Below, piece after piece: positions 1-64,000 of a stretch of 64,000 bases of DNA; the first letter of the stretch is position 1; the number at the start of each line of letters is the position of its first letter. Origin of the DNA: Phycisphaerae bacterium (GTDB lineage: Bacteria > Planctomycetota > Phycisphaerae > Phycisphaerales > UBA1924); contig JAEUIW010000002.1 in assembly GCA_016794925.1 (NCBI GenBank), positions 62,001 through 126,000 of the forward strand, in the 5' to 3' direction. The position numbers and the translations under genes were made by a program. The notes under the pieces are model-generated. The model ran no database searches. It was not told the DNA's origin and worked only from the letters and a program-made list of their open reading frames with translations.

Positions 1-1059
1 GAGCTGGGCGCCACGTTCAGCCATTACGACTTCGGTGTCACCACCGGGGAGTCGTTCACCCGCCGCTCGTCCGCCGTCTGGACGTTCTCGCAGGTCACCA
101 AGAACCCCGCGGAGTTCCGCGACTTCCTGCTCTTCTACAATCCCAACGCGAATCTGGCGACGCTCAAAGTCCGGCTGATCGCATCCGACGGATCGGTGGT
201 GCAGCTGAATGACCGTTACGTCGGCCCGCAGCGCCGCGCCGGCATCAGCTTCACCGACGACGAGTCCATCCCCGACGGCGTGTTCGGTGTCGTCATCAAC
301 TCCGATGTGCCCATCGTCGCCGCGCAGTCGTCGTACAACATCGGCAAGGGCCGCGGGTACGGCTTGCTCGGCAATTCCGAAGGCGGCGCGACCGAGGGCG
401 TGCTCCCGCAGGTGAGCTCCGGCGGCGGAATCGATTCGGAAGTGTCGATCCTCAACGCCACCAACTCCACCGCCGCGGTCAACGTCAGGCTCACGTACGC
501 CAGCGCCAATCTGCCCGAGATTGTCAAGTTGATCACGGTGCCCGCCAACGGCCGCGTGAGCACCTCGCTCAAGGACCTCGGCCTGATCGACTCGCAGCCG
601 GCCGGGTTGCTCTACTTCACGTCCGTTCCCGTCACGCTCACCGTGGCCCAGTACCGTTTCGGCGACGGGGATGCTTCCGTTACGCCCACCGCGGCGGCGA
701 CCACGCAGATCTTCGGTGACGCGTTCATCAACCCGGAGAGCGCCGGGATCACCTATATCGAGACGCTCGGCCTGTACAACCCGACTGCCAACGACATCAA
801 CGTCACGCTGACCTTCCTCTTCACCGACGGCACCACGGCGAACCGCACGGTTCGTGTTTCCGCGGACAACTACTCGCTCGTCAGCATCCACGACGAGCCG
901 GCGATCCTCAACAAGGTCGTCGCGACCGCGTTCTCAATCCGGGCGGACAGCGCATCGCCGTTCGTGGCCGCGTTCACGCACTACGATCTGTTCCTCAACG
1001 GTGGCTGGTCCGCCGCGGGCGCCCCCATCGGTCTGACCACTTCGCTCAGCCAGCTCTGA
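1..1059 (+). CDS. Secreted beta-repeat protein, C-terminal part (5' end outside window)
   Basis: The frame is open from the first base, so only the last 352 residues are visible; a GTG at 196 is unlikely to be the true start. The visible part consists of three or more similar blocks of about 110 residues. Each has an N-P-N/T-A turn (FYNPNAN, LYNPTAN), a stretch of the form V-x-L-x-F/A-S/T-D-G, and a closing segment such as PFVAAFTHYD or PIVAAQSSYN. That pattern resembles DUF5719-like extracellular beta-sandwich domains, which are usually cell-surface or secreted. No sorting signal, LPxTG or PEP-CTERM tail is seen; the protein ends in SLSQL. A strong hairpin follows the stop. The function is unknown, and the repeat assignment rests on visual similarity only. 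Confidence 0.75.
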   Translation, partial: ELGATFSHYDFGVTTGESFTRRSSAVWTFSQVTKNPAEFRDFLLFYNPNANLATLKVRLIASDGSVVQLNDRYVGPQRRAGISFTDDESIPDGVFGVVINSDVPIVAAQSSYNIGKGRGYGLLGNSEGGATEGVLPQVSSGGGIDSEVSILNATNSTAAVNVRLTYASANLPEIVKLITVPANGRVSTSLKDLGLIDSQPAGLLYFTSVPVTLTVAQYRFGDGDASVTPTAAATTQIFGDAFINPESAGITYIETLGLYNPTANDINVTLTFLFTDGTTANRTVRVSADNYSLVSIHDEPAILNKVVATAFSIRADSASPFVAAFTHYDLFLNGGWSAAGAPIGLTTSLSQL

Positions 1060-1090
1060 TCCGAACGCCACAATCCGCACGACAGATCCG

Positions 1091-1112
1091 CACCCCGGCC
1101 CTCGCCGGGGTG
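1091..1112. terminator. Hairpin between convergent genes
   Basis: A perfect 9-bp stem (CACCCCGGC / GCCGGGGTG) closes a 4-base CCTC loop. It is flanked by an outer GACAG...CTGTC pair. It lies between the stop of the first gene and the stop of the leftward rhodanese-fold gene. It could therefore act as a bidirectional terminator, although no clear T-run follows on either strand. Confidence 0.55.
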
Positions 1113-1158
1113 CTGTCTTGTGCTCCCGAACCCGCGTCCGGACGCCGACCGCGGCGCG

Positions 1159-1614
1159 TCACCTGCTCGTGTCGGAATCGGGCGTCTTGGCGTCACCACT
1201 TCCCTCGACGGGAAGCCCCGCGCCGCTCCATTCCGCGAACCCACCCGAGAACATCCGCACCCCGTCGTACCCGCTCGTGAGCAGCCGCTTCGCGAGCGCC
1301 CGGGCCGGGGCGCTCCCCGGGTCCTCGCCGTACACCACAAGCGTCTTGTACGGTCCGAAATCCGGGTTGGCGCCGGTTCGATCCGCGCGAATGTCCGTGA
1401 GCTGAACGCTCCGAGCCCCTCGGATCCGCGCACGCTCGTAGGCCCGCGGCGGGCGGGCATCGATCAGCAGCGCCGAGGGTTTGTCGGCGTCGACGGTCAG
1501 CCGTCGCACCTCATCGATCCCGATCATCTTGATGTCTTTGTCCGTGATGCCCTGGTTGCAACCCCCGGCAACCAGGCACACCCATCCCACCGCAATCGCG
1601 ATCGCGTTCCGCAT
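1159..1614 (-). CDS. Rhodanese-fold lipoprotein lacking the catalytic cysteine
   Basis: A 151-residue protein. It starts with a short charged end, a hydrophobic core and a lipobox (LVAGGC, Cys at about 19), so it should be a lipoprotein anchored outside the cytoplasm. Residues about 35-135 follow the rhodanese pattern: SALLIDARPPRAYERARIRG, then a central strand, then FSGGFAEWSGAGLPVE at the end. Active rhodaneses carry a Cys-based loop after the second YxxG-type strand. Here the loop reads VVYGEDPGSAPARAL and has no cysteine, so sulfurtransferase activity is not expected. It may bind or sense rather than catalyse. It is convergent with the preceding gene and divergent from the DsbD-N-like gene starting at 1669, which supports an extracytoplasmic thiol context. 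Confidence 0.8.
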   Translation of the reverse strand: MRNAIAIAVGWVCLVAGGCNQGITDKDIKMIGIDEVRRLTVDADKPSALLIDARPPRAYERARIRGARSVQLTDIRADRTGANPDFGPYKTLVVYGEDPGSAPARALAKRLLTSGYDGVRMFSGGFAEWSGAGLPVEGSGDAKTPDSDTSR

Positions 1615-1668
1615 GCGTCTATCATACTTCGAGCGCCGCTGCGGGGTAACCCGTGCCGCTCAGCCGAT

Positions 1669-2466
1669 ATGGGTCCCGCCTGCCTCATCCTGGCGTTCTT
1701 CGCGGCGTTCGGGCCGCCCGCAGTATCGGATCCCGTTCGCTCGCACGCTCGCCCCGTTCTCATCGCGGAGCACGAACGACTCGTGCCCGGCAAGACCACC
1801 TACCTCGGCGTAACGTTCGAGATCGACGAGCGCTGGCACATCTACTGGGACGGGCTGAACGACGGAGGCGTGCCGCCGAAGTTCGAGTGGACGCTCCCAC
1901 CGGGCTTTGAAATCGGCCCCTTGGAATGGCCCGCTCCGACCCGGATCGTACTCCCAGGTGATCTCGTTGATCACGTGTACGAGGGCCGTGTCACGATCCT
2001 GGTTCCGCTGCGCGTGCCCACTTCTGTTCCGGACGGTCAGATCGTCGAAATCAACGCCGAAGCGAAATGGCTGGTGTGCAAGGACGTCTGCCTGCCGGGC
2101 TCGGGCACGCTGCGGCTCGCCTGTCCGGTTGGCCTCGATGCCGGAAAGGCGACGTCACCCACTGTTTTCGCCTCGGCTCGTGCGCGAATTCCCAAACCAA
2201 TCCCAATCAACAGTTCGGTCGTGATCGTACGACGCACGGCTGGTTCCCTCGAGATCGAGTCGGCCGGAGCGACGGGTCTGTCATTCTACCCGTACGCATG
2301 GAGCGCCCAGATGACGGACCCGGCCCGCTCCGGCGTCTCGGAGAGCGATATCCTTCGCTTGGCGTTCGATGCGGAAACCGCAGGTTCTCAGCCACGAATC
2401 GGGGGGATCATCGAGATTCGACGAACAGGCCACGAACCAGAGTTTTTCACGTTCGAATCGCGTTGA
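1669..2466 (+). CDS. DsbD N-terminal-domain-like exported protein
   Basis: A 265-residue protein. The chosen ATG begins MGPACLILAFFAAF, a plausible signal peptide; upstream codons in this frame lie antisense to the rhodanese-fold gene and look non-coding. After the signal come features of the DsbD alpha (thiol-disulfide interchange, DsbC-binding) family: WHIYWDGLNDGG, LPPGFEIGPLEWPAP and a cysteine pair in KWLVCKDVCLPG that matches the active-site CxxxC region. The rest is beta-rich. No transmembrane electron-conducting domain or thioredoxin domain follows, so this is a stand-alone N-terminal module, probably periplasmic. A redoxin-type thiol protein follows 150 bp downstream, which suggests a shared role in envelope thiol chemistry. 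That link is inferred from position only. Confidence 0.8.
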   Translation: MGPACLILAFFAAFGPPAVSDPVRSHARPVLIAEHERLVPGKTTYLGVTFEIDERWHIYWDGLNDGGVPPKFEWTLPPGFEIGPLEWPAPTRIVLPGDLVDHVYEGRVTILVPLRVPTSVPDGQIVEINAEAKWLVCKDVCLPGSGTLRLACPVGLDAGKATSPTVFASARARIPKPIPINSSVVIVRRTAGSLEIESAGATGLSFYPYAWSAQMTDPARSGVSESDILRLAFDAETAGSQPRIGGIIEIRRTGHEPEFFTFESR

Positions 2467-2617
2467 CGGACCGCTCTCTTCCCTCACGTCGTCGCGCCAG
2501 CACGCTCAGGTTCACGGCGGCGCACGCGGCAATCCGAAATACTCTCGACCCGGGCTCGCCCGGGCGATCCGAAACGCACGTAACTCGTACCAACGGACAC
2601 ACCAAGGAGATCCAACG

Positions 2618-3307
2618 ATGACCTGCAAGATGTGCAACGGCGGCATGTTCCTGGGCCTCGTCGCGGCTGGCGCGCTCACCGCTTCCGCGATCAGCCTGTC
2701 CAACACGTCGGTGTTCGCGCAGACCGCGGCGCCCGCCAAGGCGGAGCCGCCCGCGAAAGACGTGAAGAAGGAGCAGAAAGTCGCGACGGCCAAGGTCGGC
2801 GAGACCGCGCCCGATTTCACTCTCACCGACACCGACGGCAAGACCGTCTCCCTCGCGGAGTGGACCAAGTCCGGCAACACGGTCGTCCTCGAGTGGTTCA
2901 ACCCCGGCTGCCCATTTATCGTCAAGCATCATGAGAAGAACCCGACTTTCGCGAACCTCAGCAAGGAATTCAAGGACAAGAAGGTCGCGTTCCTCGCGAT
3001 CAACACCGGCGCGTCCAAGGCCGACCTCGCCAAGGCCAAGAAGGACTGGAACATCGCCTATCCGGTCGCGCTCGACACCGACGGCAAGGTCAGCAAGATG
3101 TACGGCGCCAAGACGACGCCCCACTGCTTCGTGATCGCCGCCGACGGCAAGCTCGTCTACTCCGGCGCGATCGACAACGACTCGGACATGGCCAAGGCCG
3201 GTGACAAGAACTACGTCAAGGCCGCGCTGGACGAGATCCTCGCCGGCAAGAAAGTCACGACCGCCGAGACCAAGCCCTACGGCTGCCCGGTCAAGTATCA
3301 GAACTGA
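2618..3307 (+). CDS. Exported redoxin / AhpC-TSA family thiol protein
   Basis: A 229-residue protein. The ATG is preceded by an AAGGAGA ribosome-binding site at 2604-2610. A signal-like N-terminus ends near SVFAQTAAP and is followed by a Lys/Ala-rich spacer. From about residue 55 a thioredoxin fold begins: GETAPDFTLTDTDGK, then the active-site strand LEWFNPGCPFIVKHHEKN, then TTPHCFVIAADGKLVYSGAID. This is the redoxin subgroup with one active-site Cys in the N-x-x-C-P-F motif, and a second conserved Cys near the end (KPYGCPVKYQ). The N-terminus also holds a CxxC (TCKMCNGG). It probably acts as an extracytoplasmic peroxide or thiol reductase. A strong terminator follows immediately, so transcription likely ends here. 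Confidence 0.88.
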   Translation: MTCKMCNGGMFLGLVAAGALTASAISLSNTSVFAQTAAPAKAEPPAKDVKKEQKVATAKVGETAPDFTLTDTDGKTVSLAEWTKSGNTVVLEWFNPGCPFIVKHHEKNPTFANLSKEFKDKKVAFLAINTGASKADLAKAKKDWNIAYPVALDTDGKVSKMYGAKTTPHCFVIAADGKLVYSGAIDNDSDMAKAGDKNYVKAALDEILAGKKVTTAETKPYGCPVKYQN

Positions 3308-3334
3308 GCACGCCCCGGCGTACGCTGGCATCCC

Positions 3335-3365
3335 CGCGGGCCCGGTCCTTACGACCGGGCCCGCG
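3335..3365 (+). terminator. Rho-independent terminator after the redoxin gene
   Basis: A perfect 13-bp GC-rich stem (CGCGGGCCCGGTC with GACCGGGCCCGCG) and a 5-base loop, followed by TTCTATTTT. It begins 27 bases after the redoxin stop codon. Confidence 0.9.
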
Positions 3366-3443
3366 TTCTATTTTGCGACCAATCTCACACCCGACACGAT
3401 CGGCCCGCCGCACGCGCCAGTAGAATCTGCCGATGGAGGTACG

Positions 3444-5537
3444 ATGAGCACCCTCGCCGACGCCGGCTACCTCGCCATCATGATCGCCGGGTTCACGCTC
3501 GTGATCGTGGTTCACGAGCTCGGGCACCTGATCGCGGCCCGCTGGGCGGGCATCCGCGTGCTCGCCTTCGCGGTGGGTTTCGGCCGGGCGTTGTTCTCAT
3601 ATCGCCCCGGACTCGGGTGGCGCCGCGGCTCCAGCGACGCCGAATTCCAGAGCCTGCAGCGTGATGACCCCGCAACCGCTTCCCGCGTCAGCCCCACCGA
3701 ATACCGCTGGAACATCCTCCCGCTCGGCGGGTACGTCAAGATGCTCGGACAGGAAGACGGAGATCCGTCCGCTCGCAGCGAAGCGCCCGACAGTTTCCAA
3801 TCCTGCCCGCCCTGGAAACGATTGGTGGTGATGTCGGCCGGCGTTGCGTTCAACGTCATCCTCGCCGCGGTGCTGTTCATCGTGGTCTTCAGCGCGGGCA
3901 TGCGCGCCGAGCCCGCCCGAATCGGGTTCGTCGAGCCAAACTCACCGGCGGCCGCCGCCACGCCCGTCCACGCATCGTCGGCCGGCGCGTCCGGCCTCCG
4001 CCCCGGCGACACCGTCACGGCGATCGACGGAGTCAGACCCGATTCCTTCTACGATCTCGTGCTGGCGACGGTGATCGGAAGGCCCGGCCGGGAGATCGAG
4101 ATCACCGTTGTACGTGAGGGCGTGCCCGATCCGCTCTCGTTCCGGATCACTCCCAAGGAGAGCCCCGAGACTCGCATCCAGTCCATCGGGGTGTACCCCG
4201 CGTCGTCGGGGGTACTCGCCCCGCGCTCGCCCGAGCTGCTCGATCGGCTCGCCCGCGCCGGCCTGGCCGCAGTCCCACCCGATTCTGCGCTCGCTGCCGT
4301 CAACGGTGTCTCCACGACGTCGTTCTACGCCCTCGACGCGGCGGCACGAGCCTCGCGGGGGCGACCGTTGCACATCGATTTTCGCACCCCGAACGGATCC
4401 ACCATCCCGGCGACCATCAACCCCACGGCGGAATTGCAAACCGGCGCGGTGACCCTCTCCCCGGGCGTCCGCGCCCCGATCCGCCACCTGCTGGGCTTCG
4501 CGCCGGTGCTGCGCGTCGAGCACGCCACGGAGCGGGCCGCGGCCCTCGGCCTCCGGGACGGCGACGTGTTCGCGCGCGTCGGCGACATCGAATGGCCCTC
4601 GTTCGCCCAGGGGATCGCCGAGATCCGCCGCAACAAGGACAAGTCGATCCCCATCGTAGTTGTGCGATCAACGGCCGAAGGCAACCTCGACCACGCCACG
4701 AGGATCGACCTCGGCGCATTGCCCGTTTCATCGGCGGGCACGATCGGTTTCTCCGCGGGTGATTCGGCCGGGTCCGCGATGCTGCTCGCCGCGCCCGAGT
4801 CCCCCGCTCCCGCCGGCGAGTCGGAGCGTTCTTCGCGATACTCGACCGCGTCCCTTGGGTTGCCCCCGGGCACACGCATCCTGAGAGTCAACGGAGCGAC
4901 CGTTCACGACTTCGCCTCGTTCCGCGAGGCGCTCCGCACGGCGTTCACGCCGGTCGTGCCGGAGGCTCGCTCCCACGCGGTGACGCTCACCGTCCTGCCC
5001 CCGCACGAGAACGCGCAGCCCTTCGAGATTGTCTGGAACGTTCCCCGACGCGAGATCGACGCCGTCGCGGCGCTCGGCTGGCTCAACCCCCTCGCGGAGG
5101 ACCTGTTTGTCCCGGACCAGATAGTGCTCCGGGCCAAGGACCCTCTGGGCGCCCTCACCATGGGTCTCCGTGAGACCCATCGCGTGATGCTGACCACGTA
5201 CCTCACGTTCGTGCGCCTCTTCCAGGGCTCGGTCAAGGTCGAGCACCTCCAGGGTCCGGTCGGGATCGCGCACGCCGGGACCATCGTCGCCAGCCAGGGG
5301 CTCATCAAGTTCCTGTTCTTCCTCGCCCTGATCAGCATCAACCTGGCCGTCGTGAACTTCCTTCCGCTCCCGGTGCTGGACGGAGGGCACGTGTGCTTCC
5401 TGCTCTACGAGCAGATCACGGGCCGGCCCGTCTCGGTAGGAGTTCAGAACGTCGCCACGATTGCGGCGCTGCTCCTGATCGGCTCGGTGTTCCTGCTCAC
5501 GACCTTCAACGACATCGCTCGGCTCTTCGGTCGATAG
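3444..5537 (+). CDS. rseP: RIP/site-2 family intramembrane zinc metalloprotease (RseP-like), enlarged
   Basis: A 697-residue membrane protease, much longer than the ~450 residues of E. coli RseP. The zinc site HELGH is at residues 24-28 in the first membrane helix (VIVVHELGHLIAARWAG). The matching motif NFLPLPVLDGGH is about 60 residues from the end and supplies the third metal ligand. Between them are several PDZ-like modules with typical turns: LRPGDTVTAIDGV near 195, LGLRDGDVFARVGDIEW near 370 and LPPGTRILRVNGATV near 475. RseP-type enzymes cut membrane-anchored anti-sigma factors or other single-pass proteins and remnant signal peptides. The window contains two sigma-factor loci, but nothing here ties this protease to either. 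GGAGGT lies just before the ATG. The symbol denotes the family; the exact substrate is unknown. Confidence 0.88.
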   Translation: MSTLADAGYLAIMIAGFTLVIVVHELGHLIAARWAGIRVLAFAVGFGRALFSYRPGLGWRRGSSDAEFQSLQRDDPATASRVSPTEYRWNILPLGGYVKMLGQEDGDPSARSEAPDSFQSCPPWKRLVVMSAGVAFNVILAAVLFIVVFSAGMRAEPARIGFVEPNSPAAAATPVHASSAGASGLRPGDTVTAIDGVRPDSFYDLVLATVIGRPGREIEITVVREGVPDPLSFRITPKESPETRIQSIGVYPASSGVLAPRSPELLDRLARAGLAAVPPDSALAAVNGVSTTSFYALDAAARASRGRPLHIDFRTPNGSTIPATINPTAELQTGAVTLSPGVRAPIRHLLGFAPVLRVEHATERAAALGLRDGDVFARVGDIEWPSFAQGIAEIRRNKDKSIPIVVVRSTAEGNLDHATRIDLGALPVSSAGTIGFSAGDSAGSAMLLAAPESPAPAGESERSSRYSTASLGLPPGTRILRVNGATVHDFASFREALRTAFTPVVPEARSHAVTLTVLPPHENAQPFEIVWNVPRREIDAVAALGWLNPLAEDLFVPDQIVLRAKDPLGALTMGLRETHRVMLTTYLTFVRLFQGSVKVEHLQGPVGIAHAGTIVASQGLIKFLFFLALISINLAVVNFLPLPVLDGGHVCFLLYEQITGRPVSVGVQNVATIAALLLIGSVFLLTTFNDIARLFGR

Positions 5538-5681
5538 GGTGATCCGCGCGCCCGCGTTCGGAACCGGCACCCCCACCGCGCACGCATATGCTGGGCCCCG
5601 TGGCTCGCCGCCTCGGCCCGCCCGATGAACGGGCCGGCCTATGGTTGAGGCTCATCGGCACACCCCAGAAAGGACCGGAAC

Positions 5682-6014
5682 ATGTCCGACAATCCCCAGC
5701 CGCAATCCCAGCAGGTCCAGCTCCGCATCGACGAGTCGCGGATGGATACCACCTACGCCAACACCATCCGCACCAGCACCACCCCCGACGAAGTCGTGCT
5801 CGACTTCGGCATCAACCTGCCCATGCCCTCGCCCGACGGCAAGCCCCTCATCTCCTTCAACGTCGGGTCCAGGATCGTGCTGAACTGGCGCGGCGCGAAA
5901 CGGCTGGCCATCTCGCTCGGGCAGGTCATCAGGCAATTCGAAGAGCGCAACGGCGAGATCCCCCTCGGCGGAACGGGAGAGAGCAGCCAGGGCGGTCCCC
6001 GTCTCGCGGAATAA
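5682..6014 (+). CDS. DUF3467 family small protein
   Basis: A 110-residue protein with an AAAGGA ribosome-binding site before the ATG. It fits the DUF3467 pattern: an early TTYANTIRTSTTPDEVVLDFG segment, then SRIVLNWRGAKRLAISLGQVI, then a short acidic/Gly/Ser tail. Members are small, cytosolic and of unknown biochemical role. Between the upstream protease and this gene is a GC-rich inverted repeat (5614-5636) without a T-run. The ABC ATPase gene follows 68 bp downstream in the same direction and could be co-transcribed. Confidence 0.85.
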   Translation: MSDNPQPQSQQVQLRIDESRMDTTYANTIRTSTTPDEVVLDFGINLPMPSPDGKPLISFNVGSRIVLNWRGAKRLAISLGQVIRQFEERNGEIPLGGTGESSQGGPRLAE

Positions 6015-6082
6015 CAACTCCGCGAATTTCCCCACGATCCGTCAACGCCGACCGGTGCCCCGAGTGGTACCGTTCGCACGTC

Positions 6083-7141
6083 ATGTCGCGCGCTCCGGCC
6101 ACCCCCTTGCTCGAAGTCCTCGACCTCGCGGTCGACTTTGATCGACGTGATTCGACGCCTCTCCGCGCCGTCGAGGGAGTGACGTTCCGCCTCTATCCTG
6201 GCCAGACGCTCGCGATCGTCGGTGAGTCGGGCAGCGGGAAATCCGTCACCGGACTCAGCCTGCTCGGGCTGCAATCGCCGGGCAGGATCGCCCGCGGCCG
6301 CGCCCTTTGGCGTGAGTCCTCCTCCCACGATGCCGAGGACCTTCTGTCCCTCAGAGGGGACGCGATTCGCGCCTACCGCGGCGGGAAGATCGCGATGATC
6401 TTCCAGGAACCGATGACCAGCCTCAATCCGGTCATGCGTGTGGGCGATCAGATCGCCGAAGCGGTCCGGCTGCACACCGATGTCTCGGCCCGCGACGCCA
6501 GGTCCCGAGCCGTGGACGCGCTCGCGGCAGTCGCGATTGACGAGCCTCACCGCCGGGCACGCGAATACCCGCATCAGTTTTCCGGCGGCATGCGCCAACG
6601 TGTGATGATCGCCATGGCCATCGCTTGCCGCCCCCGAGTGCTCATCGCCGATGAACCCACGACCGCGCTGGACGCCACCACGCAAGCACAGGTGCTCACG
6701 CTCATCGACCGCCTCCGCCGCGAGCAGCGAGTGGCGGTGATCCTGATTACGCACTCGCTCGGCTTGGTCGCCGGACACGCCGATGTCGCCGCGGTCATGC
6801 ACTCCGGCCGGATTCTCGAGTTCGCTCCCGCGAACACCATTCTCGCTCGCCCCTTGCATCCCTACACCGTGGCATTATTGAGGTGCATTCCCACGATCCG
6901 GGGGCCGATCCGACAACGACTAACGACCGTGCGTGACTTGGTTCGTTCTGTCGAACCCCTCTCCCCAGGATTGGCTGGACATCGGCCTTGGTGGCCAAAC
7001 GAATTTCACGAGGCCGATCGAACGCGGGCCACCGTGCTCATCGAGCCTGAGGAACATCACTGGGTACGTGTATGGGCCGATTCCAAGGCTCCCAGAGGAG
7101 ACTGGGCGATACCCGGTGTGCAGACCACTCGAATCCCGTGA
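6083..7141 (+). CDS. Oligopeptide/dipeptide-type ABC transporter ATP-binding protein
   Basis: A 352-residue ATPase of the DppD/OppD class. Motifs in order: Walker [10 protein letters not shown] (about residue 47), Q-loop [13 protein letters not shown] typical of peptide importers, signature [13 protein letters not shown], Walker [13 protein letters not shown] and switch histidine ILITHSLG. The C-terminal region contains [12 protein letters not shown], usual for this class. However, the cysteine-rich C-P-F-x-P-R-C segment that normally follows is replaced by an unrelated Pro/Trp-rich tail ending in VQTTRIP. No permease or binding-protein genes are adjacent, so this is an orphan ATPase within the window. 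The start at 6083 ([12 protein letters not shown]) lacks a strong ribosome-binding site. Confidence 0.85.
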
Positions 7142-7361
7142 TCGCGGCAGTGGCATCCAAGCAGATCAGCGAGCCGCACGAGTGATTTGGCTCGGACCGT
7201 TTTGATGTCCGATAACAAAACGGCCTTTGTGCCCTCCCGAGTGCGTGTTCGGCACATCCCGCGAAGACCTAATTGCAGCGCCAGCGAAAAAACTCAGGAC
7301 TGAGCTCGTAAATCGAGTACACTCTCCCCATTCGGGGTGTCGGCGATGGAAGGGATACCGC

Positions 7362-8651
7362 ATGAGTTCGATGCGTTCGTTGGTGGCTGTGGTGTTCGGC
7401 TCGGTACTCATCGCGGCGAGCATCACGGCAATCGCGCACCCACCGGGCTTTGATCCACTGGGAGACTTGCCGGGCAACCGGTTCTTGAGCGAGGCGTTCG
7501 GCATCTCCAAGGATGCGGACTCCGTGGTGGGCACCTCGATCGCTGCGAACGGCTACCTCCGAGCCTTCCGTTGGCAGGAGGGTGCCGGGATGAGCGGCCT
7601 GGGCGTTCCAATTCCCGGCAACTACCGCGAGAGCATCGCGTACGCCACGAATGCCGACGGATCCGTCGCGGTGGGGTATGCATTCAACAGCACAGGTGGT
7701 CTTCCGTTCGAAGCGCCGTTCCGCTGGACGCCGGGCGGCGGGATGCAGCTCTTGTCAGGGATCCCCGCCAACACGATCTATGGCGTGGCGTACGACACCA
7801 GCTTCTCTGGGAATGTCGTGGCCGGCAGCCTGACCGGGTACCTAATCCCCGGCAACACAACTCCGGTGACACGTGGCTTCCGATGGCTCACGACCACGGG
7901 CTTCACGCTGATCCCACCGCTCGGTAATTGCTACTCGGATTCGGAGGCCCGAGGCGTCTCATCGAACGGCTCGGTTGTCGTGGGAGGGACCTACAACGCC
8001 AATTGCGATTACGAGGCGTTCCGCTGGACTCCGGCTGGTGGCACCGTCGGCTTGGGCGACCTGCCCGGTAACTTCTTCTCCAGCAAAGCGCTCGGCACCA
8101 ACTCCAATGGATCGGTCGTGGTTGGCCGGGGTACCGGCGTGAACGGCTTCGAGGCCTTCCGCTGGACGAGCTCCGGCGGCATGAGCGGACTCGGCCGCCT
8201 CCCCGGCAATCAGTACTCGTACGCCAACGCGACCTCCGACGCCGGGAACGTCGTGGTCGGGTATTGCACCCCACCGAACCAGTCCGGGCTGAGCACCGCG
8301 TTCATCTGGTACGAGGGACGCGGGATGTTCACGGTGCATGATCTTCTGCACCGGCGCGGCATTCATGACGCTGATGGATGGCTGCTCCTCGAAGCCACGG
8401 ACGTCGATGCCGATGGCGCCCTCATCGTCGGGTATGGGATCAATCCGTCCGGAGCGTGGGAGGGGTGGCGGGCCTCGATCCCGGTCTGCTTCGCGGACTT
8501 CAACGCCGACCATTCCGTCGACGATTTCGACTACTTCGACTTCCTCAACGCGTTCAATCTCAACGCGCCCGAGGCCGACTACAACCAGGACGGCAACGTC
8601 GATGACTTCGACTACTTTGATTTCCTCAATGATTTCTTCGCGGGCTGCTGA
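7362..8651 (+). CDS. Secreted HAF-repeat protein with C-terminal dockerin-like calcium repeats
   Basis: A 429-residue protein with an N-terminal signal peptide (RSLVAVVFGSVLIAASITAIA). The body is a series of HAF-type repeats of about 45-55 residues, each ending in A-F-R-W plus a Gly-rich turn followed by G-L-G or similar (AFRWQEGAGMSGLG, AFRWTPAGGTVGLGDLPGN, AFRWTSSGGMSGLGRLPGN) and containing SxDGSVVVG-like strands. The tail carries two dockerin-like calcium loops (DFNADHSVDDFDYFDFLN and DYNQDGNVDDFDYFDFLN) and ends in GC. That pairing of Asp/Asn loops near the C-terminus is frequent in planctomycete secreted proteins. It probably acts outside the cell; its ligand is unknown. The 220-bp gap upstream contains an A-run and small palindromes and may hold its promoter. 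Confidence 0.85.
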   Translation: MSSMRSLVAVVFGSVLIAASITAIAHPPGFDPLGDLPGNRFLSEAFGISKDADSVVGTSIAANGYLRAFRWQEGAGMSGLGVPIPGNYRESIAYATNADGSVAVGYAFNSTGGLPFEAPFRWTPGGGMQLLSGIPANTIYGVAYDTSFSGNVVAGSLTGYLIPGNTTPVTRGFRWLTTTGFTLIPPLGNCYSDSEARGVSSNGSVVVGGTYNANCDYEAFRWTPAGGTVGLGDLPGNFFSSKALGTNSNGSVVVGRGTGVNGFEAFRWTSSGGMSGLGRLPGNQYSYANATSDAGNVVVGYCTPPNQSGLSTAFIWYEGRGMFTVHDLLHRRGIHDADGWLLLEATDVDADGALIVGYGINPSGAWEGWRASIPVCFADFNADHSVDDFDYFDFLNAFNLNAPEADYNQDGNVDDFDYFDFLNDFFAGC

Positions 8652-8677
8652 TCGCATCGCGGACGGGACATCCCGGT

Positions 8678-9403
8678 CTATGCCCTGAGAACGACCGTGC
8701 CGCCGTTCTCGCCGTCGCGTCCGCCGTCAATGCACTCGACGATAACCCGGGCCACCATGTCCGGCGTGAGGCAGCGCGAGGCCGGGACCTGTTGCTCGGT
8801 GAAATTGGCTCGCAGCATGGGCGTCTCGACCGCGCCCGGCGCGACCGCGAAGGCCCGGATGCCTAGGGACGCCCCCTCCTTCGCGCACGATCGGGCCATG
8901 AGGTTCAGAGAGGCCTTCGCCGCGGCGTAGCCGAAGAACCCGGGGAACGGATCGATCGTCGCCAGGCTCGACACGTTGACGATGCAGCCGCGCCGCTGGG
9001 CGGCAAACACGGGCCAGGCCAGCGCGATGAGACGCGCCGGGCCCAGCGCATTAACGGCAAAGACCTCGTCGAGAACTCCGGGCGTGTGATGATCGATCGA
9101 AGCCACCGGCGCCCACCCCGCGTTGTTCACCAGCACGTGAAATCCGCCGAGATCGCGCCGCGCCGAGGCGACGATCCGGGCGTCATCCGCGGGCCGTCCC
9201 ACGTGGGCCGCGAGCGTCATGGTCCGCGGAGCGCCGGCCTCGCGGCACAGCCGGGATGTCTCCTCGATCGGTTCGCTCCGCCGTCCGATCAGCGACAGCG
9301 ACCAGCCCGCCGATGCCAGCCGAACGCAAACGGCTCGACCGATCCCCGAGCCGGCGCCCGTCACGACGGCCACCCGATCCGATGCACGCGTTGGTCCGCT
9401 CAT
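8678..9403 (-). CDS. Short-chain dehydrogenase/reductase (SDR), classical type
   Basis: A 241-residue NAD(P)-dependent oxidoreductase. The start ATG at 9403 was chosen because AAAGGGAG lies at good distance; upstream alternatives lack a ribosome-binding site. Motifs: cofactor loop VTGAGSGIGRA, LVNNAGWAP, catalytic Ser in IVNVSSLAT and the YAAAK catalytic pair (FFGYAAAKASLN). PGAVETPML follows in the substrate-loop position. The substrate cannot be read from sequence. It lies 26 bp after the stop of the convergent HAF gene and 108 bp downstream of nadC in the same direction. Confidence 0.88.
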   Translation of the reverse strand: MSGPTRASDRVAVVTGAGSGIGRAVCVRLASAGWSLSLIGRRSEPIEETSRLCREAGAPRTMTLAAHVGRPADDARIVASARRDLGGFHVLVNNAGWAPVASIDHHTPGVLDEVFAVNALGPARLIALAWPVFAAQRRGCIVNVSSLATIDPFPGFFGYAAAKASLNLMARSCAKEGASLGIRAFAVAPGAVETPMLRANFTEQQVPASRCLTPDMVARVIVECIDGGRDGENGGTVVLRA

Positions 9404-9511
9404 GGCCGCTCCCTTTTCCGCTCCCATCGCCGCGACGGCGCACCCCTGACCGTCGCAACGCTCGATCGCTGAACCCCGCGAGCCGGCGCTCCGTGGGTGC
9501 ACGAACCGGGG

Positions 9512-10456
9512 TCAGCCCGATTCTCCCTCGCCCGCGATATCCAACGCCACATCCACCGCGACCGCGCTGTGCGTCATCGCGCCGCAACTGATGCGATCGA
9601 CGCCCGTTCGCGCGATCTCCCCGACGGTATCGATCCGCACGCCTCCGCTGGCCTCCAGCTGCAGCGGCGTGCCGCTCGCGTCGCGGAGCGCCACGGCGCG
9701 CCGCAGGTGCTCGGGCGTCATGTTGTCGAGCAGGATCACGTCCAGCCCGCACGCGCGCCCGTCGGGCGCGGCGAGCACGGCGCGGAGTTGATCCAGCGTA
9801 TCGACCTCCAATTCCCGGAACGCCGGGCCGGGGTTCTCGGCGCCCGATCGCTTCATCGCCGCCGCCACGAACGCCGCCAGGTCATCGACGGGCACGTGGG
9901 CGATGTGATTGTCCTTGATCAGCACGGCGTCGAACAACCCGATCCGGTGGCAGTGGGCTCCGCCGCAACGCACCGCGTACTTCTCCAACACGCGCAGGCC
10001 GGGGATTGTCTTCCGGGTGTCGTACACCCGCGCGCCCGTGCCGCGGACCGCGTCCGCGAAGCGCCCCGCGAGCGTCGCAACGCCCGAGAGCCGACCCAGG
10101 AGATTCAGCAGCGTCCGCTCCACGGCGAGCACGGCCCTCAGGCTGCCTCGCAGCTCGCCCAGGGCGACACCACGATCCACGCGCGCACCGTCGGTCACGA
10201 ACGCCGACCACGCGAGATCTCCCCCGAACGCATCGAGCAGCGCGGGAACGGCGCGCAATCCGCTGACGACGCACGCCTGCCTCACGACCAGGGCGGCTCG
10301 CGCCCGGCGGTCCTTGGGCAGGCAAGCCCGCGCGGTGACGTCGCCCGTGACGCCCAGGTCCTCGTCCCGTGCGAGTTCGAGCAGGCGGCGCACGAGGCCG
10401 CGCCCGTCAAGGGCCTCGTACAGACGCTCCAGCGGCAACCGGTTCAGGTCCTGCAT
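9512..10456 (-). CDS. nadC: Nicotinate-nucleotide pyrophosphorylase (quinolinate phosphoribosyltransferase)
   Basis: A 314-residue enzyme converting quinolinate and PRPP to nicotinate mononucleotide in de novo NAD synthesis. Family signatures include EDLGVTGDVTARACLP near the N-terminus, ERTLLNLLGRLSGVAT, YDTRKTIPGLRVLEKYAV, CGGAHCHRIGLFDAVLIKDN and the C-terminal LEASGGVRIDTVGEIARTG with DRISCGAMTHSA. The ATG at 10456 gives MQDLNRLPLERLYEAL, the usual family start; longer forms would run into the divergent fabI promoter region. nadA and nadB are not nearby. It is divergent from fabI with 94 bp between the starts. Confidence 0.93.
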   Translation of the reverse strand: MQDLNRLPLERLYEALDGRGLVRRLLELARDEDLGVTGDVTARACLPKDRRARAALVVRQACVVSGLRAVPALLDAFGGDLAWSAFVTDGARVDRGVALGELRGSLRAVLAVERTLLNLLGRLSGVATLAGRFADAVRGTGARVYDTRKTIPGLRVLEKYAVRCGGAHCHRIGLFDAVLIKDNHIAHVPVDDLAAFVAAAMKRSGAENPGPAFRELEVDTLDQLRAVLAAPDGRACGLDVILLDNMTPEHLRRAVALRDASGTPLQLEASGGVRIDTVGEIARTGVDRISCGAMTHSAVAVDVALDIAGEGESG

Positions 10457-10550
10457 CCGAGCGAGAGCGTAGCCCCCGGCCGCGCCGAGCCGAACTCCTC
10501 GGGCCGCCCTCGCCCCTATCCTAATACGGCCGCGGAAGGAGATGACACGG

Positions 10551-11345
10551 ATGCCCCTGCTCGACAACAAGTCGGCGCTCATCGTCGGCATCGCCAACGA
10601 GCGCTCGTACGCCTGGCATATCACGCAAGCGCTGCTGGCTCACGGTTGCCGCTGCGCGTTCACGCACCTCCCTGGTGAGAAGAACGAACGCCGCACCCGG
10701 CGCGCCATCGAGGCGCTGGGCGTGACCAACCCGCTCCTATTTCCGATGGACGCCTCCAGCGACGCGGACGTCGATGCCGCCGCCACGCGATTCGCCGAAC
10801 GGTTCGACCGCATGGACGTGCTCGTCCACTCCATCGCGTTCGCGGATCGCGAGTTTCTCGCGCCCGGCCGGTTCATCGACACCCCGCGCGCGGCGTTCGC
10901 TCAGGCGCTCGACATCTCCGCGTACACGCTCCTGGCGATCACACGCCGGTGCAGGGAACTGCTCGCGCGGGCCGCTCCCGCCGGCGGAGCGTCGGTGCTG
11001 GCCATGTCCTACTACGGCGGCGAAAAAGTCGTGCCCGGGTACAACGTGATGGGCGTGGCCAAGGCCGCGCTGGAATGCACGGCGCGGTACCTGGCCTGGG
11101 AGCTTGGACCGCACAAGATCCGCGTCAACGTCATCTCGGGCGGGTACCTCCGCACGCTCGCCTCTTCTGCGGTAGGCGGCACGGACGAGATGGAGCGGCA
11201 CTCGGCGGAGCGCGCGCCCCTCCGCCGCGCGGTGGAGGGCGCCGATGTCGGCAAGACCGCCGTGTACCTTGCCTCGGACCTCGCCTCAGGAGTTACCGGA
11301 GAGACGATCTACGTCGATTGCGGCGTCAGCACGCTGGGCGTGTGA
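10551..11345 (+). CDS. fabI: Enoyl-[acyl-carrier-protein] reductase, FabI type
   Basis: A 264-residue SDR-superfamily enzyme that reduces trans-2-enoyl-ACP in the last step of each fatty-acid elongation cycle. The FabI signature is clear: IVGIANERSYAWHITQALL at the cofactor end, VHSIAFADR, and Tyr154/Tyr164/Lys171 in the SYYGGEKVVPGYNVMGVAK region, the spacing seen in E. coli FabI. The C-terminus ends in VTGETIYVDCGVSTLGV. AAGGAG at 10536-10541 lies 9 bases before the ATG at 10551; an ATG at 10542 overlaps that site and is rejected. It is convergent with the YraN-family gene. Confidence 0.92.
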   Translation: MPLLDNKSALIVGIANERSYAWHITQALLAHGCRCAFTHLPGEKNERRTRRAIEALGVTNPLLFPMDASSDADVDAAATRFAERFDRMDVLVHSIAFADREFLAPGRFIDTPRAAFAQALDISAYTLLAITRRCRELLARAAPAGGASVLAMSYYGGEKVVPGYNVMGVAKAALECTARYLAWELGPHKIRVNVISGGYLRTLASSAVGGTDEMERHSAERAPLRRAVEGADVGKTAVYLASDLASGVTGETIYVDCGVSTLGV

Positions 11346-11360
11346 CCACCGCGATCCGCC

Positions 11361-11813
11361 TCAAACCCCGCGATAGTGACGGATCGTCGGCTCGCCACCG
11401 GCCATCGGCCACTCGATCGCGACCACGTCGATACGCACCGTGCGCGACGTCCAGTCGTTGGCGCGGGCCAACCAGTTGGCCACCGCGACGAGCCTGCGTC
11501 GCTTGGCCCGCGTCACGCTCCGCTCGGGCGGCACGGCCGCGCGATCACGCCCCGGCTTCATCCTCCGGGCCTTGACCTCGACCACGACAATCGCCTCACG
11601 GTCCGGAGACTCGCAGATCAGGTCGGCCTCACCGATGCGCACGCGCACGTTGCGCCCCAGCACGCGGTACCCCGCCGCCTTCAGGAACGCCTCGGCGCAC
11701 CGCTCGCCCTCGGGCCCCAGCGGATCGCGACCGCGCCCGAGCACGCCGCGGCGTCCGGTCCATCGCGCGAGCAGCGCGATCAGGGCACCCACGATTCCAT
11801 GCGACCCTGGCAC
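11361..11813 (-). CDS. YraN family (UPF0102) endonuclease-fold protein
   Basis: A 150-residue protein matching UPF0102: GERCAEAFLKAAGYRVLGRN, then RIGEADLICESPDREAIVVVEVKAR. The E-x-D...V-E-V-K-x-R arrangement is the family hallmark and resembles Holliday-junction-resolvase/restriction nuclease folds. The usual V-T-x-x-K-R-R-R-L motif is present (SVTRAKRRRLVAVANWL). The cellular role of the family is unproven. It lies just upstream-to-downstream of the PpiC-type gene in the same direction, with 22 bp between them, so the two may share a transcript. Confidence 0.87.
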   Translation of the reverse strand: MPGSHGIVGALIALLARWTGRRGVLGRGRDPLGPEGERCAEAFLKAAGYRVLGRNVRVRIGEADLICESPDREAIVVVEVKARRMKPGRDRAAVPPERSVTRAKRRRLVAVANWLARANDWTSRTVRIDVVAIEWPMAGGEPTIRHYRGV

Positions 11814-11835
11814 GCTCGGCTCCTGTTGCGTGCCC

Positions 11836-13098
11836 TCAGCGCGGCCCGAGCAGGTAGCGGTCGGTGGCGATCCCCACCAGTTTCTCGGTCATCTCCTGCA
11901 CGTCGCTGAAACTGCCCCGCTTGAGCAGGCGGTTCAGGAACCGGCTGGTCTCATCGTTGAACTTCTTCTCACGGAGCGAGAAGTAGATGTCGAGTTGCGC
12001 ATCCTCCAGCAGACGCGGCGGGGGCTGATCGATCCTCTCCAGGTGCAACCAGACCACGCGGCCTCCCTGCTCAAACGGCCCGACCGTCTGCCCCGTTTCG
12101 AGCCGCTGGGCCCGCTCGTTGAGGTCCTTGGGGCCGAAGATCACCGCCGAGCTGAGGGGAGCCTTGAACGTCTTCTCGATCAGGCCCCCGGAAGGCCGGC
12201 TGAATTCGTTGGCCTCGCTCGACGCCACCGCCTCGAAACTCTCCCCCGCGTCCAGCCTCGCGCGCACGGCATCGAGCCCCTCCGCGTTCGCGGGGTTGAC
12301 GCGGATCATCCGCACCAGCGCCTTGGGCGGCGGGTGGAACTCCTCGAGCTTCCGCTCGTACTCACGCTCGATGTCCCGCCACGAGACGTTCACTCTCGGA
12401 GCCACGGACTTGGTCACGATCATCTTGATCAACTCACGGTCCAGCTCGTCCTGAGCCTTCTCCTGCAGCCCCAGGCCCTCGCTCTCGCGCAGCTTCTCGT
12501 TGGCGAGCTGCGCCGAGCCGTAATACAGGCTCGACAGGTTGTCGCGCAGGCGGTTGACGAATTCGAACAACCCCTGTCGCTGCTCGGGAGTGAGCGTGGA
12601 GCGGGCCTCGGCGAGCAGCAGGTCGTCGCGGATCCGGTCCATCAGCTTCGCGTAGATGATCCGGGCCGACTCCTGCTGCCAGTCCCGCGCGATCTTGATC
12701 TTTTCGACGTTGGCCCGCAGCCGCGCATCCAGCGATTGCAGGAACTCGGTCGCGTACACCGGCTGGCCGTTGATCTGCCCGACGAGCGCATCGAGCATCA
12801 CGGGCGCGTCCGTGGGCCGAGCCGTCGGGCTCGGGTCCGCCGGATTCCCCGGCGTCGCGGAGAGGTTCATGTGGGCCTCGTCGCGGCGCAGCTCGCGCGT
12901 CGCCATCGGCTTGGCCCCGGACCAGCCCGGTCCGTCCCCGCCGGCCACGGCGGGCTCGGTCGATCGGAAATCATCCGCCCGGAGCACGGTGCCCTGCGGA
13001 TCCGCGTCCCGGCACCCGAAAGCCGCGAGCGACGCGACCCCCGCGACCACCAGCCTCAGCCGGAGTTGATTCAGCCGCCGCCAACGAGTCTCGAGCAT
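11836..13098 (-). CDS. Parvulin-type peptidyl-prolyl isomerase lipoprotein (PpiC/SurA-like)
   Basis: A 420-residue protein. The ATG at 13098 has GGAG six bases upstream. The N-terminus has a basic start and a lipobox (SLAAFGC, Cys about 29), so it is a predicted lipoprotein. Residues about 95-250 form a helical SurA-N-like region beginning LVGQINGQPVYATEFLQSL. A parvulin domain follows, with KALVRMIRVNPAN, FEAVASSEANEFSRPSGGLI and GPFEQGGRVVWLHLERI, though it is shortened compared with standard parvulins. It probably acts as a periplasmic chaperone or foldase. Isomerase activity is uncertain because the domain is divergent. Confidence 0.82.
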   Translation of the reverse strand: MLETRWRRLNQLRLRLVVAGVASLAAFGCRDADPQGTVLRADDFRSTEPAVAGGDGPGWSGAKPMATRELRRDEAHMNLSATPGNPADPSPTARPTDAPVMLDALVGQINGQPVYATEFLQSLDARLRANVEKIKIARDWQQESARIIYAKLMDRIRDDLLLAEARSTLTPEQRQGLFEFVNRLRDNLSSLYYGSAQLANEKLRESEGLGLQEKAQDELDRELIKMIVTKSVAPRVNVSWRDIEREYERKLEEFHPPPKALVRMIRVNPANAEGLDAVRARLDAGESFEAVASSEANEFSRPSGGLIEKTFKAPLSSAVIFGPKDLNERAQRLETGQTVGPFEQGGRVVWLHLERIDQPPPRLLEDAQLDIYFSLREKKFNDETSRFLNRLLKRGSFSDVQEMTEKLVGIATDRYLLGPR

Positions 13099-13230
13099 GG
13101 CCAACTCCGTTGTGCCCCGCTGGGTCCGCCGCGCACCCTCCGCGGCCCATCGCCGAACGCTCCGATCCGTGATCGTCTCGGCTACCCCGTTCCGAGCCGA
13201 CTACATTTTACTCCAACAGAGGAGCTCCCA

Positions 13231-13719
13231 ATGGCCGAACAGCCCGGCGGCAGCAAGATCATCGTCGACAGCGATTGGAAGTCCCAGGCCCAAGCCGAAA
13301 AGGAGCGCCTGGCCGCCAACGAGCGAGCGGACAAGGAGAAGCTGGCCGCCAAGGGCGGGCCCGCGGCGGCGGGCGCGCCGGGTGATTCGCGCGAGCTCCC
13401 CCCCGCCGATTTCACGTCCGTGGTCGGCACGCTGGTCACCCAGGCGCTCATGTACCTGGGCGGGTTCCCCGATCCGCAAACCGGGCGCGCCGTCGTTTCG
13501 CTCGAGTACGCCCGGTTTCACATCGATCTCCTCACGGTCCTGCAGGAAAAGACCAAAGGGAATCTGGCCGAACGCGAGGCCCAGGACCTGACCGAGGCCA
13601 TCTACGAACTCCAGATGCGCTACGTCCAGATCGGCAAGATGATCGCCTCGCAGGCGCTGGGAAAGGGCCCCGCGGCGGGCGTCCCGGGTGCAGAGGTTCC
13701 CGGCCCCCTCGGCACATGA
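13231..13719 (+). CDS. DUF1844 domain protein
   Basis: A 162-residue protein with AGAGGAG six bases before the ATG. Residues 1-60 are charged and Lys/Glu/Ala-rich (SDWKSQAQAEKERLAANE), probably a helical or coiled-coil leader. Residues about 68-140 fit DUF1844: ADFTSVVGTLVTQALMYLG, YARFHIDLLTVLQEKTKGNL and LTEAIYELQMRYV. The family is common in Planctomycetes, Acidobacteria and Deltaproteobacteria and has no known function. It ends in a Gly/Pro tail. Confidence 0.88.
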   Translation: MAEQPGGSKIIVDSDWKSQAQAEKERLAANERADKEKLAAKGGPAAAGAPGDSRELPPADFTSVVGTLVTQALMYLGGFPDPQTGRAVVSLEYARFHIDLLTVLQEKTKGNLAEREAQDLTEAIYELQMRYVQIGKMIASQALGKGPAAGVPGAEVPGPLGT

Positions 13720-13815
13720 CCCACGCCGCACATCCCTTTCTACCGCTCGACGCGAAGCTGTTGCGGCGGCCCGGATTCGAGCCGCGCTCGACGCGATGTC
13801 GATCAGAATCCGGCG

Positions 13816-14607
13816 ATGGCCGGTAGAGCCAGCCCGATAATCTCGCCCAACACTCTTTCGGACACCACGATGCGCGTCACGACCGATTTTCCCCCCGCCT
13901 CGGCACGGACGTTCGGGATCCTCAACGCGGACCGCTCCACGTGGGCCGCGCATTTCGCGCGCGTCATCTCCTCCGACGCGCGCACCAAGGGGCGCGTGCT
14001 CGATGTGGGATGCGGCAGGAGCGGGCCGACCACGCCGCAGCTCAACGCGATGGAGCGGGACTTTGGACCGATCGACGGCGTGGATCCGAGCGAGGAGATC
14101 CACCTGAACCCCTACGTTCGCGAGAAATGGGTCGGTGAATTCGAGTCGGCGCCGATCCCCGCCGGGGTGTACGACATCGTCCTGAGTGTCTTTGTCGTGG
14201 AGCACGTCCGGGATGGCCGCGCCCACCTCCAGGCCGCGTTTCGCGCGCTCAAGCCCGGCGGCGCCCTGTACGCCGCAACCCCCCACCTGAACCACCCGTT
14301 CCCGTACATCGTCAAGACGTTTCAGATGCTCGGCCTGAAGGACAAGGTCCCCGACGAAGGCGACAAGAAGATCAACACGTACCCCGCGTACTACCGGCTC
14401 AACAGCGCCCGTCAGGTGCTGGCCGCGGCGGAGGGCCTGGGATTCACCGAAGCGGCGTTCTACTACTACCCCTGTCTGATGTGGGATTGGTACTGGCCGC
14501 GGCCGCTGCGGTTCTTGCCGCACGCCTATGACTGGGCGCTGGGACGGAACTTCCAGTCTCTCGCGCAAATGTTCATGTTCAAGCTCGAAAAACCCAACAC
14601 CGCGTGA
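13816..14607 (+). CDS. Class I SAM-dependent methyltransferase
   Basis: A 263-residue protein with Methyltransf_11-type features: motif I GRVLDVGCGRSGPTTP, the acidic end of strand 2 in DGVDPSEEI, motif II YDIVLSVFVVEHVRD and the post-motif FRALKPGGALYAATPH. The C-terminal third is rich in Tyr, Trp and Phe (FYYYPCLMWDWYWPRPLRF). The substrate is not readable. The start is uncertain: ATG 13816 and ATG 13870 (MRVTTDFPPAS) both lack a clear ribosome-binding site, and 13870 would remove 18 unremarkable residues. Confidence 0.82.
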   Translation: MAGRASPIISPNTLSDTTMRVTTDFPPASARTFGILNADRSTWAAHFARVISSDARTKGRVLDVGCGRSGPTTPQLNAMERDFGPIDGVDPSEEIHLNPYVREKWVGEFESAPIPAGVYDIVLSVFVVEHVRDGRAHLQAAFRALKPGGALYAATPHLNHPFPYIVKTFQMLGLKDKVPDEGDKKINTYPAYYRLNSARQVLAAAEGLGFTEAAFYYYPCLMWDWYWPRPLRFLPHAYDWALGRNFQSLAQMFMFKLEKPNTA

Positions 14608-14664
14608 GAGCGCGGCGCCGCGCGACGAGACGCGACCCACGACGTGTGTCAACGATCGCGAACC

Positions 14665-14979
14665 TCACGCACGCAGATCGAGCCGCCTGACAGGCGGCGC
14701 CCCGGACGCCGTCGGCCCCAAGCGGGCTTCGGAGCGGGCTCGTTTTTTCCCGGGAGCCCGGCCGTCGTTGTCGGCACCGGGGTCCTTCGGCCCGTTCTGC
14801 ACCGCGCCCTCACCCTCGACGGCCTCGATGCTCGCCTCGTAGTGGTCAGCTTCGCCGGATGTGTGCTCCGATGCCTTCAACTCGCGACGAAGCTTCGCGG
14901 CGGCACGCCCCGAAAGCGGCGCGGCACGCTCCGTCACGCCTTGGACCGCTTGTCCGGGGATGGGACCCAACATGCTCAT
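14665..14979 (-). CDS. Small hypothetical protein, charged, possibly planctomycete-specific
   Basis: A 104-residue candidate gene between the methyltransferase and a tRNA. It begins MSMLGPIPGQAVQGVTERAA, followed by an Arg/Lys/Glu helix, an acidic stretch, and a Lys/Arg/Pro-rich tail (RAPGKKRARSEARL). A GGTGGG run lies just upstream of two closely spaced ATGs (14979 and 14973). Small proteins with a Pro/Gly start and a charged helix containing an acidic E-x-x-E-G-E-x-A-V motif occur in related bacteria; that recollection is unverified. There is no signal peptide or membrane helix. The alternative is a chance open frame in GC-rich DNA. Confidence 0.5.
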   Translation of the reverse strand: MSMLGPIPGQAVQGVTERAAPLSGRAAAKLRRELKASEHTSGEADHYEASIEAVEGEGAVQNGPKDPGADNDGRAPGKKRARSEARLGPTASGAPPVRRLDLRA

Positions 14980-15073
14980 GCCCACCCATCATCGGTTCCG
15001 ACCGCATCGGCACCACAATTCGTGTTCCCGAACACGGCCGTCCGGAGTCGAACCAGTTCTCCTGAATTGCCAA

Positions 15074-15158
<85 letters not shown>

Positions 15159-15384
15159 TTGGAAGCACAGAATAGCGACCCCACAACCACCCGGATTGCA
15201 ACCACAAATGACGGGCTGTCACTCGAGCGGCTCGTCACGCGGGCTCTTTGATCTTCGCAAAATCAGCCTCGAATAGTCATTTTTGCTGCAATCTTGCTGG
15301 AGGCACGAATTCCGCTCGCCCACCCGCCCACCCAAGGGTCGTTAGGATTGTGCAAGCGGGGCGCGGAGCAGGCACATCAGCCAG

Positions 15385-15978
15385 TTGATCGACAACAAGG
15401 TTGGCGCTTCGCCCGGCCCGTTGACGGTTCGCGGCGCACAAGGCGGACTGGATTCGGAGTCATTTGCCCTTCTTTACGAGAAGCACGCGAAAGCCCTCTG
15501 GGGAATTGCTGCGGGCGTGCTGGGTGATCGAACCCTTGCCCACGACGTCGTCCAGGAAGCTGCCATGATCGCGCTCGACAAGCTCAACTCGTTCACACCC
15601 GGAACGAGCTTCGTCGCGTGGATGGGACAGATTGTCCGCTTTGCCGCCCTCAACGAGCGACGTCGTGGCGTGGCCCGGCCGCAACAACCCCTCGTGGAGA
15701 GCGGGGCGGCCTTCCCGGCCGATCGCCCGGGCAGCCGCGTGGCAAAGGAGGACGAGTTCGAGACGCTCGTGAGACCGGCATTGGCGGTGCTGGACGAGAC
15801 CGCTCGAACCTGCCTCGTGCTGCGACTGGCCAACGGAATGTCGTACCAGGACATCGCGGCGGCGCTGGGAATCCCGGAGGGCACGGCCATGAGCCACGTC
15901 CACCGCGCGCGCAAGTCGTTGCACGAGGTCGTCACGGCGAAACGGCGCCACGCATCCGCCGGGCGAGAGCGCGCGTGA
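15385..15978 (+). CDS. ECF-type RNA polymerase sigma factor
   Basis: A 197-residue sigma-70 family protein. Region 2: FALLYEKHAKALWGIAAGVL then LAHDVVQEAAMIALDKL, with WMGQIVRFAALNERRR as the promoter-melting helix. Region 4: LDETARTCLVLRLANGMSY then DIAAALGIPEGTAMSHVHRA, a helix-turn-helix. The first usable start in frame is TTG 15385; a stop lies at 15343, and no ATG occurs before region 2. Its stop overlaps the GTG of the next gene (GTGA), giving translational coupling to a membrane-anchored partner, the standard sigma/anti-sigma layout. ECF factors usually autoregulate; no promoter motif could be assigned. Confidence 0.87.
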   Translation: MIDNKVGASPGPLTVRGAQGGLDSESFALLYEKHAKALWGIAAGVLGDRTLAHDVVQEAAMIALDKLNSFTPGTSFVAWMGQIVRFAALNERRRGVARPQQPLVESGAAFPADRPGSRVAKEDEFETLVRPALAVLDETARTCLVLRLANGMSYQDIAAALGIPEGTAMSHVHRARKSLHEVVTAKRRHASAGRERA

Positions 15979-16787
15979 GCGACTTCGCACCCACTCCGAC
16001 GCAGGACTTCCCGTCTTCGGGGGATAATCTGGACCCGCGGATCCCGTTCGTCCTCGATGGAGCGCTCAAAAACGAGGAACTGGCCCGTTTCGAAGCGGAT
16101 GCGAAAGCGAGTCCGGTTCTGCGCGCGCAACTCGACACGCAGCACGACATCGATCGAGCCATACGTTCCATGTTCCGTCCGCCCGAGGGGATCACCCTCA
16201 CGACGCACCTGCCGTACACGCTCCATCCGGCAGCAACGTCTCGCAGGCCGATGTGGCGGCTTGCGATCTACGCCGCGGCCGCCATGGTGCTGCTGGTCTC
16301 GGCTGTGGCGGTCAGGCAATCCGTGCTCGGGCCAGAGTTCAAGGTCCTGACGCCGTCACAGCTCTTCAACCGCCTGGAATCCAGCGGTTTCAAGCCGGAA
16401 TTTGTGTGCACGACCGACGACGCCTTTGCGCACACCATCCGGGAACGCTTCGGACAGGCCCTGCTGGTTCCGGCAGCCAAGCAGGTCGCCTCGGGTGGAT
16501 CGATTGAACTGACCGGATGGGCGTACGCCGACGGGTACAACGGCAGCCCGATCTCGCCGAGGACCCTGATCCTGCTCGCTCGTGAGCACGGGCAAGACGT
16601 TGTGGTGCTGATCGATCGCCACGACGCGGACCGAACGGTCGCCCCGCCCGAGGACGGCACGTTGTCGGTGCATCGGCGCCGGATCGGCGATCTTGTGGTG
16701 TACGAGCTGCGCCGCAGAATCGTGTCGGCCGAGAGCGGAGCCGAAGGTACGGTCGCCGCCGCCTTGTTTGATCCTGACTCCCGCTGA
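15975..16787 (+). CDS. Single-pass membrane protein, putative anti-sigma factor
   Basis: A 270-residue protein starting at GTG 15975, which overlaps the sigma-factor stop. An acidic N-terminal cytoplasmic segment (RIPFVLDGALKNEELARFEA) resembles the helical start of zinc-less anti-sigma factors. One membrane helix (LAIYAAAAMVLLVSAVAV, about residues 96-113) is followed by an extracytoplasmic domain of about 155 residues. That domain has a DUF-like alpha/beta pattern: FNRLESSGFKPEFVC, then LTGWAYADGYNGSPISPRT, ILLAREHGQDVVVLIDRHD and HRRRIGDLVVYELRRR. No HxxxCxxC zinc motif is present. The anti-sigma role is inferred from coupling and topology. The RseP-like protease at 3.4-5.5 kb could in principle process such a protein. 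Confidence 0.72.
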   Translation: MSDFAPTPTQDFPSSGDNLDPRIPFVLDGALKNEELARFEADAKASPVLRAQLDTQHDIDRAIRSMFRPPEGITLTTHLPYTLHPAATSRRPMWRLAIYAAAAMVLLVSAVAVRQSVLGPEFKVLTPSQLFNRLESSGFKPEFVCTTDDAFAHTIRERFGQALLVPAAKQVASGGSIELTGWAYADGYNGSPISPRTLILLAREHGQDVVVLIDRHDADRTVAPPEDGTLSVHRRRIGDLVVYELRRRIVSAESGAEGTVAAALFDPDSR

Positions 16788-16796
16788 TCGCGGGAG
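16778..16796 (+). terminator. Hairpin overlapping the stop codon of the anti-sigma gene
   Basis: A 7-bp perfect stem CTCCCGC/GCGGGAG with loop TGATC. The loop contains the TGA stop codon of the anti-sigma gene. It is followed by CGTTGTTCG, a weak T tract. It lies between the convergent anti-sigma gene and the VWA gene, so it may end transcription from the left. Confidence 0.5.
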
Positions 16797-16824
16797 CGTT
16801 GTTCGCCCGGGACATCCGCCGGCT

Positions 16825-19800
16825 TCACTCCCCGCAATCCATGCGATCGCGCGCGCGTCGCTTGGCTGCCATGAGCGGACTCTGGTCGTTGTCCGGCGCG
16901 CCCGTTCGCTCGGGCTGAGTTTTCTCGCTCGATGATGGAGCCACGGACAGGGGAGCTTCCGGGGCTCGGGCACCCCCGGCCGCGCGCGCGGCACGACGCA
17001 GCGACTGGTGCTCGCGCGCAATCTGTCGGGCGTCTGCTTCGCCAAGCATCGCGGCGCCACCGCCGGGGGGGGCGCTCCCCGCCGCGCCCCGCTTGCCGCG
17101 CAAGGAGGCAAGCCGACCCACGGTCTCGGCCCCGCGTTCACGGAGCGACGCGAGCACGCTCCGCTCGGCCTCGGATCGGAATTCGCGCGCGATCAGCCGG
17201 TCCCAGGCGATCCGCCGCGTGCCCACGTCCAGGAGCAGCACGCACACCGAGGCCACAAGCAGTGAGGGCCAGAGCGGGGAACGAGCTTCAACGGGCCTTG
17301 CGAAGGATGGGTCAAATATCCCTCGTTCGGGCGGATTGTCGATATCGAGCAGTCTTCCTCCCGTCGCGCGCGCGATCGAAGCGAGAAGACCGACGTTGGA
17401 ACGAAGCGCCCGGAGCTCGCCGCCGGGCGGTCGGACCGCACCGGCGATCGCGGGGGCGAGGCGCGTGGCGCCGGCACGCGGCGCCGCCGTGACCACGTAT
17501 GCACCCGAATCCTCGGCCGGAACGGATCCGGTGTACTGACCAGGGCCGACTTGAACGAGCCGGGACTCGATACGCTTGCCGGTGGGGCCGAACACGGTGA
17601 CGGGCACGTTGAGCAGGTCGATGGGTCGCCCGTCCTCCTGCACCGCCTCGGCGCGGATCCGCAGAACGTTCCCCACGATCGATGACGTCATGTCCAGCGT
17701 GCGACCGATTCCCGGTCGGGCGACCGAGCGAGCGATCTGCGTCCAGAGCCGGCCGTACCCCTCCCACTCAAGCCATGGCGAGGCCCAACGTTCGGCGTCG
17801 GAGGTGAACGCCGCGACCCTGCCGAGCCCGACGTTCCACGAGGCCAGGAGGGGCTCGCCCTGAGGTGTGAGCATCGACAGGGCGATGCCCGGGTCGCGCC
17901 TGGCCTGCGTGAGATTCACGCCAGTCAGCCGAGGGACCGCACCGATGCCTTCGACCACTGACGACGCGCCGGGGATGAGCACGGGATCGAACGGAGCCAG
18001 ACGCACCATGGGCGTTCGCACCACACGAACGGCCTTGAGGAACACACGGGGCAGGACGTTCGGGTCGGTCACCTGAAAGAACTCGCCCCCGCCGTCGCGG
18101 GCGATCCGCTGCATCGCGGGCAGGTCCGCGCCGTCGCCGACGGCGATCGCGGAGACCGTGATCCCCTCGGCACGCATTCCGGCGACGATCGCGGGCAGCT
18201 CGTCGCGGCCGTGTGACTGACCGTCCGAGAGCACCACGACGTGCTTGATCTGTGCGTCGACCCTGGCGAGCGCGGCGCGGGCGTCGCTGAGGGCCGGCGG
18301 CATGTTCGTGCCCCCGCCGGGCGCGATGCCGCGCACGGCGTCGGCGGTGCGGTCCGGATCTGTGTTCTTGTGCAGCGGGACGACCTCCTCCGAACCCGAA
18401 TTGAACGCGTACACGCCCACGAGGTCGTTCTTGTCGAGTGTGCGGAGCGCCATGGCGGCGCCCTCGTTGGCGATCTGTTGCTGGGATCGGGAGGAGCCCA
18501 TCACGCCGCGCGCCATTGACCCGGAGTTATCGAGCACGAAGACAACCGCTGCCGCGGAGACCACCAGCTTCTCGGGCAGGTCGAGCCGAACGGGGAGGAT
18601 GGGCTCGATGTCCGTGCCCTTCCAGGCGCCCGCCCCGAAAGAGTCCGGTCCACCGAGCATTACAAGGCCGCCCCCGAGGTCCGTGACGTAGGAGGCGATC
18701 GCGCCGTGGGTCTGGCGTCCGAACGCGTCGGCCGGTACGTTGTCGAGAATGACGAGGTCGTACGCCTGCAGACCGACAAGGTCCGGTGGAACCCCTGTGA
18801 ACGGCCGCACCACGACGTCCATGCCCTGCGCGGCGAGGAGGCGGGCGAGCGGCGAAGCCGCTTCCGCCCCGGGCGCGGCCTGTCCATGCACGCCGTCAAC
18901 GATGAGCACCGCGCCACCCCCGGGCGTGACGGTGAACGCCTCGGAACGCAGCGCCGCGGCGGGGGAGAGGTTCGCGTATGCGCCCTCGGGCTCAAAGACG
19001 GCCTCAAAGCGATGCACGCGACCGGGACCGAGCCGCGCATCAACGGCCTGGATGTTGAGGCCGCGGCGCAGTTCAATGTTACGAGGTCCCAGTCCGTCTC
19101 CACCGGGGTTCAGGATCGGTTCACCGTTGTAGAGCACGCTCAACCGACCTCGGACCGGGTCCGAGGCCTGGAGCGCCACCCGGAGGCGGATCACCGATCC
19201 GGCCGGCGCCTGCGAGGGTGCGTCGAGCCCTTCGATGATGACGCTGTCACGACGCGCAAAGGCCAGCGGGACGATGTCGATCGGGGTGCCGATCGCCTCC
19301 GAGGCGGCCGGAGCGCCGCCGCCAGTGAGCTCCCGGGCCGCCGCGAGCGCGTCGCCCGTGGTCTCGTTGCCGTCGGAGAACAGGACCATGCGACGGGTGG
19401 CGTCGGGTGGAAACAGGGCGGCGGCAAGCCGGATCGCGCCTGCGAGGTCCGTGCCTTCGGAGCCGGAGCCGGCGGCGCCTCCCGGGGGTTCGAATGGGCG
19501 GTCGAGCACATCGACCGCGGTCGGCGTCGCCACGACGGCCGCTCTTCCGTCGAAAACCACGAGCCCGAGCTGGTCATCCGGGCGGCGAGCCGCGGCGGCC
19601 GCGCGCAGAAAAGCCCGTACACGCGTCAGCGGATCGCTGCGGGCGCCGGATTCAGAATCAACCTGGGGCACGAAACGGCGCACGGATTCGGACACATCGA
19701 TCACCGCGACCACGGACAACCGCTCGGTTCTTCGGATGGCGGTCAGCCCCGCCAACGCCAGGGCCAACAGGCTCGCGAGCACGATCCTGGCGACGATCGC

Positions 19801-19917
19801 GCTCCAACGCCGAACGGAGGACATCGCGGGAAACGTCTGCCGGGCCGCGAACAGGGCAGGGATCGCCGCGAGGGCGAAAATGGCCAGCCACCAGGGCTGC
19901 TCGAGACGAAGGTCCAC
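16825..19917 (-). CDS. Large membrane protein with two VWA domains and a glutamine-amidotransferase-like domain
   Basis: About 1030 residues. GTG 19917 gives VDLRLEQPWWLAIF; a TTG at 19932 is an alternative, and neither has a clear ribosome-binding site. Two N-terminal membrane helices (WWLAIFALAAIPALF; IVLASLLALALAGL) are followed by a first VWA-like domain with a DVSES metal motif and LVVFDGRAAVVATP. A class I glutamine-amidotransferase-like fold follows (YDLVILDNVPADAFG, GGGLVMLGGPDSFGAGAW), lacking an obvious nucleophile Cys. A second, better conserved VWA domain carries DNSGSM, the GGGTNMPPAL threonine and VVVLSDGQSHGRDE. One more membrane helix near residue 900 (LLVASVCVLLLDVG) precedes an Arg/Ala-rich cytoplasmic tail. 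It is last in a leftward four-gene operon starting with a sigma factor. Confidence 0.85.
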   Translation of the reverse strand: MDLRLEQPWWLAIFALAAIPALFAARQTFPAMSSVRRWSAIVARIVLASLLALALAGLTAIRRTERLSVVAVIDVSESVRRFVPQVDSESGARSDPLTRVRAFLRAAAAARRPDDQLGLVVFDGRAAVVATPTAVDVLDRPFEPPGGAAGSGSEGTDLAGAIRLAAALFPPDATRRMVLFSDGNETTGDALAAARELTGGGAPAASEAIGTPIDIVPLAFARRDSVIIEGLDAPSQAPAGSVIRLRVALQASDPVRGRLSVLYNGEPILNPGGDGLGPRNIELRRGLNIQAVDARLGPGRVHRFEAVFEPEGAYANLSPAAALRSEAFTVTPGGGAVLIVDGVHGQAAPGAEAASPLARLLAAQGMDVVVRPFTGVPPDLVGLQAYDLVILDNVPADAFGRQTHGAIASYVTDLGGGLVMLGGPDSFGAGAWKGTDIEPILPVRLDLPEKLVVSAAAVVFVLDNSGSMARGVMGSSRSQQQIANEGAAMALRTLDKNDLVGVYAFNSGSEEVVPLHKNTDPDRTADAVRGIAPGGGTNMPPALSDARAALARVDAQIKHVVVLSDGQSHGRDELPAIVAGMRAEGITVSAIAVGDGADLPAMQRIARDGGGEFFQVTDPNVLPRVFLKAVRVVRTPMVRLAPFDPVLIPGASSVVEGIGAVPRLTGVNLTQARRDPGIALSMLTPQGEPLLASWNVGLGRVAAFTSDAERWASPWLEWEGYGRLWTQIARSVARPGIGRTLDMTSSIVGNVLRIRAEAVQEDGRPIDLLNVPVTVFGPTGKRIESRLVQVGPGQYTGSVPAEDSGAYVVTAAPRAGATRLAPAIAGAVRPPGGELRALRSNVGLLASIARATGGRLLDIDNPPERGIFDPSFARPVEARSPLWPSLLVASVCVLLLDVGTRRIAWDRLIAREFRSEAERSVLASLRERGAETVGRLASLRGKRGAAGSAPPGGGAAMLGEADARQIAREHQSLRRAARAAGGARAPEAPLSVAPSSSEKTQPERTGAPDNDQSPLMAAKRRARDRMDCGE

Positions 19918-19969
19918 GCCGCAAGCGTACAACCGTATTGACCGCGGGGAGGACTGGTGTCACGCCCGA

Positions 19970-22768
19970 CTACTTCGCGTCCGGAGCCGAGGGCACGGGG
20001 CGAGCGGGCGGCCCGGGAACGGCCGGGTTCGCCGGCCGGAGGATCCCGTCGTCGAGACGTTGGAAATACCGGCGCACGTAGCGGTCATAGCGGGCGGGCA
20101 CCGATTTTTGTTCGAGGGCTCGCTCGGCGCTACGCTGGGCCTCACGGAGCAATTCCGCGGGTTCGGGGGCCGCTGTCGATACGCTGCCACGATCGGCCGG
20201 CTGCTGCGAGAGCCATTCGGCCACCACGCGCTCACGACCGGGATCTCGGCCGCCTCCATCCGCCCCGGTCCGGCGCGCATCCACGTTGCGCACCCTTGGC
20301 GCTCCGGGCTCGACGGCCGGGGCGCGCGAGCGATCACGCTCGGGGACGGGAGGAGTTGCGACATTCGCGCGATCCGCCGTCGCCTGGTCGCCCGGCCCGC
20401 CCGTCGCCGTGCCTGGCGCGCCGGTCGCGGAGCCTGACTCGCCGTGTGGCGCATGGGCTTCTCGGGCGAGCGCTTCGCCGAACCGTTCAAGCTCGCGCCG
20501 CTCTTCGGGGGTTCGCTGCTCCAGCATCTGGCGGGCTCGCCGGCGAAAGTCCTCTGCCGTTTGGCGACCCGATTCGCTCTGTTGGGCTCGATCGGTCATG
20601 CGTCGCATCGTTTCCTGGAGCCTCTCGATCGCCGTGGGCTGCGATGGGTCGGGAGATGGGAGCCGCTCGGTTTCGCTCGCATCCGAGCCCTCGGGAGCTC
20701 GATCCTGATCACGACCGGCTGGTCTGGAGGAATTCTGACTCGCCGGAGGCCTTTGCCCTGCGGGAACGTCTGGACGCGCGGCGGGCCTCGGAACTCCGGG
20801 AGCCTGAGAGTCCTGAGCGTCTGAGGGAGCCCCCGCCGCACTTGGCACTCCGGCATCGGGAGCGCCCGACGGCCTCGTGGCGGAATTGCCTGAATTCGGG
20901 GTGCTCGGGGGAGCGTCTTTCTTCTGGTTGGTGTTCTGCGGTACGGTCGTTCCGGGCTGATTCAATTGACCGGGTTGCTGCGAAGATGGCCGAACCCCCT
21001 CACGACTTGGATCTTGATTGGAGGTAGGTTTCTCGGAAGCCGTTCGACCGGATGGGTAGAGCTGAGGATCGTCGGCGGATCCGCGAGGGTCGCTGGGCTT
21101 GGCCTGTGGGGAGTCCGACGGTTTGATCTCGCTCGGACGCTTGCTGGCGGCCTCGGGTGTTCCGCCGCGATGGGACGGGCTGCGGCCCGGGCTCGAGCCC
21201 GTGGGTTCCGCGACGGGCGTGGATTGAGTCGGCTCCGAGCGGGCGCTCGGCGGCTCCCGCCGCTCCTTGGTCGGTGATGATTGAGAAGGAGGCTCGTTTG
21301 GACCGCGAGACGGCTGGGCCGCTTTCGGAGAATCGCCGGGGGGCGTTTGACGTGAAGAGTCTGTTGGATCGGAGGTCGCGGAGTCCTTCGAAGCACTATC
21401 CTGCTTAGTTGGTTCGGAGGGTCGAGGCAATGAGCCGCGTTCTTCGGGATCGGGTCCGCGCCTGACGACGTCGGCAGCCTCTCGAAGACGCCGCGCCAAT
21501 TCGTTCACCTCACGATCGGAGGCCTGGCCGGCTTCGCGCCGCTGCCGATCGCGGTCGATCCGATCCGCAAGATCGGCGGCGGCTTCCGGCGTCGCGCCGA
21601 CTCTCCGGAGCTCCCGCGCCGCCTGGTCGGGGCCGCCGAGCTGCTCGATCTCGCGCCGTCGATCGGCGTCGATACCCAATTCGGAGAGGGCCCGATCGAG
21701 TTCCGCGTCGTGCGCGGGACTGCCCGGCGACGCTCCATCCTCACGAGATTCGCCGAGTGCGGCGAGGTCGTCCGCGAGGCGTTCGAGCTCTCGGGCCTCT
21801 TGCTCGCGTTCCGCCGGATCGGCGTCGGGACCCAGTCCCGCGAGACGATTGCCCGCCTCGGACGCTTCCGACAACCGCCCCGATCTGAGCGCTTCCCGAA
21901 GTGCGGACGCCGGAGAATTCAACGCCGGCGCGGCGGGAGGAGGCAGCGCGGCAAGCTTCTCCCGCACGGCGGCGTCGCGGCTCGCGTCCCGCTCGCTGGC
22001 GACTTCTGTCTGCGTGGCGATGCGGTCGAGGATCGCCGCGCTGCGGTCGCGCGCGACAGAGGGGTCACCGTCTCCGCGGGCGAGCTGCTGGTGGATCTCC
22101 TCGAGGGCGCGGACCTGCTCGGGGGTGGCGGCGGGTGGGGCTCGGTCTGGATCGCGGGGAGCGGTGAGGGACTCGGTCGCGCTCGCAAGGGCATCGGCCA
22201 ACGCCGACGCGCGGACTTTCGCCGCGGCGACCTCGGGCGCTTGCTCCGCCCAGACACGAACGACCGGAAGTCGCCAGGCTGCCGTGGCAAGGAGCCCGCA
22301 CGCGAGCACACCAATTGCGAGTCGGCGGGAGTCGGGCAAGGGGATGGCGCGGCGAACATCTACGGATCGTGCCGCGCGCTCGGCGTCCGCGAGCGCCAGC
22401 CGGACAAAGCCGGGGTCGTTGACGCCGACGGGTGACGCGTCGCTCGTGGGTGCGACCCGTTCACGCCACGCCAGGGCGGACGCGACTCGGTCCTTCAAGC
22501 CCAGTGTCCGGTCCATCTCGTGCGCGACGGCGTCGAGACTGGGCGACCGGAGCATGGCCATCGTGAGCGCAATCAAGACCGCGGCCGCGACCGTCGCTCC
22601 CACCGCGATGATCCGCTCGGCCGGGGAACGTTCAAACGCGATCGAGGCGACCAACACCAGCGAAGCGGCTGCGCCGGCCCAAGGGAGGCCGTTCGACAGC
22701 GATGTCAGCAGCGAGCGAATTCGCGCACGCCTGCGCCCCGCGACGAGGATCCGAGCGGTTTCGTTCAC
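19970..22768 (-). CDS. Long, largely disordered membrane protein (DUF4175-like N-terminus)
   Basis: A 932-residue protein. Two adjacent membrane helices (LPWAGAAASLVLVASIAF; IIAVGATVAAAVLIALTMAM) are followed by a conserved-looking segment with EMDRTLGLKDRVASAL, a third helix near 180 (LAIGVLACGLLATAAW), then long helical and low-complexity regions. Residues about 450-780 are extremely rich in Ser, Pro, Thr, Arg and Glu, with runs such as PSDSPQAKPSDPRGSADD. The C-terminus returns to charged helices (RYDRYVRRYFQRLDDGI). The N-terminal layout resembles DUF4175-like proteins found next to VWA proteins in Planctomycetes. Stop and start spacing to both neighbours is under 40 bp, supporting one transcript. 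No enzymatic motif is visible; a scaffold role is a guess. Confidence 0.75.
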   Translation of the reverse strand: MNETARILVAGRRRARIRSLLTSLSNGLPWAGAAASLVLVASIAFERSPAERIIAVGATVAAAVLIALTMAMLRSPSLDAVAHEMDRTLGLKDRVASALAWRERVAPTSDASPVGVNDPGFVRLALADAERAARSVDVRRAIPLPDSRRLAIGVLACGLLATAAWRLPVVRVWAEQAPEVAAAKVRASALADALASATESLTAPRDPDRAPPAATPEQVRALEEIHQQLARGDGDPSVARDRSAAILDRIATQTEVASERDASRDAAVREKLAALPPPAAPALNSPASALREALRSGRLSEASEAGNRLAGLGPDADPAEREQEARELERLADDLAALGESREDGASPGSPAHDAELDRALSELGIDADRRREIEQLGGPDQAARELRRVGATPEAAADLADRIDRDRQRREAGQASDREVNELARRLREAADVVRRGPDPEERGSLPRPSEPTKQDSASKDSATSDPTDSSRQTPPGDSPKAAQPSRGPNEPPSQSSPTKERREPPSARSEPTQSTPVAEPTGSSPGRSPSHRGGTPEAASKRPSEIKPSDSPQAKPSDPRGSADDPQLYPSGRTASEKPTSNQDPSREGVRPSSQQPGQLNQPGTTVPQNTNQKKDAPPSTPNSGNSATRPSGAPDAGVPSAAGAPSDAQDSQAPGVPRPAARPDVPAGQRPPASQNSSRPAGRDQDRAPEGSDASETERLPSPDPSQPTAIERLQETMRRMTDRAQQSESGRQTAEDFRRRARQMLEQRTPEERRELERFGEALAREAHAPHGESGSATGAPGTATGGPGDQATADRANVATPPVPERDRSRAPAVEPGAPRVRNVDARRTGADGGGRDPGRERVVAEWLSQQPADRGSVSTAAPEPAELLREAQRSAERALEQKSVPARYDRYVRRYFQRLDDGILRPANPAVPGPPARPVPSAPDAK

Positions 22769-22807
22769 GGTTTATTGTACGAGTCAGCAGGCCGGATGGA
22801 TCGGGGC

Positions 22808-25369
22808 CTATCGGTCCCCGCGCACAATCGCGGGCAACGCCGCGCGGAGCGAGGCGGGGCAACGTTTGGCCGGAACAAACCACGTAAGGGACCGATCCTG
22901 ATCGTTCGGGTTGCGTGCGATCCAGAGGACGGCCCCGGGGCGAGCGAGGTCGGCTTCGAGCCAGCGGGCGATTACCTGCCGGGCGTCGTCCGAGCCGGCT
23001 GGGATGAGCCCAAGGGCCTGCCTGAGCGAGGCGACGAGCGCCGCCTCACGTTCGGTGATCGAGCGGTCGCTGCTTCGGCCAATCCCCACGAGTTGCACAC
23101 CGGCGGCCTGGAGCGCGGCGATCGTGCGGTCCGCAGAGCCGGCGTGCGCCGGGCTCGAATTGAATGACTCACGCAACACCAGCACGGGCGTGCGACGGAT
23201 CTCATCCGAGAGACTTGGCGCCGTGGGGGAGGGAGTCGGTGATGCCGTCTTCACCACGGACATCGCGGCGCTGACCGCGTTGTCGAAGTCCTCCGCGCTG
23301 GCCTGACCGGCCTGAGTGAGCGCTCGCTTGATCTCATCGATCACGCGCCGGGTTGAGTCTTCGAAGCCCTGGATGCTCTGTTTCAGGACCTTCGTGTCGG
23401 CGAACGGAATACCCCGGGACGACCACGCCTCGGTATCGCCCGGGACCAGGAACACGGCGGATTCATCGGTAGCGGGGACCGGGTCGATGGGGTCGGCGAA
23501 CGCGAATTCCGAGGCGGATCTCACGATCGCCTGGTCCGCGGCACGGTGCAGGCGTTCCGCCGCGATGAACGACCAGCCCGCGAGACCGCCGACGGCAATG
23601 AAAATCAGAACGGCACCGACCATGCCCGCGTTGATGCCGGCTGGCCCTTCGGTGGCACGTTCGCGACGTTGAGCCTGGCGGCGCGACGCTCGATCTCGCA
23701 GCGCCTCGGCGCGTCCCCTGGCGCTGGCAAGTTGCTCGTGTGCGGGGCGACGGGGACGGCCCGCCGGGGCGCCGCCCACACGGATATTCCCGAGACCCAC
23801 TCCCACGACGGCGGAACGTGGCCCGGCAGCCGGGGCAGGAGGGGCCGGGCGCGGGGACCCGCCCACGCGACCAGGATCCACCTCGATTCGTCCGCTCCAC
23901 CAGTCCACCAATCGGATGCGCGGCTTGGCGCGTGCGCCGGGCGTTGGGCCGGGCGGTACAGGGGAACCTGCGACGGCATCGGGAACGGCATTCCGCCGTG
24001 GCGCGGCAGCGAACGGCGGCAAGGGCGGCGGGTCCGCAGCGGGGACGGGAGGGACATATCCCTCGCGGGTCGAGGGAAGATCGGCGGGCCGGATCGCAAA
24101 GGGATCGACCGCGTTGAGCACGACACTCAGGTCGGCCAGCACGGCTTGTGCGGAGGGATATCGCTTGTCGTAGTCGGCCATGGCGCGTCGGATGATCCAG
24201 CGGATCGCTTCCGGGCAAGGCTTGGTCACCTGCGACAATCCGCCGTGGGCGGGGAACGAATTCTCAATGATGGAAAAGAGCACGGCGCCGACGGCGTAGA
24301 GATCGAACTTCGCGCCGTCCACCTCGTGAACCTTGACGCCCTTGAGCGCCAACCGCACCATCTCGGGGTCTCGGAAATACTCCGTGCCGTGGGTGGTCAG
24401 TGTCATCGATGACCGCAGCGGCGTGAGCAGGCCGAAGTCGACAAGGTGGGCCCGGCCGTCATGAACGATGATGTTGTCGGGTTTGACGTCCTTGTGCCAG
24501 AGTCCGGCACGGTGATAGGTGTCGAGCGTGGAGAGCAGATCCCGGACGTATCGCATGGCCTCGCCGAGTCCGCCGCCGCGCAGGCCATCCGCGCCGGCCT
24601 GCCCGTGCAGACGCTGCGTGACGATGCCGAGGGAATCGCCGGGAACGTACGGCATGACGTAGAAGAACCGCTCGTCGGTGAGCTCGTGATCGAGAACCAG
24701 ACCGAGCTTCTTTGCGGCGTCGAGTGCGCGCGATTCGCGCACGATTTGCGGCAGCGAGGAACCGTCCTTGAGCGAGAATGCCTTGATGACCACCCGGCCG
24801 GGGTCTACGAACCCGCAGCGCTCGAAGACGGCACGCTTGATGGGATCCGCGTCCGCGATGTACAACTTCCCGCCGGAGCCGCCGCCGGGCAGCGATCCGA
24901 CGATGGTGTAGCCTTCGAACTGACCCACGCGCTTCGGGGGCGTGTCGCGCCCCGGAGCGGCGTGCACAACTTCAGGAACCCGGTTCTCGATCCCCTCCGT
25001 TAGCCCCGTCAGGCACAGCAGACGCGCCGGGTGTCCGATCGCCATCCGATAGAGGCACAGCCCCGCGGTCCTGCACTCCGACTGGATCGCACGCCCGAAG
25101 TGCGAGGCCGCCGACCACCGCCCGATGACAATGTTGATGACCGTGAGCGGGACGAAGATCGCGGAGACCACGACGGTTCCGAGCAAGCGGGCCGCGTCGC
25201 CGATCTCGCCGAACACGAAGCCGAACACGCGCCCGAGAACAAAGCCGACGGCCCGGAACACGATCGAGAGGCCCTTGGAAATCACCACGACGATGATCCC
25301 GAAGAGCAACCCGATGACCAAGATGCTGGCGATCAGTGCGAGAATGATGAGGGCTGGGGATGTGCTCAT
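22808..25369 (-). CDS. Transmembrane Ser/Thr protein kinase with extracytoplasmic sensor-like domain
   Basis: An 853-residue protein. Residues 1-83 are strongly hydrophobic with at least two membrane helices. The kinase domain spans about 155-425: glycine loop GSLPGGGSGGKLY, Lys in VVIKAFSLKDG, catalytic loop HKDVKPDNIIV (HRDLKPxN variant with Asp kept), metal loop VDFGLL and GTEYFRDPEM in place of APE. A Pro-rich linker follows. Then comes a membrane helix near 590 (MVGAVLIFIAVGGLAGWSF) and about 245 extracytoplasmic residues with alternating strands and helices (PVLVLRESFNSSPAHAGSAD, LQAAGVQLVGIGRSSDR) that weakly resemble a VWA/Rossmann-like fold. The sigma-factor gene lies 29 bp upstream, the disordered protein 39 bp downstream. 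It probably senses envelope conditions and phosphorylates partners encoded beside it (inference). Confidence 0.87.
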   Translation of the reverse strand: MSTSPALIILALIASILVIGLLFGIIVVVISKGLSIVFRAVGFVLGRVFGFVFGEIGDAARLLGTVVVSAIFVPLTVINIVIGRWSAASHFGRAIQSECRTAGLCLYRMAIGHPARLLCLTGLTEGIENRVPEVVHAAPGRDTPPKRVGQFEGYTIVGSLPGGGSGGKLYIADADPIKRAVFERCGFVDPGRVVIKAFSLKDGSSLPQIVRESRALDAAKKLGLVLDHELTDERFFYVMPYVPGDSLGIVTQRLHGQAGADGLRGGGLGEAMRYVRDLLSTLDTYHRAGLWHKDVKPDNIIVHDGRAHLVDFGLLTPLRSSMTLTTHGTEYFRDPEMVRLALKGVKVHEVDGAKFDLYAVGAVLFSIIENSFPAHGGLSQVTKPCPEAIRWIIRRAMADYDKRYPSAQAVLADLSVVLNAVDPFAIRPADLPSTREGYVPPVPAADPPPLPPFAAAPRRNAVPDAVAGSPVPPGPTPGARAKPRIRLVDWWSGRIEVDPGRVGGSPRPAPPAPAAGPRSAVVGVGLGNIRVGGAPAGRPRRPAHEQLASARGRAEALRDRASRRQAQRRERATEGPAGINAGMVGAVLIFIAVGGLAGWSFIAAERLHRAADQAIVRSASEFAFADPIDPVPATDESAVFLVPGDTEAWSSRGIPFADTKVLKQSIQGFEDSTRRVIDEIKRALTQAGQASAEDFDNAVSAAMSVVKTASPTPSPTAPSLSDEIRRTPVLVLRESFNSSPAHAGSADRTIAALQAAGVQLVGIGRSSDRSITEREAALVASLRQALGLIPAGSDDARQVIARWLEADLARPGAVLWIARNPNDQDRSLTWFVPAKRCPASLRAALPAIVRGDR

Positions 25370-25398
25370 GCCTGGCCTTCCACGACGCGTCCGACGGT

Positions 25399-26151
25399 CT
25401 AGCGGCGGGTGGCCGACTCGTCCTCGCGACGGAGCTCGGCCTGCTTGTGGAAAATCTCGCCGATCGCCTCGTCGAACAGGGCGTCGTCGGCCTTATTGGG
25501 GTTGAGGGTCAGCCCGTTTCGCTCCGCCTCCTGGCGTTCCTCGTCGGTGAAGGAATACGTGGAGATCACTTCCGCGAGCCGGGCCCGGAGCGCCTCACGC
25601 ACGCGGGCCAATCGTCGCGAGATGGTCGGCTCGGACATGCCCAGGGAGGCCGCGACGTCCTTTCCCGGCTGGTTCTCCAGCACGCGCATTCGGTAGATCG
25701 AGTAGTCCACGAACTCGCATTCCTTCTCAACTATCCGCAAGGCCGCTTCGACCTTGGAGCCAAAGACCGCGGCCTCGTACGCCGCGTCCGCACCCATGGT
25801 GGCGGAGGCCGTCATCCACGATTCGTCGAATTCCGCCGCTTTCTTGCTGGAATTTCGCTTCTTCGCACCCCGCCGATCCAGTTCATCGCCGAGCACGTGC
25901 TTGGCAATGGCGAGCAGCCATGTGGAAAACCTGGCACCCTTCCCGGGGTCATATCGATCGATCGAATCGGACAGCGCGGCCATTGTTTCCTGGGAGAGGT
26001 CCTTGACGGTTTCGGAACCGATCCGCCCTCTCCCCCACTTCGAAAGCTGGATGCGCAGGACCGGCCCGAACGTCTCCCAGAGGTCGAACCATGCCGCCTG
26101 GTCTTGGGCGCGCAAACGTGCGATAAAACTGCTGGTGACCGGATGGAGCAT
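25399..26151 (-). CDS. ECF-like sigma factor with C-terminal extension, linked to a Ser/Thr kinase
   Basis: About 250 residues from ATG 26151 (MLHPVTSSFIARLRAQD); a GTG at 26163 is an alternative. Region 2: WFDLWETFGPVLRIQLSKW, then VKDLSQETMAALSDSIDRYD and FSTWLLAIAKHVLGDELDRR. Region 4: the segment around YRMRVLENQPGKDVAASLGM, then SEPTISRRLARVREALRAR. About 55 residues extend past region 4 (SFTDEERQEAERNGLTLNPN to the end), rich in Glu, Asp and Arg. No anti-sigma gene is adjacent; instead a transmembrane Ser/Thr kinase follows. Planctomycetes are known to have ECF groups linked to such kinases, where phosphorylation may replace anti-sigma control. It is the first gene of the operon. Confidence 0.82.
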   Translation of the reverse strand: MLHPVTSSFIARLRAQDQAAWFDLWETFGPVLRIQLSKWGRGRIGSETVKDLSQETMAALSDSIDRYDPGKGARFSTWLLAIAKHVLGDELDRRGAKKRNSSKKAAEFDESWMTASATMGADAAYEAAVFGSKVEAALRIVEKECEFVDYSIYRMRVLENQPGKDVAASLGMSEPTISRRLARVREALRARLAEVISTYSFTDEERQEAERNGLTLNPNKADDALFDEAIGEIFHKQAELRREDESATRR

Positions 26152-26390
26152 GGCTTCTGGCACCCCTGGACCCCACCCGCTGAGCCCCCTCGACAGCCGG
26201 CGTTCGGCCCGTCTCTCGTCATGAACGATATCACGGGATCGGTCATCGGGCTGGAAATCCGCTCGAATCAAGCTCGCTTCAGGGTCATGAAATCGATCGA
26301 CCCGAGTTCCCAACAACGTTCGGTCGGGGCCCTCGCGGGCGGGTGGAAGCACCGCCGCGGAGCGCCAAGCCACCGACGGAGGAACTCAAC

Positions 26391-27404
26391 ATGGCAGGCA
26401 TCGTCAAGACGGCAATTCGAGTGGGTGTGGTGGGGCTGCTGGCTTCGGGCGGCCTGGTGCTGATCGCGGGCCCCGAGCGCGTGCACGCGGCGTTCTCCCA
26501 ACTCCGCGGGGCGGTCAATCGGACGATCGACTCGAACATCACCGATCCGGTCGCGCTGCGGGCCCAGCTCCGCAGCCTTGAGTCGGCCTACCCGGAACGC
26601 ATCAAGCAGGTCAAGGGCGACCTGGCCGAGCTGCGGGCTCAGGTCGGCTCGTTGGAGTACGAGCTGGCGTGGAGCGAGCGCGTCTCCGAACAATCTGGCG
26701 CGGAGGGCGAGACGCTCCGGACGCTCCTGAGTCAGGCCGAGCAGGCCCGCGTGCAGGTCGCGTCGATGGGCGACCCGACGCGGCTGGAACTCGTGTATGG
26801 CAATGAACGACTGAGCGTCGACCAGGCGTGTTCGCGCGCGAATTTCGTCTCCTCAACGCACTCGTTCTATGTGTCCAAGTGCGAGGACATCCGGCGCGAC
26901 CTGGGGTACCTCTCGCAGCAGGAGGGCCGACTGGTGGCGTTGCTCGAGAAACTGGAATCCGAGCAGAACGATTTCCGGGCCCAGCTCATGCAGCTTGACC
27001 GCCAGGTCGATTCCATCGCCCGGAACGAGCGCATGATCGACATGCTCGCGTCCCGACAGAAGACCATTGATGAGCAGAGCCGGTACCGCGCGGCGAGCCT
27101 CGATCAGTTGTCCTCTCGACTTTCCGAACTGCGCGCCCGCCAGGAGGCCGAGCTTTCGACGCTGGCCAGCGCGGAGGCCCGGACGACCTTCGAACAGAAG
27201 GCTCGAATCGAGGTGGACCGTGAGCGTGCGACCAAAGCCATGCTGGAGCGCCAGGTCCGCGCCAAGTCGCAACTGGACTCGCGGAAGAGCGTGGTTGAGA
27301 TTCGCGTGCCCGCGGCCGGCACCGCCGAAGTCCGACCGGCCCTTCCACCGGCAGGAAAGAACGAAGAGCGGGAGAAGTCGGTCGCCGCTTCGGGTGGTCG
27401 ATAA
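26391..27404 (+). CDS. Exported or membrane-anchored coiled-coil protein
   Basis: A 337-residue protein with a GGAGGA ribosome-binding site before ATG 26391. The N-terminus has one hydrophobic helix (VGVVGLLASGGLVLIAGP) that could be a signal anchor. Nearly all the rest is heptad-like coiled coil rich in Leu, Glu, Gln, Arg and Ala (LRSLESAYPERIKQVKGDLA; VALLEKLESEQNDFRAQLMQ). A tail rich in Ala, Pro, Lys and Glu follows. Two cysteines lie near residues 145-165 (DQACSRAN, SKCEDIRR). It is divergent from the sigma-kinase operon across a 239-bp gap and is followed by a strong terminator, so it is monocistronic. It could be a target of that sigma factor, but no shared promoter motif was confirmed. 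Function unknown. Confidence 0.8.
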   Translation: MAGIVKTAIRVGVVGLLASGGLVLIAGPERVHAAFSQLRGAVNRTIDSNITDPVALRAQLRSLESAYPERIKQVKGDLAELRAQVGSLEYELAWSERVSEQSGAEGETLRTLLSQAEQARVQVASMGDPTRLELVYGNERLSVDQACSRANFVSSTHSFYVSKCEDIRRDLGYLSQQEGRLVALLEKLESEQNDFRAQLMQLDRQVDSIARNERMIDMLASRQKTIDEQSRYRAASLDQLSSRLSELRARQEAELSTLASAEARTTFEQKARIEVDRERATKAMLERQVRAKSQLDSRKSVVEIRVPAAGTAEVRPALPPAGKNEEREKSVAASGGR

Positions 27405-27443
27405 GCCGAGGATTCGAGCACAAGGCCCAGTCTGAAGAACGCC

Positions 27444-27470
27444 AAGGCCCCGGGAGCAGCCCGGGGCCTT
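27444..27470 (+). terminator. Rho-independent terminator after the coiled-coil gene
   Basis: An 11-bp perfect stem AAGGCCCCGGG/CCCGGGGCCTT with loop AGCAG, followed by TTGCTT. It sits 40 bases past the stop and separates the coiled-coil gene from the mreB leader. Confidence 0.85.
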
Positions 27471-27500
27471 TTGCTTGCCCAAATCAAGGAGGCGAAAGAG

Positions 27501-27545
27501 GTGAATCGGTCAATCGGAGTGGCAATCGGGCCTTCCTACCGATAA
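27501..27545 (+). CDS. Possible 14-codon leader peptide upstream of mreB
   Basis: AAGGAGG at 27486-27492 is a near-perfect Shine-Dalgarno site. It lies 8 bases before GTG 27501, which opens a frame of 14 codons (V-N-R-S-I-G-V-A-I-G-P-S-Y-R) ending at TAA. The frame lies between the terminator of the previous gene and mreB. It may be a leader peptide, or simply a decoy ribosome site. Nothing else supports expression. Confidence 0.25.
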   Translation: MNRSIGVAIGPSYR

Positions 27546-27641
27546 CCTCTTGCGTCACCCCGAACACGCCGACGTACGCGGCGAGCCCTCGGGTGATTGC
27601 AGCCCGACGGGCAATTATCGTGGAGCACGTATTTGGGCCTG

Positions 27642-28688
27642 ATGGATCGCATTCTGGAGCACTTCAGCGTCGATATGGGGATCGACCTGGGTACGTGCAA
27701 CACGCTCGTATCTGTGCGCGGCCAGGGCATCGTCCTGAACGAGCCGAGTGTTGTGGCGGTCCGAAAAGACACCAACCAAGTCCTGAACAACGGTCAGGCT
27801 GTTGGTTGGGTGGCGAAGGAGATGCTCGGAAAGACCCCGGGCTCGATTACGGCGATCCGTCCTCTCAAGGACGGCGTCATCAGCGATTTCGAGATCACCG
27901 AGGCGATGCTGAGCTACTTCATCCGCAAGGTAAACGGACGGAGACGGAGTTTTCTCAAACCTCGCGTGGTGATCAGCGTCCCCAGCGGCATCACGGCCGT
28001 AGAGAAACGCGCGGTGTTCGACTCGGCGGAGCGCGCGGGGGCGCGGCGGACGTATCTCTGCGAGGAGCCGCTGGCGGCGGCCATCGGCGCGGGACTGCCC
28101 TTCACCGAGCCCACGGCGTCGATGGTGGTGGACATCGGCGGCGGCACCACCGAGGTTGCCATCCTGTCGCTCGGGGACATCGCCGTGTGCGAGTCGTTGC
28201 GGGTCGCCGGCGACGACCTCGATGAGGCCATCATCAACCACATGAAGAAGACGTACAACCTGATGATCGGCGAGCAGACGTCGGAGCGGATCAAGATCGA
28301 GATTGGCTCCGCGGCGCCGGTGGGCGAAGAAACGACGCTGGACGTGCGCGGCCGCGACATGATCTCGGGCCTGCCGCGCAAGACCACGGTGACGAGCGAG
28401 GAGATCCGCGAGGCGCTGCAGGAGCCGGTGACGGCGGTGGTGGACGCGGTGATGCGCACGCTGGAACGCGCCGAGCCCGAGCTGGCGGCGGATCTGGTTG
28501 ACAACGGGATCACCCTCGCTGGGGGCGGCGCGCTGCTGCGAGGACTGACCGTGGTGCTGCAGAACGCGACCGGCCTGACGGTTCGGGTCGCCGACGACCC
28601 CCTGACGTGCGTGGCGCGTGGCACGGCGATCTTCCTCGAGAACATCGAGTTGCTGAAGGCAACGCTCGACAACGACATGGAGGGGTAG
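27642..28688 (+). CDS. mreB: Rod shape-determining protein MreB
   Basis: A 348-residue actin homologue. The ATG at 27642 (MDRILEHFSVDMGIDLG) matches the usual family start; a longer frame to 27597 adds unremarkable residues. Motifs: phosphate 1 DLGTCNT (residues 15-21), GKTPGSITAIRPLKDGVISD, RVVISVPSGITAVEKRAV, phosphate 2 MVVDIGGGTTEVAILSLG, and adenosine motif ITLAGGGALLRGL near the end. MreB forms membrane-bound filaments that guide lateral wall synthesis. It is followed by mreC and mreD in the normal order, with 72 bp to mreC. A Cys occupies the position usually Ala in DLGTANT. Confidence 0.96.
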   Translation: MDRILEHFSVDMGIDLGTCNTLVSVRGQGIVLNEPSVVAVRKDTNQVLNNGQAVGWVAKEMLGKTPGSITAIRPLKDGVISDFEITEAMLSYFIRKVNGRRRSFLKPRVVISVPSGITAVEKRAVFDSAERAGARRTYLCEEPLAAAIGAGLPFTEPTASMVVDIGGGTTEVAILSLGDIAVCESLRVAGDDLDEAIINHMKKTYNLMIGEQTSERIKIEIGSAAPVGEETTLDVRGRDMISGLPRKTTVTSEEIREALQEPVTAVVDAVMRTLERAEPELAADLVDNGITLAGGGALLRGLTVVLQNATGLTVRVADDPLTCVARGTAIFLENIELLKATLDNDMEG

Positions 28689-28760
28689 CCCCGTGCCGTC
28701 CGCACGTTCCTCTGCCCGACGTCACGCTCGGCCACCGCGCACCGCGCTCGGTGGCTCGCC

Positions 28761-29681
28761 ATGAATCGCAGGCCCAGCGCGGGCAAGCCGGGCCATCGCG
28801 CGGCGCTGGTGGGCGCGATGAGCCTGTTGGTACTGCTCTCGCTGCTGCCGGCGGGCTGGATCCGCTGGGTGGGCTGGTTCGGCGGCGTGGCTAATTTTCT
28901 CGTCGCGCCCGTGCAGGATCCGATCGGCCGGGCCCTTCGACGCTTCCACGCCTCGCGCACGGCCGACCGGAGTGTCGATCCCGAGCTTCGCGAGCTGCGC
29001 GAGAGGATCGAAGCGTTCCAAGCCGTGAATTTGCGGCTCGCTGACGAGCGGCAGCAGCTCGAGGCACGGATCGTCGAGTTGCAACGGGGCCTGGCGCTCA
29101 ATGAGGAACTTCCGGTTGCGATGTTTCTCGCCAACGTCATCGGTGGCGGGAGCGGCGGGCCCGGCGGGCCGATCAAGGTGCGAGCGGGAAAACGCCAGGG
29201 CGTGGAGCACGGCTCCGTGGCGGTGGTGCAGGGCGTGGATGTGTTCGGCCGCGTGGTTGACGTGGGCGACCGCATCAGCGCCGTCCTCCCGATCACCGAC
29301 CGAGCGTCCGGAGCGATCCTCGGCGTCGTGATGCCCTCTGAGGACATCGATCCGCGAAAGGCGGTGGACAACGAGGTGACCTGCCTGCTGACGCCGCGGC
29401 GTGACGGTCGGCTCTCGGGCCCCATCGGAGTGACCCGGGATGTGCGGGGCGCGGGCATGCCGTACGACATCAGGCCCGGCGCCATCGTCCGCCTGAAGGA
29501 CACCAAGTGGCCTCGGGATTCGCAGTACCTCGTCGTCGGGGTGGTCGAGGACGTCGTGCCGCGGCCGAACCAACGCCCGGATATCGTGGTCCGGCCCCGC
29601 TACGACCCGCCCCGCATCGGGCAAGTCGTGCTTCGCGTCAGCGGCGAGATGCCGTTGGACAAGTCGGAGGGCCGCCAGTGA
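28761..29681 (+). CDS. mreC: Rod shape-determining protein MreC
   Basis: A 306-residue bitopic protein. A basic N-terminus, one membrane helix (LVGAMSLLVLLSLLPAGW) and a coiled coil about residues 75-115 (LRELRERIEAFQAVNLRLAD, then QQLEARIVELQRGL) precede two beta-rich MreC halves. The halves contain VRAGKRQGVEHGSVAVVQG, VFGRVVDVGDRISAVLPI and PYDIRPGAIVRLKDTKWP. A Gly-rich insert (GGGSGGPGGPIK) lies between coil and beta domain. MreC links MreB filaments to wall synthases in the periplasm. Its TGA overlaps the GTG of mreD, indicating coupled translation. Confidence 0.88.
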   Translation: MNRRPSAGKPGHRAALVGAMSLLVLLSLLPAGWIRWVGWFGGVANFLVAPVQDPIGRALRRFHASRTADRSVDPELRELRERIEAFQAVNLRLADERQQLEARIVELQRGLALNEELPVAMFLANVIGGGSGGPGGPIKVRAGKRQGVEHGSVAVVQGVDVFGRVVDVGDRISAVLPITDRASGAILGVVMPSEDIDPRKAVDNEVTCLLTPRRDGRLSGPIGVTRDVRGAGMPYDIRPGAIVRLKDTKWPRDSQYLVVGVVEDVVPRPNQRPDIVVRPRYDPPRIGQVVLRVSGEMPLDKSEGRQ

Positions 29682-30250
29682 ACGCATGGGTGCTCGCGTT
29701 GCTCTCATACTTGCTGCTCGGCGCCGAACTCGCGCTGAAAGACCTGTTGGCCCTGGGTCCAACAGGTGTCGCGCCGATCGTGCTCATCCCACTGGTGGTC
29801 TACGTGGTCATGCTGGCACCGCCCACTCCCGCGCTGTGGTACGCCCTCTCCGTGGGGGTGGCCTTGGACTTGACGAACCTGGTGGCCACGCGCGAGGGCG
29901 GGCAGACGCTCACGCTCGTTGGTCCTCACGCGATGGGCTTTCTCTTGATGGCCCACCTTGTCCTGGCCACGCGCGGGTTGCTGATGAAACGGAACCCGGT
30001 TTCGATCGTGTTTCTCAGCGTCGTCAGCGCTGTGGTGGAGGGCATTGTCGCCATTGCGCTCGTCACGCTCCGTGCCCGGCTGCACGCTGAACTCGACTGG
30101 CACGCCACCCAGGAATTCGTGGCGCTCTTCGGAGCCGCGCTGTACACCGGCGCGGTCGCGGCGGTCCTCTGGTGGCCGCTTCTCAAGCTCACGCCGCTGC
30201 TGGGTTTGAGTGATCATGCCAGCCGCCGGATCATGCGCCGAGTCGTTTGA
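29678..30250 (+). CDS. mreD: Rod shape-determining membrane protein MreD-like
   Basis: A 190-residue protein starting at GTG 29678 within the mreC stop. About five hydrophobic helices are visible, e.g. WVLALLSYLLLGAELAL, VLIPLVVYVVMLAPP, AMGFLLMAHLVLATRG and FLSVVSAVVEGIVAIALVTL. The position after mreC and this topology support MreD, although MreD sequences are weakly conserved. Rod-system partners RodA and PBP2, which often come next, are not here; a GlmU-like gene follows after 92 bp instead. Confidence 0.82.
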   Translation: MNAWVLALLSYLLLGAELALKDLLALGPTGVAPIVLIPLVVYVVMLAPPTPALWYALSVGVALDLTNLVATREGGQTLTLVGPHAMGFLLMAHLVLATRGLLMKRNPVSIVFLSVVSAVVEGIVAIALVTLRARLHAELDWHATQEFVALFGAALYTGAVAAVLWWPLLKLTPLLGLSDHASRRIMRRVV

Positions 30251-30342
30251 GCTCGCCCCCGGGGGCGCTCGCAACGGCTTTCGTCCGGAGCGCGCGGAAG
30301 CTGATTTCGCATCTTGGTCCGGGCCGGGTTAGACTCCCGCAC

Positions 30343-31596
30343 ATGAGCCGATCGGCGCTGGTATTCGATGACGGCCTACACCCGCTGGGGGCGCTGCGCG
30401 ACCTTCGGGCGATCTTCCAGGCCCGGACCGGCGCCCTTACCACTCTCGAACGGCTCGCGGCCGTAACCGGCCTCTCGTTCCACGATGCCTGGGTTCCCGA
30501 AGCGCTCGCCCCGGTGGTGCGTGAGCGTGCCGCACTGCCGATCGACGCACCGTTCGCCGCGCCCGAAGTGGCCGGAGTCCGGATCAACACCGAGCCCCGC
30601 GATCAGCAGCTGCTGATCGTGAACGGGCGGTGCGTCGCGCCGCCGCAGGCGCTTGACGACCTCGCGCACGGCGAGGCGTGGGTGGAGGGAGATTCCGGTG
30701 AGCTCATCGCGGTTTCGATCCCCGCCGGTGAACTCCGGGCGCTGGCCGCCGCCAACTGGCGCTGGAACGGTCCCGCGCGACGCACCGCCGAGCGCTGCCT
30801 GCTCTCACGCCCGTGGCACGTGCGTGCCTTCCGCGACACGGCGCTCGACGTGGACCTGAAGACCCTTGCGGGCCGCCTGCCCGCATGGAGCTTTGCGCCC
30901 GGTGATGGGGTTTTCGTCATCCCACTCGGCGGCGCTGTCCACCGCGCGCCCAGCGCACGGATCGGGCCCGGCGTCGTCCTGGACGCCGAAGCGGGCCCGA
31001 TCGTCCTCGACGAACACTGCATCGTGCGCCCCGGCGCGACGATCATCGGTCCCGCGTACCTTGGCCGGCACAGCGTCGTGCTCGACCGCGCCATCATCAA
31101 GCCGCGCACCGCGATCGGCCCCTGGTGCAAGATCGCCGGAGAAGTGGGCGGGACCGTCATTCAGGGCTTCACCAACAAGAGCCACGACGGCCACCTCGGC
31201 GATTCCTGGGTCGGCGAGTGGGTTAATCTTGGCGCCGGCACGACCAACTCCAACCTGCTCAACACGTACGGCGAGGTGACGTGCCGCGCCGGACCGCTGG
31301 GGCCGATGGAGCGAACCGGACAGGTGTTCCTGGGTGCGACCATCGGCGACCACGTCAAGACCGCGATCGGAACCCGGCTGATGACCGGCGTCCAGCTCGG
31401 CACGGGGGCGATGTACGCCGCGACGGCGGCCGCGAGCGGCCTCATCGATCGCTTCGCGTGGATCACCGATGCGGGCGCCAAGCCCTACCGTTCCGACCGC
31501 TTCGAAGCCGTCGCCCGGGCCGCCATGTCCAGACGAGGCGTCACCCCGGGGCCGGCGTACCTCAGTCGCCTTGCGGACCTCTCGAAGGGGTCTTGA
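30343..31596 (+). CDS. GlmU-like sugar nucleotidyltransferase/left-handed beta-helix protein ('alternative GlmU')
   Basis: A 417-residue protein. The N-terminal half matches the NTP_transf_4-type domain: SALVFDDGLHPLGALRDLRA and GALTTLERLAAVTG. It has none of the LxxGxGTRM uridylyltransferase signature of classical GlmU. The C-terminal half is a hexapeptide left-handed beta-helix (ARIGPGVVLDAEAGPIVLDE, CIVRPGATIIGPAYLG, AIIKPRTAIGPWCKIAGEVG, VNLGAGTTNSNLLNTYGEV). Such proteins occur in bacteria lacking standard glmU and are thought to make UDP-N-acetylglucosamine or a related sugar. Its place after mreBCD fits a cell-envelope role. Start ATG 30343 (MSRSALVFDD) is chosen over an earlier frame opening at 30247. 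Confidence 0.82.
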   Translation: MSRSALVFDDGLHPLGALRDLRAIFQARTGALTTLERLAAVTGLSFHDAWVPEALAPVVRERAALPIDAPFAAPEVAGVRINTEPRDQQLLIVNGRCVAPPQALDDLAHGEAWVEGDSGELIAVSIPAGELRALAAANWRWNGPARRTAERCLLSRPWHVRAFRDTALDVDLKTLAGRLPAWSFAPGDGVFVIPLGGAVHRAPSARIGPGVVLDAEAGPIVLDEHCIVRPGATIIGPAYLGRHSVVLDRAIIKPRTAIGPWCKIAGEVGGTVIQGFTNKSHDGHLGDSWVGEWVNLGAGTTNSNLLNTYGEVTCRAGPLGPMERTGQVFLGATIGDHVKTAIGTRLMTGVQLGTGAMYAATAAASGLIDRFAWITDAGAKPYRSDRFEAVARAAMSRRGVTPGPAYLSRLADLSKGS

Positions 31597-31634
31597 ACGG
31601 CCGACGTCCTCGCACCGGAATCACCGGCTCACTC

Positions 31635-34610
31635 ATGCTCACTCTCTACCTCATCGACGGCTACGCGCAGTTCTTCCGTGCGTACCACGCCATCCGAACA
31701 CCGATGACCAGCCCGGTCACCAAGGAACCCACCAACCTCACCTTCGGGTTCATCGGAATGCTCCTCAAGCTCCTCCGCGGCGAAGGCAAGATCGGGGGCA
31801 CGCCCGACTACCTTGCGCTCGCCCTCGACGTCTCGGGAGACACCGAGACGTTCCGATCCAGACTCGATCCGCAGTACAAGGCACATCGGCCGCCGCCGCC
31901 CGAGGACCTGTTCCCGCAGGTCGAGCGATGCCTCTCGATGCTCCGCGAAATCGGTGTGCCGGTAATCGGCGCCGAAGGCTTCGAAGCGGATGACGCCATC
32001 GCCACGATCGCGGCCCGGCTGGAAGCATCCGCCGACCCGGTGCGCGTTCGCATGGTCAGCAAGGACAAGGACCTGAAGCAGCTCCTGCGGGGCGAGCGCG
32101 GCGATTCCGCGGGCGCGCCGGTCGAGATGTACGATGTACACACCGACGAACTAATCACCGAGAGCACGCTCCGCGATGAGACGGGGCTGTCCCCGCCTCA
32201 GGTTGTTGACATGCTCGCGCTCATGGGCGATACCGCCGACAACGTCAAGGGGGTTGAGGGAATCGGACCGAAGACCGCCGTGGAGTTGATCAGGAAATAC
32301 GGCACCATCGAGTCGCTCGCCGAACACGCGGGCGAGATCCCCGGCAAGCGCGGCGACTCGCTGCGATCTTCGCTGAGCCGCCTGCCCCTCAACAAGCAAC
32401 TCGTAGAGCTGCGCCGCGACGCTCCCATCGAGTTCGATCTCGCGACCGCTCGCGTGCGCACGCTGCGGCTCGAACGCCTGCTGCCGATCCTGAAGGAACT
32501 CGGATTCAACCGCTATCAGACCGAGCTCCGTGAGATCCTGGCCTCGCTCGGTCGTCCGCTCGCCCCCGAGCGTGCGCCCGCGGCAGATTCGACCGCGGAG
32601 GGCATGCCCCCGCCACGCGCTCCGGCCGACCGTGCGCCGCCCTCGCCCCTCGCCCCCGGCCTGTTTGACCGAATCGATGCGGACGCGTTGCCCGGCACGC
32701 GGGCCGGAGCGACTTTCGGCGTAACGGACAACTGGTACGACCGTTATGAATGCGTCCGCACCCACGCGCAGTTGCGACGTTGGATCGAATTGGGACGCGC
32801 CGCCCCCGTGATCGCGATCGACACGGAGACCACGGGGCTCTCCCCCCTCACGAGCGCACTCTGCGGAATCTCGCTGGCAGTCGAGCCCGGGCTCGCGTGC
32901 TATATCCCCGTGCGTTCCCCGGAAGCAGACTCGCACCTTGACGCGCGGTCCGTGCTCGACGCGCTCCGCCCGATGCTGGGCGATCCCGACCACCGGAAGA
33001 CCGGCCACAACCTCAAGTTCGACATGCTCGTGCTGCGCGCGGCGGGCGTCGATCTGCGTGGAATCGCGTGCGACACCATGGTCGCCTCATTCCTGATCGA
33101 CTCCTCTCGCTCCAGCCACGGCCTCGATGCGCTCACGCTCGCCCTGTTTGCTCATGCGAACATCTCGATCACCGAACTCATCGGCACGGGCGCGCGGCAA
33201 CGCCCCTTTTCCGACGCGCCCCTCGATCGTGCCGCGATCTACGCTGCCGAGGACGCCGACGCCGCGCTCCGTTTGCACAACGTGATGGCGCCCCAGCTCC
33301 GGGCGATGGGACTGGCCGAGCTGTGTGCCAAGGTCGAGATCCCGCTCGTCGAGGTGCTCGCCGAGCTGGAATGGAACGGCATCGCCGTCGATCAAGACGA
33401 GCTCGATCGCCAGCGAGCCCGGCTGCTGAAGCAGCTCCAGGAAATCCGTGGCCGGATCGATGATGCCGCGTACGCGGCCCTCGGCCGCACGCTCAACCCC
33501 GACTCGCCCAAGCAGCTGGCCGCGGCGCTCTTCAACCCGCGCGACGCCTCGGAACCGGGCCTGGGTCTCAAGCCGATCAAGAAGACGAAGACCGGCAACT
33601 CCACCGACGTGGAGGTCCTCGAGGCTCTCGCGGAGGATAACGCGATCACAACCCCGCTTCCGCGGCTCATCCTGGAGCACCGGCAACTCGCCAAGCTTGT
33701 CGGCACCTACCTCGAGAGCCTGCGCGAGGCCATCAACCCCGCCACCGGACGCATCCACACCAGCTTCCACCAGACCGTCGCGGCCACCGGGAGGCTCGCC
33801 TCAAGCGACCCGAACCTGCAGAACATCCCCATCCGTACGGACGTCGGCCGCGAAATCCGCCGCGCCTTCGTCGCGCCACCCGGCCGGGTGCTGGTCAGCG
33901 CGGACTACTCGCAGATCGAGCTGCGCATCCTGGCACACCTGTCGCGCGATCCCGGCCTTATCGCCGCTTTCGAACGCAACGAGGACATCCACGCCGCCGT
34001 CGCCGCGCAAATCCACGGCGTCCCGCTCGAACGCGTGACCCGGGAGCAACGGTCCGGCGCGAAGATGGTGAACTTCGGCATCGTGTACGGCATCACCCCG
34101 TTCGGTCTGGCGCGCCGTCTGGGGATCTCCAACGACGCCGCGGCGGCGATCATCGACTCGTACAAGCGCCGCTTCGCGGGGATCACCACGTTCCTCCAGG
34201 AGTGCATCGAGCAGGCGCGCCGCCACGGCTATGTCGAGACCATGCTCGGCCGGCGGCGCCCGGTCATCGACATCGACTCGACCAACCCTTCGCGCCGTGC
34301 CCTTGCCGAGCGTGTGGCCATAAACAGCGTGGTGCAGGGCTCGGCCGCGGACCTCATCAAGCTCGCCATGATCGACCTCCATCGCCGCCTCAGCCCGATC
34401 GCCGCCCATCACAGATCGGGTGCCGCGCCCGAAATCCCTGACGTGCGGATGCTCCTGCAGATCCACGACGAGCTCGTCTTCGAATCGCCGGAGAGCTCCG
34501 CCCAGGAGCTCCGAGCGCTCGTGGTGGCTCGTATGGAGCGCGCCATGCAGCTCCGCGTGCCCATCCGAGTGGATTCCACCACGGCGCAGAACTGGTACGA
34601 CGGTGCATGA
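31635..34610 (+). CDS. polA: DNA polymerase I
   Basis: A 991-residue polymerase. Residues 1-300 form the 5'-3' exonuclease: LYLIDGYAQFFRAYHAIRTP, EGFEADDAIATIAARLE and LMGDTADNVKGVEGIGPKTA. A Pro/Ala-rich linker (about 315-355) precedes a 3'-5' exonuclease with its acidic residues intact: IAIDTETTGLSP, TGHNLKFDMLVLRAAG and YAAEDADAALRL. The polymerase domain contains TGRLASSDPNLQNIPIRT, motif A SADYSQIELRILAHLSRDP, motif B RSGAKMVNFGIVYGITPFGL and motif C LQIHDELVFE. Proofreading and nick translation are therefore both predicted. The linker makes it longer than the 928-residue E. coli enzyme. It lies 38 bp after the GlmU-like gene; prmC follows after 45 bp. Confidence 0.96.
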   Translation: MLTLYLIDGYAQFFRAYHAIRTPMTSPVTKEPTNLTFGFIGMLLKLLRGEGKIGGTPDYLALALDVSGDTETFRSRLDPQYKAHRPPPPEDLFPQVERCLSMLREIGVPVIGAEGFEADDAIATIAARLEASADPVRVRMVSKDKDLKQLLRGERGDSAGAPVEMYDVHTDELITESTLRDETGLSPPQVVDMLALMGDTADNVKGVEGIGPKTAVELIRKYGTIESLAEHAGEIPGKRGDSLRSSLSRLPLNKQLVELRRDAPIEFDLATARVRTLRLERLLPILKELGFNRYQTELREILASLGRPLAPERAPAADSTAEGMPPPRAPADRAPPSPLAPGLFDRIDADALPGTRAGATFGVTDNWYDRYECVRTHAQLRRWIELGRAAPVIAIDTETTGLSPLTSALCGISLAVEPGLACYIPVRSPEADSHLDARSVLDALRPMLGDPDHRKTGHNLKFDMLVLRAAGVDLRGIACDTMVASFLIDSSRSSHGLDALTLALFAHANISITELIGTGARQRPFSDAPLDRAAIYAAEDADAALRLHNVMAPQLRAMGLAELCAKVEIPLVEVLAELEWNGIAVDQDELDRQRARLLKQLQEIRGRIDDAAYAALGRTLNPDSPKQLAAALFNPRDASEPGLGLKPIKKTKTGNSTDVEVLEALAEDNAITTPLPRLILEHRQLAKLVGTYLESLREAINPATGRIHTSFHQTVAATGRLASSDPNLQNIPIRTDVGREIRRAFVAPPGRVLVSADYSQIELRILAHLSRDPGLIAAFERNEDIHAAVAAQIHGVPLERVTREQRSGAKMVNFGIVYGITPFGLARRLGISNDAAAAIIDSYKRRFAGITTFLQECIEQARRHGYVETMLGRRRPVIDIDSTNPSRRALAERVAINSVVQGSAADLIKLAMIDLHRRLSPIAAHHRSGAAPEIPDVRMLLQIHDELVFESPESSAQELRALVVARMERAMQLRVPIRVDSTTAQNWYDGA

Positions 34611-34655
34611 CCGATTCCGACGCCCGCCCCACCACGGCACTACTACAGTGCCCGA

Positions 34656-35582
34656 ATGAGCCGAGCCGCCAGTGAGCGATCGGAGAACTGGACGACCCGC
34701 CGCCTGCTCGCGTGGATGACCGAAGCGTTCACCAGGGCAGGTCTCGACTCGCCCCGACTCTGTGCCGAGTTGCTCGTTTCCCACGTCATCGGCGCCGAAC
34801 GTCTCAGGCTCTACACGGACCCGGACCGTCCCGCTTCTCCCTTGGAACGAGATGCGCTACGCGACCTTGTGTCACGAGCACTGAAACATGAGCCCGTCCA
34901 GTACTTGGTTGGCCAGGCGTGGTTCTTCGGCCTGCCATTCCGGGTGGACCGGCGCGTGCTGATCCCACGCCCCAGCACCGAAACAATCGTCGAGGAGTTG
35001 CTCCAGCACGCCCGCGCCGAACCGGGCTGGGGCGTCGCGGGCGGCGCCTCCGGGACGGGACTGCTCATCGCCGATCTCTGCACCGGCTCGGGTTGCCTCG
35101 CCGTCGCGATTCTCAAGAATCTTGCGGGCGCGCGCGCCGTGGCCACCGATCTTTCATACGACGCGATCGAGATCGCAGTGGAGAACGCGCGACGCCACGC
35201 CGTTTTCGACCGGATCGAATTCCAACAGGGCAACCTCCTCGAACCGCTGCGCACGCACGCCGCGGCCGGCTCGTTCCACGCGATCATGAGCAACCCGCCG
35301 TACATCCCCGATCACGAATGGGACGAGGTGGCGCCCAATGTCAGGCTGCACGAGCCGCACCTCGCTCTCCGAGCCGGCACGGAAGGCCTCGATTTCATCG
35401 CGCCGATCCTGGCCGGGGCGCCGGACCTGCTCCGCCCGGGAGGCATGCTGCTCGTGGAGACCGCCGCGTGTCACGCGGCCCGTGCTGCGGAGCTGGCCCG
35501 CGACGCGGGCCTGACGGCCGTACGCACGGTGCGCGACCTGGACAATCGACCCCGAGTGCTGATCGGCTTTCGATCGCAGTGA
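34656..35582 (+). CDS. prmC: Peptide chain release factor glutamine methyltransferase
   Basis: A 308-residue enzyme methylating the GGQ glutamine of release factors RF1 and RF2. Helical N-terminal domain: WMTEAFTRAGLDSPRLCAEL. Then the family link EPVQYLVGQAWFFGLPFRVD and VLIPRPSTETIVEELL. SAM-binding motif: IADLCTGSGCLAVAILKNL. Catalytic NPPY appears in HAIMSNPPYIPDHEW, followed by EPHLALRAGTEGLDFIAPIL. prfA, the usual neighbour, is not adjacent. The gene is convergent with the PAS/GAF/receiver gene, with 40 bp between stops. Confidence 0.94.
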   Translation: MSRAASERSENWTTRRLLAWMTEAFTRAGLDSPRLCAELLVSHVIGAERLRLYTDPDRPASPLERDALRDLVSRALKHEPVQYLVGQAWFFGLPFRVDRRVLIPRPSTETIVEELLQHARAEPGWGVAGGASGTGLLIADLCTGSGCLAVAILKNLAGARAVATDLSYDAIEIAVENARRHAVFDRIEFQQGNLLEPLRTHAAAGSFHAIMSNPPYIPDHEWDEVAPNVRLHEPHLALRAGTEGLDFIAPILAGAPDLLRPGGMLLVETAACHAARAAELARDAGLTAVRTVRDLDNRPRVLIGFRSQ

Positions 35583-35622
35583 ACCGGAACGATGGGCGCC
35601 CGCGACGGCGCGTCCGCCACCC

Positions 35623-37443
35623 TCAGACCGTTTCCTTGATCGCTTTCTGGATCTCGGCCAGGAGCTGTTCAACCGGGAACGGCTTGAACAGCACGCACTG
35701 GAGCCCCTCCTGCGAAGCCCGAACGATCGAATGATGCGGGTCGTACCCGAACCCCGTCATCAGGATGACGGGAACCTGCGCGGAGGTGCGCCTGGCCGCG
35801 GCGTAAATCTCATACCCGTTGTGGTCGGGCATCTTGATGTCCGAGAGCACGAGGTCGAACGAGCGAGCTTTTGAGTTCACGCCCCCGCACTCGTTCAGGG
35901 CCGCGATGGCCTGCGCGCCATTCTCGCACACGGTCACGTCGCAGCCCCGCGTCCGCAGCACATCGCGGATCAACTGCCGGATGCGCGGCTCGTCGTCCGC
36001 CACCAGGATTCGCTTGCCAAGAAGCAGCGGATCGATCCGTCCCTCCGCGATGGCTTTCTCCGCTCCCAGCAGCGTCTGCGGTCCGGCGCCGACCTCTCTC
36101 ACCCGACGACGGATCGAATCCACATCGGTCGTGATCCTCTCGATGATCCGGGCCAGTTCGGGCTGTGACGCCGCCGCCTCGCGGAGCCGATCCGCGACCT
36201 TTGCAAGGTCCTCCAGCGGCTCGCTGATCTCTCCCTGGACCGTACCGGACACCGCCTGCCCCGTCGTGCACCGTTCGATGACGAGCAGGTCCAGGATGTG
36301 CAGCGCCAGCGCGATGTGGTTCGCGAAGATCTCGGCGTACTGCCGATCCTCTTCCGTGAACGCGTGCGGCTCGTTCGATTCGATGTTGAAAATACCGATG
36401 ATCTTATCATTCAGCCGCAGCGGCACGGTCAGCGAAGATCTCGCCTCGTGAAGGCCCGCCAGATAGCGCGGGTCGCTCCGGGTGTCCTCGCACAGGTAGC
36501 TCTGACCGGTCGCCGCGACATACCCCGAGATTCCGTTCCCCTCCGCCCGCGCATAGATTTCCAGTTCGATCGCCGACTGCGGCAGGCCCGAGGCCACCAC
36601 CATCTCCAGCCGCTGCGTCTGGGGATCGATGAGACGGATCAGGAAGTGATCGAAGTGCATCAATTCGTGGCAGAGCCGGATGATCTTCTCTTCCACCAGA
36701 CGAAGCCGGTCCCCAACGCTCCGCCGCTTGGCCGAGTCGGTCTCGAATCGCACCAGCTCGGCGCCGGCACGGTTGATCGCCTCCATCTTCCGCTGTGCGC
36801 GACGCATCCTCGTCACGTCCCACACCAGCGCCGCCACCCGCACCCGAGCCTGGTCCGCCCCGAACGTCGGCTCGAGAACGGGCGAGGCCAGCACCTCGTA
36901 GAACCGCGAGTCATCCGGCTCCGACACGTCGAACCGCCGCCCCGCCAGCCCCGGTGATCGCGTCGGCTCCAGGCTTCCCGCCGCGTCCGTGGACCCGATC
37001 TGGCCGAGCGCCGCGCGGAACCCTTCGCCCGCGCTGCGGCACACCTCCATGATCCGGGCCCGCATGGCCTGCGGGTACGTCCGAAACCGGTCATTCGACC
37101 ATAGCGGCCGCCCCTCGATATCGGCCACGCACACGCCCTCCCCCAGGGCGTTGAGAACCACCGACGCCTCACGCTCAACCAGATCACGTTCCAGCGGCAC
37201 GAAATCCGCAGCTTCCGCGAGCACCAGGCGACACTCCCCCCGCCTGATGATGTCCAGCGCCGAGCCGGGAGCCGCAACCACGACGTCGAATCGTTCGCGC
37301 AGCGACGACAGGACGTCCGAGGCCTCGGCGCTCGGATCGCTCAGCACCAGCAGACGCGGTCGCTCCTGTGTGGTCGTCACGTGTTCACTCTCACCCGCAG
37401 GATGAGCGTAGCAGGGGTCGCCCGATGTACCATCGTTCTTCAC
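35623..37443 (-). CDS. PAS-GAF-receiver protein without a kinase domain
   Basis: A 606-residue signalling protein. Domains in order: a degenerate receiver-like module (PRLLVLSDPSAEASDVLSSL), a PAS-like region (VVLNALGEGVCVADIEGRPL), a GAF domain at about 250-385 (HELMHFDHFLIRLIDPQTQ, then GISGYVAATGQSYLCEDTRS and LRLNDKIIGIFNIES), a helical linker, and a C-terminal receiver domain about 485-606. The receiver keeps its acidic pocket (ILVADDEPRIRQLIRDVL), phospho-acceptor in LVLSDIKMPDHNGYE, MTGFG and the KPF lysine. No HisKA, HATPase or output domain is seen. It may bind a small ligand and receive phosphate from an unlinked kinase. The start is uncertain: GTG 37443 or GTG 37380 (VTTTQERPR). 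Confidence 0.85.
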   Translation of the reverse strand: MKNDGTSGDPCYAHPAGESEHVTTTQERPRLLVLSDPSAEASDVLSSLRERFDVVVAAPGSALDIIRRGECRLVLAEAADFVPLERDLVEREASVVLNALGEGVCVADIEGRPLWSNDRFRTYPQAMRARIMEVCRSAGEGFRAALGQIGSTDAAGSLEPTRSPGLAGRRFDVSEPDDSRFYEVLASPVLEPTFGADQARVRVAALVWDVTRMRRAQRKMEAINRAGAELVRFETDSAKRRSVGDRLRLVEEKIIRLCHELMHFDHFLIRLIDPQTQRLEMVVASGLPQSAIELEIYARAEGNGISGYVAATGQSYLCEDTRSDPRYLAGLHEARSSLTVPLRLNDKIIGIFNIESNEPHAFTEEDRQYAEIFANHIALALHILDLLVIERCTTGQAVSGTVQGEISEPLEDLAKVADRLREAAASQPELARIIERITTDVDSIRRRVREVGAGPQTLLGAEKAIAEGRIDPLLLGKRILVADDEPRIRQLIRDVLRTRGCDVTVCENGAQAIAALNECGGVNSKARSFDLVLSDIKMPDHNGYEIYAAARRTSAQVPVILMTGFGYDPHHSIVRASQEGLQCVLFKPFPVEQLLAEIQKAIKETV

Positions 37444-37529
37444 TATCGGTGCCTCACCGGTTCGAATTGGACCGTAACCTGAACAACTCCTCGACCATGT
37501 CCAGCAAACCGAGTTGAAGCCGCGACTTC

Positions 37530-38480
37530 ATGATTGAACTCACCCACATAACCAAGAGTTTCGGCCCCACGAACGCCCTGTCCGGGGTCACACTTACCAT
37601 TCGCAAGGGTGAGACGGTCGGATTGCTCGGTCCCAACGGGGCCGGAAAATCGACACTGATGAGGGTAATCACGAGTTTTTTACCCCCTAATGAAGGGAAA
37701 ATTGCTGTTTGTGGTTTCGATACCATAGCAAACTCTGAACAGGTCCGAGAACGTATTGGATACCTTCCAGAATCCAATCCTATTTATCCCGAAATGCGGG
37801 TAGTAGACTATTTGAAACACCGCGCGCAGTTGTTCCGACTGAATCGCGCTCGGCGTCGAATTCGAGTCGACGCGGTACTCGAACAATGTCGTCTTCGAGA
37901 ATCCTCACAACGTCGAATTGGCGTGCTCAGCAAGGGTCTGAGGCAACGCGTCGGGCTGGCAGCGGCACTCCTGCACGAACCGGAGGTGCTGATCCTGGAC
38001 GAGCCGACCAGCGGCCTGGACCCGACACAACTGGATCAGGCTCGCGAACTGCTACGCGAACTGACTGGGACGCACACGATGCTCATCAGTTCGCACATCC
38101 TCCCCGAAATCGAGCGGACGTGCAACCGGGTGGTCATCCTGGCAGGGGGCCGCGTGCGGGCGGACGGCACGCCTGACCAACTCTTGAGGGAGTTTGGCAT
38201 TTCGGGAGGCTCCGACGAGATACTCATTGAGATACAGGATTCCTTGACCGCGACCGCCACCCGGGCGCTCGCCGATGTCCCCGACATTGCCGGTGTGTCA
38301 GCGGAACCCCTGGGCGGCGGCTGGACGCGATTGCGCGCGCGACCGAAGGTTCCGAGGTCGGACGCCCGCGAGCCCGTGGCCCGAGCGCTCGCGGGCGCAT
38401 CGATCGTCGCTCGGGATTTGCACCGGGAACGGGCCACGCTCGACCGGGTTTTCAAGTCTGTCATCGAGCGCGCGGGCTAA
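37530..38480 (+). CDS. ABC transporter ATP-binding protein, GldA/ABC-2 type
   Basis: A 316-residue ATPase. It begins MIELTHITKSFGPTNALSGV. Walker A GPNGAGKST, Q-loop GYLPESNPIYPEM, signature LSKGLRQRVGLAAALLHEP, Walker B VLILDEPTSGLDP, and ISSHILPEIE with switch His. The C-terminal 90 residues (LIEIQDSLTATATRALADVP) form the regulatory tail common in GldA-like proteins. It leads a three-gene cluster with an ABC-2 permease and a GldG-like protein. Bases about 37670-37910 are distinctly richer in A/T than the rest of the gene and its neighbours, using codons such as AAA, TTT and ATT. Confidence 0.9.
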   Translation: MIELTHITKSFGPTNALSGVTLTIRKGETVGLLGPNGAGKSTLMRVITSFLPPNEGKIAVCGFDTIANSEQVRERIGYLPESNPIYPEMRVVDYLKHRAQLFRLNRARRRIRVDAVLEQCRLRESSQRRIGVLSKGLRQRVGLAAALLHEPEVLILDEPTSGLDPTQLDQARELLRELTGTHTMLISSHILPEIERTCNRVVILAGGRVRADGTPDQLLREFGISGGSDEILIEIQDSLTATATRALADVPDIAGVSAEPLGGGWTRLRARPKVPRSDAREPVARALAGASIVARDLHRERATLDRVFKSVIERAG

Positions 38481-38513
38481 GGTCGGGGCGGAGCTGACCC
38501 CCAAGGGAGCACG

Positions 38514-39230
38514 ATGCGGAGCGTGTGGACCATCGCGAGCCGCGAGTACGCGGCGTTCTTCCGACTCCCCGTCGGGTGGCTGGTGACGGCGCTGTTCGTG
38601 TGCCTGAGCGCTGTGATTTTCACGCGGTCTTGCCTAGCGCCGGGCCAGCCCGCGACCATGCGGGAGTTTTTCGGTCTCTGGTGGAGCATCCTGATCATCG
38701 TCGCGCCCTCGATCTCGATGCGCCTGTTCAGTGAAGAACTCCGTACCGGCACCATCGAAACGCTGCTGACGTCACCCGTGAACGAAGCCGCACTGGTGGT
38801 CGGCAAGTTCCTCGCGGCGTGGATGTTCCTTGCGACCATCCTGGCGCCGACCATCTGCTTCGTGGGCGTGCTGTGGATGCTCGCCGCGCCCGATCCCGGC
38901 CCCATTCTGTCGGGGTACATCGGGGTGATGCTGCTCGGCATGCTGTACCTCGCGGCGGGCACGCTCGTGTCAAGCCTGACGTCCAGTCAGACACTGGCAT
39001 TCCTGGGCGCCATGTTCCTGCTCATCGGCGCCGAGGTGGCGGCGCAGCGACTGTCGGGGCTTCTGTCCGAGCCCTGGAGCGGGCTCGTGGATGGGTTCTC
39101 GGTCCAGCCTCGGATGGCCGATTTCGCGCGCGGCGTCATCGACTCCGCGCACGTCGTGTTCTTCGTGTGCGCGGCAGTCTGGTGCCTCGGGATCGCCACG
39201 GTGCTCCTGCAGAGCAGGAGGTGGCGATGA
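38514..39230 (+). CDS. ABC-2 type permease, GldF-like
   Basis: A 238-residue membrane protein with about six helices: WLVTALFVCLSAVIF, FFGLWWSILIIVAPSISM, FLAAWMFLATILAPTICFVG, YIGVMLLGMLYLAAGTLVSS, TLAFLGAMFLLIGAEVAA and VVFFVCAAVWCLGIATVLL. The segment SEELRTGTIETLLTSPVNE is the coupling motif typical of the GldF/NosY branch. It lies 33 bp after the ATPase and its stop overlaps the next start (ATGA), so the three proteins are probably made together as one exporter. Confidence 0.88.
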   Translation: MRSVWTIASREYAAFFRLPVGWLVTALFVCLSAVIFTRSCLAPGQPATMREFFGLWWSILIIVAPSISMRLFSEELRTGTIETLLTSPVNEAALVVGKFLAAWMFLATILAPTICFVGVLWMLAAPDPGPILSGYIGVMLLGMLYLAAGTLVSSLTSSQTLAFLGAMFLLIGAEVAAQRLSGLLSEPWSGLVDGFSVQPRMADFARGVIDSAHVVFFVCAAVWCLGIATVLLQSRRWR

Positions 39231-41365
39231 TCGCGCCGATTGGTCCGCACGCCGGGGGCGTGCGGCGCAAGACGCTGGCGGCCCGGAGCGTGCTGCTTCT
39301 GATCGCGATGACTGCGGCGTGCACGCTCGCCGGGGTGATCGGCGCTCGAACGCGGGTGGCCTGGGACGTGACGGCGATGCGCGAGCACCACCTCTCACCT
39401 TGGACGACCGCGCTGCTGCGGGGCGTTGTCGGCCGATTCGACGTGATCCTCGCGGCTGATCTGCGGTCGCTGGATGCACGCACGCTCACGGCCGTGGCGG
39501 ATGTCACGGATCGCTTCAATCAGTGGACCGACGACGCGGTGCCGAACGCCTCAGGGGCACGCGTCGATTGCACGGTGCTGGACGTTGGCACGGCCGACGG
39601 CCGGGCTCGCTACGAATCGCTGCTGGCGAGGCTGGCGGGAGATTTCCGCACCGAAACTGATTCGCATGTGTCCAAGGTCTCAGATTCCGTCGCCGCCGCT
39701 TCCGAGTTCCTTCCGACGCTCGCCGAGATTGCGGCGGAGCTCGCCGCCGCGGCCGAGATTCAGGGGGACGAGGGCCACGATTCGAAGAGGAGTCTCGGCG
39801 CGGCCGCGGCCGCCATCCGAGCGGCGCGGGCGGACGTCGCGCGCGCGACGGATGCCGCACGGGCCGCGCTGACGGCCCCACTTCCCGGCACACTCTTCCT
39901 GCCAAGCGATGAGGCCGCGAACGGCTTGCGCGCGACCCTCTCAAGCCTGACACGGGATCTGGGATCGCTCGCCGAAGCCATCGATCGCCTGACCGCGACC
40001 GGCACGCAGAGCACAGGTTGGCGGGAGAAAGCGGTCCACGCCCGCGTGCTGATCGCTTCGGTCCGAGAGCGCGCCACCTCGCTCGACGATGCGCTCGGCA
40101 TGCTGCGCCCGCCGCGCATCCTCTCGGTCGCACGCACGCTGCGGGGCGGGCGCGCGGCGTTGGTCGTCGGCCCTCCCTCGGGGGCGTCAACCGGCGTGGC
40201 GTCCATCAACATCGATGCGCTGCTGCCCCAGCCCGGGTCCTCGCCCACGTATGACGTTCGGGCTCGCGCCGAGGAACTGATCGCCACCGCGGTCGTTTCG
40301 CTCACGGATGCACGCCGACCGATCCTCGTGCTGGTACACGCGGCGCCGGTGCGGCTGGCGCCTCAGTTCCAGCCTCTCCGCGCGCTGCTGGAGCACCTCT
40401 CGGCACGGGGGATCGATCTGGCGGAGTGGCCGATCACGCTCGATCCCGATCTCAAGACCGCGGCGATCGATCCATCCGGGACCAGGCCGTTGATCTTCGC
40501 CTTGGTGCCGACAGATGTACGCCGTCCGGAGAGCGCGCTGTGGGCGCGAAACCTCGCGCAAACCATGGGGCGGCTTCTGGAACAGGGTCGCCCGGTGCTC
40601 GTCTCCGTCACGCCTTCGGCCCTGCCCGGGGTGGGCGAGAAGGACCCTCTCGTGGAGTTCCTCTCGCCTTGGGGCGTGCGGGTCGATTCGGGTCGACCGC
40701 TGATGCATGAACGTCGCGAGGGGAAGAACCGGATCGTGGATCCGGACACCACGCTGACGTGCGAGGAAGACGGGCACGTCATCGCGCGGGCCGTGCGCGG
40801 CCTTCGAGCGCGCCTGCCGTGGGCCGTTCCGATCGGCCCCGCTCCGCGCGACGGATCCGGAGCGACATTCTCACCTCTGCTCACGGTGACCGCGGATCCG
40901 GCCGCGTGGGCGGAGGCGGACTGGATCGACTACCGCTCGCTCGCTCCGACCGAGCGAGCCGGGTCCCCCTCGGCGCCGGCGAACGACTCGTCCCGCGACG
41001 ATCCTGTCGGGCCGTGGGTTCTCGGCGCGGCCATCGAAGCGCCGAACAGCTCAACGGGAAGATCGGGCCGCCTGGTCGTGATCGGATCCAACGGTTGGTT
41101 TTTCGATGAGGTCGCGGCGGCCGCCGAGGTCGTCGACGGGCGCGTGGTCGCCCGAACGCCCGCGAATTTCGAGTTGGCGCAAGCCGCGGTGTACTGGCTC
41201 GCGGGTCGGGACGAACTGGTGGCGTCGGGCGCGACCGCGAGGGTTGTCCCCGTGATTGGTCCGATGACCTCGGGCCAGATGTCCACGCTCCGATGGATTC
41301 TGGTCGCGGGACTGCCGCTGCTCATCCTGCTGCTGGGCGCGGCGTGGCGGATCCTGAGGGGCTGA
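39227..41365 (+). CDS. GldG-like auxiliary protein of the ABC-2 system
   Basis: A 712-residue protein with an N-terminal helix (SVLLLIAMTAACTLAGVIG) and a C-terminal helix (WILVAGLPLLILLLGAAWRI) flanking a large extracytoplasmic region. The N-terminal part has features of the GldG family: AWDVTAMREHHLSPWTTALL, then a strand/helix region on FDVILAADLRSLDARTLTAV. A helical Ala-rich stretch of about 200 residues sits in the middle, followed by a Rossmann-like segment with LIFALVPTDVRRPESALWAR. In Bacteroidetes GldAFG supports gliding; in other phyla homologous sets have unknown cargo. The 3' end overlaps the convergent zinc-ribbon gene by 44 bases. Confidence 0.8.
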   Translation: MIAPIGPHAGGVRRKTLAARSVLLLIAMTAACTLAGVIGARTRVAWDVTAMREHHLSPWTTALLRGVVGRFDVILAADLRSLDARTLTAVADVTDRFNQWTDDAVPNASGARVDCTVLDVGTADGRARYESLLARLAGDFRTETDSHVSKVSDSVAAASEFLPTLAEIAAELAAAAEIQGDEGHDSKRSLGAAAAAIRAARADVARATDAARAALTAPLPGTLFLPSDEAANGLRATLSSLTRDLGSLAEAIDRLTATGTQSTGWREKAVHARVLIASVRERATSLDDALGMLRPPRILSVARTLRGGRAALVVGPPSGASTGVASINIDALLPQPGSSPTYDVRARAEELIATAVVSLTDARRPILVLVHAAPVRLAPQFQPLRALLEHLSARGIDLAEWPITLDPDLKTAAIDPSGTRPLIFALVPTDVRRPESALWARNLAQTMGRLLEQGRPVLVSVTPSALPGVGEKDPLVEFLSPWGVRVDSGRPLMHERREGKNRIVDPDTTLTCEEDGHVIARAVRGLRARLPWAVPIGPAPRDGSGATFSPLLTVTADPAAWAEADWIDYRSLAPTERAGSPSAPANDSSRDDPVGPWVLGAAIEAPNSSTGRSGRLVVIGSNGWFFDEVAAAAEVVDGRVVARTPANFELAQAAVYWLAGRDELVASGATARVVPVIGPMTSGQMSTLRWILVAGLPLLILLLGAAWRILRG

Positions 41366-41843
41366 ACGACATTGGCCGGGTGAGCGGAGCGACGACCCGC
41401 TCGCGCCCGCACGCCGGGCAGTGCGTCAGTTCTGGATCGACGCCCGACAGGTACAGGCAGCAGCCGGGGCAGACGAGATGGGCCGGGGGCGGGGAAGGAA
41501 TGAGATTGGACGGGGTGCCGCATTCCGGGCACACCAGCCCGACAGGATCGAGTCCGCTCAGGTCATAGCGGCAACGCCGGCAGACGTGATTCGGGAGCCG
41601 CGTGGGCATGAGCAGAATGAAAAGGCCCACGATCGCAACCATGACGGTGTACGGCCCGAGCATGACCGACACCAGCTCGGGCATGATGATGGGCAATCGG
41701 GTGATCTGGAAGAGGTAGACCGCGTACCACGCCGACGCGAGCAACGACACGGCCATCGTCAGCACCGAGGCGCCGAGCCACGTCCGCCGCCAACGGAAGG
41801 TGAGGTACCAGACGATCACAGAGATCATTGGGAAGATCATCAC
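41322..41843 (-). CDS. Membrane protein with two C-terminal zinc ribbons
   Basis: A 173-residue protein. Three hydrophobic helices (MISVIVWYLTFRW, LGASVLTMAVSLLASAWYAV, PYTVMVAIVGLFILLM) precede four CxxC knuckles: CRRC, CPEC, CPGC and CPAC. They are arranged as two zinc-ribbon units; the first reads CRRCRYDLSGLDPVG, a motif recurrent in Phycisphaerae proteins. The role is unknown; such zinc ribbons may bind partners at the membrane. Its last 44 bases overlap the end of the convergent GldG-like gene. The leading MM makes the exact start ambiguous by one codon. Confidence 0.78.
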   Translation of the reverse strand: MMIFPMISVIVWYLTFRWRRTWLGASVLTMAVSLLASAWYAVYLFQITRLPIIMPELVSVMLGPYTVMVAIVGLFILLMPTRLPNHVCRRCRYDLSGLDPVGLVCPECGTPSNLIPSPPPAHLVCPGCCLYLSGVDPELTHCPACGRERVVAPLTRPMSFSPSGSATPRPAAG

Positions 41844-41906
41844 GTCCGGGCCCTCGATCGGCAGAGTTTAGCCGCGGAACGCCACGGCCCGTCGGACTCG
41901 GGGGCT

Positions 41907-43016
41907 TCATCGGCCGGACTTGAAGAACGTGCGGAGCGACTCGAGAATGTCCTCGCGCTCATTGACCCGCGCCGCCACAACCTTGGACCCCTGGTCATCG
42001 CAATGCGGGCCGCCCTTGTCGGGGAACGCCTCGCGCAGCACGCCGTAGAAGCTCCCCGATCCGTACGCCGACTTGACCTGGCAGTAGCCGAACATGTTGC
42101 ACACGGGAAGGAGCTGCCGATCGAGCATCTGCACGCACGCGCGATTGTCCGCCTCGGACGAGTTGTCGCCGTCGGAGAAGTGGAAGAGGTAGCAGTTCCA
42201 TTCGGTCGGGGCGTAGTGCTCCTGGAGGATCTTTGCGGCGCACTGAAACGCGGAGCTGATCCGCGTGCCGCCGTCCTCGCGGACGGAGAAGAACGTCTTC
42301 CGGTCGACTTCCTGCGCGGTGACGTCGTGGACGACATACCGGGATTCGATGCCCTCGTAGTTACGGCGCAGCCAGGTGTCGATCCAGAACGCCGCGAGCC
42401 GAACCATTTCCTTCTGCTCGTCGCCCATGGAGCCCGAGACGTCCATCATGTACACGATCGCGGCGTTGGACTGCGGCTTCCGAACCTCGGTCCACGAGCG
42501 AAATCGCATGTCGTCCTTGACGGGGATAACGATGGGGTTCGCGGGGTCGTACGCGCCCAGGCCGATCTGGCGTCGCAGCGCCTCACGGTAGGATCGCTTG
42601 AAATGCCGGAGCGACGCGGGGCCCACCGGTCGGATCCCGGAGTAACGATCGCGGATTGTCGTCAGCTTATGCCGCCCGCGCGGTTTGATGCGCGGGAGCT
42701 GCAGCTCCTCCGCCAGGATGTCGGCAAGCTCCTCGATGTTGATATCAACCTCGAACAGGTGGCGGCCCTGAGACTCGCCCCCTTTGCCCTTGCCCGCGTC
42801 CTGCCCCTCGTCGCCCTCGCCCATTCCCACGGAGCCCGCGTTGTCGCCGAACCTGAATGTCGGGATATCGATGTCGTGAACCGGGATGGACACAAAGCGG
42901 CCGCCCTCGCGGCCGATCAGTTCATCCCGCGCGATGAAACGACGCAGGTCGCGCCTGATCTTCCCCTTGACGATCTGACGGAACCGGCCGTGATCTTGTT
43001 CGATCTTGTTGACCAT
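41907..43016 (-). CDS. yhbH: YeaH/YhbH family protein (DUF444, VWA-like)
   Basis: A 369-residue protein matching UPF0229/DUF444: VKGKIRRDLRRFIARDELIG and VSIPVHDIDIPTFRFGDN at the N-terminus, a Gly/Lys/Glu-rich segment, then a VWA-like domain with AIVYMMDVSGSMGDEQKEMV, VREDGGTRISSAFQCAAKIL and LFHFSDGDNSSEADNRAC. A GGGGTGAG ribosome site precedes the ATG. Family members usually act with PrkA-type kinase and SpoVR in stress or starvation responses. Neither partner gene lies in the window, which is unusual. Gene symbol by family resemblance. Confidence 0.9.
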   Translation of the reverse strand: MVNKIEQDHGRFRQIVKGKIRRDLRRFIARDELIGREGGRFVSIPVHDIDIPTFRFGDNAGSVGMGEGDEGQDAGKGKGGESQGRHLFEVDINIEELADILAEELQLPRIKPRGRHKLTTIRDRYSGIRPVGPASLRHFKRSYREALRRQIGLGAYDPANPIVIPVKDDMRFRSWTEVRKPQSNAAIVYMMDVSGSMGDEQKEMVRLAAFWIDTWLRRNYEGIESRYVVHDVTAQEVDRKTFFSVREDGGTRISSAFQCAAKILQEHYAPTEWNCYLFHFSDGDNSSEADNRACVQMLDRQLLPVCNMFGYCQVKSAYGSGSFYGVLREAFPDKGGPHCDDQGSKVVAARVNEREDILESLRTFFKSGR

Positions 43017-43371
43017 GACTCACCCCGGAGCAACGGCCCCTTCGAAGCCGCGATGGCGCCCGATCGCTCCAAGCCGACCGGTACCTCACATCGGCACGAT
43101 CCCTTGCGAACCCGTCCCACACACTTGAATGCCTGAACCGCCGGCTCCCTCTGGAGCACGGCGGTGAGTTAGCGGACGAACTGCGCGGCAGGCCCACCCC
43201 GGCCACCACCCCTTCCGCACCCTCATGGTGCGGTGGTCACCATGTCCGTACGCATGACTTGCCGCGCGGTTCGTGCCGCACCGTACATGAAGCCCAGACC
43301 GACCACGAGCAGGGCACGGGGCATCACGTTCCGCACGCGAACCGAGCGCGGCCCAGCGATGGGTCGGGCCG
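43017..43371. other. Gene-poor interval between yhbH-like gene and a secreted-protein gene
   Basis: A 355-bp gap. It contains a 7-bp hairpin CCGCACC/GGTGCGG at 43215-43233 without a T-run, and a minus-strand frame of 33 codons (43223-43324) that begins MPRALLVVGLGFMYG and ends just inside the hairpin. The small frame has a hydrophobic start but only a weak ribosome-binding site. The rest shows no gene, repeat or RNA that I can support. It probably includes the yhbH-like promoter on its left side. Confidence 0.4.
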
Positions 43372-45933
43372 TTACTTGGCCCCGGGATCCTGGTTCTCAG
43401 CGCCGGGCTCGAACCGCGGCACGCTGGTTGCCAGGCGTGCATAGCAACGAATGTCCGGACCACGGTCGAGCCGTTCTTTGATCATCTCGGCGAGCGCCAC
43501 AGTGGTAGCGTCGGACGAGAACAGGCACGCGCCAAGGAACGCATCGTCGGGCTCGGAGACGCGCGTCAGCAGCCGCAGCGCGGCCACCGCCGGATCAGCG
43601 TCGTCAGGGAGCGACCGATCGAAGGTCGCCATCCCGGGCGCCAGCACATGGTGGGGCGTCATTGCCAGCATGAGCAATCGCTCCTCGCGATCCGCTCGGG
43701 CGTACCGCCGGCTCAGGGCGCCCGCCACGGACTCGACCTGCTCCGACGTGATCCGCTCGCGAGACTCCGGCGGCAGGAGTATTCTCCAACGCGCCGCGCC
43801 CAGTACAGAGGCCAGTCGCTCGCGCGCGGCGTTTTCGATGAGCCCATCAAGGGCCGTCGCCTCCGCGCTCGCTTCGTCGAACGCGGACCGCTCCAGAAGA
43901 TCGGATTCCGTCGCGATGCAGTGCGGCCCGACCTCGAAGCCGCCGGACTGACCCGCCGTGAAGCCCTGGATGATGCGGTACCGGAGGCGGGAGGCTCGTC
44001 CGCCGACCAGCTCCAGTGCCCACCCGAGATAACCGGGATCGGCCCAGACACGAACGTCGATTTCCTCGCGCGGCATCAGCCGCAGTCGGCGCTCGACCGA
44101 GACCACCTCGGGCACGGCGCTGGCCACAACTTGCTTCGAGTCCACGTCGACCCGCGGCGCGAGCAGCAGCTGGGAATTGATGGGGCCGGCGGGTGATACG
44201 CCCAGCGGGATTGGCGCGGTGTTGCGGAGGCGTACGCGGAGCACGGCGCGATCGATGGGCCCGATCTTGCGGTTCTCGAAACTCGCGGTGAGGCTCATGA
44301 AGTTCCGCGGGTTCTCGACCATCCGATCCAGGTGCGCGGGGATCGACTTGGCCCAATCCTCGAGCGCCTTGGCCTCGGGGCCAGGATCAAAGGCGGCTCC
44401 ACCCGCTTTCTCCGCCCTCGTGGCCGCCCATGCTCCCGCGAGCGTGCCGGCCTGCCTGCGGGCCACGGCGGTGTAACGGGCGCCCGCGCCGGCGTCGCCG
44501 CGTGCCTCGAGAACCGCGGCCATTCCCATGTCGGCGAGCGGGTCCGTGCCGCTCAACGGGGCAAGCAGCCGCTCGGCCGCGACGAGGTCGCCCTTGTGGA
44601 GGGACATCCAGCCCTCGAGGCGTGATCGCGCATCGGGGTTGATGCCCCGTTGCTCGCGGAGTTCGGCCAGCGCAGCCTCGGCCTTGTCGAGCTGCTGACC
44701 CGTCCACACGCGGAGCCACGTCGCCTCGTTGGTCCAGCGGCGCGTCTCCTCCTCGGCGTCGGACTCGGTCATGTTGTCCGGCCGGGTGGCCGGGCTCGCG
44801 ATGCGGCTGACGTATCGCTCAAGAGTGCCCTCGAACTCCTCCATGCAGCTCGTGGTCCGGGCATCGTCTCCGACGGCCGAGGCCGAAGCGAGGCGCACGC
44901 GCTCCATGTCGAGGGTCAGGCGGATGTCCTTGGGATCCTGAATGCGGCGGGCGGCGATGCCCGACTTCAGGGCCTCCTCCCGCAGCTGCTCCATCTGTTT
45001 GCGGGGCCGATCGATGAGCGCCGAGAGGTCGGCCAGCACGCGCGAGCCGCCCTGCACCCGCCACTTCTGCACCTGAAGTTCCGCGTCCATTGCGTCCGTC
45101 AGCCGCACACCCTGCTGCTCAGCCAGGGACTTCATCAAGTCGTAGAACCGCTGGGCGCCCTTCGCGGCGCCGGCCGCAGCCAATTCTCGCGCCAGCCGCA
45201 GGTGCGTCGCGTGATCCAGTGGATCGGCGTACAGCAGCGTCGCGAGCAGGTCCAGGCGAGCGCGATGATCGGTGATGCGCGTGTCGGCAAAGTCGACGGC
45301 GAGCAAGGCGGCATCCTTATTCGTCGCGTCGAGTTCAATCGCGCGCGAAAGCCAGCGTGCGAACACGGGCGACTCGCCCCGCTGATGGTGCAGGAGCGCG
45401 GCTTCGAGCGCCAGACGGGAACGTACCGACGGGTCGAGCGCCCGGGCCCCATCGCCCGTGAGTCGCTCCAGCTGGGCGAGACGCTCCTCGACGCTCTGCA
45501 AACGGCCGATCTGCCCGAGCACGAGTCGGAGCTGCGCGACCGTGTCCGACGCATCGCCACGGACGACCGACCGGAGCGCCTCGGTTTCCGCGTCGGCGTC
45601 ACCCGCCGCGCGGGCCGCGTCGGCGACCATGCGGGCGATGTCCGCGTCCTGCGGCGCGAGCGTCGATGCCATGCGCAGAACCGTGTGCGCGATCCGGAAG
45701 TCGCTCTCGCCGGGGTCCCGGATGAGCTTCAGGTCGAGCAGCGCCGTCCGTGCAACCTGACGGGCGACGAGCGACCGCCAGAGCTGGTCCGCATCCGCAC
45801 GCGGCGGCTCGATGGCAACGTGAACGCCCAGCGGCATCGGCGCTCCCCACGCCGCGGCGTTCCGCGTCGCGCCAACGGCCGCGAGCGCCAACACCGCCGC
45901 TCCCGGCAGCCCGAATCGCACCCGCTTGATCAC
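43372..45933 (-). CDS. Large exported protein of unknown function, helical repeat (TPR-like) N-terminal half
   Basis: An 853-residue protein starting at GTG 45933, which overlaps the stop of the upstream membrane-protein gene (GTGA). The N-terminus IKRVRFGLPGAAVLALAAVG is a signal peptide. Residues about 80-560 are repeated helix pairs rich in Ala, Leu, Arg and Asp, TPR-like in spacing (IARMVADAARAAGDADAETE; FARWLSRAIELDATNKDAAL; AAERLLAPLSGTDPLADMGM). The C-terminal part is more beta-rich (IGPIDRAVLRVRLRNTAPIP; LMPREEIDVRVWADPG). No catalytic motif is visible. It likely works in the periplasm or at the cell surface; the paired upstream gene encodes its membrane partner candidate. Confidence 0.72.
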   Translation of the reverse strand: MIKRVRFGLPGAAVLALAAVGATRNAAAWGAPMPLGVHVAIEPPRADADQLWRSLVARQVARTALLDLKLIRDPGESDFRIAHTVLRMASTLAPQDADIARMVADAARAAGDADAETEALRSVVRGDASDTVAQLRLVLGQIGRLQSVEERLAQLERLTGDGARALDPSVRSRLALEAALLHHQRGESPVFARWLSRAIELDATNKDAALLAVDFADTRITDHRARLDLLATLLYADPLDHATHLRLARELAAAGAAKGAQRFYDLMKSLAEQQGVRLTDAMDAELQVQKWRVQGGSRVLADLSALIDRPRKQMEQLREEALKSGIAARRIQDPKDIRLTLDMERVRLASASAVGDDARTTSCMEEFEGTLERYVSRIASPATRPDNMTESDAEEETRRWTNEATWLRVWTGQQLDKAEAALAELREQRGINPDARSRLEGWMSLHKGDLVAAERLLAPLSGTDPLADMGMAAVLEARGDAGAGARYTAVARRQAGTLAGAWAATRAEKAGGAAFDPGPEAKALEDWAKSIPAHLDRMVENPRNFMSLTASFENRKIGPIDRAVLRVRLRNTAPIPLGVSPAGPINSQLLLAPRVDVDSKQVVASAVPEVVSVERRLRLMPREEIDVRVWADPGYLGWALELVGGRASRLRYRIIQGFTAGQSGGFEVGPHCIATESDLLERSAFDEASAEATALDGLIENAARERLASVLGAARWRILLPPESRERITSEQVESVAGALSRRYARADREERLLMLAMTPHHVLAPGMATFDRSLPDDADPAVAALRLLTRVSEPDDAFLGACLFSSDATTVALAEMIKERLDRGPDIRCYARLATSVPRFEPGAENQDPGAK

Positions 45934-46250
45934 TTGGCGTCTCCGATCACAAGAAGGAGGAACTTCGTCAGAAGAGCCAGCACCCCTGCAAAGAAGACCA
46001 GCGCCGCCGCGACCTGAAAACTCCCGGTCAGGCGCTGGCTCGCGCCGGGGAACAGGCGATCGGCCACGAGCGCGGAGAAGAGGAACTGCCCCATCGCAAG
46101 AAATGTGACGCCGCCGAGCAGGCTCGCCGTCCGGAACACGGGCCAACGCCCGGGCCACTCAACCACCACCCAGATTCCGCCCGTGACCGCGAGAAGGGCC
46201 CACGCCGATGCCAGCGCCATCACCGCCCAAGTCCAGAATCCTCGCCCCAT
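45930..46250 (-). CDS. Small integral membrane protein of unknown function
   Basis: About 106 residues from ATG 46250 (MGRGFWTWAVMALASAW). Three to four hydrophobic helices are visible: WAVMALASAWALLAVTGGIW, LLGGVTFLAMGQFLFSALVA and VAAALVFFAGVLALLTKFLL. A longer frame to 46295 adds residues without a better ribosome site. It is translationally coupled to the large exported protein downstream and starts 63 bp after the rho stop, so it may be transcribed from rho read-through. No family recognised. Confidence 0.65.
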   Translation of the reverse strand: MGRGFWTWAVMALASAWALLAVTGGIWVVVEWPGRWPVFRTASLLGGVTFLAMGQFLFSALVADRLFPGASQRLTGSFQVAAALVFFAGVLALLTKFLLLVIGDAK

Positions 46251-46313
46251 GATCGTGCCCCGCGTGGTTCCGCTCAGCACCGACGTCGCCCCCAACCCGC
46301 CTGCCCGCTCGGC

Positions 46314-48095
46314 TCAGCCGAGGTTCATCGAGATGAGGAACTCCGCGTTGGTCTTGAACTTGGCCAAACGGCTCTTGAGCAGCTCCATCGCCTCGACCAC
46401 GTTCATGTCCGCCAGCACCTTGCGCAGCCGGTACACCAGCTCCAGCTCCTTCTTGTCCAGCAGCAGCTCCTCACGACGCGTCCCCGATGCCGCGACATCG
46501 ATGCACGGGTAGATGCGTTTCTCCATGAGTTTGCGATCGAGATGCAACTCCGAATTGCCCGTCCCCTTGAACTCCTCGAAGATGACCTCGTCCATCTTCG
46601 AGCCGGTGTCCACCAGCGCCGTGCCGATGATCGTCAACGATCCCCCGTCCTCGATGGCGCGAGCGGATCCGAAAAACTTCTTCGGACGCTGCAAGGCGTT
46701 CGCGTCGATGCCGCCGGACATGATCTTTCCCGAATGCGGCATCTCGGCGTTGTACGCGCGAGCCAACCGCGTGATCGAATCCAGCAGGATCACCACGTGC
46801 TGGCCGAACTCGACCATCCGGCGAGCCTTCTCGATGACCATCTCCGCCACCTGAACATGTCGCGACGAGTGCTCGTCGAACGTGCTCGCCACCACCTCGA
46901 CCTTCCGGTCGGTGTGCCTGCGAAAGTCCGTCACTTCCTCCGGACGCTCGTCAACCAGGAGCACGATGATCTTCACGTCCGGGTAGTTCTTGCTGATGGC
47001 TCGAGTGATCTTCTGCAGCAGCACCGTCTTGCCGGTGCGCGGCGGGGCCACGATCAACGCCCGCTGACCCTTGCCCAGCGGCGCGACCAGGTCCATGATC
47101 CGCATCTCGATCTCGTCGGGAGCGGTCTCGAGGATGAACCGCTCCTCGGGGTGCAGCGGCGTGAGGTCCTCGAACGGAGTCAGCCGACCCGACCGCGTCG
47201 GCGGCGCCGCGTTCACCTCGTCCACGCGCAGCAGGGCGAAGTACCGTTCGCTCTCCTTGGGTGGCCGGATCGCGCCCTTGACCTCCATCCCGCGCCGCAG
47301 CCCGAACCGCCGAACCAGGGTCGGCGACACGTAAATGTCGTCCGGGCCAGCCAGGTACGACTGCTCGGGCGAGCGGAGGAACCCGAACCCGTCCTGCATG
47401 ATCTCAAGCGTGCCCTCGCCGAACATCAGCCCCTGCTTGGCGGCACGGGTCTTGAGCACCTTGAAGATCAGGTCCTGCTTGGGAACCTGGAAGTAATTCT
47501 CGAGGCCCTCTTTCTTCGCGACCGCGTGCAGCTCTTCGATGTTCATGCGCTGCAACTGCGAGATCGTCAACGCGTCCTTGAGGGTCTTGGGGTCGGCCTG
47601 CGCCACGATCCGTTCGAGCTCCGCCGCCTCCCGCTCCAGCTCCTCGTCGCTGGGAAGCACGAAGTCCCACGATCCGCTGGGACGGAACTCGGCCGGTCCC
47701 CCTCCCATTCCCGGGCCCATCCCCATTCCGCCCTTGCGGCGCTTTTTCTTGCGGCGATGACCACCGCGATCCCCGTATCCCCCGTACGAGCCTCCACCGC
47801 CTTGGCCGTTGGGGTATGGACGCGATCCCCCGTAGCCGTAGCCCCCGCCTTGCCCCGGCGAAGAACTCGGAGCTGAGTGACCGTGCTCCCGCTCGCCCGA
47901 TCCCCCGCCACCCTGACCGAACGACGGCGAAGGCGCCGGAGCCGAGGGTGATTGCGGCAGGGTTGGTGATACCGACGGTGCCGGAGCTGGCGCAGGCGCG
48001 CGACGCGCGACAGGCGATGCACCGTCCGATGGAGACGGCGCGGGGCGCGTCACGGCTGACTTGGGTTCTTCCGAAGGGCCATGTGACTTTGCCAT
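46314..48095 (-). CDS. rho: Transcription termination factor Rho with a long low-complexity N-terminal extension
   Basis: A 593-residue hexameric RNA helicase. The ATG at 48095 has an AAGGA site upstream. Residues 1-140 are an added low-complexity region: Pro/Ala/Ser-rich, then Gly/Tyr-rich with [18 protein letters not shown], then a basic block [11 protein letters not shown]. The Rho_N domain starts about 165, followed by the RNA-binding cold-shock-like domain ([33 protein letters not shown]). The ATPase has P-loop [14 protein letters not shown], Walker [17 protein letters not shown] and EGGSL-like region [18 protein letters not shown]. It is preceded by a 350-bp leader and is followed by two genes in the same direction. 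It supplies factor-dependent termination for the cell. Confidence 0.96.
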
Positions 48096-48445
48096 GCCGC
48101 TGCTTCCTTGAATGGTTGCGATCACCGCCCTGATTCAGGGGCTGAACGGTCGATTCGTTTCTCTTGTATCGAGTAGATGGTGCAACCCTGCACGCTCGCC
48201 GAGGGTGCCTGACGGCTCCTCACGGCTGTCCTGATCTCAGTCCGCTCGCCCCAGTTCGGGCTCAACATTCAACCGTTCACCCCGGGCCCCGTCATCGAGG
48301 GCAAATCCATACGCGGTAAACTGGTTGGGTGTGCCCGGTCAGTCGCGGCGGAAGCCGTGGGAGTCGTCCCGCCCTGACCCGACTGCTGCGCCACAGTATA
48401 GCACCGGACCCGCTCGGTCGAGTCAATCCCACCCCGCCGGCCGCA
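48096..48445 (-). promoter_or_regulatory. rho leader / intergenic region with possible promoter
   Basis: A 350-bp gap between coaE and rho. On the minus strand, TTGACT (48426-48421) and TATACT (48400-48395) form a sigma-70-like pair, but spacing is 20 bases, longer than usual. If used, rho mRNA would have a leader of about 290 nt. That leader contains a short open frame starting ATGGATTTGCCC (MDLPSMTGPGVNG, 13 codons). E. coli rho is known to be controlled by attenuation in its leader; whether that happens here is not shown. No other gene or repeat is seen. Confidence 0.4.
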
Positions 48446-49078
48446 TCAGCGCGGCGCCCGGGGCCCGCGGCAGCGGATCTCTGCCAGGACCGCCTCAACC
48501 CGAGTCCGCAGGTCGGCCGGATCGCCGACATTGGCAACCACGAAATCGGAGCGACGCATCTTGTCGTCCGGGGTGAGTTGAGATGCCTCGCGGCGCGCCA
48601 ACTCGGCCTCATCCCAGCCCCGGCTCCGTCGCACGCGCTCAAGCCGTACCTCGCGCGGCGCATCCACGAAGATGATCCAGTCACACTCCCGATCGACCGC
48701 GGCCTCGTGCAGCAGCGGCGCGTCGATGACCAACGCGATCGCTCCGTCCCGCCCCGCACGTTCGAGCAGGGCGTGCCGTCCGGCCCGCACCATCGGATGG
48801 AGCAGCGATTCCAAGCGGGCCCGCTCCGCGGGAGCCGCGAACACGATCGAGGCCACACGGGACCGATCGATCTCGCCGCGCGGGTCGAGCACGCCCGAGC
48901 CCCACCACGCGACGAGTTGCTCGCGCACGCGGGGCACGCGCAGCGCCTCCCTGGCCTGCGCATCGGAGTCGGCCACCACGCAACCCAGGTCGCGCAGCAC
49001 CCCCGCAACCTCGGACTTGCCCGAGCCGATGCCCCCGCACAGCCCGATCACCAGCGGTCGCGGCCCCGGAACGCTCAT
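48446..49078 (-). CDS. coaE: Dephospho-CoA kinase
   Basis: A 210-residue P-loop kinase for the last step of coenzyme A synthesis. P-loop: VIGLCGGIGSGKSEVAGVL. It continues with VADSDAQAREALR, a lid region VIDAPLLHEAAVDRECDWII and RVRRSRGWDEAELARREASQ. The start ATG 49078 overlaps the stop of the PH-domain gene (ATGA), giving coupled translation in an hpt / PH-domain / coaE operon. Upstream sequence in the same frame is shadow coding of that gene. Confidence 0.92.
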   Translation of the reverse strand: MSVPGPRPLVIGLCGGIGSGKSEVAGVLRDLGCVVADSDAQAREALRVPRVREQLVAWWGSGVLDPRGEIDRSRVASIVFAAPAERARLESLLHPMVRAGRHALLERAGRDGAIALVIDAPLLHEAAVDRECDWIIFVDAPREVRLERVRRSRGWDEAELARREASQLTPDDKMRRSDFVVANVGDPADLRTRVEAVLAEIRCRGPRAPR

Positions 49079-49665
49079 CGAGACCCGGTCCCCGACCCGT
49101 AGCGGTCGATCGCTTCGCGCACCACCCGAACCACCGCCACCGGGTTGGCGACCATGAACCACGAGAACTCGATCGAGACACTGCCCGCCGTTGCAAACCC
49201 GACGCTCCCCAGGCCGCACAGCCGCTCCCGCACGGAGCGAAAGACGATCACGTGCTGGATCGATCGCAGCGGCGCGTCGTACGCGACCTGCCGGAACACG
49301 CCCGCCAGGCGCATCACGCGTCGGTCCGTCAGCACGTACAAGCGGCACGACCAGTCAACGGCGTGCCACCCCAGCGTCAGCCCCCCGCACACCGCGGCGG
49401 CGGCGGCCGCGCGCCCGCCGTATCCGCCGAGCAGGCCCCGCGCATCCAGCCACAGCGAGATCGCCGCGACCAGCCCCAGATTCAACAGCAGCCCCAGCGG
49501 CCGAAGCACGATCGACACGGGATGCGGCCGGAGCGTCAGCAGGATGGTCTCGCTCGATGGCACAAGGTCCGATAACGCGGCCCAGGCTGGCCCCCCCACG
49601 GCCGACGGTCGCGCCGCGGCGTCCGCCGCACGCGCCACGCCGGGCTCGCGCAGCGCCGGATTCAC
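49075..49665 (-). CDS. Membrane protein with bacterial PH (bPH2) domain
   Basis: A 196-residue protein starting at GTG 49665, inside the hpt stop. Two hydrophobic segments about residues 55-100 (VLRPLGLLLNLGLVAAISLW; AAAAVCGGLTLGWHAVD) are followed by a bPH2-type domain: RLYVLTDRRVMRLAGVFRQV, DAPLRSIQHVIVFRS, LCGLGSVGFATAGSVSIEFS. LTDRR-x-M and I-x-V are typical of the YdbT/PH family. Function unknown; usually membrane associated. It lies between hpt and coaE, with overlaps on both sides. Confidence 0.82.
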   Translation of the reverse strand: MNPALREPGVARAADAAARPSAVGGPAWAALSDLVPSSETILLTLRPHPVSIVLRPLGLLLNLGLVAAISLWLDARGLLGGYGGRAAAAAAVCGGLTLGWHAVDWSCRLYVLTDRRVMRLAGVFRQVAYDAPLRSIQHVIVFRSVRERLCGLGSVGFATAGSVSIEFSWFMVANPVAVVRVVREAIDRYGSGTGSR

Positions 49666-50270
49666 GCGGGTGTCCCCGTTCCGGGCGAGGCGAATTGCTC
49701 CGCACGCAGCGTCACGATGTCCGGCAGATTCCGGTAATAACCATCGAAATCAAGCCCGTATCCCACCACGAACTCGTCCTCGATGTCGAAGCCGACATGC
49801 TCGACGCTGACGTCCACGGCCCGCGGACCGCCGGCCAGCCGCTTGCGAAGCAGCACCGCCAGCCGCAGCGACGCCGGTCGCTGCCCCTCGATCTCCCGCC
49901 GCACCATCCCCAACGTTCGCCCCGAATCCAGGATGTCGTCAACCACCAGCACGTGGGCGCCCGCCAGCCCGCGCGGCATCTCGCCCTGAAGCGTGACGCC
50001 CTGGCTCTGGGTTGTCTTGCCGGGGTAGCTCGACACCGTCATCAATTGCACGCTGAGCTTCAGCGGCATGCGGCGGATCAGGTCCGCCACGAACACCAGC
50101 GAGCCCGTCAGGATCGGCACCAGCACCACGCGCGGCTCGGCCCCGGCCGGTGCGACCGGGTGCCCCGCGATCTCGCTCTCGATGTCCCGCGCGATCTGCT
50201 CGCCCATCTCGCCCACGCGCCGGGCGATGCGAGAGCGGTCGATCAGCACGCGGTCAATCTCGCGCAACAT
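49662..50270 (-). CDS. hpt: Hypoxanthine phosphoribosyltransferase
   Basis: A 202-residue purine salvage enzyme forming IMP/GMP from hypoxanthine/guanine and PRPP. The N-terminal R-I-A-R-R-V-x-E-M-G-E-Q-I pattern, VVLVPILTGSLVFVADLIRR and MTVSSYPGKTTQSQG are all typical. The PRPP motif is VLVVDDILDSGRTLG, followed by FDIEDEFVVGYGLDFDGYYR, a family signature. No strong ribosome-binding site. It is the first gene of a leftward overlapping trio (hpt, PH-domain gene, coaE) and is divergent from ppa with 96 bp between starts. Confidence 0.94.
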   Translation of the reverse strand: MLREIDRVLIDRSRIARRVGEMGEQIARDIESEIAGHPVAPAGAEPRVVLVPILTGSLVFVADLIRRMPLKLSVQLMTVSSYPGKTTQSQGVTLQGEMPRGLAGAHVLVVDDILDSGRTLGMVRREIEGQRPASLRLAVLLRKRLAGGPRAVDVSVEHVGFDIEDEFVVGYGLDFDGYYRNLPDIVTLRAEQFASPGTGTPA

Positions 50271-50366
50271 CCGATGAGAATAGCGATCGGTCCCGCGCCG
50301 GGATTCCCCCGCCGGGGGCAGCCCGCGGACCGCGTCCGGGCCGACCCCCGATCCCTACCCTCCGCC

Positions 50367-50933
50367 ATGGTCCACCCCTGGCACGACGTCACGCCCGCCG
50401 TGGAAGACCGGGATCTTCCCGAGTACTTCAAATCCATCGTCGAGATCCCCAAGGGATCCAACCTCAAGTTCGAACTCGACAAGGGCTCGGGGCTGCTCCG
50501 CCTCGACCGCGTGCTCTCCTCCGCCGTCTACTACCCCGCGAACTACGGGTTCATCCCGCAGACGCTGGCCGAGGACGACGACCCCATGGACGTGCTGGTG
50601 TACTGCACGGAGTCCATCCCGCCGCTGACCCTCTGCGACGCCCGCGCCGTGGGCCTCATGTCGATGATCGATCAGGGCCAGCCCGACCACAAGATCATCG
50701 CCGTGCTGGTCCAGGATCCGATCTACAACGAGTTCCGCACCGCCAGCGATTTCCCCAGCCACATCTTCAAACTCCTGCGCCGCTTCTTCAACGACTACAA
50801 GCAGCTGGAGGGCAAGGAGGTCACCGTTGACGAGATCCTCCCCGCCCAGGCGGCGCACGCCATCATCGAGGACTCGCTGGCCCGATACGACAAGGCGCGT
50901 CAGCGTGGCGCGATCAAGGGGCTCGTGAACTAA
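50367..50933 (+). CDS. ppa: Inorganic pyrophosphatase (family I)
   Basis: A 188-residue enzyme that hydrolyses pyrophosphate and drives biosynthesis forward. Signatures: VEIPKGSNLKFELDKGSG, the active-site YPANYGFIPQTLAEDDDPMD and VLVYC, then ARAVGLMSMIDQGQPDHKI and HIFKLLRRFFNDYKQLEG. The D-D-D-P-M-D-V metal-binding motif is complete. Start ATG 50367 (MVHPWHDVTP) is chosen; the open frame upstream is antisense to hpt. It is convergent with pgi (19 bp between stops). Confidence 0.95.
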   Translation: MVHPWHDVTPAVEDRDLPEYFKSIVEIPKGSNLKFELDKGSGLLRLDRVLSSAVYYPANYGFIPQTLAEDDDPMDVLVYCTESIPPLTLCDARAVGLMSMIDQGQPDHKIIAVLVQDPIYNEFRTASDFPSHIFKLLRRFFNDYKQLEGKEVTVDEILPAQAAHAIIEDSLARYDKARQRGAIKGLVN

Positions 50934-50951
50934 CGCGGCGCCGGCTCGGCC

Positions 50952-53491
<2,540 letters not shown>

Positions 53492-53583
53492 CGAAATCCT
53501 CCTCCGCTTGGTGGATGTACCGGGTAGGATCAAATTGGCTCCGCCTTTCCCGGAACAACGCCAACGCGAACGGAGTTCTTCCC

Positions 53584-53817
53584 GTGCCCCTCTACGAGTA
53601 TGTCAGTCAAGCCGACGGCGAGGTCATCGAGTTACTCCGCGCGGTCTCCCAAGCCGATGAGCCCGTGCCGGACCCCAAAGGGCTTGGACGCGTGTTTGTC
53701 CGGAAGCTCTCGACGTTCGCCCCGCTATCGAGTTCGGGCCCGACGGCTCGGAATGTGCCCTTGGGAGGCGCCTGCGGCTGCGGCAAACCTCATGGCACAT
53801 GCCGCGGCGCGAGCTGA
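53584..53817 (+). CDS. FmdB-like small protein with lost zinc ligands and Cys/Gly tail
   Basis: A 77-residue protein from GTG 53584. The start PLYEYVSQADGEVIELLRAV has the same frame as FmdB-type zinc ribbons (P-L-Y-E-Y-x-C-x-x-C-G), but both Cys of the first knuckle are replaced (SQAD). The remainder is PDPKGLGRVFVRKLSTFAPL and a C-terminal GGACGCGKPHGTC. That arrangement suggests a derived family in which the only cysteines are at the end. A regulatory or metal-binding role is possible, but none is shown. The next gene begins 179 bp downstream, behind a separate promoter. Confidence 0.68.
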   Translation: MPLYEYVSQADGEVIELLRAVSQADEPVPDPKGLGRVFVRKLSTFAPLSSSGPTARNVPLGGACGCGKPHGTCRGAS

Positions 53818-53943
53818 ATCGACTTGCTGCGCTCGCCGCGAATTGACGACAGTTCGTTGCGCCAGATAGAACCGCTCTCGCGCAGATTCTGCGCTCCGAA
53901 TCACACGATCCACTCCCATGTGCTGCCTCGCCCAGTGAGGTGA

Positions 53944-53960
53944 TTGGCACGCCGGTTGTA
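53944..53960 (+). promoter_or_regulatory. Sigma-54-like -24/-12 promoter for the flagellar cluster
   Basis: TTGGCACGCCGGTTGTA matches the sigma-54 consensus TTGGCACG-N4-TTGCW, with GG and the -12 dinucleotide separated by the required 10 bases. The one core deviation is GT in place of GC at -12. Predicted transcription would start around 53971, about 25 bases before the ATG at 53996. Flagellar genes in many bacteria use sigma-54. Confidence 0.6.
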
Positions 53961-53995
53961 GCTCTCCCTCCGGGATGTTGCGCCCGGAGTAGCAC

Positions 53996-54214
53996 ATGGA
54001 CGGGAATGTTGTCTCAACACCATTTTCAGGGACCCAGGCCGAAGGGTTGGCCCTCGCGTGCCGCGACCTCGGCGGCCGCCTGGTGCGGGCGTCGCGTCTC
54101 GCCGCCGCGTTGCACATCACCCAAGCCGCTCGGCTGGCGTCGGAGCGGTTCCAAGAGGCACCGGCATCTGACATCGATTTCAACGTTGCCCCCGATGGGG
54201 AGCACGCCCCATGA
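53996..54214 (+). CDS. Small protein translationally coupled to flgF
   Basis: A 72-residue protein. ATG 53996 begins MDGNVVSTPFSGTQAEGLAL. A helical middle is rich in Ala, Arg and Leu (GGRLVRASRLAAALHITQAA). Its stop TGA overlaps the ATG of flgF (ATGA), and a sigma-54-like promoter lies just upstream, so it is the first gene of the flagellar transcript. No signal peptide or membrane helix. I do not recognise the family. Candidate roles include a small export chaperone or regulator, unsupported beyond context. Confidence 0.62.
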   Translation: MDGNVVSTPFSGTQAEGLALACRDLGGRLVRASRLAAALHITQAARLASERFQEAPASDIDFNVAPDGEHAP

Positions 54215-54990
54215 ACTACGGCATGATGGTCTCCGCGTCTGGCATGATGTCCGGCCTCTACCGGATGGACGTCTGGTCGAACAACCTCGCGAATGTGAAC
54301 ACGTCCGCGTTCAAGCCCGACATGCCCTTCGCGCGAACACGCGACGCGGCCCGGCAAGAGGACGGCCTGGGGTTCCTCCCTTCAAACGACATGCTCGAGC
54401 GTCTCGGCGCGGGCGTGACCATGGGGCCGAACCGACTCGCGCTCGCGCAAGGTGGCTTGGAACCGTCCACGAACGCGCTCGATCTCGCCCTGGACGGCAT
54501 CGGCTTCCTGATGACACGGACGGGCGAATCCTCGGACCCTGCACAACTGCGGCTGACCCGCGACGGCCGCCTCGCCCTGGATGAGCGGGGCCGGCTGGTC
54601 CTGTCATCGTCGGGGCTGCCCCTGCTCGATACCGACCTCCGCCCCATCACGCTCGATTCCGACAAGCCCGTCAGCATCGATGCGCGGGGCGACGTCACGC
54701 AGGGCGGCGCTCGCATCGGCCGGCTGGCGGTCGTGGACGTCCCGGACCGGGATGCGCTCCGCCGATCCGGGGAAGGGCTCTTTTCCGCTTCCCCGGCGAT
54801 CATGGCGCGGCGGACGACGGCCCCCGCGGCCGTTCGCCAGTTCCACACCGAGCGGTCCGGCGTCGATCCGGTCCGCGCCCTGATGCAGATCAACTCGGCC
54901 CAGTCAGCCGTGAGTTCCGCCGGCCGCATGATCCAGATGCACGACCAGTTGATGGACCGCGCCATCAACACGCTCGGTCGAGTCGCCTGA
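54211..54990 (+). CDS. flgF: Flagellar basal-body rod protein FlgF-like
   Basis: A 259-residue axial protein. The N-terminal rod motif is present: YRMDVWSNNLANVNTSAFKP. The middle domain contains LDLALDGIGFLMTRTG, and the C-terminus carries the rod/hook motif VRALMQINSAQSAVSSAGRM. Length suits a proximal rod protein (FlgF) placed before FlgG. It assembles as part of the rod crossing the periplasm. Coupled to the 72-residue upstream ORF and followed by flgG after 49 bp. Confidence 0.87.
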   Translation: MNYGMMVSASGMMSGLYRMDVWSNNLANVNTSAFKPDMPFARTRDAARQEDGLGFLPSNDMLERLGAGVTMGPNRLALAQGGLEPSTNALDLALDGIGFLMTRTGESSDPAQLRLTRDGRLALDERGRLVLSSSGLPLLDTDLRPITLDSDKPVSIDARGDVTQGGARIGRLAVVDVPDRDALRRSGEGLFSASPAIMARRTTAPAAVRQFHTERSGVDPVRALMQINSAQSAVSSAGRMIQMHDQLMDRAINTLGRVA

Positions 54991-55039
54991 CCCGTTCCGC
55001 GCCGGAGCGTTCGCCGAATCCGGCCCGGGGAGACCCCGC

Positions 55040-55846
55040 ATGGCAATCACCGCACTTCAATCCGCAGCGTCCGCGCTGAGCGCGCTCAACACCGCCTTGG
55101 ACGTAACGGCGAACAACCTCGCGAACGTCAACACGACGGGCTTCAAGGCCAGCCGTGCCAATTTCCAGGACCTGCTGTACATCGAAAAATCGCCCCCCGG
55201 CGCCGAGAACGCCAGCGGCGATCAGGCCCCAACCGGCCTCTATGTCGGCCTGGGGACCAAAGTCTCGGGGACACAAGTGAACTTCACCACGGGGAACCCC
55301 CAGACGACGAGCCAGCCGCTGGATGTCATGATCGACGGCCTGGGCTTCTTCCGGGTCAGTGTTCAGCCGGAATTGGGGACGGGCGTGGCGTACACCCGCG
55401 CCGGGAACTTCGCCCTGAACCGCGACCGTCAGATGGTGCTGGCCAGCGACCAGGGCCGCCGGGTCGATCCCCCCATCGAGATCCCTGAGAACGCCGTCTC
55501 GGTGAAGATCGATGCCGACGGGCGGGTGCTGGTCACGTCTCCCGGGTCGGTCGAGCCGACGGAAGTCGGGCGATTCGAGATCGCGAATTTCGTCAACCCC
55601 GCGGGCCTGAAGCAGGTCGGCGAGAACCTGTTCGTCGAAACCGTCGCGTCGGGCCCGCCCATCGCCGGCAATCCCGCCGAGGAGAACCGCGGTCAACTCC
55701 GGCAGGGCATCCTGGAGAGTTCGAACGTGGACCCCACCACCGAGCTCATCACGTTGATCCGCACGCAGCGCGCGTTCGAGATGAACAGCCAGACGATCCG
55801 CGCCGCCGACGACACCCTGCGCGAGGTCGCGCAACTCCGCCGTTGA
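55040..55846 (+). CDS. flgG: Flagellar distal rod protein FlgG
   Basis: A 268-residue protein. N-terminal LDVTANNLANVNTTGFKASR, the FlgG-characteristic region PTGLYVGLGTKVSGTQVNFT, QPLDVMIDGLGFFRVSV, and C-terminal LRQGILESSNVDPTTELITL followed by RAFEMNSQTIRAADDTLREV. These match the distal rod protein that carries the hook. flgA follows after 21 bp. Confidence 0.95.
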   Translation: MAITALQSAASALSALNTALDVTANNLANVNTTGFKASRANFQDLLYIEKSPPGAENASGDQAPTGLYVGLGTKVSGTQVNFTTGNPQTTSQPLDVMIDGLGFFRVSVQPELGTGVAYTRAGNFALNRDRQMVLASDQGRRVDPPIEIPENAVSVKIDADGRVLVTSPGSVEPTEVGRFEIANFVNPAGLKQVGENLFVETVASGPPIAGNPAEENRGQLRQGILESSNVDPTTELITLIRTQRAFEMNSQTIRAADDTLREVAQLRR

Positions 55847-55867
55847 TCCCCCTTCAGGAGCCCGCGC

Positions 55868-56935
55868 ATGAACCGGCTGCTCATCGCGATGATCGCGCTG
55901 CTCTCCCTCGCAGCGGTCCCCGCCCCCGCACAGGACAGCGTGGTGATGCGATCCGCCGCGCGCCTTGCCGCGGGCTCACCGATCCGCGTCGGCGACGTGG
56001 CCACCGTCTCCGGACCGGAATCCGCGCGGATCGCCGCCGTCACGCTCGATGGCCCCGCCGGCTCGACGCGCGGACGCGATCCGATCGTCATCGATCCCGC
56101 TCGAGTCCGACGGGCCCTGGAGGACGCGGGAATGAACCCCGGGCGCGTCACGCTCCGCGGCGGGCCCTGCACGGTCGCGCGGGGCGACGATCAGGATGGA
56201 CCCAAGCCGCACATCAACCAGCCCGCCCTGCCGCCCTCGTCCTCGACCCCGGCCGACGCGGGCCCCAATGCACTCAAGGCCCAGTTGGTTCGGCGGCTGG
56301 CCCAGCTTTACGGAGTGGATCCCACGGACGTCCGGCTGACGCTCGCGCAGCAAGACCAGGATCTCCTCGCCGCCGACCCCGGCGCCGCGCGCGTTGAATT
56401 CCAGCCCGGCGCCTCGCGGTCCAGCCCGAAGATGCCGGTACGCATCAACCTCTATGACGGTGACCGGTTGATCTCATCGCGGACCGTATCGCCCGAGGTC
56501 AAGGTGCGAAGGCGCGTCGTGGTCGCCGCGGCCGAACTGGACCGCGGGCAATCGATTGGCGCCCCGGCCGTGACCCTTGAGGTGCGCTGGATCAACCCGT
56601 CATTGAACACGCTTGGCGATATCGAAGCCGCCATCGGCGCCGAGACCCGGGCCCGTGTCGCGATCGGGCAGGTGCTCGAAGCCGAACAGCTTGACGCCCC
56701 GCTCGTGTGCAAGCGCGGCGATCCCGTCGTGGTTCACTGCTTGAGCGGGAGCGTGGCCGTCAAGGTGCGCGCCCGGGCCCAGGCTGCCGCCCGTGACGGC
56801 GAATTGGTCGAGCTGCGCGTGGACGGCTCCAAACGCTCGTTCACGGGTCGGATGAGCGGGAAGGGGCGGGCGGTGATGATCGTCGGCGGCGCCGCCGACG
56901 AAATCCCCGTGCCCGCGACGACCGCCGCGCCCTGA
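55868..56935 (+). CDS. flgA: Flagellar P-ring assembly chaperone FlgA-like (SAF domain)
   Basis: A 355-residue exported protein, with signal peptide NRLLIAMIALLSLAAVPAPA. It is longer than the ~220 residues of E. coli FlgA; the extra N-terminal part (residues ~25-190) contains IRVGDVATVSGPESARIAAV and a Pro-rich break. The C-terminal SAF/ChapFlgA domain is visible: RRVVVAAAELDRGQSIGAPA, ARVAIGQVLEAEQLDAPLVC and the closing GSVAVKVRARAQAAARDGEL. FlgA helps P-ring protein FlgI polymerise around the rod. FlgI itself is not encoded next to it. Confidence 0.84.
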   Translation: MNRLLIAMIALLSLAAVPAPAQDSVVMRSAARLAAGSPIRVGDVATVSGPESARIAAVTLDGPAGSTRGRDPIVIDPARVRRALEDAGMNPGRVTLRGGPCTVARGDDQDGPKPHINQPALPPSSSTPADAGPNALKAQLVRRLAQLYGVDPTDVRLTLAQQDQDLLAADPGAARVEFQPGASRSSPKMPVRINLYDGDRLISSRTVSPEVKVRRRVVVAAAELDRGQSIGAPAVTLEVRWINPSLNTLGDIEAAIGAETRARVAIGQVLEAEQLDAPLVCKRGDPVVVHCLSGSVAVKVRARAQAAARDGELVELRVDGSKRSFTGRMSGKGRAVMIVGGAADEIPVPATTAAP

Positions 56936-56970
56936 ACCTGACCACCCCTGGCCTTACGGGAGTCCCCCCA

Positions 56971-57756
56971 ATGTCAAGCCCGAACCGCTCCGCGATGTTC
57001 GCCGTGATGGCCGCCGCAACCCCCTGCTTCGCGCAGAGCCTGTTTCACCGGCCCGCGCCCCTCCCGCCTCCCGCCGCGCCGTCGGGAGCAGCGCCGGCTC
57101 CGAACCCTCCGCCAGCCGCCTCGCCCGGACCGAGCCCCGCCGACCCGGCTCCCTCCGCGCGAGATGGAGCGCCGACTCTCAACCCGACGCTGGGCAGCCC
57201 CTTGGATCAGGTCAGCCTGCTCGCGGTCGTGCCCGCGAAACCGACGCGCTGGCAAGCGCACGATCTGGTCACCATCATCGTCAACGAGAGCACGCTCGCC
57301 AAGAGCCAGCAGAAGCTGGACACCAAGAAGAACTACGACCTCAAGGCCGAGCTGGCGAAGTTCCCGAGCCTTCGCAAACTGCTCGAGGCCCAGCTCAAGA
57401 CCGGCGACTCCGACCCGGTCGCCGAACTGGACATCAACTCGTCGAACAAGTTCAAGGGCGACGGCACGTACGAGCGGAAGGACTCGATGACCGCCCGCAT
57501 CAAGGCGAGGGTGCTCGAAGTCAAGCCCAACGGGACCATGCTGATCGAGGCCAGGGAATCCGTGCAGTCGGACGAGGAAATCATGACCCTGGTCGTCTCG
57601 GGCGTGGTCGATCCACGCGAAGTGACCGACGCGCGCACCGTGCAGTCGAGCCAGATGGCCGACCTGGTCATCCGCGTGAACCACGAGGGTCAGGTCAAGG
57701 ACACGTCAACCAAGGGGCTGGTTCCCCGGGTCCTTGAGACGATATTCAATTTCTGA
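56971..57756 (+). CDS. flgH: Flagellar L-ring protein FlgH-like, apparently without a lipobox
   Basis: A 261-residue exported protein. The N-terminus (SAMFAVMAAATPCFAQSLF) looks like a signal peptide with cleavage after CFA; the only Cys is preceded by TP and does not form a good lipobox. A Pro-rich spacer (about 30-75) follows. The FlgH core then appears: LVTIIVNESTLAKSQQKLD, NSSNKFKGDGTYERKDSMTA, VLEVKPNGTMLIEARESV and VVDPREVTDARTVQSSQMAD. FlgH normally forms the outer-membrane L ring as a lipoprotein. Loss of the lipid anchor is inferred. It is last in the visible cluster; flgI does not follow. Confidence 0.86.
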   Translation: MSSPNRSAMFAVMAAATPCFAQSLFHRPAPLPPPAAPSGAAPAPNPPPAASPGPSPADPAPSARDGAPTLNPTLGSPLDQVSLLAVVPAKPTRWQAHDLVTIIVNESTLAKSQQKLDTKKNYDLKAELAKFPSLRKLLEAQLKTGDSDPVAELDINSSNKFKGDGTYERKDSMTARIKARVLEVKPNGTMLIEARESVQSDEEIMTLVVSGVVDPREVTDARTVQSSQMADLVIRVNHEGQVKDTSTKGLVPRVLETIFNF

Positions 57757-57799
57757 GGCGGTCCGCATCCGGCATGCTCGCAAAGCGACCGCGAGCGGC

Positions 57800-58081
57800 T
57801 CAAGCGGTCAGCTTGTCCGACTTGCCCGCGAGATCGAAGTCCTTCTTCGTGATCCCGCCGGCATCGTGCGTGCTCAGCGTCAGCGTCACCTTGTTCCAGC
57901 GGATGAGAATGTCCGGATGATGATTCGCCTTCTCGGCCGCATCGGCGACGCGGTTGACAAAGGCCATGGCTTCAACAAAGCCCTTGAACTGGTAGGTACG
58001 CTGGATGGCCTCCCCGGTCTCAGACCACTCGGGCAACTTGGCCAGAGCGGCACCGATCTGCGACTCCGTCATCTTCTGCAT
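57800..58081 (-). CDS. Pterin-4a-carbinolamine dehydratase
   Basis: A 93-residue enzyme; AGGAG lies 7 bases before ATG 58081. MTESQIGAALAKLPEWSETG, YQFKGFVEAMAFVNRVADAA and ANHHPDILIRWNKVTLTLST show the [EK]-A-N-H-H-P motif with the catalytic histidines and W-x-x-V-x-x-x-x-x-T-H. It dehydrates 4a-hydroxytetrahydropterin and helps recycle pterin cofactor. It lies between the flagellar cluster and gluQ, with no obvious partner hydroxylase in the window. Confidence 0.93.
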   Translation of the reverse strand: MQKMTESQIGAALAKLPEWSETGEAIQRTYQFKGFVEAMAFVNRVADAAEKANHHPDILIRWNKVTLTLSTHDAGGITKKDFDLAGKSDKLTA

Positions 58082-58146
58082 CGCTGACTCCTGACGCCGT
58101 TCGGACCGCCGCATTGAAGCGCCGTGGAGTGTACCGTCAGGCGGAC

Positions 58147-59133
58147 GTGTCCACACAAGCCCCGAACCCGCTCCCGACGCCGGTCACGCGGCTGGCGCCC
58201 TCACCAACAGGGGCCCTGCATCTGGGGAACGCGCGCACCTTTCTTGCAAACTGGGCTTTGGCTCGCCAAAGGGGTTGGCGAATCGTCCTCCGGATCGAGG
58301 ACCTGGATACACCTCGCGTCAAGCACGACGCCGCATCGGGGATCCTGGGCACGCTGCGCTGGCTCGGGCTGGACTGGGATGACGGACCCTTCGTGCAATC
58401 GAGCGATCTGGAGCCGTACCGAGAGGCGATGCGCTCGCTCGCCGGCGGCGGGCTGGTCTACCCGTCATCGCATACCCGATCGGAAGTGGAAGATGCCGCC
58501 GCGGGCCTCGCTGCTTCCGCGCCCCAGGAAGGGTCGCACGAATCGCCCTTCCCGCGCGCGCTGCGACCACCGCTGGCTGTTCGAGCATTCGATGACCCCG
58601 CGTGCAACTGGCGCTTCGCGACTCCCGACGGCGGCACGACGTTCGACGACCTGTTCGCCGGTCGGTGCTCCTTCCGGCTCGCCGACTCGATCGGCGACTT
58701 TATCGTGTGGACCAAGCGTGCCTGCCCCGCGTACCAGCTGGCCGTGGTCGTGGACGATCACCGTCAAGGCGTCACGCACGTGGTTCGCGGGGACGATCTG
58801 CTGGACTCGGCGGCGCGACAACTGCTGCTCTACCGCGCACTCGGGCCGTGGCCCGAGCCGGCGCACGCCCACCTGCCGCTGGTCATCGGTGCCGACGGCC
58901 GACGGCTGGCGAAGCGGCACGGGGACACGCGCCTCGAAACGTACCGCTCCGCCGGCGTGCCGCCTGAGGCCGTGGTGGGGCTCGTGGCGTTCTGGTGCGG
59001 GATCAGAGCGGACCGTGCGACGTGCTCGTTGGCCGAGTTTCGTGCCGCGTTCAAACTGGATAGCATCCCCCGAAGACCGATCGTGTTCCGCCAGGAGGAT
59101 CACCAATGGCTGCTGTCGCGTTGCGCTCGATGA
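58147..59133 (+). CDS. gluQ: Glutamyl-Q tRNA(Asp) synthetase-like protein
   Basis: About 328 residues from GTG 58147 (VSTQAPNPLP); GTG 58129 is an alternative. It has the HIGH-like motif RLAPSPTGALHLGNARTFL, RIEDLDTPR and the KMSKS-like RRLAKRHGDTRLE. The protein is a truncated GluRS lacking an anticodon-binding domain, as in GluQ, which glutamylates queuosine on tRNA(Asp). The usual zinc site has C-x-C after the Tyr strand; here the segment reads VYPSSHTRSEVEDA with no cysteines. The gene overlaps the DUF192 gene at its 3' end by 28 bases. Confidence 0.84.
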   Translation: MSTQAPNPLPTPVTRLAPSPTGALHLGNARTFLANWALARQRGWRIVLRIEDLDTPRVKHDAASGILGTLRWLGLDWDDGPFVQSSDLEPYREAMRSLAGGGLVYPSSHTRSEVEDAAAGLAASAPQEGSHESPFPRALRPPLAVRAFDDPACNWRFATPDGGTTFDDLFAGRCSFRLADSIGDFIVWTKRACPAYQLAVVVDDHRQGVTHVVRGDDLLDSAARQLLLYRALGPWPEPAHAHLPLVIGADGRRLAKRHGDTRLETYRSAGVPPEAVVGLVAFWCGIRADRATCSLAEFRAAFKLDSIPRRPIVFRQEDHQWLLSRCAR

Positions 59134-59636
59134 TCCCGCTTCGCGTGCTGACGCTCGCGCTGTCCGTGTCGGCGGTTGGGCAGCTCGCGTCCTGCGACGA
59201 CCGGTCCGATGACGCGAAGACCGCGCCGGTCACCATCGGGGAGAAAAAATTCACGCTCGAATTGGCACTCGATTACGAGACTCGGTTCAAGGGCCTCTCG
59301 AAGCGCACGAAGGTCGATGCGGACAAGGGGATGCTCTTCGTGTTCCCGGAGGCGCAACGGCTGGAGTTCGTCATGCGTGACTGCGGCATCCCCATCGACA
59401 TCATCTTCCTCGACGGCTCCGGACGCGTGCTCGCTCAGCACGCGATGAAAGCCGAGGCGCCGCGGAAGGAGAAGGAGTCCGACGAGGCGTACAACGCGCG
59501 TCTGACCCGATATTCCTCCCGCTACCCGGCTCAATTCGCCGTCGAGCTTGCCGGCGGCCGGAACAAGGAGCTCGGCGTGAAGGAGGGCGATCTGGTGCGG
59601 CTCGATACCGAGGACCTCAAGAAACGAGCCAAGTAG
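59106..59636 (+). CDS. DUF192 lipoprotein
   Basis: A 176-residue protein. AGGAGG lies about 8 bases before ATG 59106, inside the gluQ coding region. The N-terminal signal ends in a lipobox (GQLASC, Cys about 30). DUF192 features follow: LELALDYETRFKGLSKRTKV, GMLFVFPEAQRLEFVMRD, IPIDIIFLDGSGRVL. The conserved M-L-F-V-F and the P-I-D-I-x-F-x-D turns are present. Function unknown; exported location is clear. Confidence 0.88.
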   Translation: MAAVALRSMIPLRVLTLALSVSAVGQLASCDDRSDDAKTAPVTIGEKKFTLELALDYETRFKGLSKRTKVDADKGMLFVFPEAQRLEFVMRDCGIPIDIIFLDGSGRVLAQHAMKAEAPRKEKESDEAYNARLTRYSSRYPAQFAVELAGGRNKELGVKEGDLVRLDTEDLKKRAK

Positions 59637-59683
59637 CCCGATCCAACTGCGGGCGGCGCGCCCGCCACGCGGAGGGCGTGCCC

Positions 59684-60565
59684 ATGACCGCAGCGTCGAA
59701 CCCGTCCATGCCTGACGGTCCCGTGGCCGAGGCGGCGGAGCTCCGGCATGAGCTGGCCCTCGCGCATCGGGCGATTGAGCAGGCCGCGCGACGGCTCGGG
59801 CACCTGAACGACGAGCTCGAACTCGCGGGCATGCTCCAACGCCAGTTCCTGCCGGCCCGGCTGCCGCGGATGGGGCCGTTCGAGTTCGGCGCGCTGTACC
59901 GACCCGCCTCCTCCGTCTCGGGGGACGTCTACGACGTCGTGCGCATCGACCGCGCCCGCGCCGTGTTCTTTCTTGCAGACGTCTCCGGGCACGGCATGCC
60001 CGCGGCGATGCTGACGCTCTCCATCACGCACTTTCTGGACCTGCGCCGGTATCGCCGGCTCGAGGCCGGCGAGCTCCGTCCCTCGCGCCTGCTGTCTCGC
60101 CTGAACGGCCGGATCGGTCGGCACCGCGCCGCCGCGCCGTACCTCGTGTCCGCGGTCATCGGCGTGCTCGACGCCACGACCGCCACCGTGACCGTGGCGT
60201 CGGCGGGTCACCCGCCTCCGACGATGCTCCGCGCCGGCGCGGGCACGCAGGTTCACTCCGGGGGGCCGCTTCTCGGGGTGCAGCCGGACGCGATCTTTGA
60301 GGACGCCACGCTCGGGCTCGAACCCGGAGACACGCTCGTGATGGCGTCCGACGGGATCGACCCGGTGCCGATTCACGCCTCGGGCAGGCTCCCGGAAGTG
60401 CTGCGCCCCCTCGCCGAACGGCCCGCCGACCGCACCGCCGCGGACGCACTCGACTCTGTCGCCGCGGCTCTCGATGCACAGGCGGGATCGCTCCACCAGA
60501 CCGACGACGTCACCGTGCTGGCCCTGACGCGCCACGCCGCGCCCGGCGCCCGCCGCGCGGCCTGA
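59684..60565 (+). CDS. SpoIIE/RsbU-type PP2C protein phosphatase
   Basis: A 293-residue protein. GGAGG at 59671-59675 lies 8 bases before ATG 59684. A short coiled coil (LRHELALAHRAIEQAARRLG, then LNDELELAGMLQRQFLP) precedes the PP2C domain: YRPASSVSGDVYDVVRID, FFLADVSGHGMPAAMLTLS, VLDATTATVTVASAGHPPPT, LVMASDGIDPVPIHASG and DDVTVLALTR. All metal-binding aspartates appear present. Such phosphatases act in partner-switching control of sigma factors or related pathways. No anti-anti-sigma gene is beside it. A target in the sigma-kinase operon is possible but unproven. Confidence 0.9.
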   Translation: MTAASNPSMPDGPVAEAAELRHELALAHRAIEQAARRLGHLNDELELAGMLQRQFLPARLPRMGPFEFGALYRPASSVSGDVYDVVRIDRARAVFFLADVSGHGMPAAMLTLSITHFLDLRRYRRLEAGELRPSRLLSRLNGRIGRHRAAAPYLVSAVIGVLDATTATVTVASAGHPPPTMLRAGAGTQVHSGGPLLGVQPDAIFEDATLGLEPGDTLVMASDGIDPVPIHASGRLPEVLRPLAERPADRTAADALDSVAAALDAQAGSLHQTDDVTVLALTRHAAPGARRAA

Positions 60566-60606
60566 GAATCGAACGCCGGGCTTCGCGTCGCCCGCCCCCG
60601 ATTCCG

Positions 60607-61386
60607 TTATGACACGGCCCGCTCGCGCCGTCGCAGCAACTCATCACGCTCGACGACGCCGTCCTTGAGCCGCACCACCCGCTCGCAGCGGCGCGAGATG
60701 CCCTCATCGTGCGTCACCATGATGATGGTCATGCCGTGGCTGTGCAGGCCCTCCAGGGTCCGCAGGATCGACTCACCGGTCGCGGAATCGAGATTCCCCG
60801 TCGGCTCGTCGGCCAGCAGAACCACCGGGCGCGTGACGAGTGCGCGGGCGATCGCGGCCCTCTGCTGCTGCCCGCCCGAGAGTTCGCTCGGGCGATGCTC
60901 CATTCGGTCGCCCAGGCCCACGTCGCGCAACACGGCCTCCGACCGCGTGCGGCGCTCGCGCTTGGGCACCGCTTGGTAAAAGAGCGGCACCTCGACGTTC
61001 TCCGCCACGGTCAACTCGGGCACGAGATTAAAAGCCTGGAAAACAAAGCCCATCTTCCGGCCGCGCGTGCGCGAGAGCTCCTCATCGCTCATCGCGGCGC
61101 AATCCTGCCCATCGAGAAAAAAAGCCCCCTCCGTCGGTTTGTCCAGGCAACCCAGGATGTTCATCAGCGTGCTCTTGCCCGAGCCCGACGCACCCATGAT
61201 CGCCACGAATTGACCGCGCGGAACCGCGAGATCGAGCATCTTGAGCGCCTCGACCGCGATCGACCCGTCGGGCTTTCGGTAGGTCTTCTTCACGCCCCGC
61301 AGCTCGATGATGGGTTCACCCCAACCCGGCTCCGGCGCCGGACCGGACAAGGCCGATACCGCTGATGCTCCGCTGCCGCTGCTCAT
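60607..61386 (-). CDS. LolD/MacB-type ABC transporter ATP-binding protein
   Basis: A 259-residue ATPase from ATG 61386. Features: ELRGVKKTYRKPDGSIAVEA, Walker A MGASGSGKSTLMN, LGCLDKPTEG, Q-loop GFVFQAFNLVPELTVAENVE, signature LSGGQQQRAAIARAL, Walker B VVLLADEPTGNLDS and switch MVTHDEG. This is the MacB/LolD/FtsE branch. Its permease is not adjacent. The C-terminus ends in a basic segment (LLRRRERAVS). Substrate unknown. Confidence 0.87.
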   Translation of the reverse strand: MSSGSGASAVSALSGPAPEPGWGEPIIELRGVKKTYRKPDGSIAVEALKMLDLAVPRGQFVAIMGASGSGKSTLMNILGCLDKPTEGAFFLDGQDCAAMSDEELSRTRGRKMGFVFQAFNLVPELTVAENVEVPLFYQAVPKRERRTRSEAVLRDVGLGDRMEHRPSELSGGQQQRAAIARALVTRPVVLLADEPTGNLDSATGESILRTLEGLHSHGMTIIMVTHDEGISRRCERVVRLKDGVVERDELLRRRERAVS

Positions 61387-61422
61387 GCTTCCCACTGTAC
61401 GTCGCCCGCGTGCCGGGCGCTC

Positions 61423-61453
61423 AAAAAATGAACCGGCCCCTCTGCGGGGCCGG
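61423..61453 (-). terminator. Rho-independent terminator after the PEP-CTERM-like gene
   Basis: Read leftward: an 8-bp stem CCGGCCCC/GGGGCCGG with a 5-base loop, followed by TTCATTTTTTGAG. The T-run is on the minus strand, so it serves the leftward PEP-CTERM-like gene; its stop is about 41 bases upstream of the stem. Confidence 0.85.
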
Positions 61454-61493
61454 CTCGAACCGCGATGTCCCATCCCTTGATTCGATGCGACGC

Positions 61494-62156
61494 TCAGCGC
61501 CGGCGACGCGAGACAAATAACCCGGCCGCCGCCGCCAGACCGAAGGCACCCGGGGTCGGGACGGGGATATACCGGTATTCAATCTCCGCGTGCGCGGATG
61601 CGTCCGTCAGAAACTGCACGATGAGGTTCCCCGAGCCGGAGCCCACGGAGGCCCCCGTCGCCTTGATGTCCAGCGACAGATTCCCCGCGCCCAGGAACAG
61701 CGCGAAGTCCGCATCCGCGGGCAGCACCGTCAGCGATTGCGTGTCGCTCGCCGACAGGTTGTCGTGGGTGCGGCCGGAGTCGCCGCCGAAGTCGATCGTG
61801 CCGTCGAAGGCGGTCACGTTGTCCGTGGTGTTGACCAGCGGCAGGGCCACCACCAGACTCGTGTTATCGGGACGCTTCATCGCCAGCTCCGCCGACAACG
61901 TCATGTCAATCGTGGCCGGCCCGGCGTCCGTGCTCTCGAATCTCGCCGACCCCGCCACCGAGCCACCAAGCGTTAACGTCACGCCCTGGAGCGTGCCGAG
62001 CGACCCATCCCACTTGGGAAGCGTCATTACCTCGGTCCAATTGGTTCGGGCCGGACCGAAGTCCGCCGTGTACGTGACAACCTCCGCCTGCGCGCCGACC
62101 GCCGCGGAGAGACCCGCGCCCAATGCGAGCGCGCGCGGCAACATCGCCGTGTTCAT
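61494..62156 (-). CDS. Choice-of-anchor E protein with PEP-CTERM-like sorting tail
   Basis: A 220-residue secreted protein. AAGGAGG lies 5-6 bases before ATG 62156. The signal peptide is MLPRALALGAGLSAAVGAQA. The body is beta-rich with VVTYTADFGPARTNWTEVMT, LQGVTLTLGGSVAGSARFES, STLPADADFALFLG-type strands and YRYIP near the end, fitting the choice-of-anchor E group. The tail is PTPGAFGLAAAAGLFVSRRR plus a final Arg: short motif, hydrophobic helix, Arg cluster. This resembles PEP-CTERM exosortase substrates and the Phycisphaerae 'PTPG' variant. The sorting enzyme is not in the window. Confidence 0.86.
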   Translation of the reverse strand: MNTAMLPRALALGAGLSAAVGAQAEVVTYTADFGPARTNWTEVMTLPKWDGSLGTLQGVTLTLGGSVAGSARFESTDAGPATIDMTLSAELAMKRPDNTSLVVALPLVNTTDNVTAFDGTIDFGGDSGRTHDNLSASDTQSLTVLPADADFALFLGAGNLSLDIKATGASVGSGSGNLIVQFLTDASAHAEIEYRYIPVPTPGAFGLAAAAGLFVSRRRR

Positions 62157-62421
62157 TCCGACCTCCTTGTTCCCATCCGAGAGAGAGAAATCTGAGAGAG
62201 CACCGCGGGCCCCGACCAAGGGCCCGCGGGATGGGCAAGTGCTAACTCAAACATACCCCCAAATCTCGATCCCGACCATGAATTCGCGGCAATGTCCGCC
62301 CAAGTCACCGTCTCATAACATCGGAAACACCGTGTGTGAGGGGCGCGCGGCGTCGTGGCGTGCCAGTTCGCGATTGAAAACGCGGCGTGCGCCGTCCGTA
62401 TTGCCGGAAACGACGCGTGCT
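62157..62421. other. Non-coding stretch upstream of the PEP-CTERM-like gene
   Basis: A 265-bp interval. It should contain the promoter of the leftward PEP-CTERM-like gene; the bases nearest that gene include GAGAGAGAG-like purine runs at 62180-62200. The remainder has lower GC content than surrounding genes. No ORF with a convincing ribosome site or motif, and no repeat, was recognised. Confidence 0.4.
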
Positions 62422-62620
62422 TCAGCTCCCAGACATGCTCCTTGTCCAAGCTGCTCCCTGCTCCCCGCCGCGCCCGATCAACTCCACCGCTTCGCGGAGA
62501 AAGCCCTGGGCCTCGGTGTCATCCCGGTGCGCGGGGTCTTGCATCAGTTCCCGCAGACGTGCGAGCGCGGCACGGGCTTGGTCGGGGTGGTTGAGCTTGG
62601 AGTGGGTCATGGCGGTGCAG
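62422..62620 (-). pseudogene. Decayed C-terminal fragment of a TPR-type protein (copy 1)
   Basis: A minus-strand frame reads AMTHSKLNHPDQARAALARL, then RELMQDPAHRDDTEAQGFLR and EAVELIGRGG. The pattern A-M-T-H-x-K-L-x-H-x-D-x-A-R-A-x-L-x-R-L is the last TPR of large planctomycete kinase or TPR proteins. No start codon with a ribosome site or upstream domains is present; the frame fades into sequence antisense to mntA. A 79-bp part of it recurs at 63360-63438. Confidence 0.6.
62473..62551. repeat. 79-bp direct repeat, copy 1
   Basis: Begins CCCGATCAACTCC and ends GCATCAGTTCC. It matches 63360-63438 at 71 of 79 positions by hand alignment (8 mismatches, no gaps). It encodes the TPR-tail remnant on the minus strand. 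The mntA/hepT pair lies between the two copies. Confidence 0.85.
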
Positions 62621-62654
62621 GCGAGGGGTAGCGTAATCGACGTACAGTTCACCC

Positions 62655-62960
62655 ATGGATTCCACCCTCCCGATTCAGCTTCCAACGGCGCTGATTGCCG
62701 CGTTCTGCCGCTCCAACGGCATCGCTCGCCTCTCCCTGTTCGGGAGCGTGTTGCGGGAGGATTTCGGACCCGAGAGCGACGTGGACGTGCTCGTGGAGTT
62801 TCTGCCGGGCCGCACGCCGACCCTTTTTTCGATCGCCGAGATGGAGGCGAGCCTTTCGGAGCTCATCGGTCGTAAGGTCGACCTTCGCACACCCGCCGAA
62901 CTGTCGAAGTACTTCCGCGATGAAGTCGTGGCGAGCGCGAGGCTGCTCCATGCCGCGTGA
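62655..62960 (+). CDS. mntA: MntA-type nucleotidyltransferase antitoxin
   Basis: A 101-residue MNT-family protein. The nucleotidyltransferase signature GSX10DXD is complete: G30-S31, D42 and D44 in FGSVLREDFGPESDVDVLVE, and a third acidic residue, D76, in GRKVDLRTP. In the studied MntA/HepT systems the MntA protein AMPylates the HepT toxin and so neutralises it. Gene overlaps hepT by 11 bases. Rather GC-rich like its surroundings, so no strong composition sign of recent transfer. It sits between two copies of a TPR-tail remnant. Confidence 0.9.
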   Translation: MDSTLPIQLPTALIAAFCRSNGIARLSLFGSVLREDFGPESDVDVLVEFLPGRTPTLFSIAEMEASLSELIGRKVDLRTPAELSKYFRDEVVASARLLHAA

Positions 62961-63318
62961 CGAGGCGGCCGCGCTCCGGGAGGACCACGTTCGGCTGAGG
63001 CACATGCTCGAATCGGCGGAGCGCGCGATGAGAATCGCGGGCGGACTTTCCAGCGATGCATTGGCATCGGATGAGACGAAACTGCTCGCGGTGGTAAAGT
63101 CCATCGAGGTCGTCGGCGAAGCCTCGGCCAAGGTGAGCGAGTCAACCCGCGAGCGCCTCCCGGCAATCCCCTGGCGTGCGATTCGGCTCATGCGCAACCG
63201 CATGATCCACGGCTACGACACGATCGACACGGCTATCGTGCACCGCACGGTCGTGGAATACCTGCCGTCGCTGATACACAAACTCGGGCGTGCGCTGGCC
63301 TCGTGGCCTGCGGCCTGA
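62950..63318 (+). CDS. hepT: HepT-type RNase toxin (DUF86)
   Basis: A 122-residue HEPN protein. The catalytic RX4HXY motif is intact: R82, H87, Y89 in MRNRMIHGYD. The helical N-terminus contains HVRLRHMLESAERAMRIAGG and the middle LLAVVKSIEVVGEASAKVSE, both typical of DUF86. In the pair, HepT cleaves RNA (shown for tRNA in one system) and MntA modifies the Tyr of the motif to switch it off. ATG 62950 overlaps mntA, so the two are translated together. Confidence 0.9.
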   Translation: MPRDEAAALREDHVRLRHMLESAERAMRIAGGLSSDALASDETKLLAVVKSIEVVGEASAKVSESTRERLPAIPWRAIRLMRNRMIHGYDTIDTAIVHRTVVEYLPSLIHKLGRALASWPAA

Positions 63319-63323
63319 TCACA

Positions 63324-63441
63324 TCATGGCTTATCGGGATTTGCCAATATCCCGTCGCCCCCGATCAATCCCATCGCCTCGCGGAGAAAGCCCCGGGCCT
63401 CGGCGTCGTCCCGGTGCGCGGGGTCTTGCATGAGTTCCGTC
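63324..63441 (-). pseudogene. Decayed C-terminal fragment of a TPR-type protein (copy 2)
   Basis: The minus-strand frame reads ELMQDPAHRDDAEARGFLRE, then AMGLIGGDGILANPDKP to a stop. It is nearly the same as copy 1 at the amino-acid level, but cut off upstream by the palindrome cluster. No start or other domain survives. Confidence 0.6.
63360..63438. repeat. 79-bp direct repeat, copy 2
   Basis: Begins CCCGATCAATCCC and ends GCATGAGTTCC. Same orientation as 62473-62551, with 8 mismatches by hand count. It ends 6 bases before the palindrome cluster in front of the RAYT gene. Confidence 0.85.
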
Positions 63442-63444
63442 GCT

Positions 63445-63551
63445 GGTGAGCCCCACGCACCAGAGTGGGACTTCGCATGTCTCACCATGGAGCCCCACGC
63501 GCAAGCGTGGGTTCCGGCATCCATCCCAGTGAGCCCACGCGCCAGCGTGGG
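63445..63551 (+). repeat. Cluster of three REP-like palindromes upstream of a RAYT gene
   Basis: Three short hairpins, each with a 7-bp stem and 4-base loop: 63452-63469 CCCACGC-ACCA-GAGTGGG (one mismatch), 63494-63511 CCCACGC-GCAA-GCGTGGG (perfect), and 63534-63551 CCCACGC-GCCA-GCGTGGG (perfect). Each is preceded by a G-A-G-C/C-type tetranucleotide (GTGAGC, GGAGC, GTGAG). REP elements recognised by RAYT transposases have such a 5' tetranucleotide and hairpin. They lie 22 bases or more before the RAYT start. Confidence 0.75.
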
Positions 63552-63573
63552 TGCCTTGGTAGTCTTCCCCACC

Positions 63574-64000
63574 ATGCCCTGCCTCGCGTACTTCGTCACG
63601 TGGCACACCTACGGCACATGGCTCCACGGTGATTCCCAAGGCTCCGTGGACCTCGAACACAACCGCTTCGGCACACCCTTCGTGCCGCCCGACCCCGTGC
63701 GTGTCGAGCACGCCGCACGCCGGATGAAACAGGAGCCCTTCGTTCTCACGCCCGCCATGCGTGACCTCGTTGACAAGGCCATCCGTGACCACGCCGGCCA
63801 TCGCTCCTGGCGCGTACTGGCCCTGAACGTGCGCTCCAACCACGTCCACCTCGGCGTTGACCACTTCGGGAACTATTCTCCGGAGCAGGTGATGCAGCAG
63901 TGCAAGGCCTGGGGTACGCGTCGCCTCATCGCGGCCGGGCACGCGACCAGCACCACCCGCGTCTGGACCGACCACGGCAGCACGCGCTACATCAACACAC
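63574..64000 (+). CDS. REP-associated tyrosine transposase (RAYT, IS200-like), 3' end outside window
   Basis: ATG 63574 opens a frame that runs off the window after 142 residues. It begins MPCLAYFVTWHTYGTWLHGD, and continues with QGSVDLEHNRFGTPFVPPD, LALNVRSNHVHLGVDHFGN and VMQQCKAWGTRRLIAAGHAT. The histidine pair HVH at residues 90-92 is the metal site of HUH (Y1) transposases; the catalytic Tyr should lie beyond the window edge. G-T-W-L-x-G-D-x-x-G-S-V and K-A-W-x-T-R-R-L are the RAYT pattern. RAYT proteins mobilise or maintain REP palindromes, three of which lie directly upstream. Confidence 0.88.
   Translation, partial: MPCLAYFVTWHTYGTWLHGDSQGSVDLEHNRFGTPFVPPDPVRVEHAARRMKQEPFVLTPAMRDLVDKAIRDHAGHRSWRVLALNVRSNHVHLGVDHFGNYSPEQVMQQCKAWGTRRLIAAGHATSTTRVWTDHGSTRYINT

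Follow-up and report, generated by a model that had tools for sequence, protein, structure and literature searches.

A kinase-linked ECF sigma factor with a predicted envelope-stress regulon lies beside a separable DUF4175-like/VWA gene pair in Phycisphaerales

Direct activation of ECF sigma factors by protein kinases is known from two ECF43 pairs, EcfP/PknT of Vibrio parahaemolyticus and EcfK/PknS of Xanthomonas citri, in both of which the sigma gene lies beside that of a transmembrane Hanks-type kinase and no anti-sigma gene is adjacent. Envelope stress can also be answered through an anti-sigma factor, as with sigmaW of Bacillus subtilis and its RsiW. The sigmaW consensus carries a TGAAA -35-like box. 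Genes under sigmaW control include sppA, pspA-ydjGHI, ydbST and yuaF-floT (PMC3498285). In planctomycetes, the factors of groups ECF59, ECF61, ECF62 and ECF217 are predicted targets of phosphorylation by a neighbouring kinase (PMC8999054). Kinase-linked ECF factors are nothing new in this phylum; the reviews consulted give their groups and no targets.

The locus studied here lies in a 64,000-nt stretch of Phycisphaerae bacterium DNA (the window). Gene calls on the minus strand gave a sigma factor, a transmembrane Ser/Thr kinase, a low-complexity membrane protein and a VWA/GATase protein, spaced by 29, 39 and 37 bp (Table 1). The four leftward genes of the preliminary description are real, the third gap being 37 bp and not about 50 bp.

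Table 1. Features of the locus, with positions in the window
Feature	Position	Strand	Basis or remark
ECF-type sigma factor, 250 aa	25399..26151	-	Sigma70_r2, TIGR02937, ECF fold matches, orthologues
Transmembrane Hanks-type Ser/Thr kinase, 853 aa	22808..25369	-	Pkinase (Pfam), catalytic motifs
Membrane protein with long low-complexity region, 932 aa; DUF4175-like (weak)	19970..22768	-	Opens the separable second unit
Protein with two VWA regions and a GATase1-like region, 1035 aa	16825..19932	-	Pfam; paralogue of the VWA protein on contig C311
Divergent gene for membrane-anchored coiled-coil protein, 337 aa	26391..27404	+	Neighbour conservation, hairpin model
ECF-type promoter predicted for the coiled-coil gene, TGAAATCGATCGACCCGAGTTCCCAACAA	26288..26316	+	Motif conservation, exact pattern match
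Sigma2.2 RNA polymerase-contact motif T48-V49-K50-D51, candidate phosphosite T48	25999..26010	-	Orthologue alignment
Conserved sigma C-terminal extension, residues 197-250	25402..25563	-	Alignment and structure model

The sigma factor belongs to the ECF family (group 4): it has the sigma2 and sigma4 regions, exceeds the cut-offs of Sigma70_r2 and TIGR02937 (56 bits), and finds its best fold matches in the AlgU, SigW and sigmaE structures. An orthologue was found in 154 of 163 family genomes, and since the relatives align from residue 1, a longer open frame reaching 26373 was not used. The DxxD usual in region 2.2 is replaced by T-V-[RK]-D, in which T48 and D51 are invariant (alignment of 53-54 orthologues). 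A threonine in this contact motif is common to the ECF43 factors and ours; however, the ECF43 motif (QTTA/STTA) is uncharged and has its Thr third, whereas here the Thr comes first and one Asp is kept. Because of this departure the sigma factor was not filed as ECF43, from which it also differs in its predicted regulon and in a long C-terminal extension. The latter, about 55 residues and already pointed out in the preliminary description, is kept in the relatives (orthologue alignment) and was modelled as ordered helices (predicted helix, 222-249), with no disordered tail. Loss of acidic residues from region 2.2 was rejected as a clear sign that a kinase controls the factor, because other ECF factors encoded in this genome have lost some of theirs in a similar way.

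The kinase adjoins the sigma gene at 70 of 73 loci, with HKDVKPDN, VDFG and HGTEY motifs conserved in a kinase region of about residues 150-420, hydrophobic segments at 1-46, 59-85 and 575-605, and a variable C-terminus. At the locus no anti-sigma gene adjoins the sigma gene and the kinase stands there instead; the system has the transmembrane kinase neighbour of ECF43, but no adjacent gene for a membrane anti-sigma factor of the sigmaW type. It likewise resembles ECF59, ECF61, ECF62 and ECF217 in being a planctomycete ECF factor with a neighbouring kinase, and is set apart from them in that a target promoter and a divergently oriented coiled-coil gene are described for it. A role in anti-phage defence was considered and rejected, the matches being only generic kinase-domain ones (PD-T4-6 and others) and weak coiled-coil ones.

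The divergent coiled-coil gene, overlooked by the preliminary description, is the most constant neighbour of the sigma gene after the kinase (70 of 80 named relatives). Its product has a single N-terminal hydrophobic segment (residues 7-29) and was modelled as a helical hairpin. With its long, membrane-proximal helical hairpin and its place in a predicted regulon for membrane stress it recalls PspA/Vipp1 of the phage-shock response, but the N-terminal segment is a difference, neither Pfam nor profile comparison linked it to PspA, and no fold match to PspA was significant: PspA_IM30 is absent among the families listed for 42 members, hhalign against E. coli PspA gave a probability of 0.4%, and Vipp1/PspA fold matches, only at E about 0.01, lie amid other coiled coils. 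An identification as PspA is therefore not established.

Upstream of the coiled-coil gene, a bipartite motif, TGAAA-N15-TCC[CG]A...A, occurs in 47 of 54 intergenic regions, and the window copy matches the pattern exactly. The motif remains before the coiled-coil gene at nine loci where the sigma gene is displaced or outside the flank, which assigns this strong copy to the coiled-coil gene and not to the sigma gene as its own promoter. The coiled-coil gene is predicted to be what the sigma factor chiefly controls. A weaker copy stands before the sigma gene in 38 of 53 relatives (shuffled motifs, mean 1.35 and maximum 4; reversed motif, 1), with no clear sigma-directed copy in the window genome. 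Strict pattern matches numbered nine against one for the control in the genome itself, and 30 against two in 16 relatives, three of which had none. The genes downstream encode small SHOCT-like membrane proteins, SppA, SPFH, bacterial-PH (bPH_2) and DUF4870-LptB proteins, bPH_2 in the genome itself and the others among the relatives' targets; the sets overlap partly between genomes, and several matches lie upstream of unknown genes. A motif-like match before the kinase gene (25493-25521, minus strand) falls inside conserved sigma coding sequence and probably reflects coding conservation. As in the sigmaW regulon, a TGAAA-box promoter is shared by membrane-protection genes, including those for SppA, SPFH (YdjI-type) and bacterial-PH proteins; the second box is CGTA for sigmaW but TCC[CG]A here, and the coiled-coil protein lacks an established PspA identity. 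An attempt to equate a small SHOCT-like protein with PspB yielded no alignment.

Taking these data together, we think it rather probable that the locus comprises a kinase-switched ECF envelope-stress regulator and, separate from it, a MoxR-less DUF4175-like/VWA unit. The kinase would sense envelope damage and phosphorylate the sigma factor; the sigma factor so activated would guide RNA polymerase to TGAAA-N15-TCC[CG]A...A promoters, raising the output of the coiled-coil protein, of SppA, of the SPFH and bacterial-PH proteins and of the small membrane proteins of SHOCT-like type; many relatives would also raise the sigma factor itself in this way. The outcome would be a sigmaW-like envelope-stress response in which a kinase substitutes for the anti-sigma factor. 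The predicted promoter and the envelope-stress-like gene set give this kinase-linked ECF factor a concrete and testable function.

Two other readings of the regulatory part are each unlikely in our judgement. The kinase could be negative or no more than modulatory and act on other proteins, with the sigma factor governed mainly by its own extension, at the level of transcription or through an anti-sigma factor encoded elsewhere. The conserved extension with its modelled helices and the D51 still present in the contact motif are consistent with this, and extension-regulated ECF factors are known (PMC8999054); yet the near-constant pairing of kinase and sigma genes, and the fact that the kinases of both ECF43 precedents activate, argue for a kinase that switches the sigma factor on. 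Similarly improbable is that the motif is read by another sigma factor, ECF or heat-shock-type, the sigma and kinase genes being mere neighbours or co-controlled. TGAAA with a CCC-A second box is also like heat-shock-type promoters, and the motif is kept even where no sigma gene lies within 10 kb of the coiled-coil gene. However, the sigma factor is so widespread in the family that it is likely to be encoded elsewhere in those genomes, and the position of the motif in the sigma/coiled-coil divergent region, facing the sigma gene as well in most relatives, is what ECF autoregulation would give.

Conservation of the gene order in relatives, on which the preliminary description had staked its proposal, was borne out: a first sample of relatives had suggested otherwise, but the full-family survey found the VWA gene co-directional with the sigma gene, 5.3-9.3 kb downstream, in 53 genomes of 29 genera (one Phycisphaerales family), a recurrence far beyond chance. 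Of the 41 relatives examined that keep the order, 35 have trpD, in antisense orientation, between the kinase and DUF4175-like genes; contiguity of the two is a minority state scattered on the tree, no local trpD was found in the genomes that have it, and the gap in trpD-free relatives is mostly 36-58 bp. In other relatives the sigma/kinase half is far from the DUF4175-like/VWA half. Sigma and kinase genes are kept together as a unit in several Phycisphaerales families, and form with the coiled-coil gene a trio constant across the order. As judged from these comparisons, the locus consists of two units that have become neighbours, the sigma/kinase/coiled-coil unit and an envelope pair, the second abutting the first in the window genome because trpD is missing there. 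All four genes may nevertheless be co-transcribed in this species, no terminator-like site being seen on the coding strand between the kinase and DUF4175-like genes of the window. That they form one operon and one pathway, as the preliminary description proposed, with the kinase standing in for an anti-sigma factor and acting on the DUF4175-like/VWA pair as its substrate or envelope effector, is quite unlikely: the conserved order, the 29-39 bp gaps with no obvious terminator in the window and the mostly short gap where trpD is absent speak for it, but trpD usually splits the halves, these are fully separated in other genomes, and the motif was not found before the DUF4175-like or VWA genes. 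What stands of that proposal is the sigma-kinase unit and an envelope-stress role, which fits the predicted regulon; the low-complexity protein, suggested as a kinase substrate, was linked to the kinase by no test made. Tightly packed, conserved gene order can thus mislead, the constant partner here being the divergent gene and the genes behind a separable unit.

A more far-reaching reading is possible but doubtful: an undescribed Phycisphaerales ECF group in which the kinase, via the invariant sigma2.2 Thr and the ordered extension, would switch a regulon for membrane repair of the sigmaW/Psp-like kind, with a new membrane-anchored PspA-like coiled-coil family as its chief product, the VWA/DUF4175-like pair having been drawn into the operon where trpD was lost.

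Of the pair itself, the 932-residue protein has the long low-complexity region reported for it, whereas its DUF4175 label is weakly based: one of 20 orthologues matches PF13779 (E 0.0044), and the window protein has no Pfam match. Its partner gave Pfam matches to two VWA stretches and GATase1_like. MoxR and DUF58 genes are absent from the locus, as had been noted, and a VWA-MoxR-DUF58-BatA cluster sits on contig C311 of the same genome. The two VWA proteins are paralogues, and the pair as a whole corresponds, as a paralogue without MoxR, to part of that MoxR-DUF58-BatA-VWA cluster; unlike the clusters, it lacks MoxR, DUF58 and BatA and keeps the DUF4175-like protein as the only partner of the VWA protein.

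The best description of the locus is that of a proposed envelope-stress regulator, an ECF factor switched by a kinase and accompanied by a divergent coiled-coil gene, with a separable VWA pair next to it. The preliminary description had read four leftward genes as one operon serving a single envelope-to-transcription pathway. Our analysis confirmed the four genes and their strand, with gaps of 29, 39 and 37 bp in order from sigma; the interpretation was partly right, the VWA pair being best seen as a separable neighbour. The sigma, kinase, two VWA and GATase1_like labels also held, whereas the DUF4175 assignment of the third protein was weakly supported. Relatives' proteins align with sigma from residue 1, which supports its start at 26151. 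The named relatives comprise Phycisphaerales and other planctomycete MAGs. The genome is 3.66 Mb in size and about 95% complete.

Genes of the locus, with window positions and recognizable features
Gene	Position	Strand	Feature
VWA/GATase	16825-19932	minus	two VWA stretches, GATase1_like
Low-complexity membrane protein (DUF4175-like)	19970-22768	minus	
Kinase	22808-25369	minus	Pkinase domain
Sigma factor	25399-26151	minus	Sigma70_r2 domain
Coiled-coil	26391-27404	divergent to sigma	one N-terminal hydrophobic segment

Of the 163 genomes (74 genera) in the family of the window's genome, 154 gave a sigma match and 162 a match to the VWA protein. Both could be placed in 133 genomes; in 53 of these (29 genera) the VWA gene follows sigma co-directionally at a distance of 5.3-9.3 kb, and in eight the two share a contig yet are distant or not co-directional. 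In a further 17 genomes, counted from minus-strand cases only, the contig extends >10 kb beyond sigma on the downstream side and carries no VWA orthologue. The proposed order is conserved yet separable, its two halves parting elsewhere in the family.

The kinase/DUF4175-like interval was inspected in 40 linked loci plus genome G119. A homologous antisense ORF, identified as the tryptophan-synthesis gene trpD (Glycos_transf_3, E 1.7e-73), occupied it in 34, and a direct search found trpD in 35/41 (32 clear, and three with the DUF4175-like open frame extended over it). No trpD intervenes in the window, G216, G186 (gap 257), G163, G159 or G119; G293 has a different arrangement. In trpD-type genomes trpD runs opposite to the DUF4175-like and VWA genes, so these two are most likely transcribed from a separate promoter. 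The contiguous loci are spread over several places on a tree of sigma, kinase and coiled-coil proteins, and trpD elsewhere in these genomes is just 39-43% identical, or none was found. Repeated loss of trpD is the simplest history, insertion being a formal alternative. In the window's genome the sole trpD match (contig C244, 10508-11506) shares 43% identity with the family's local trpD, which suggests replacement rather than simple relocation. A further VWA/GATase paralogue occurs in most genomes of the family; that of the window's genome (contig C311) is accompanied by MoxR, DUF58 and BatA, and the window pair is therefore the MoxR-less version. From family knowledge alone, we take this pair to have an envelope role.

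Sigma was accompanied by the kinase at 70 of 73 loci, and its most constant neighbour after the kinase is the coiled-coil gene, adjacent and divergent at 70 of 80 named loci; loci L041-L046, from further families of the order, have the trio as well. With a mean pLDDT of 77, the AlphaFold model of the coiled-coil protein shows a long helical hairpin. Its fold matches included Vipp1/PspA structures, short of significance, and sequence tests for PspA identity failed. Two records named 'Leptolyngbya sp. PLA1' (L188) and 'Cyanobacteria bacterium CYA' (L196) contain this locus of Phycisphaerales and are probably mislabelled.

Of 54 regions upstream of sigma, 47 contain a bipartite motif that reads TGAAAT-N13-TTCC[CG]AA..A in the direction of the coiled-coil gene. 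Its distance to the start of that gene, mostly 50-130 nt, varies less than its distance to sigma. The motif stays before the coiled-coil gene where sigma is 3-4 kb off (three loci) or outside the flank (six loci), which argues that this strong copy is the predicted promoter of the coiled-coil gene. Sigma and the coiled-coil gene are about 3-4 kb apart in L152, L167 and L174, and L167 has an additional match at 6365 within that interval. Weaker sigma-directed copies occurred at 38 of 53 loci (dinucleotide shuffles, mean 1.35, maximum 4; reversed motif, 1); no clear one was found in the window's genome. None of the regions preceding the DUF4175-like gene or the VWA gene reached the 99% null, which contains true sites and is therefore strict; 1/41 and 2/41 regions, respectively, exceeded a cleaner 99% value of 3.7.

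Searching the window's genome with YGAAA-N15-TCCSA-NNNA gave nine matches against one for the reversed control, and TGAAA-N15-TCCSAANNA gave 30 against two in 16 relatives. Behind the motif lie the coiled-coil gene and genes for small membrane proteins that share a conserved tail, REIAAYVAEGS; one of these proteins has a SHOCT-like match below cut-off. Three of them are encoded in tandem after a motif match in the window's genome (L110:1557-2361, contig C122 near 33452; tail REIAAYVAEGS...PD), and six relatives have homologues that likewise follow the motif. SppA was found in two genomes, as partial reads scoring below the curated cut-off (TIGR00705, E 3.7e-64 and 7.4e-61). Also found were an SPFH protein (Band_7_1, E 4.3e-95), DUF4870 with LptB after it in two genomes, a bPH_2 protein (L109) of the window's genome, an HlyD-type adaptor, and two membrane proteins read as NfeD-like, neither with a Pfam match. 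YdbS and YdbT are bacterial-PH proteins, and the -35 box of sigmaW, the B. subtilis envelope-stress factor, is TGAAAC. The sigmaW regulon includes sppA-yteJ, pspA-ydjGHI, ydbST and yuaF-floT (PMC3498285), and flotillins, like PspA, serve to protect the membrane (PMC8144471). The predicted regulon is testable. Nearly the whole family has sigma, though a sigma match is absent from all four members of genus g156 (G228-G231), which offer a natural test of motif recognition.

In nearly all sigma orthologues the sigma2.2 RNAP-contact motif reads T48-V-[RK]-D-L-S-Q-E instead of DxxDxxQE, T48 and D51 being invariant in the alignment. Because a phospho-Thr within this motif provides the missing charge in ECF43 factors, which are linked to Ser/Thr kinases (PMC8999054, PMC13147305), T48 is a candidate phosphorylation site; it is a lead only, since other ECF factors of the genome likewise show partial loss of these acids. 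The kinase has retained its catalytic motifs; past its last hydrophobic segment the C-terminus is variable, as would fit a diverse sensor region. The sigma extension is conserved in orthologues and was modelled as ordered helices. Another ECF sigma gene (15385-15978), followed by an apparent membrane anti-sigma gene, lies on the plus strand at 15385-16787, convergent with the end of the four-gene block; the two are a conventional pair outside the kinase-linked system.
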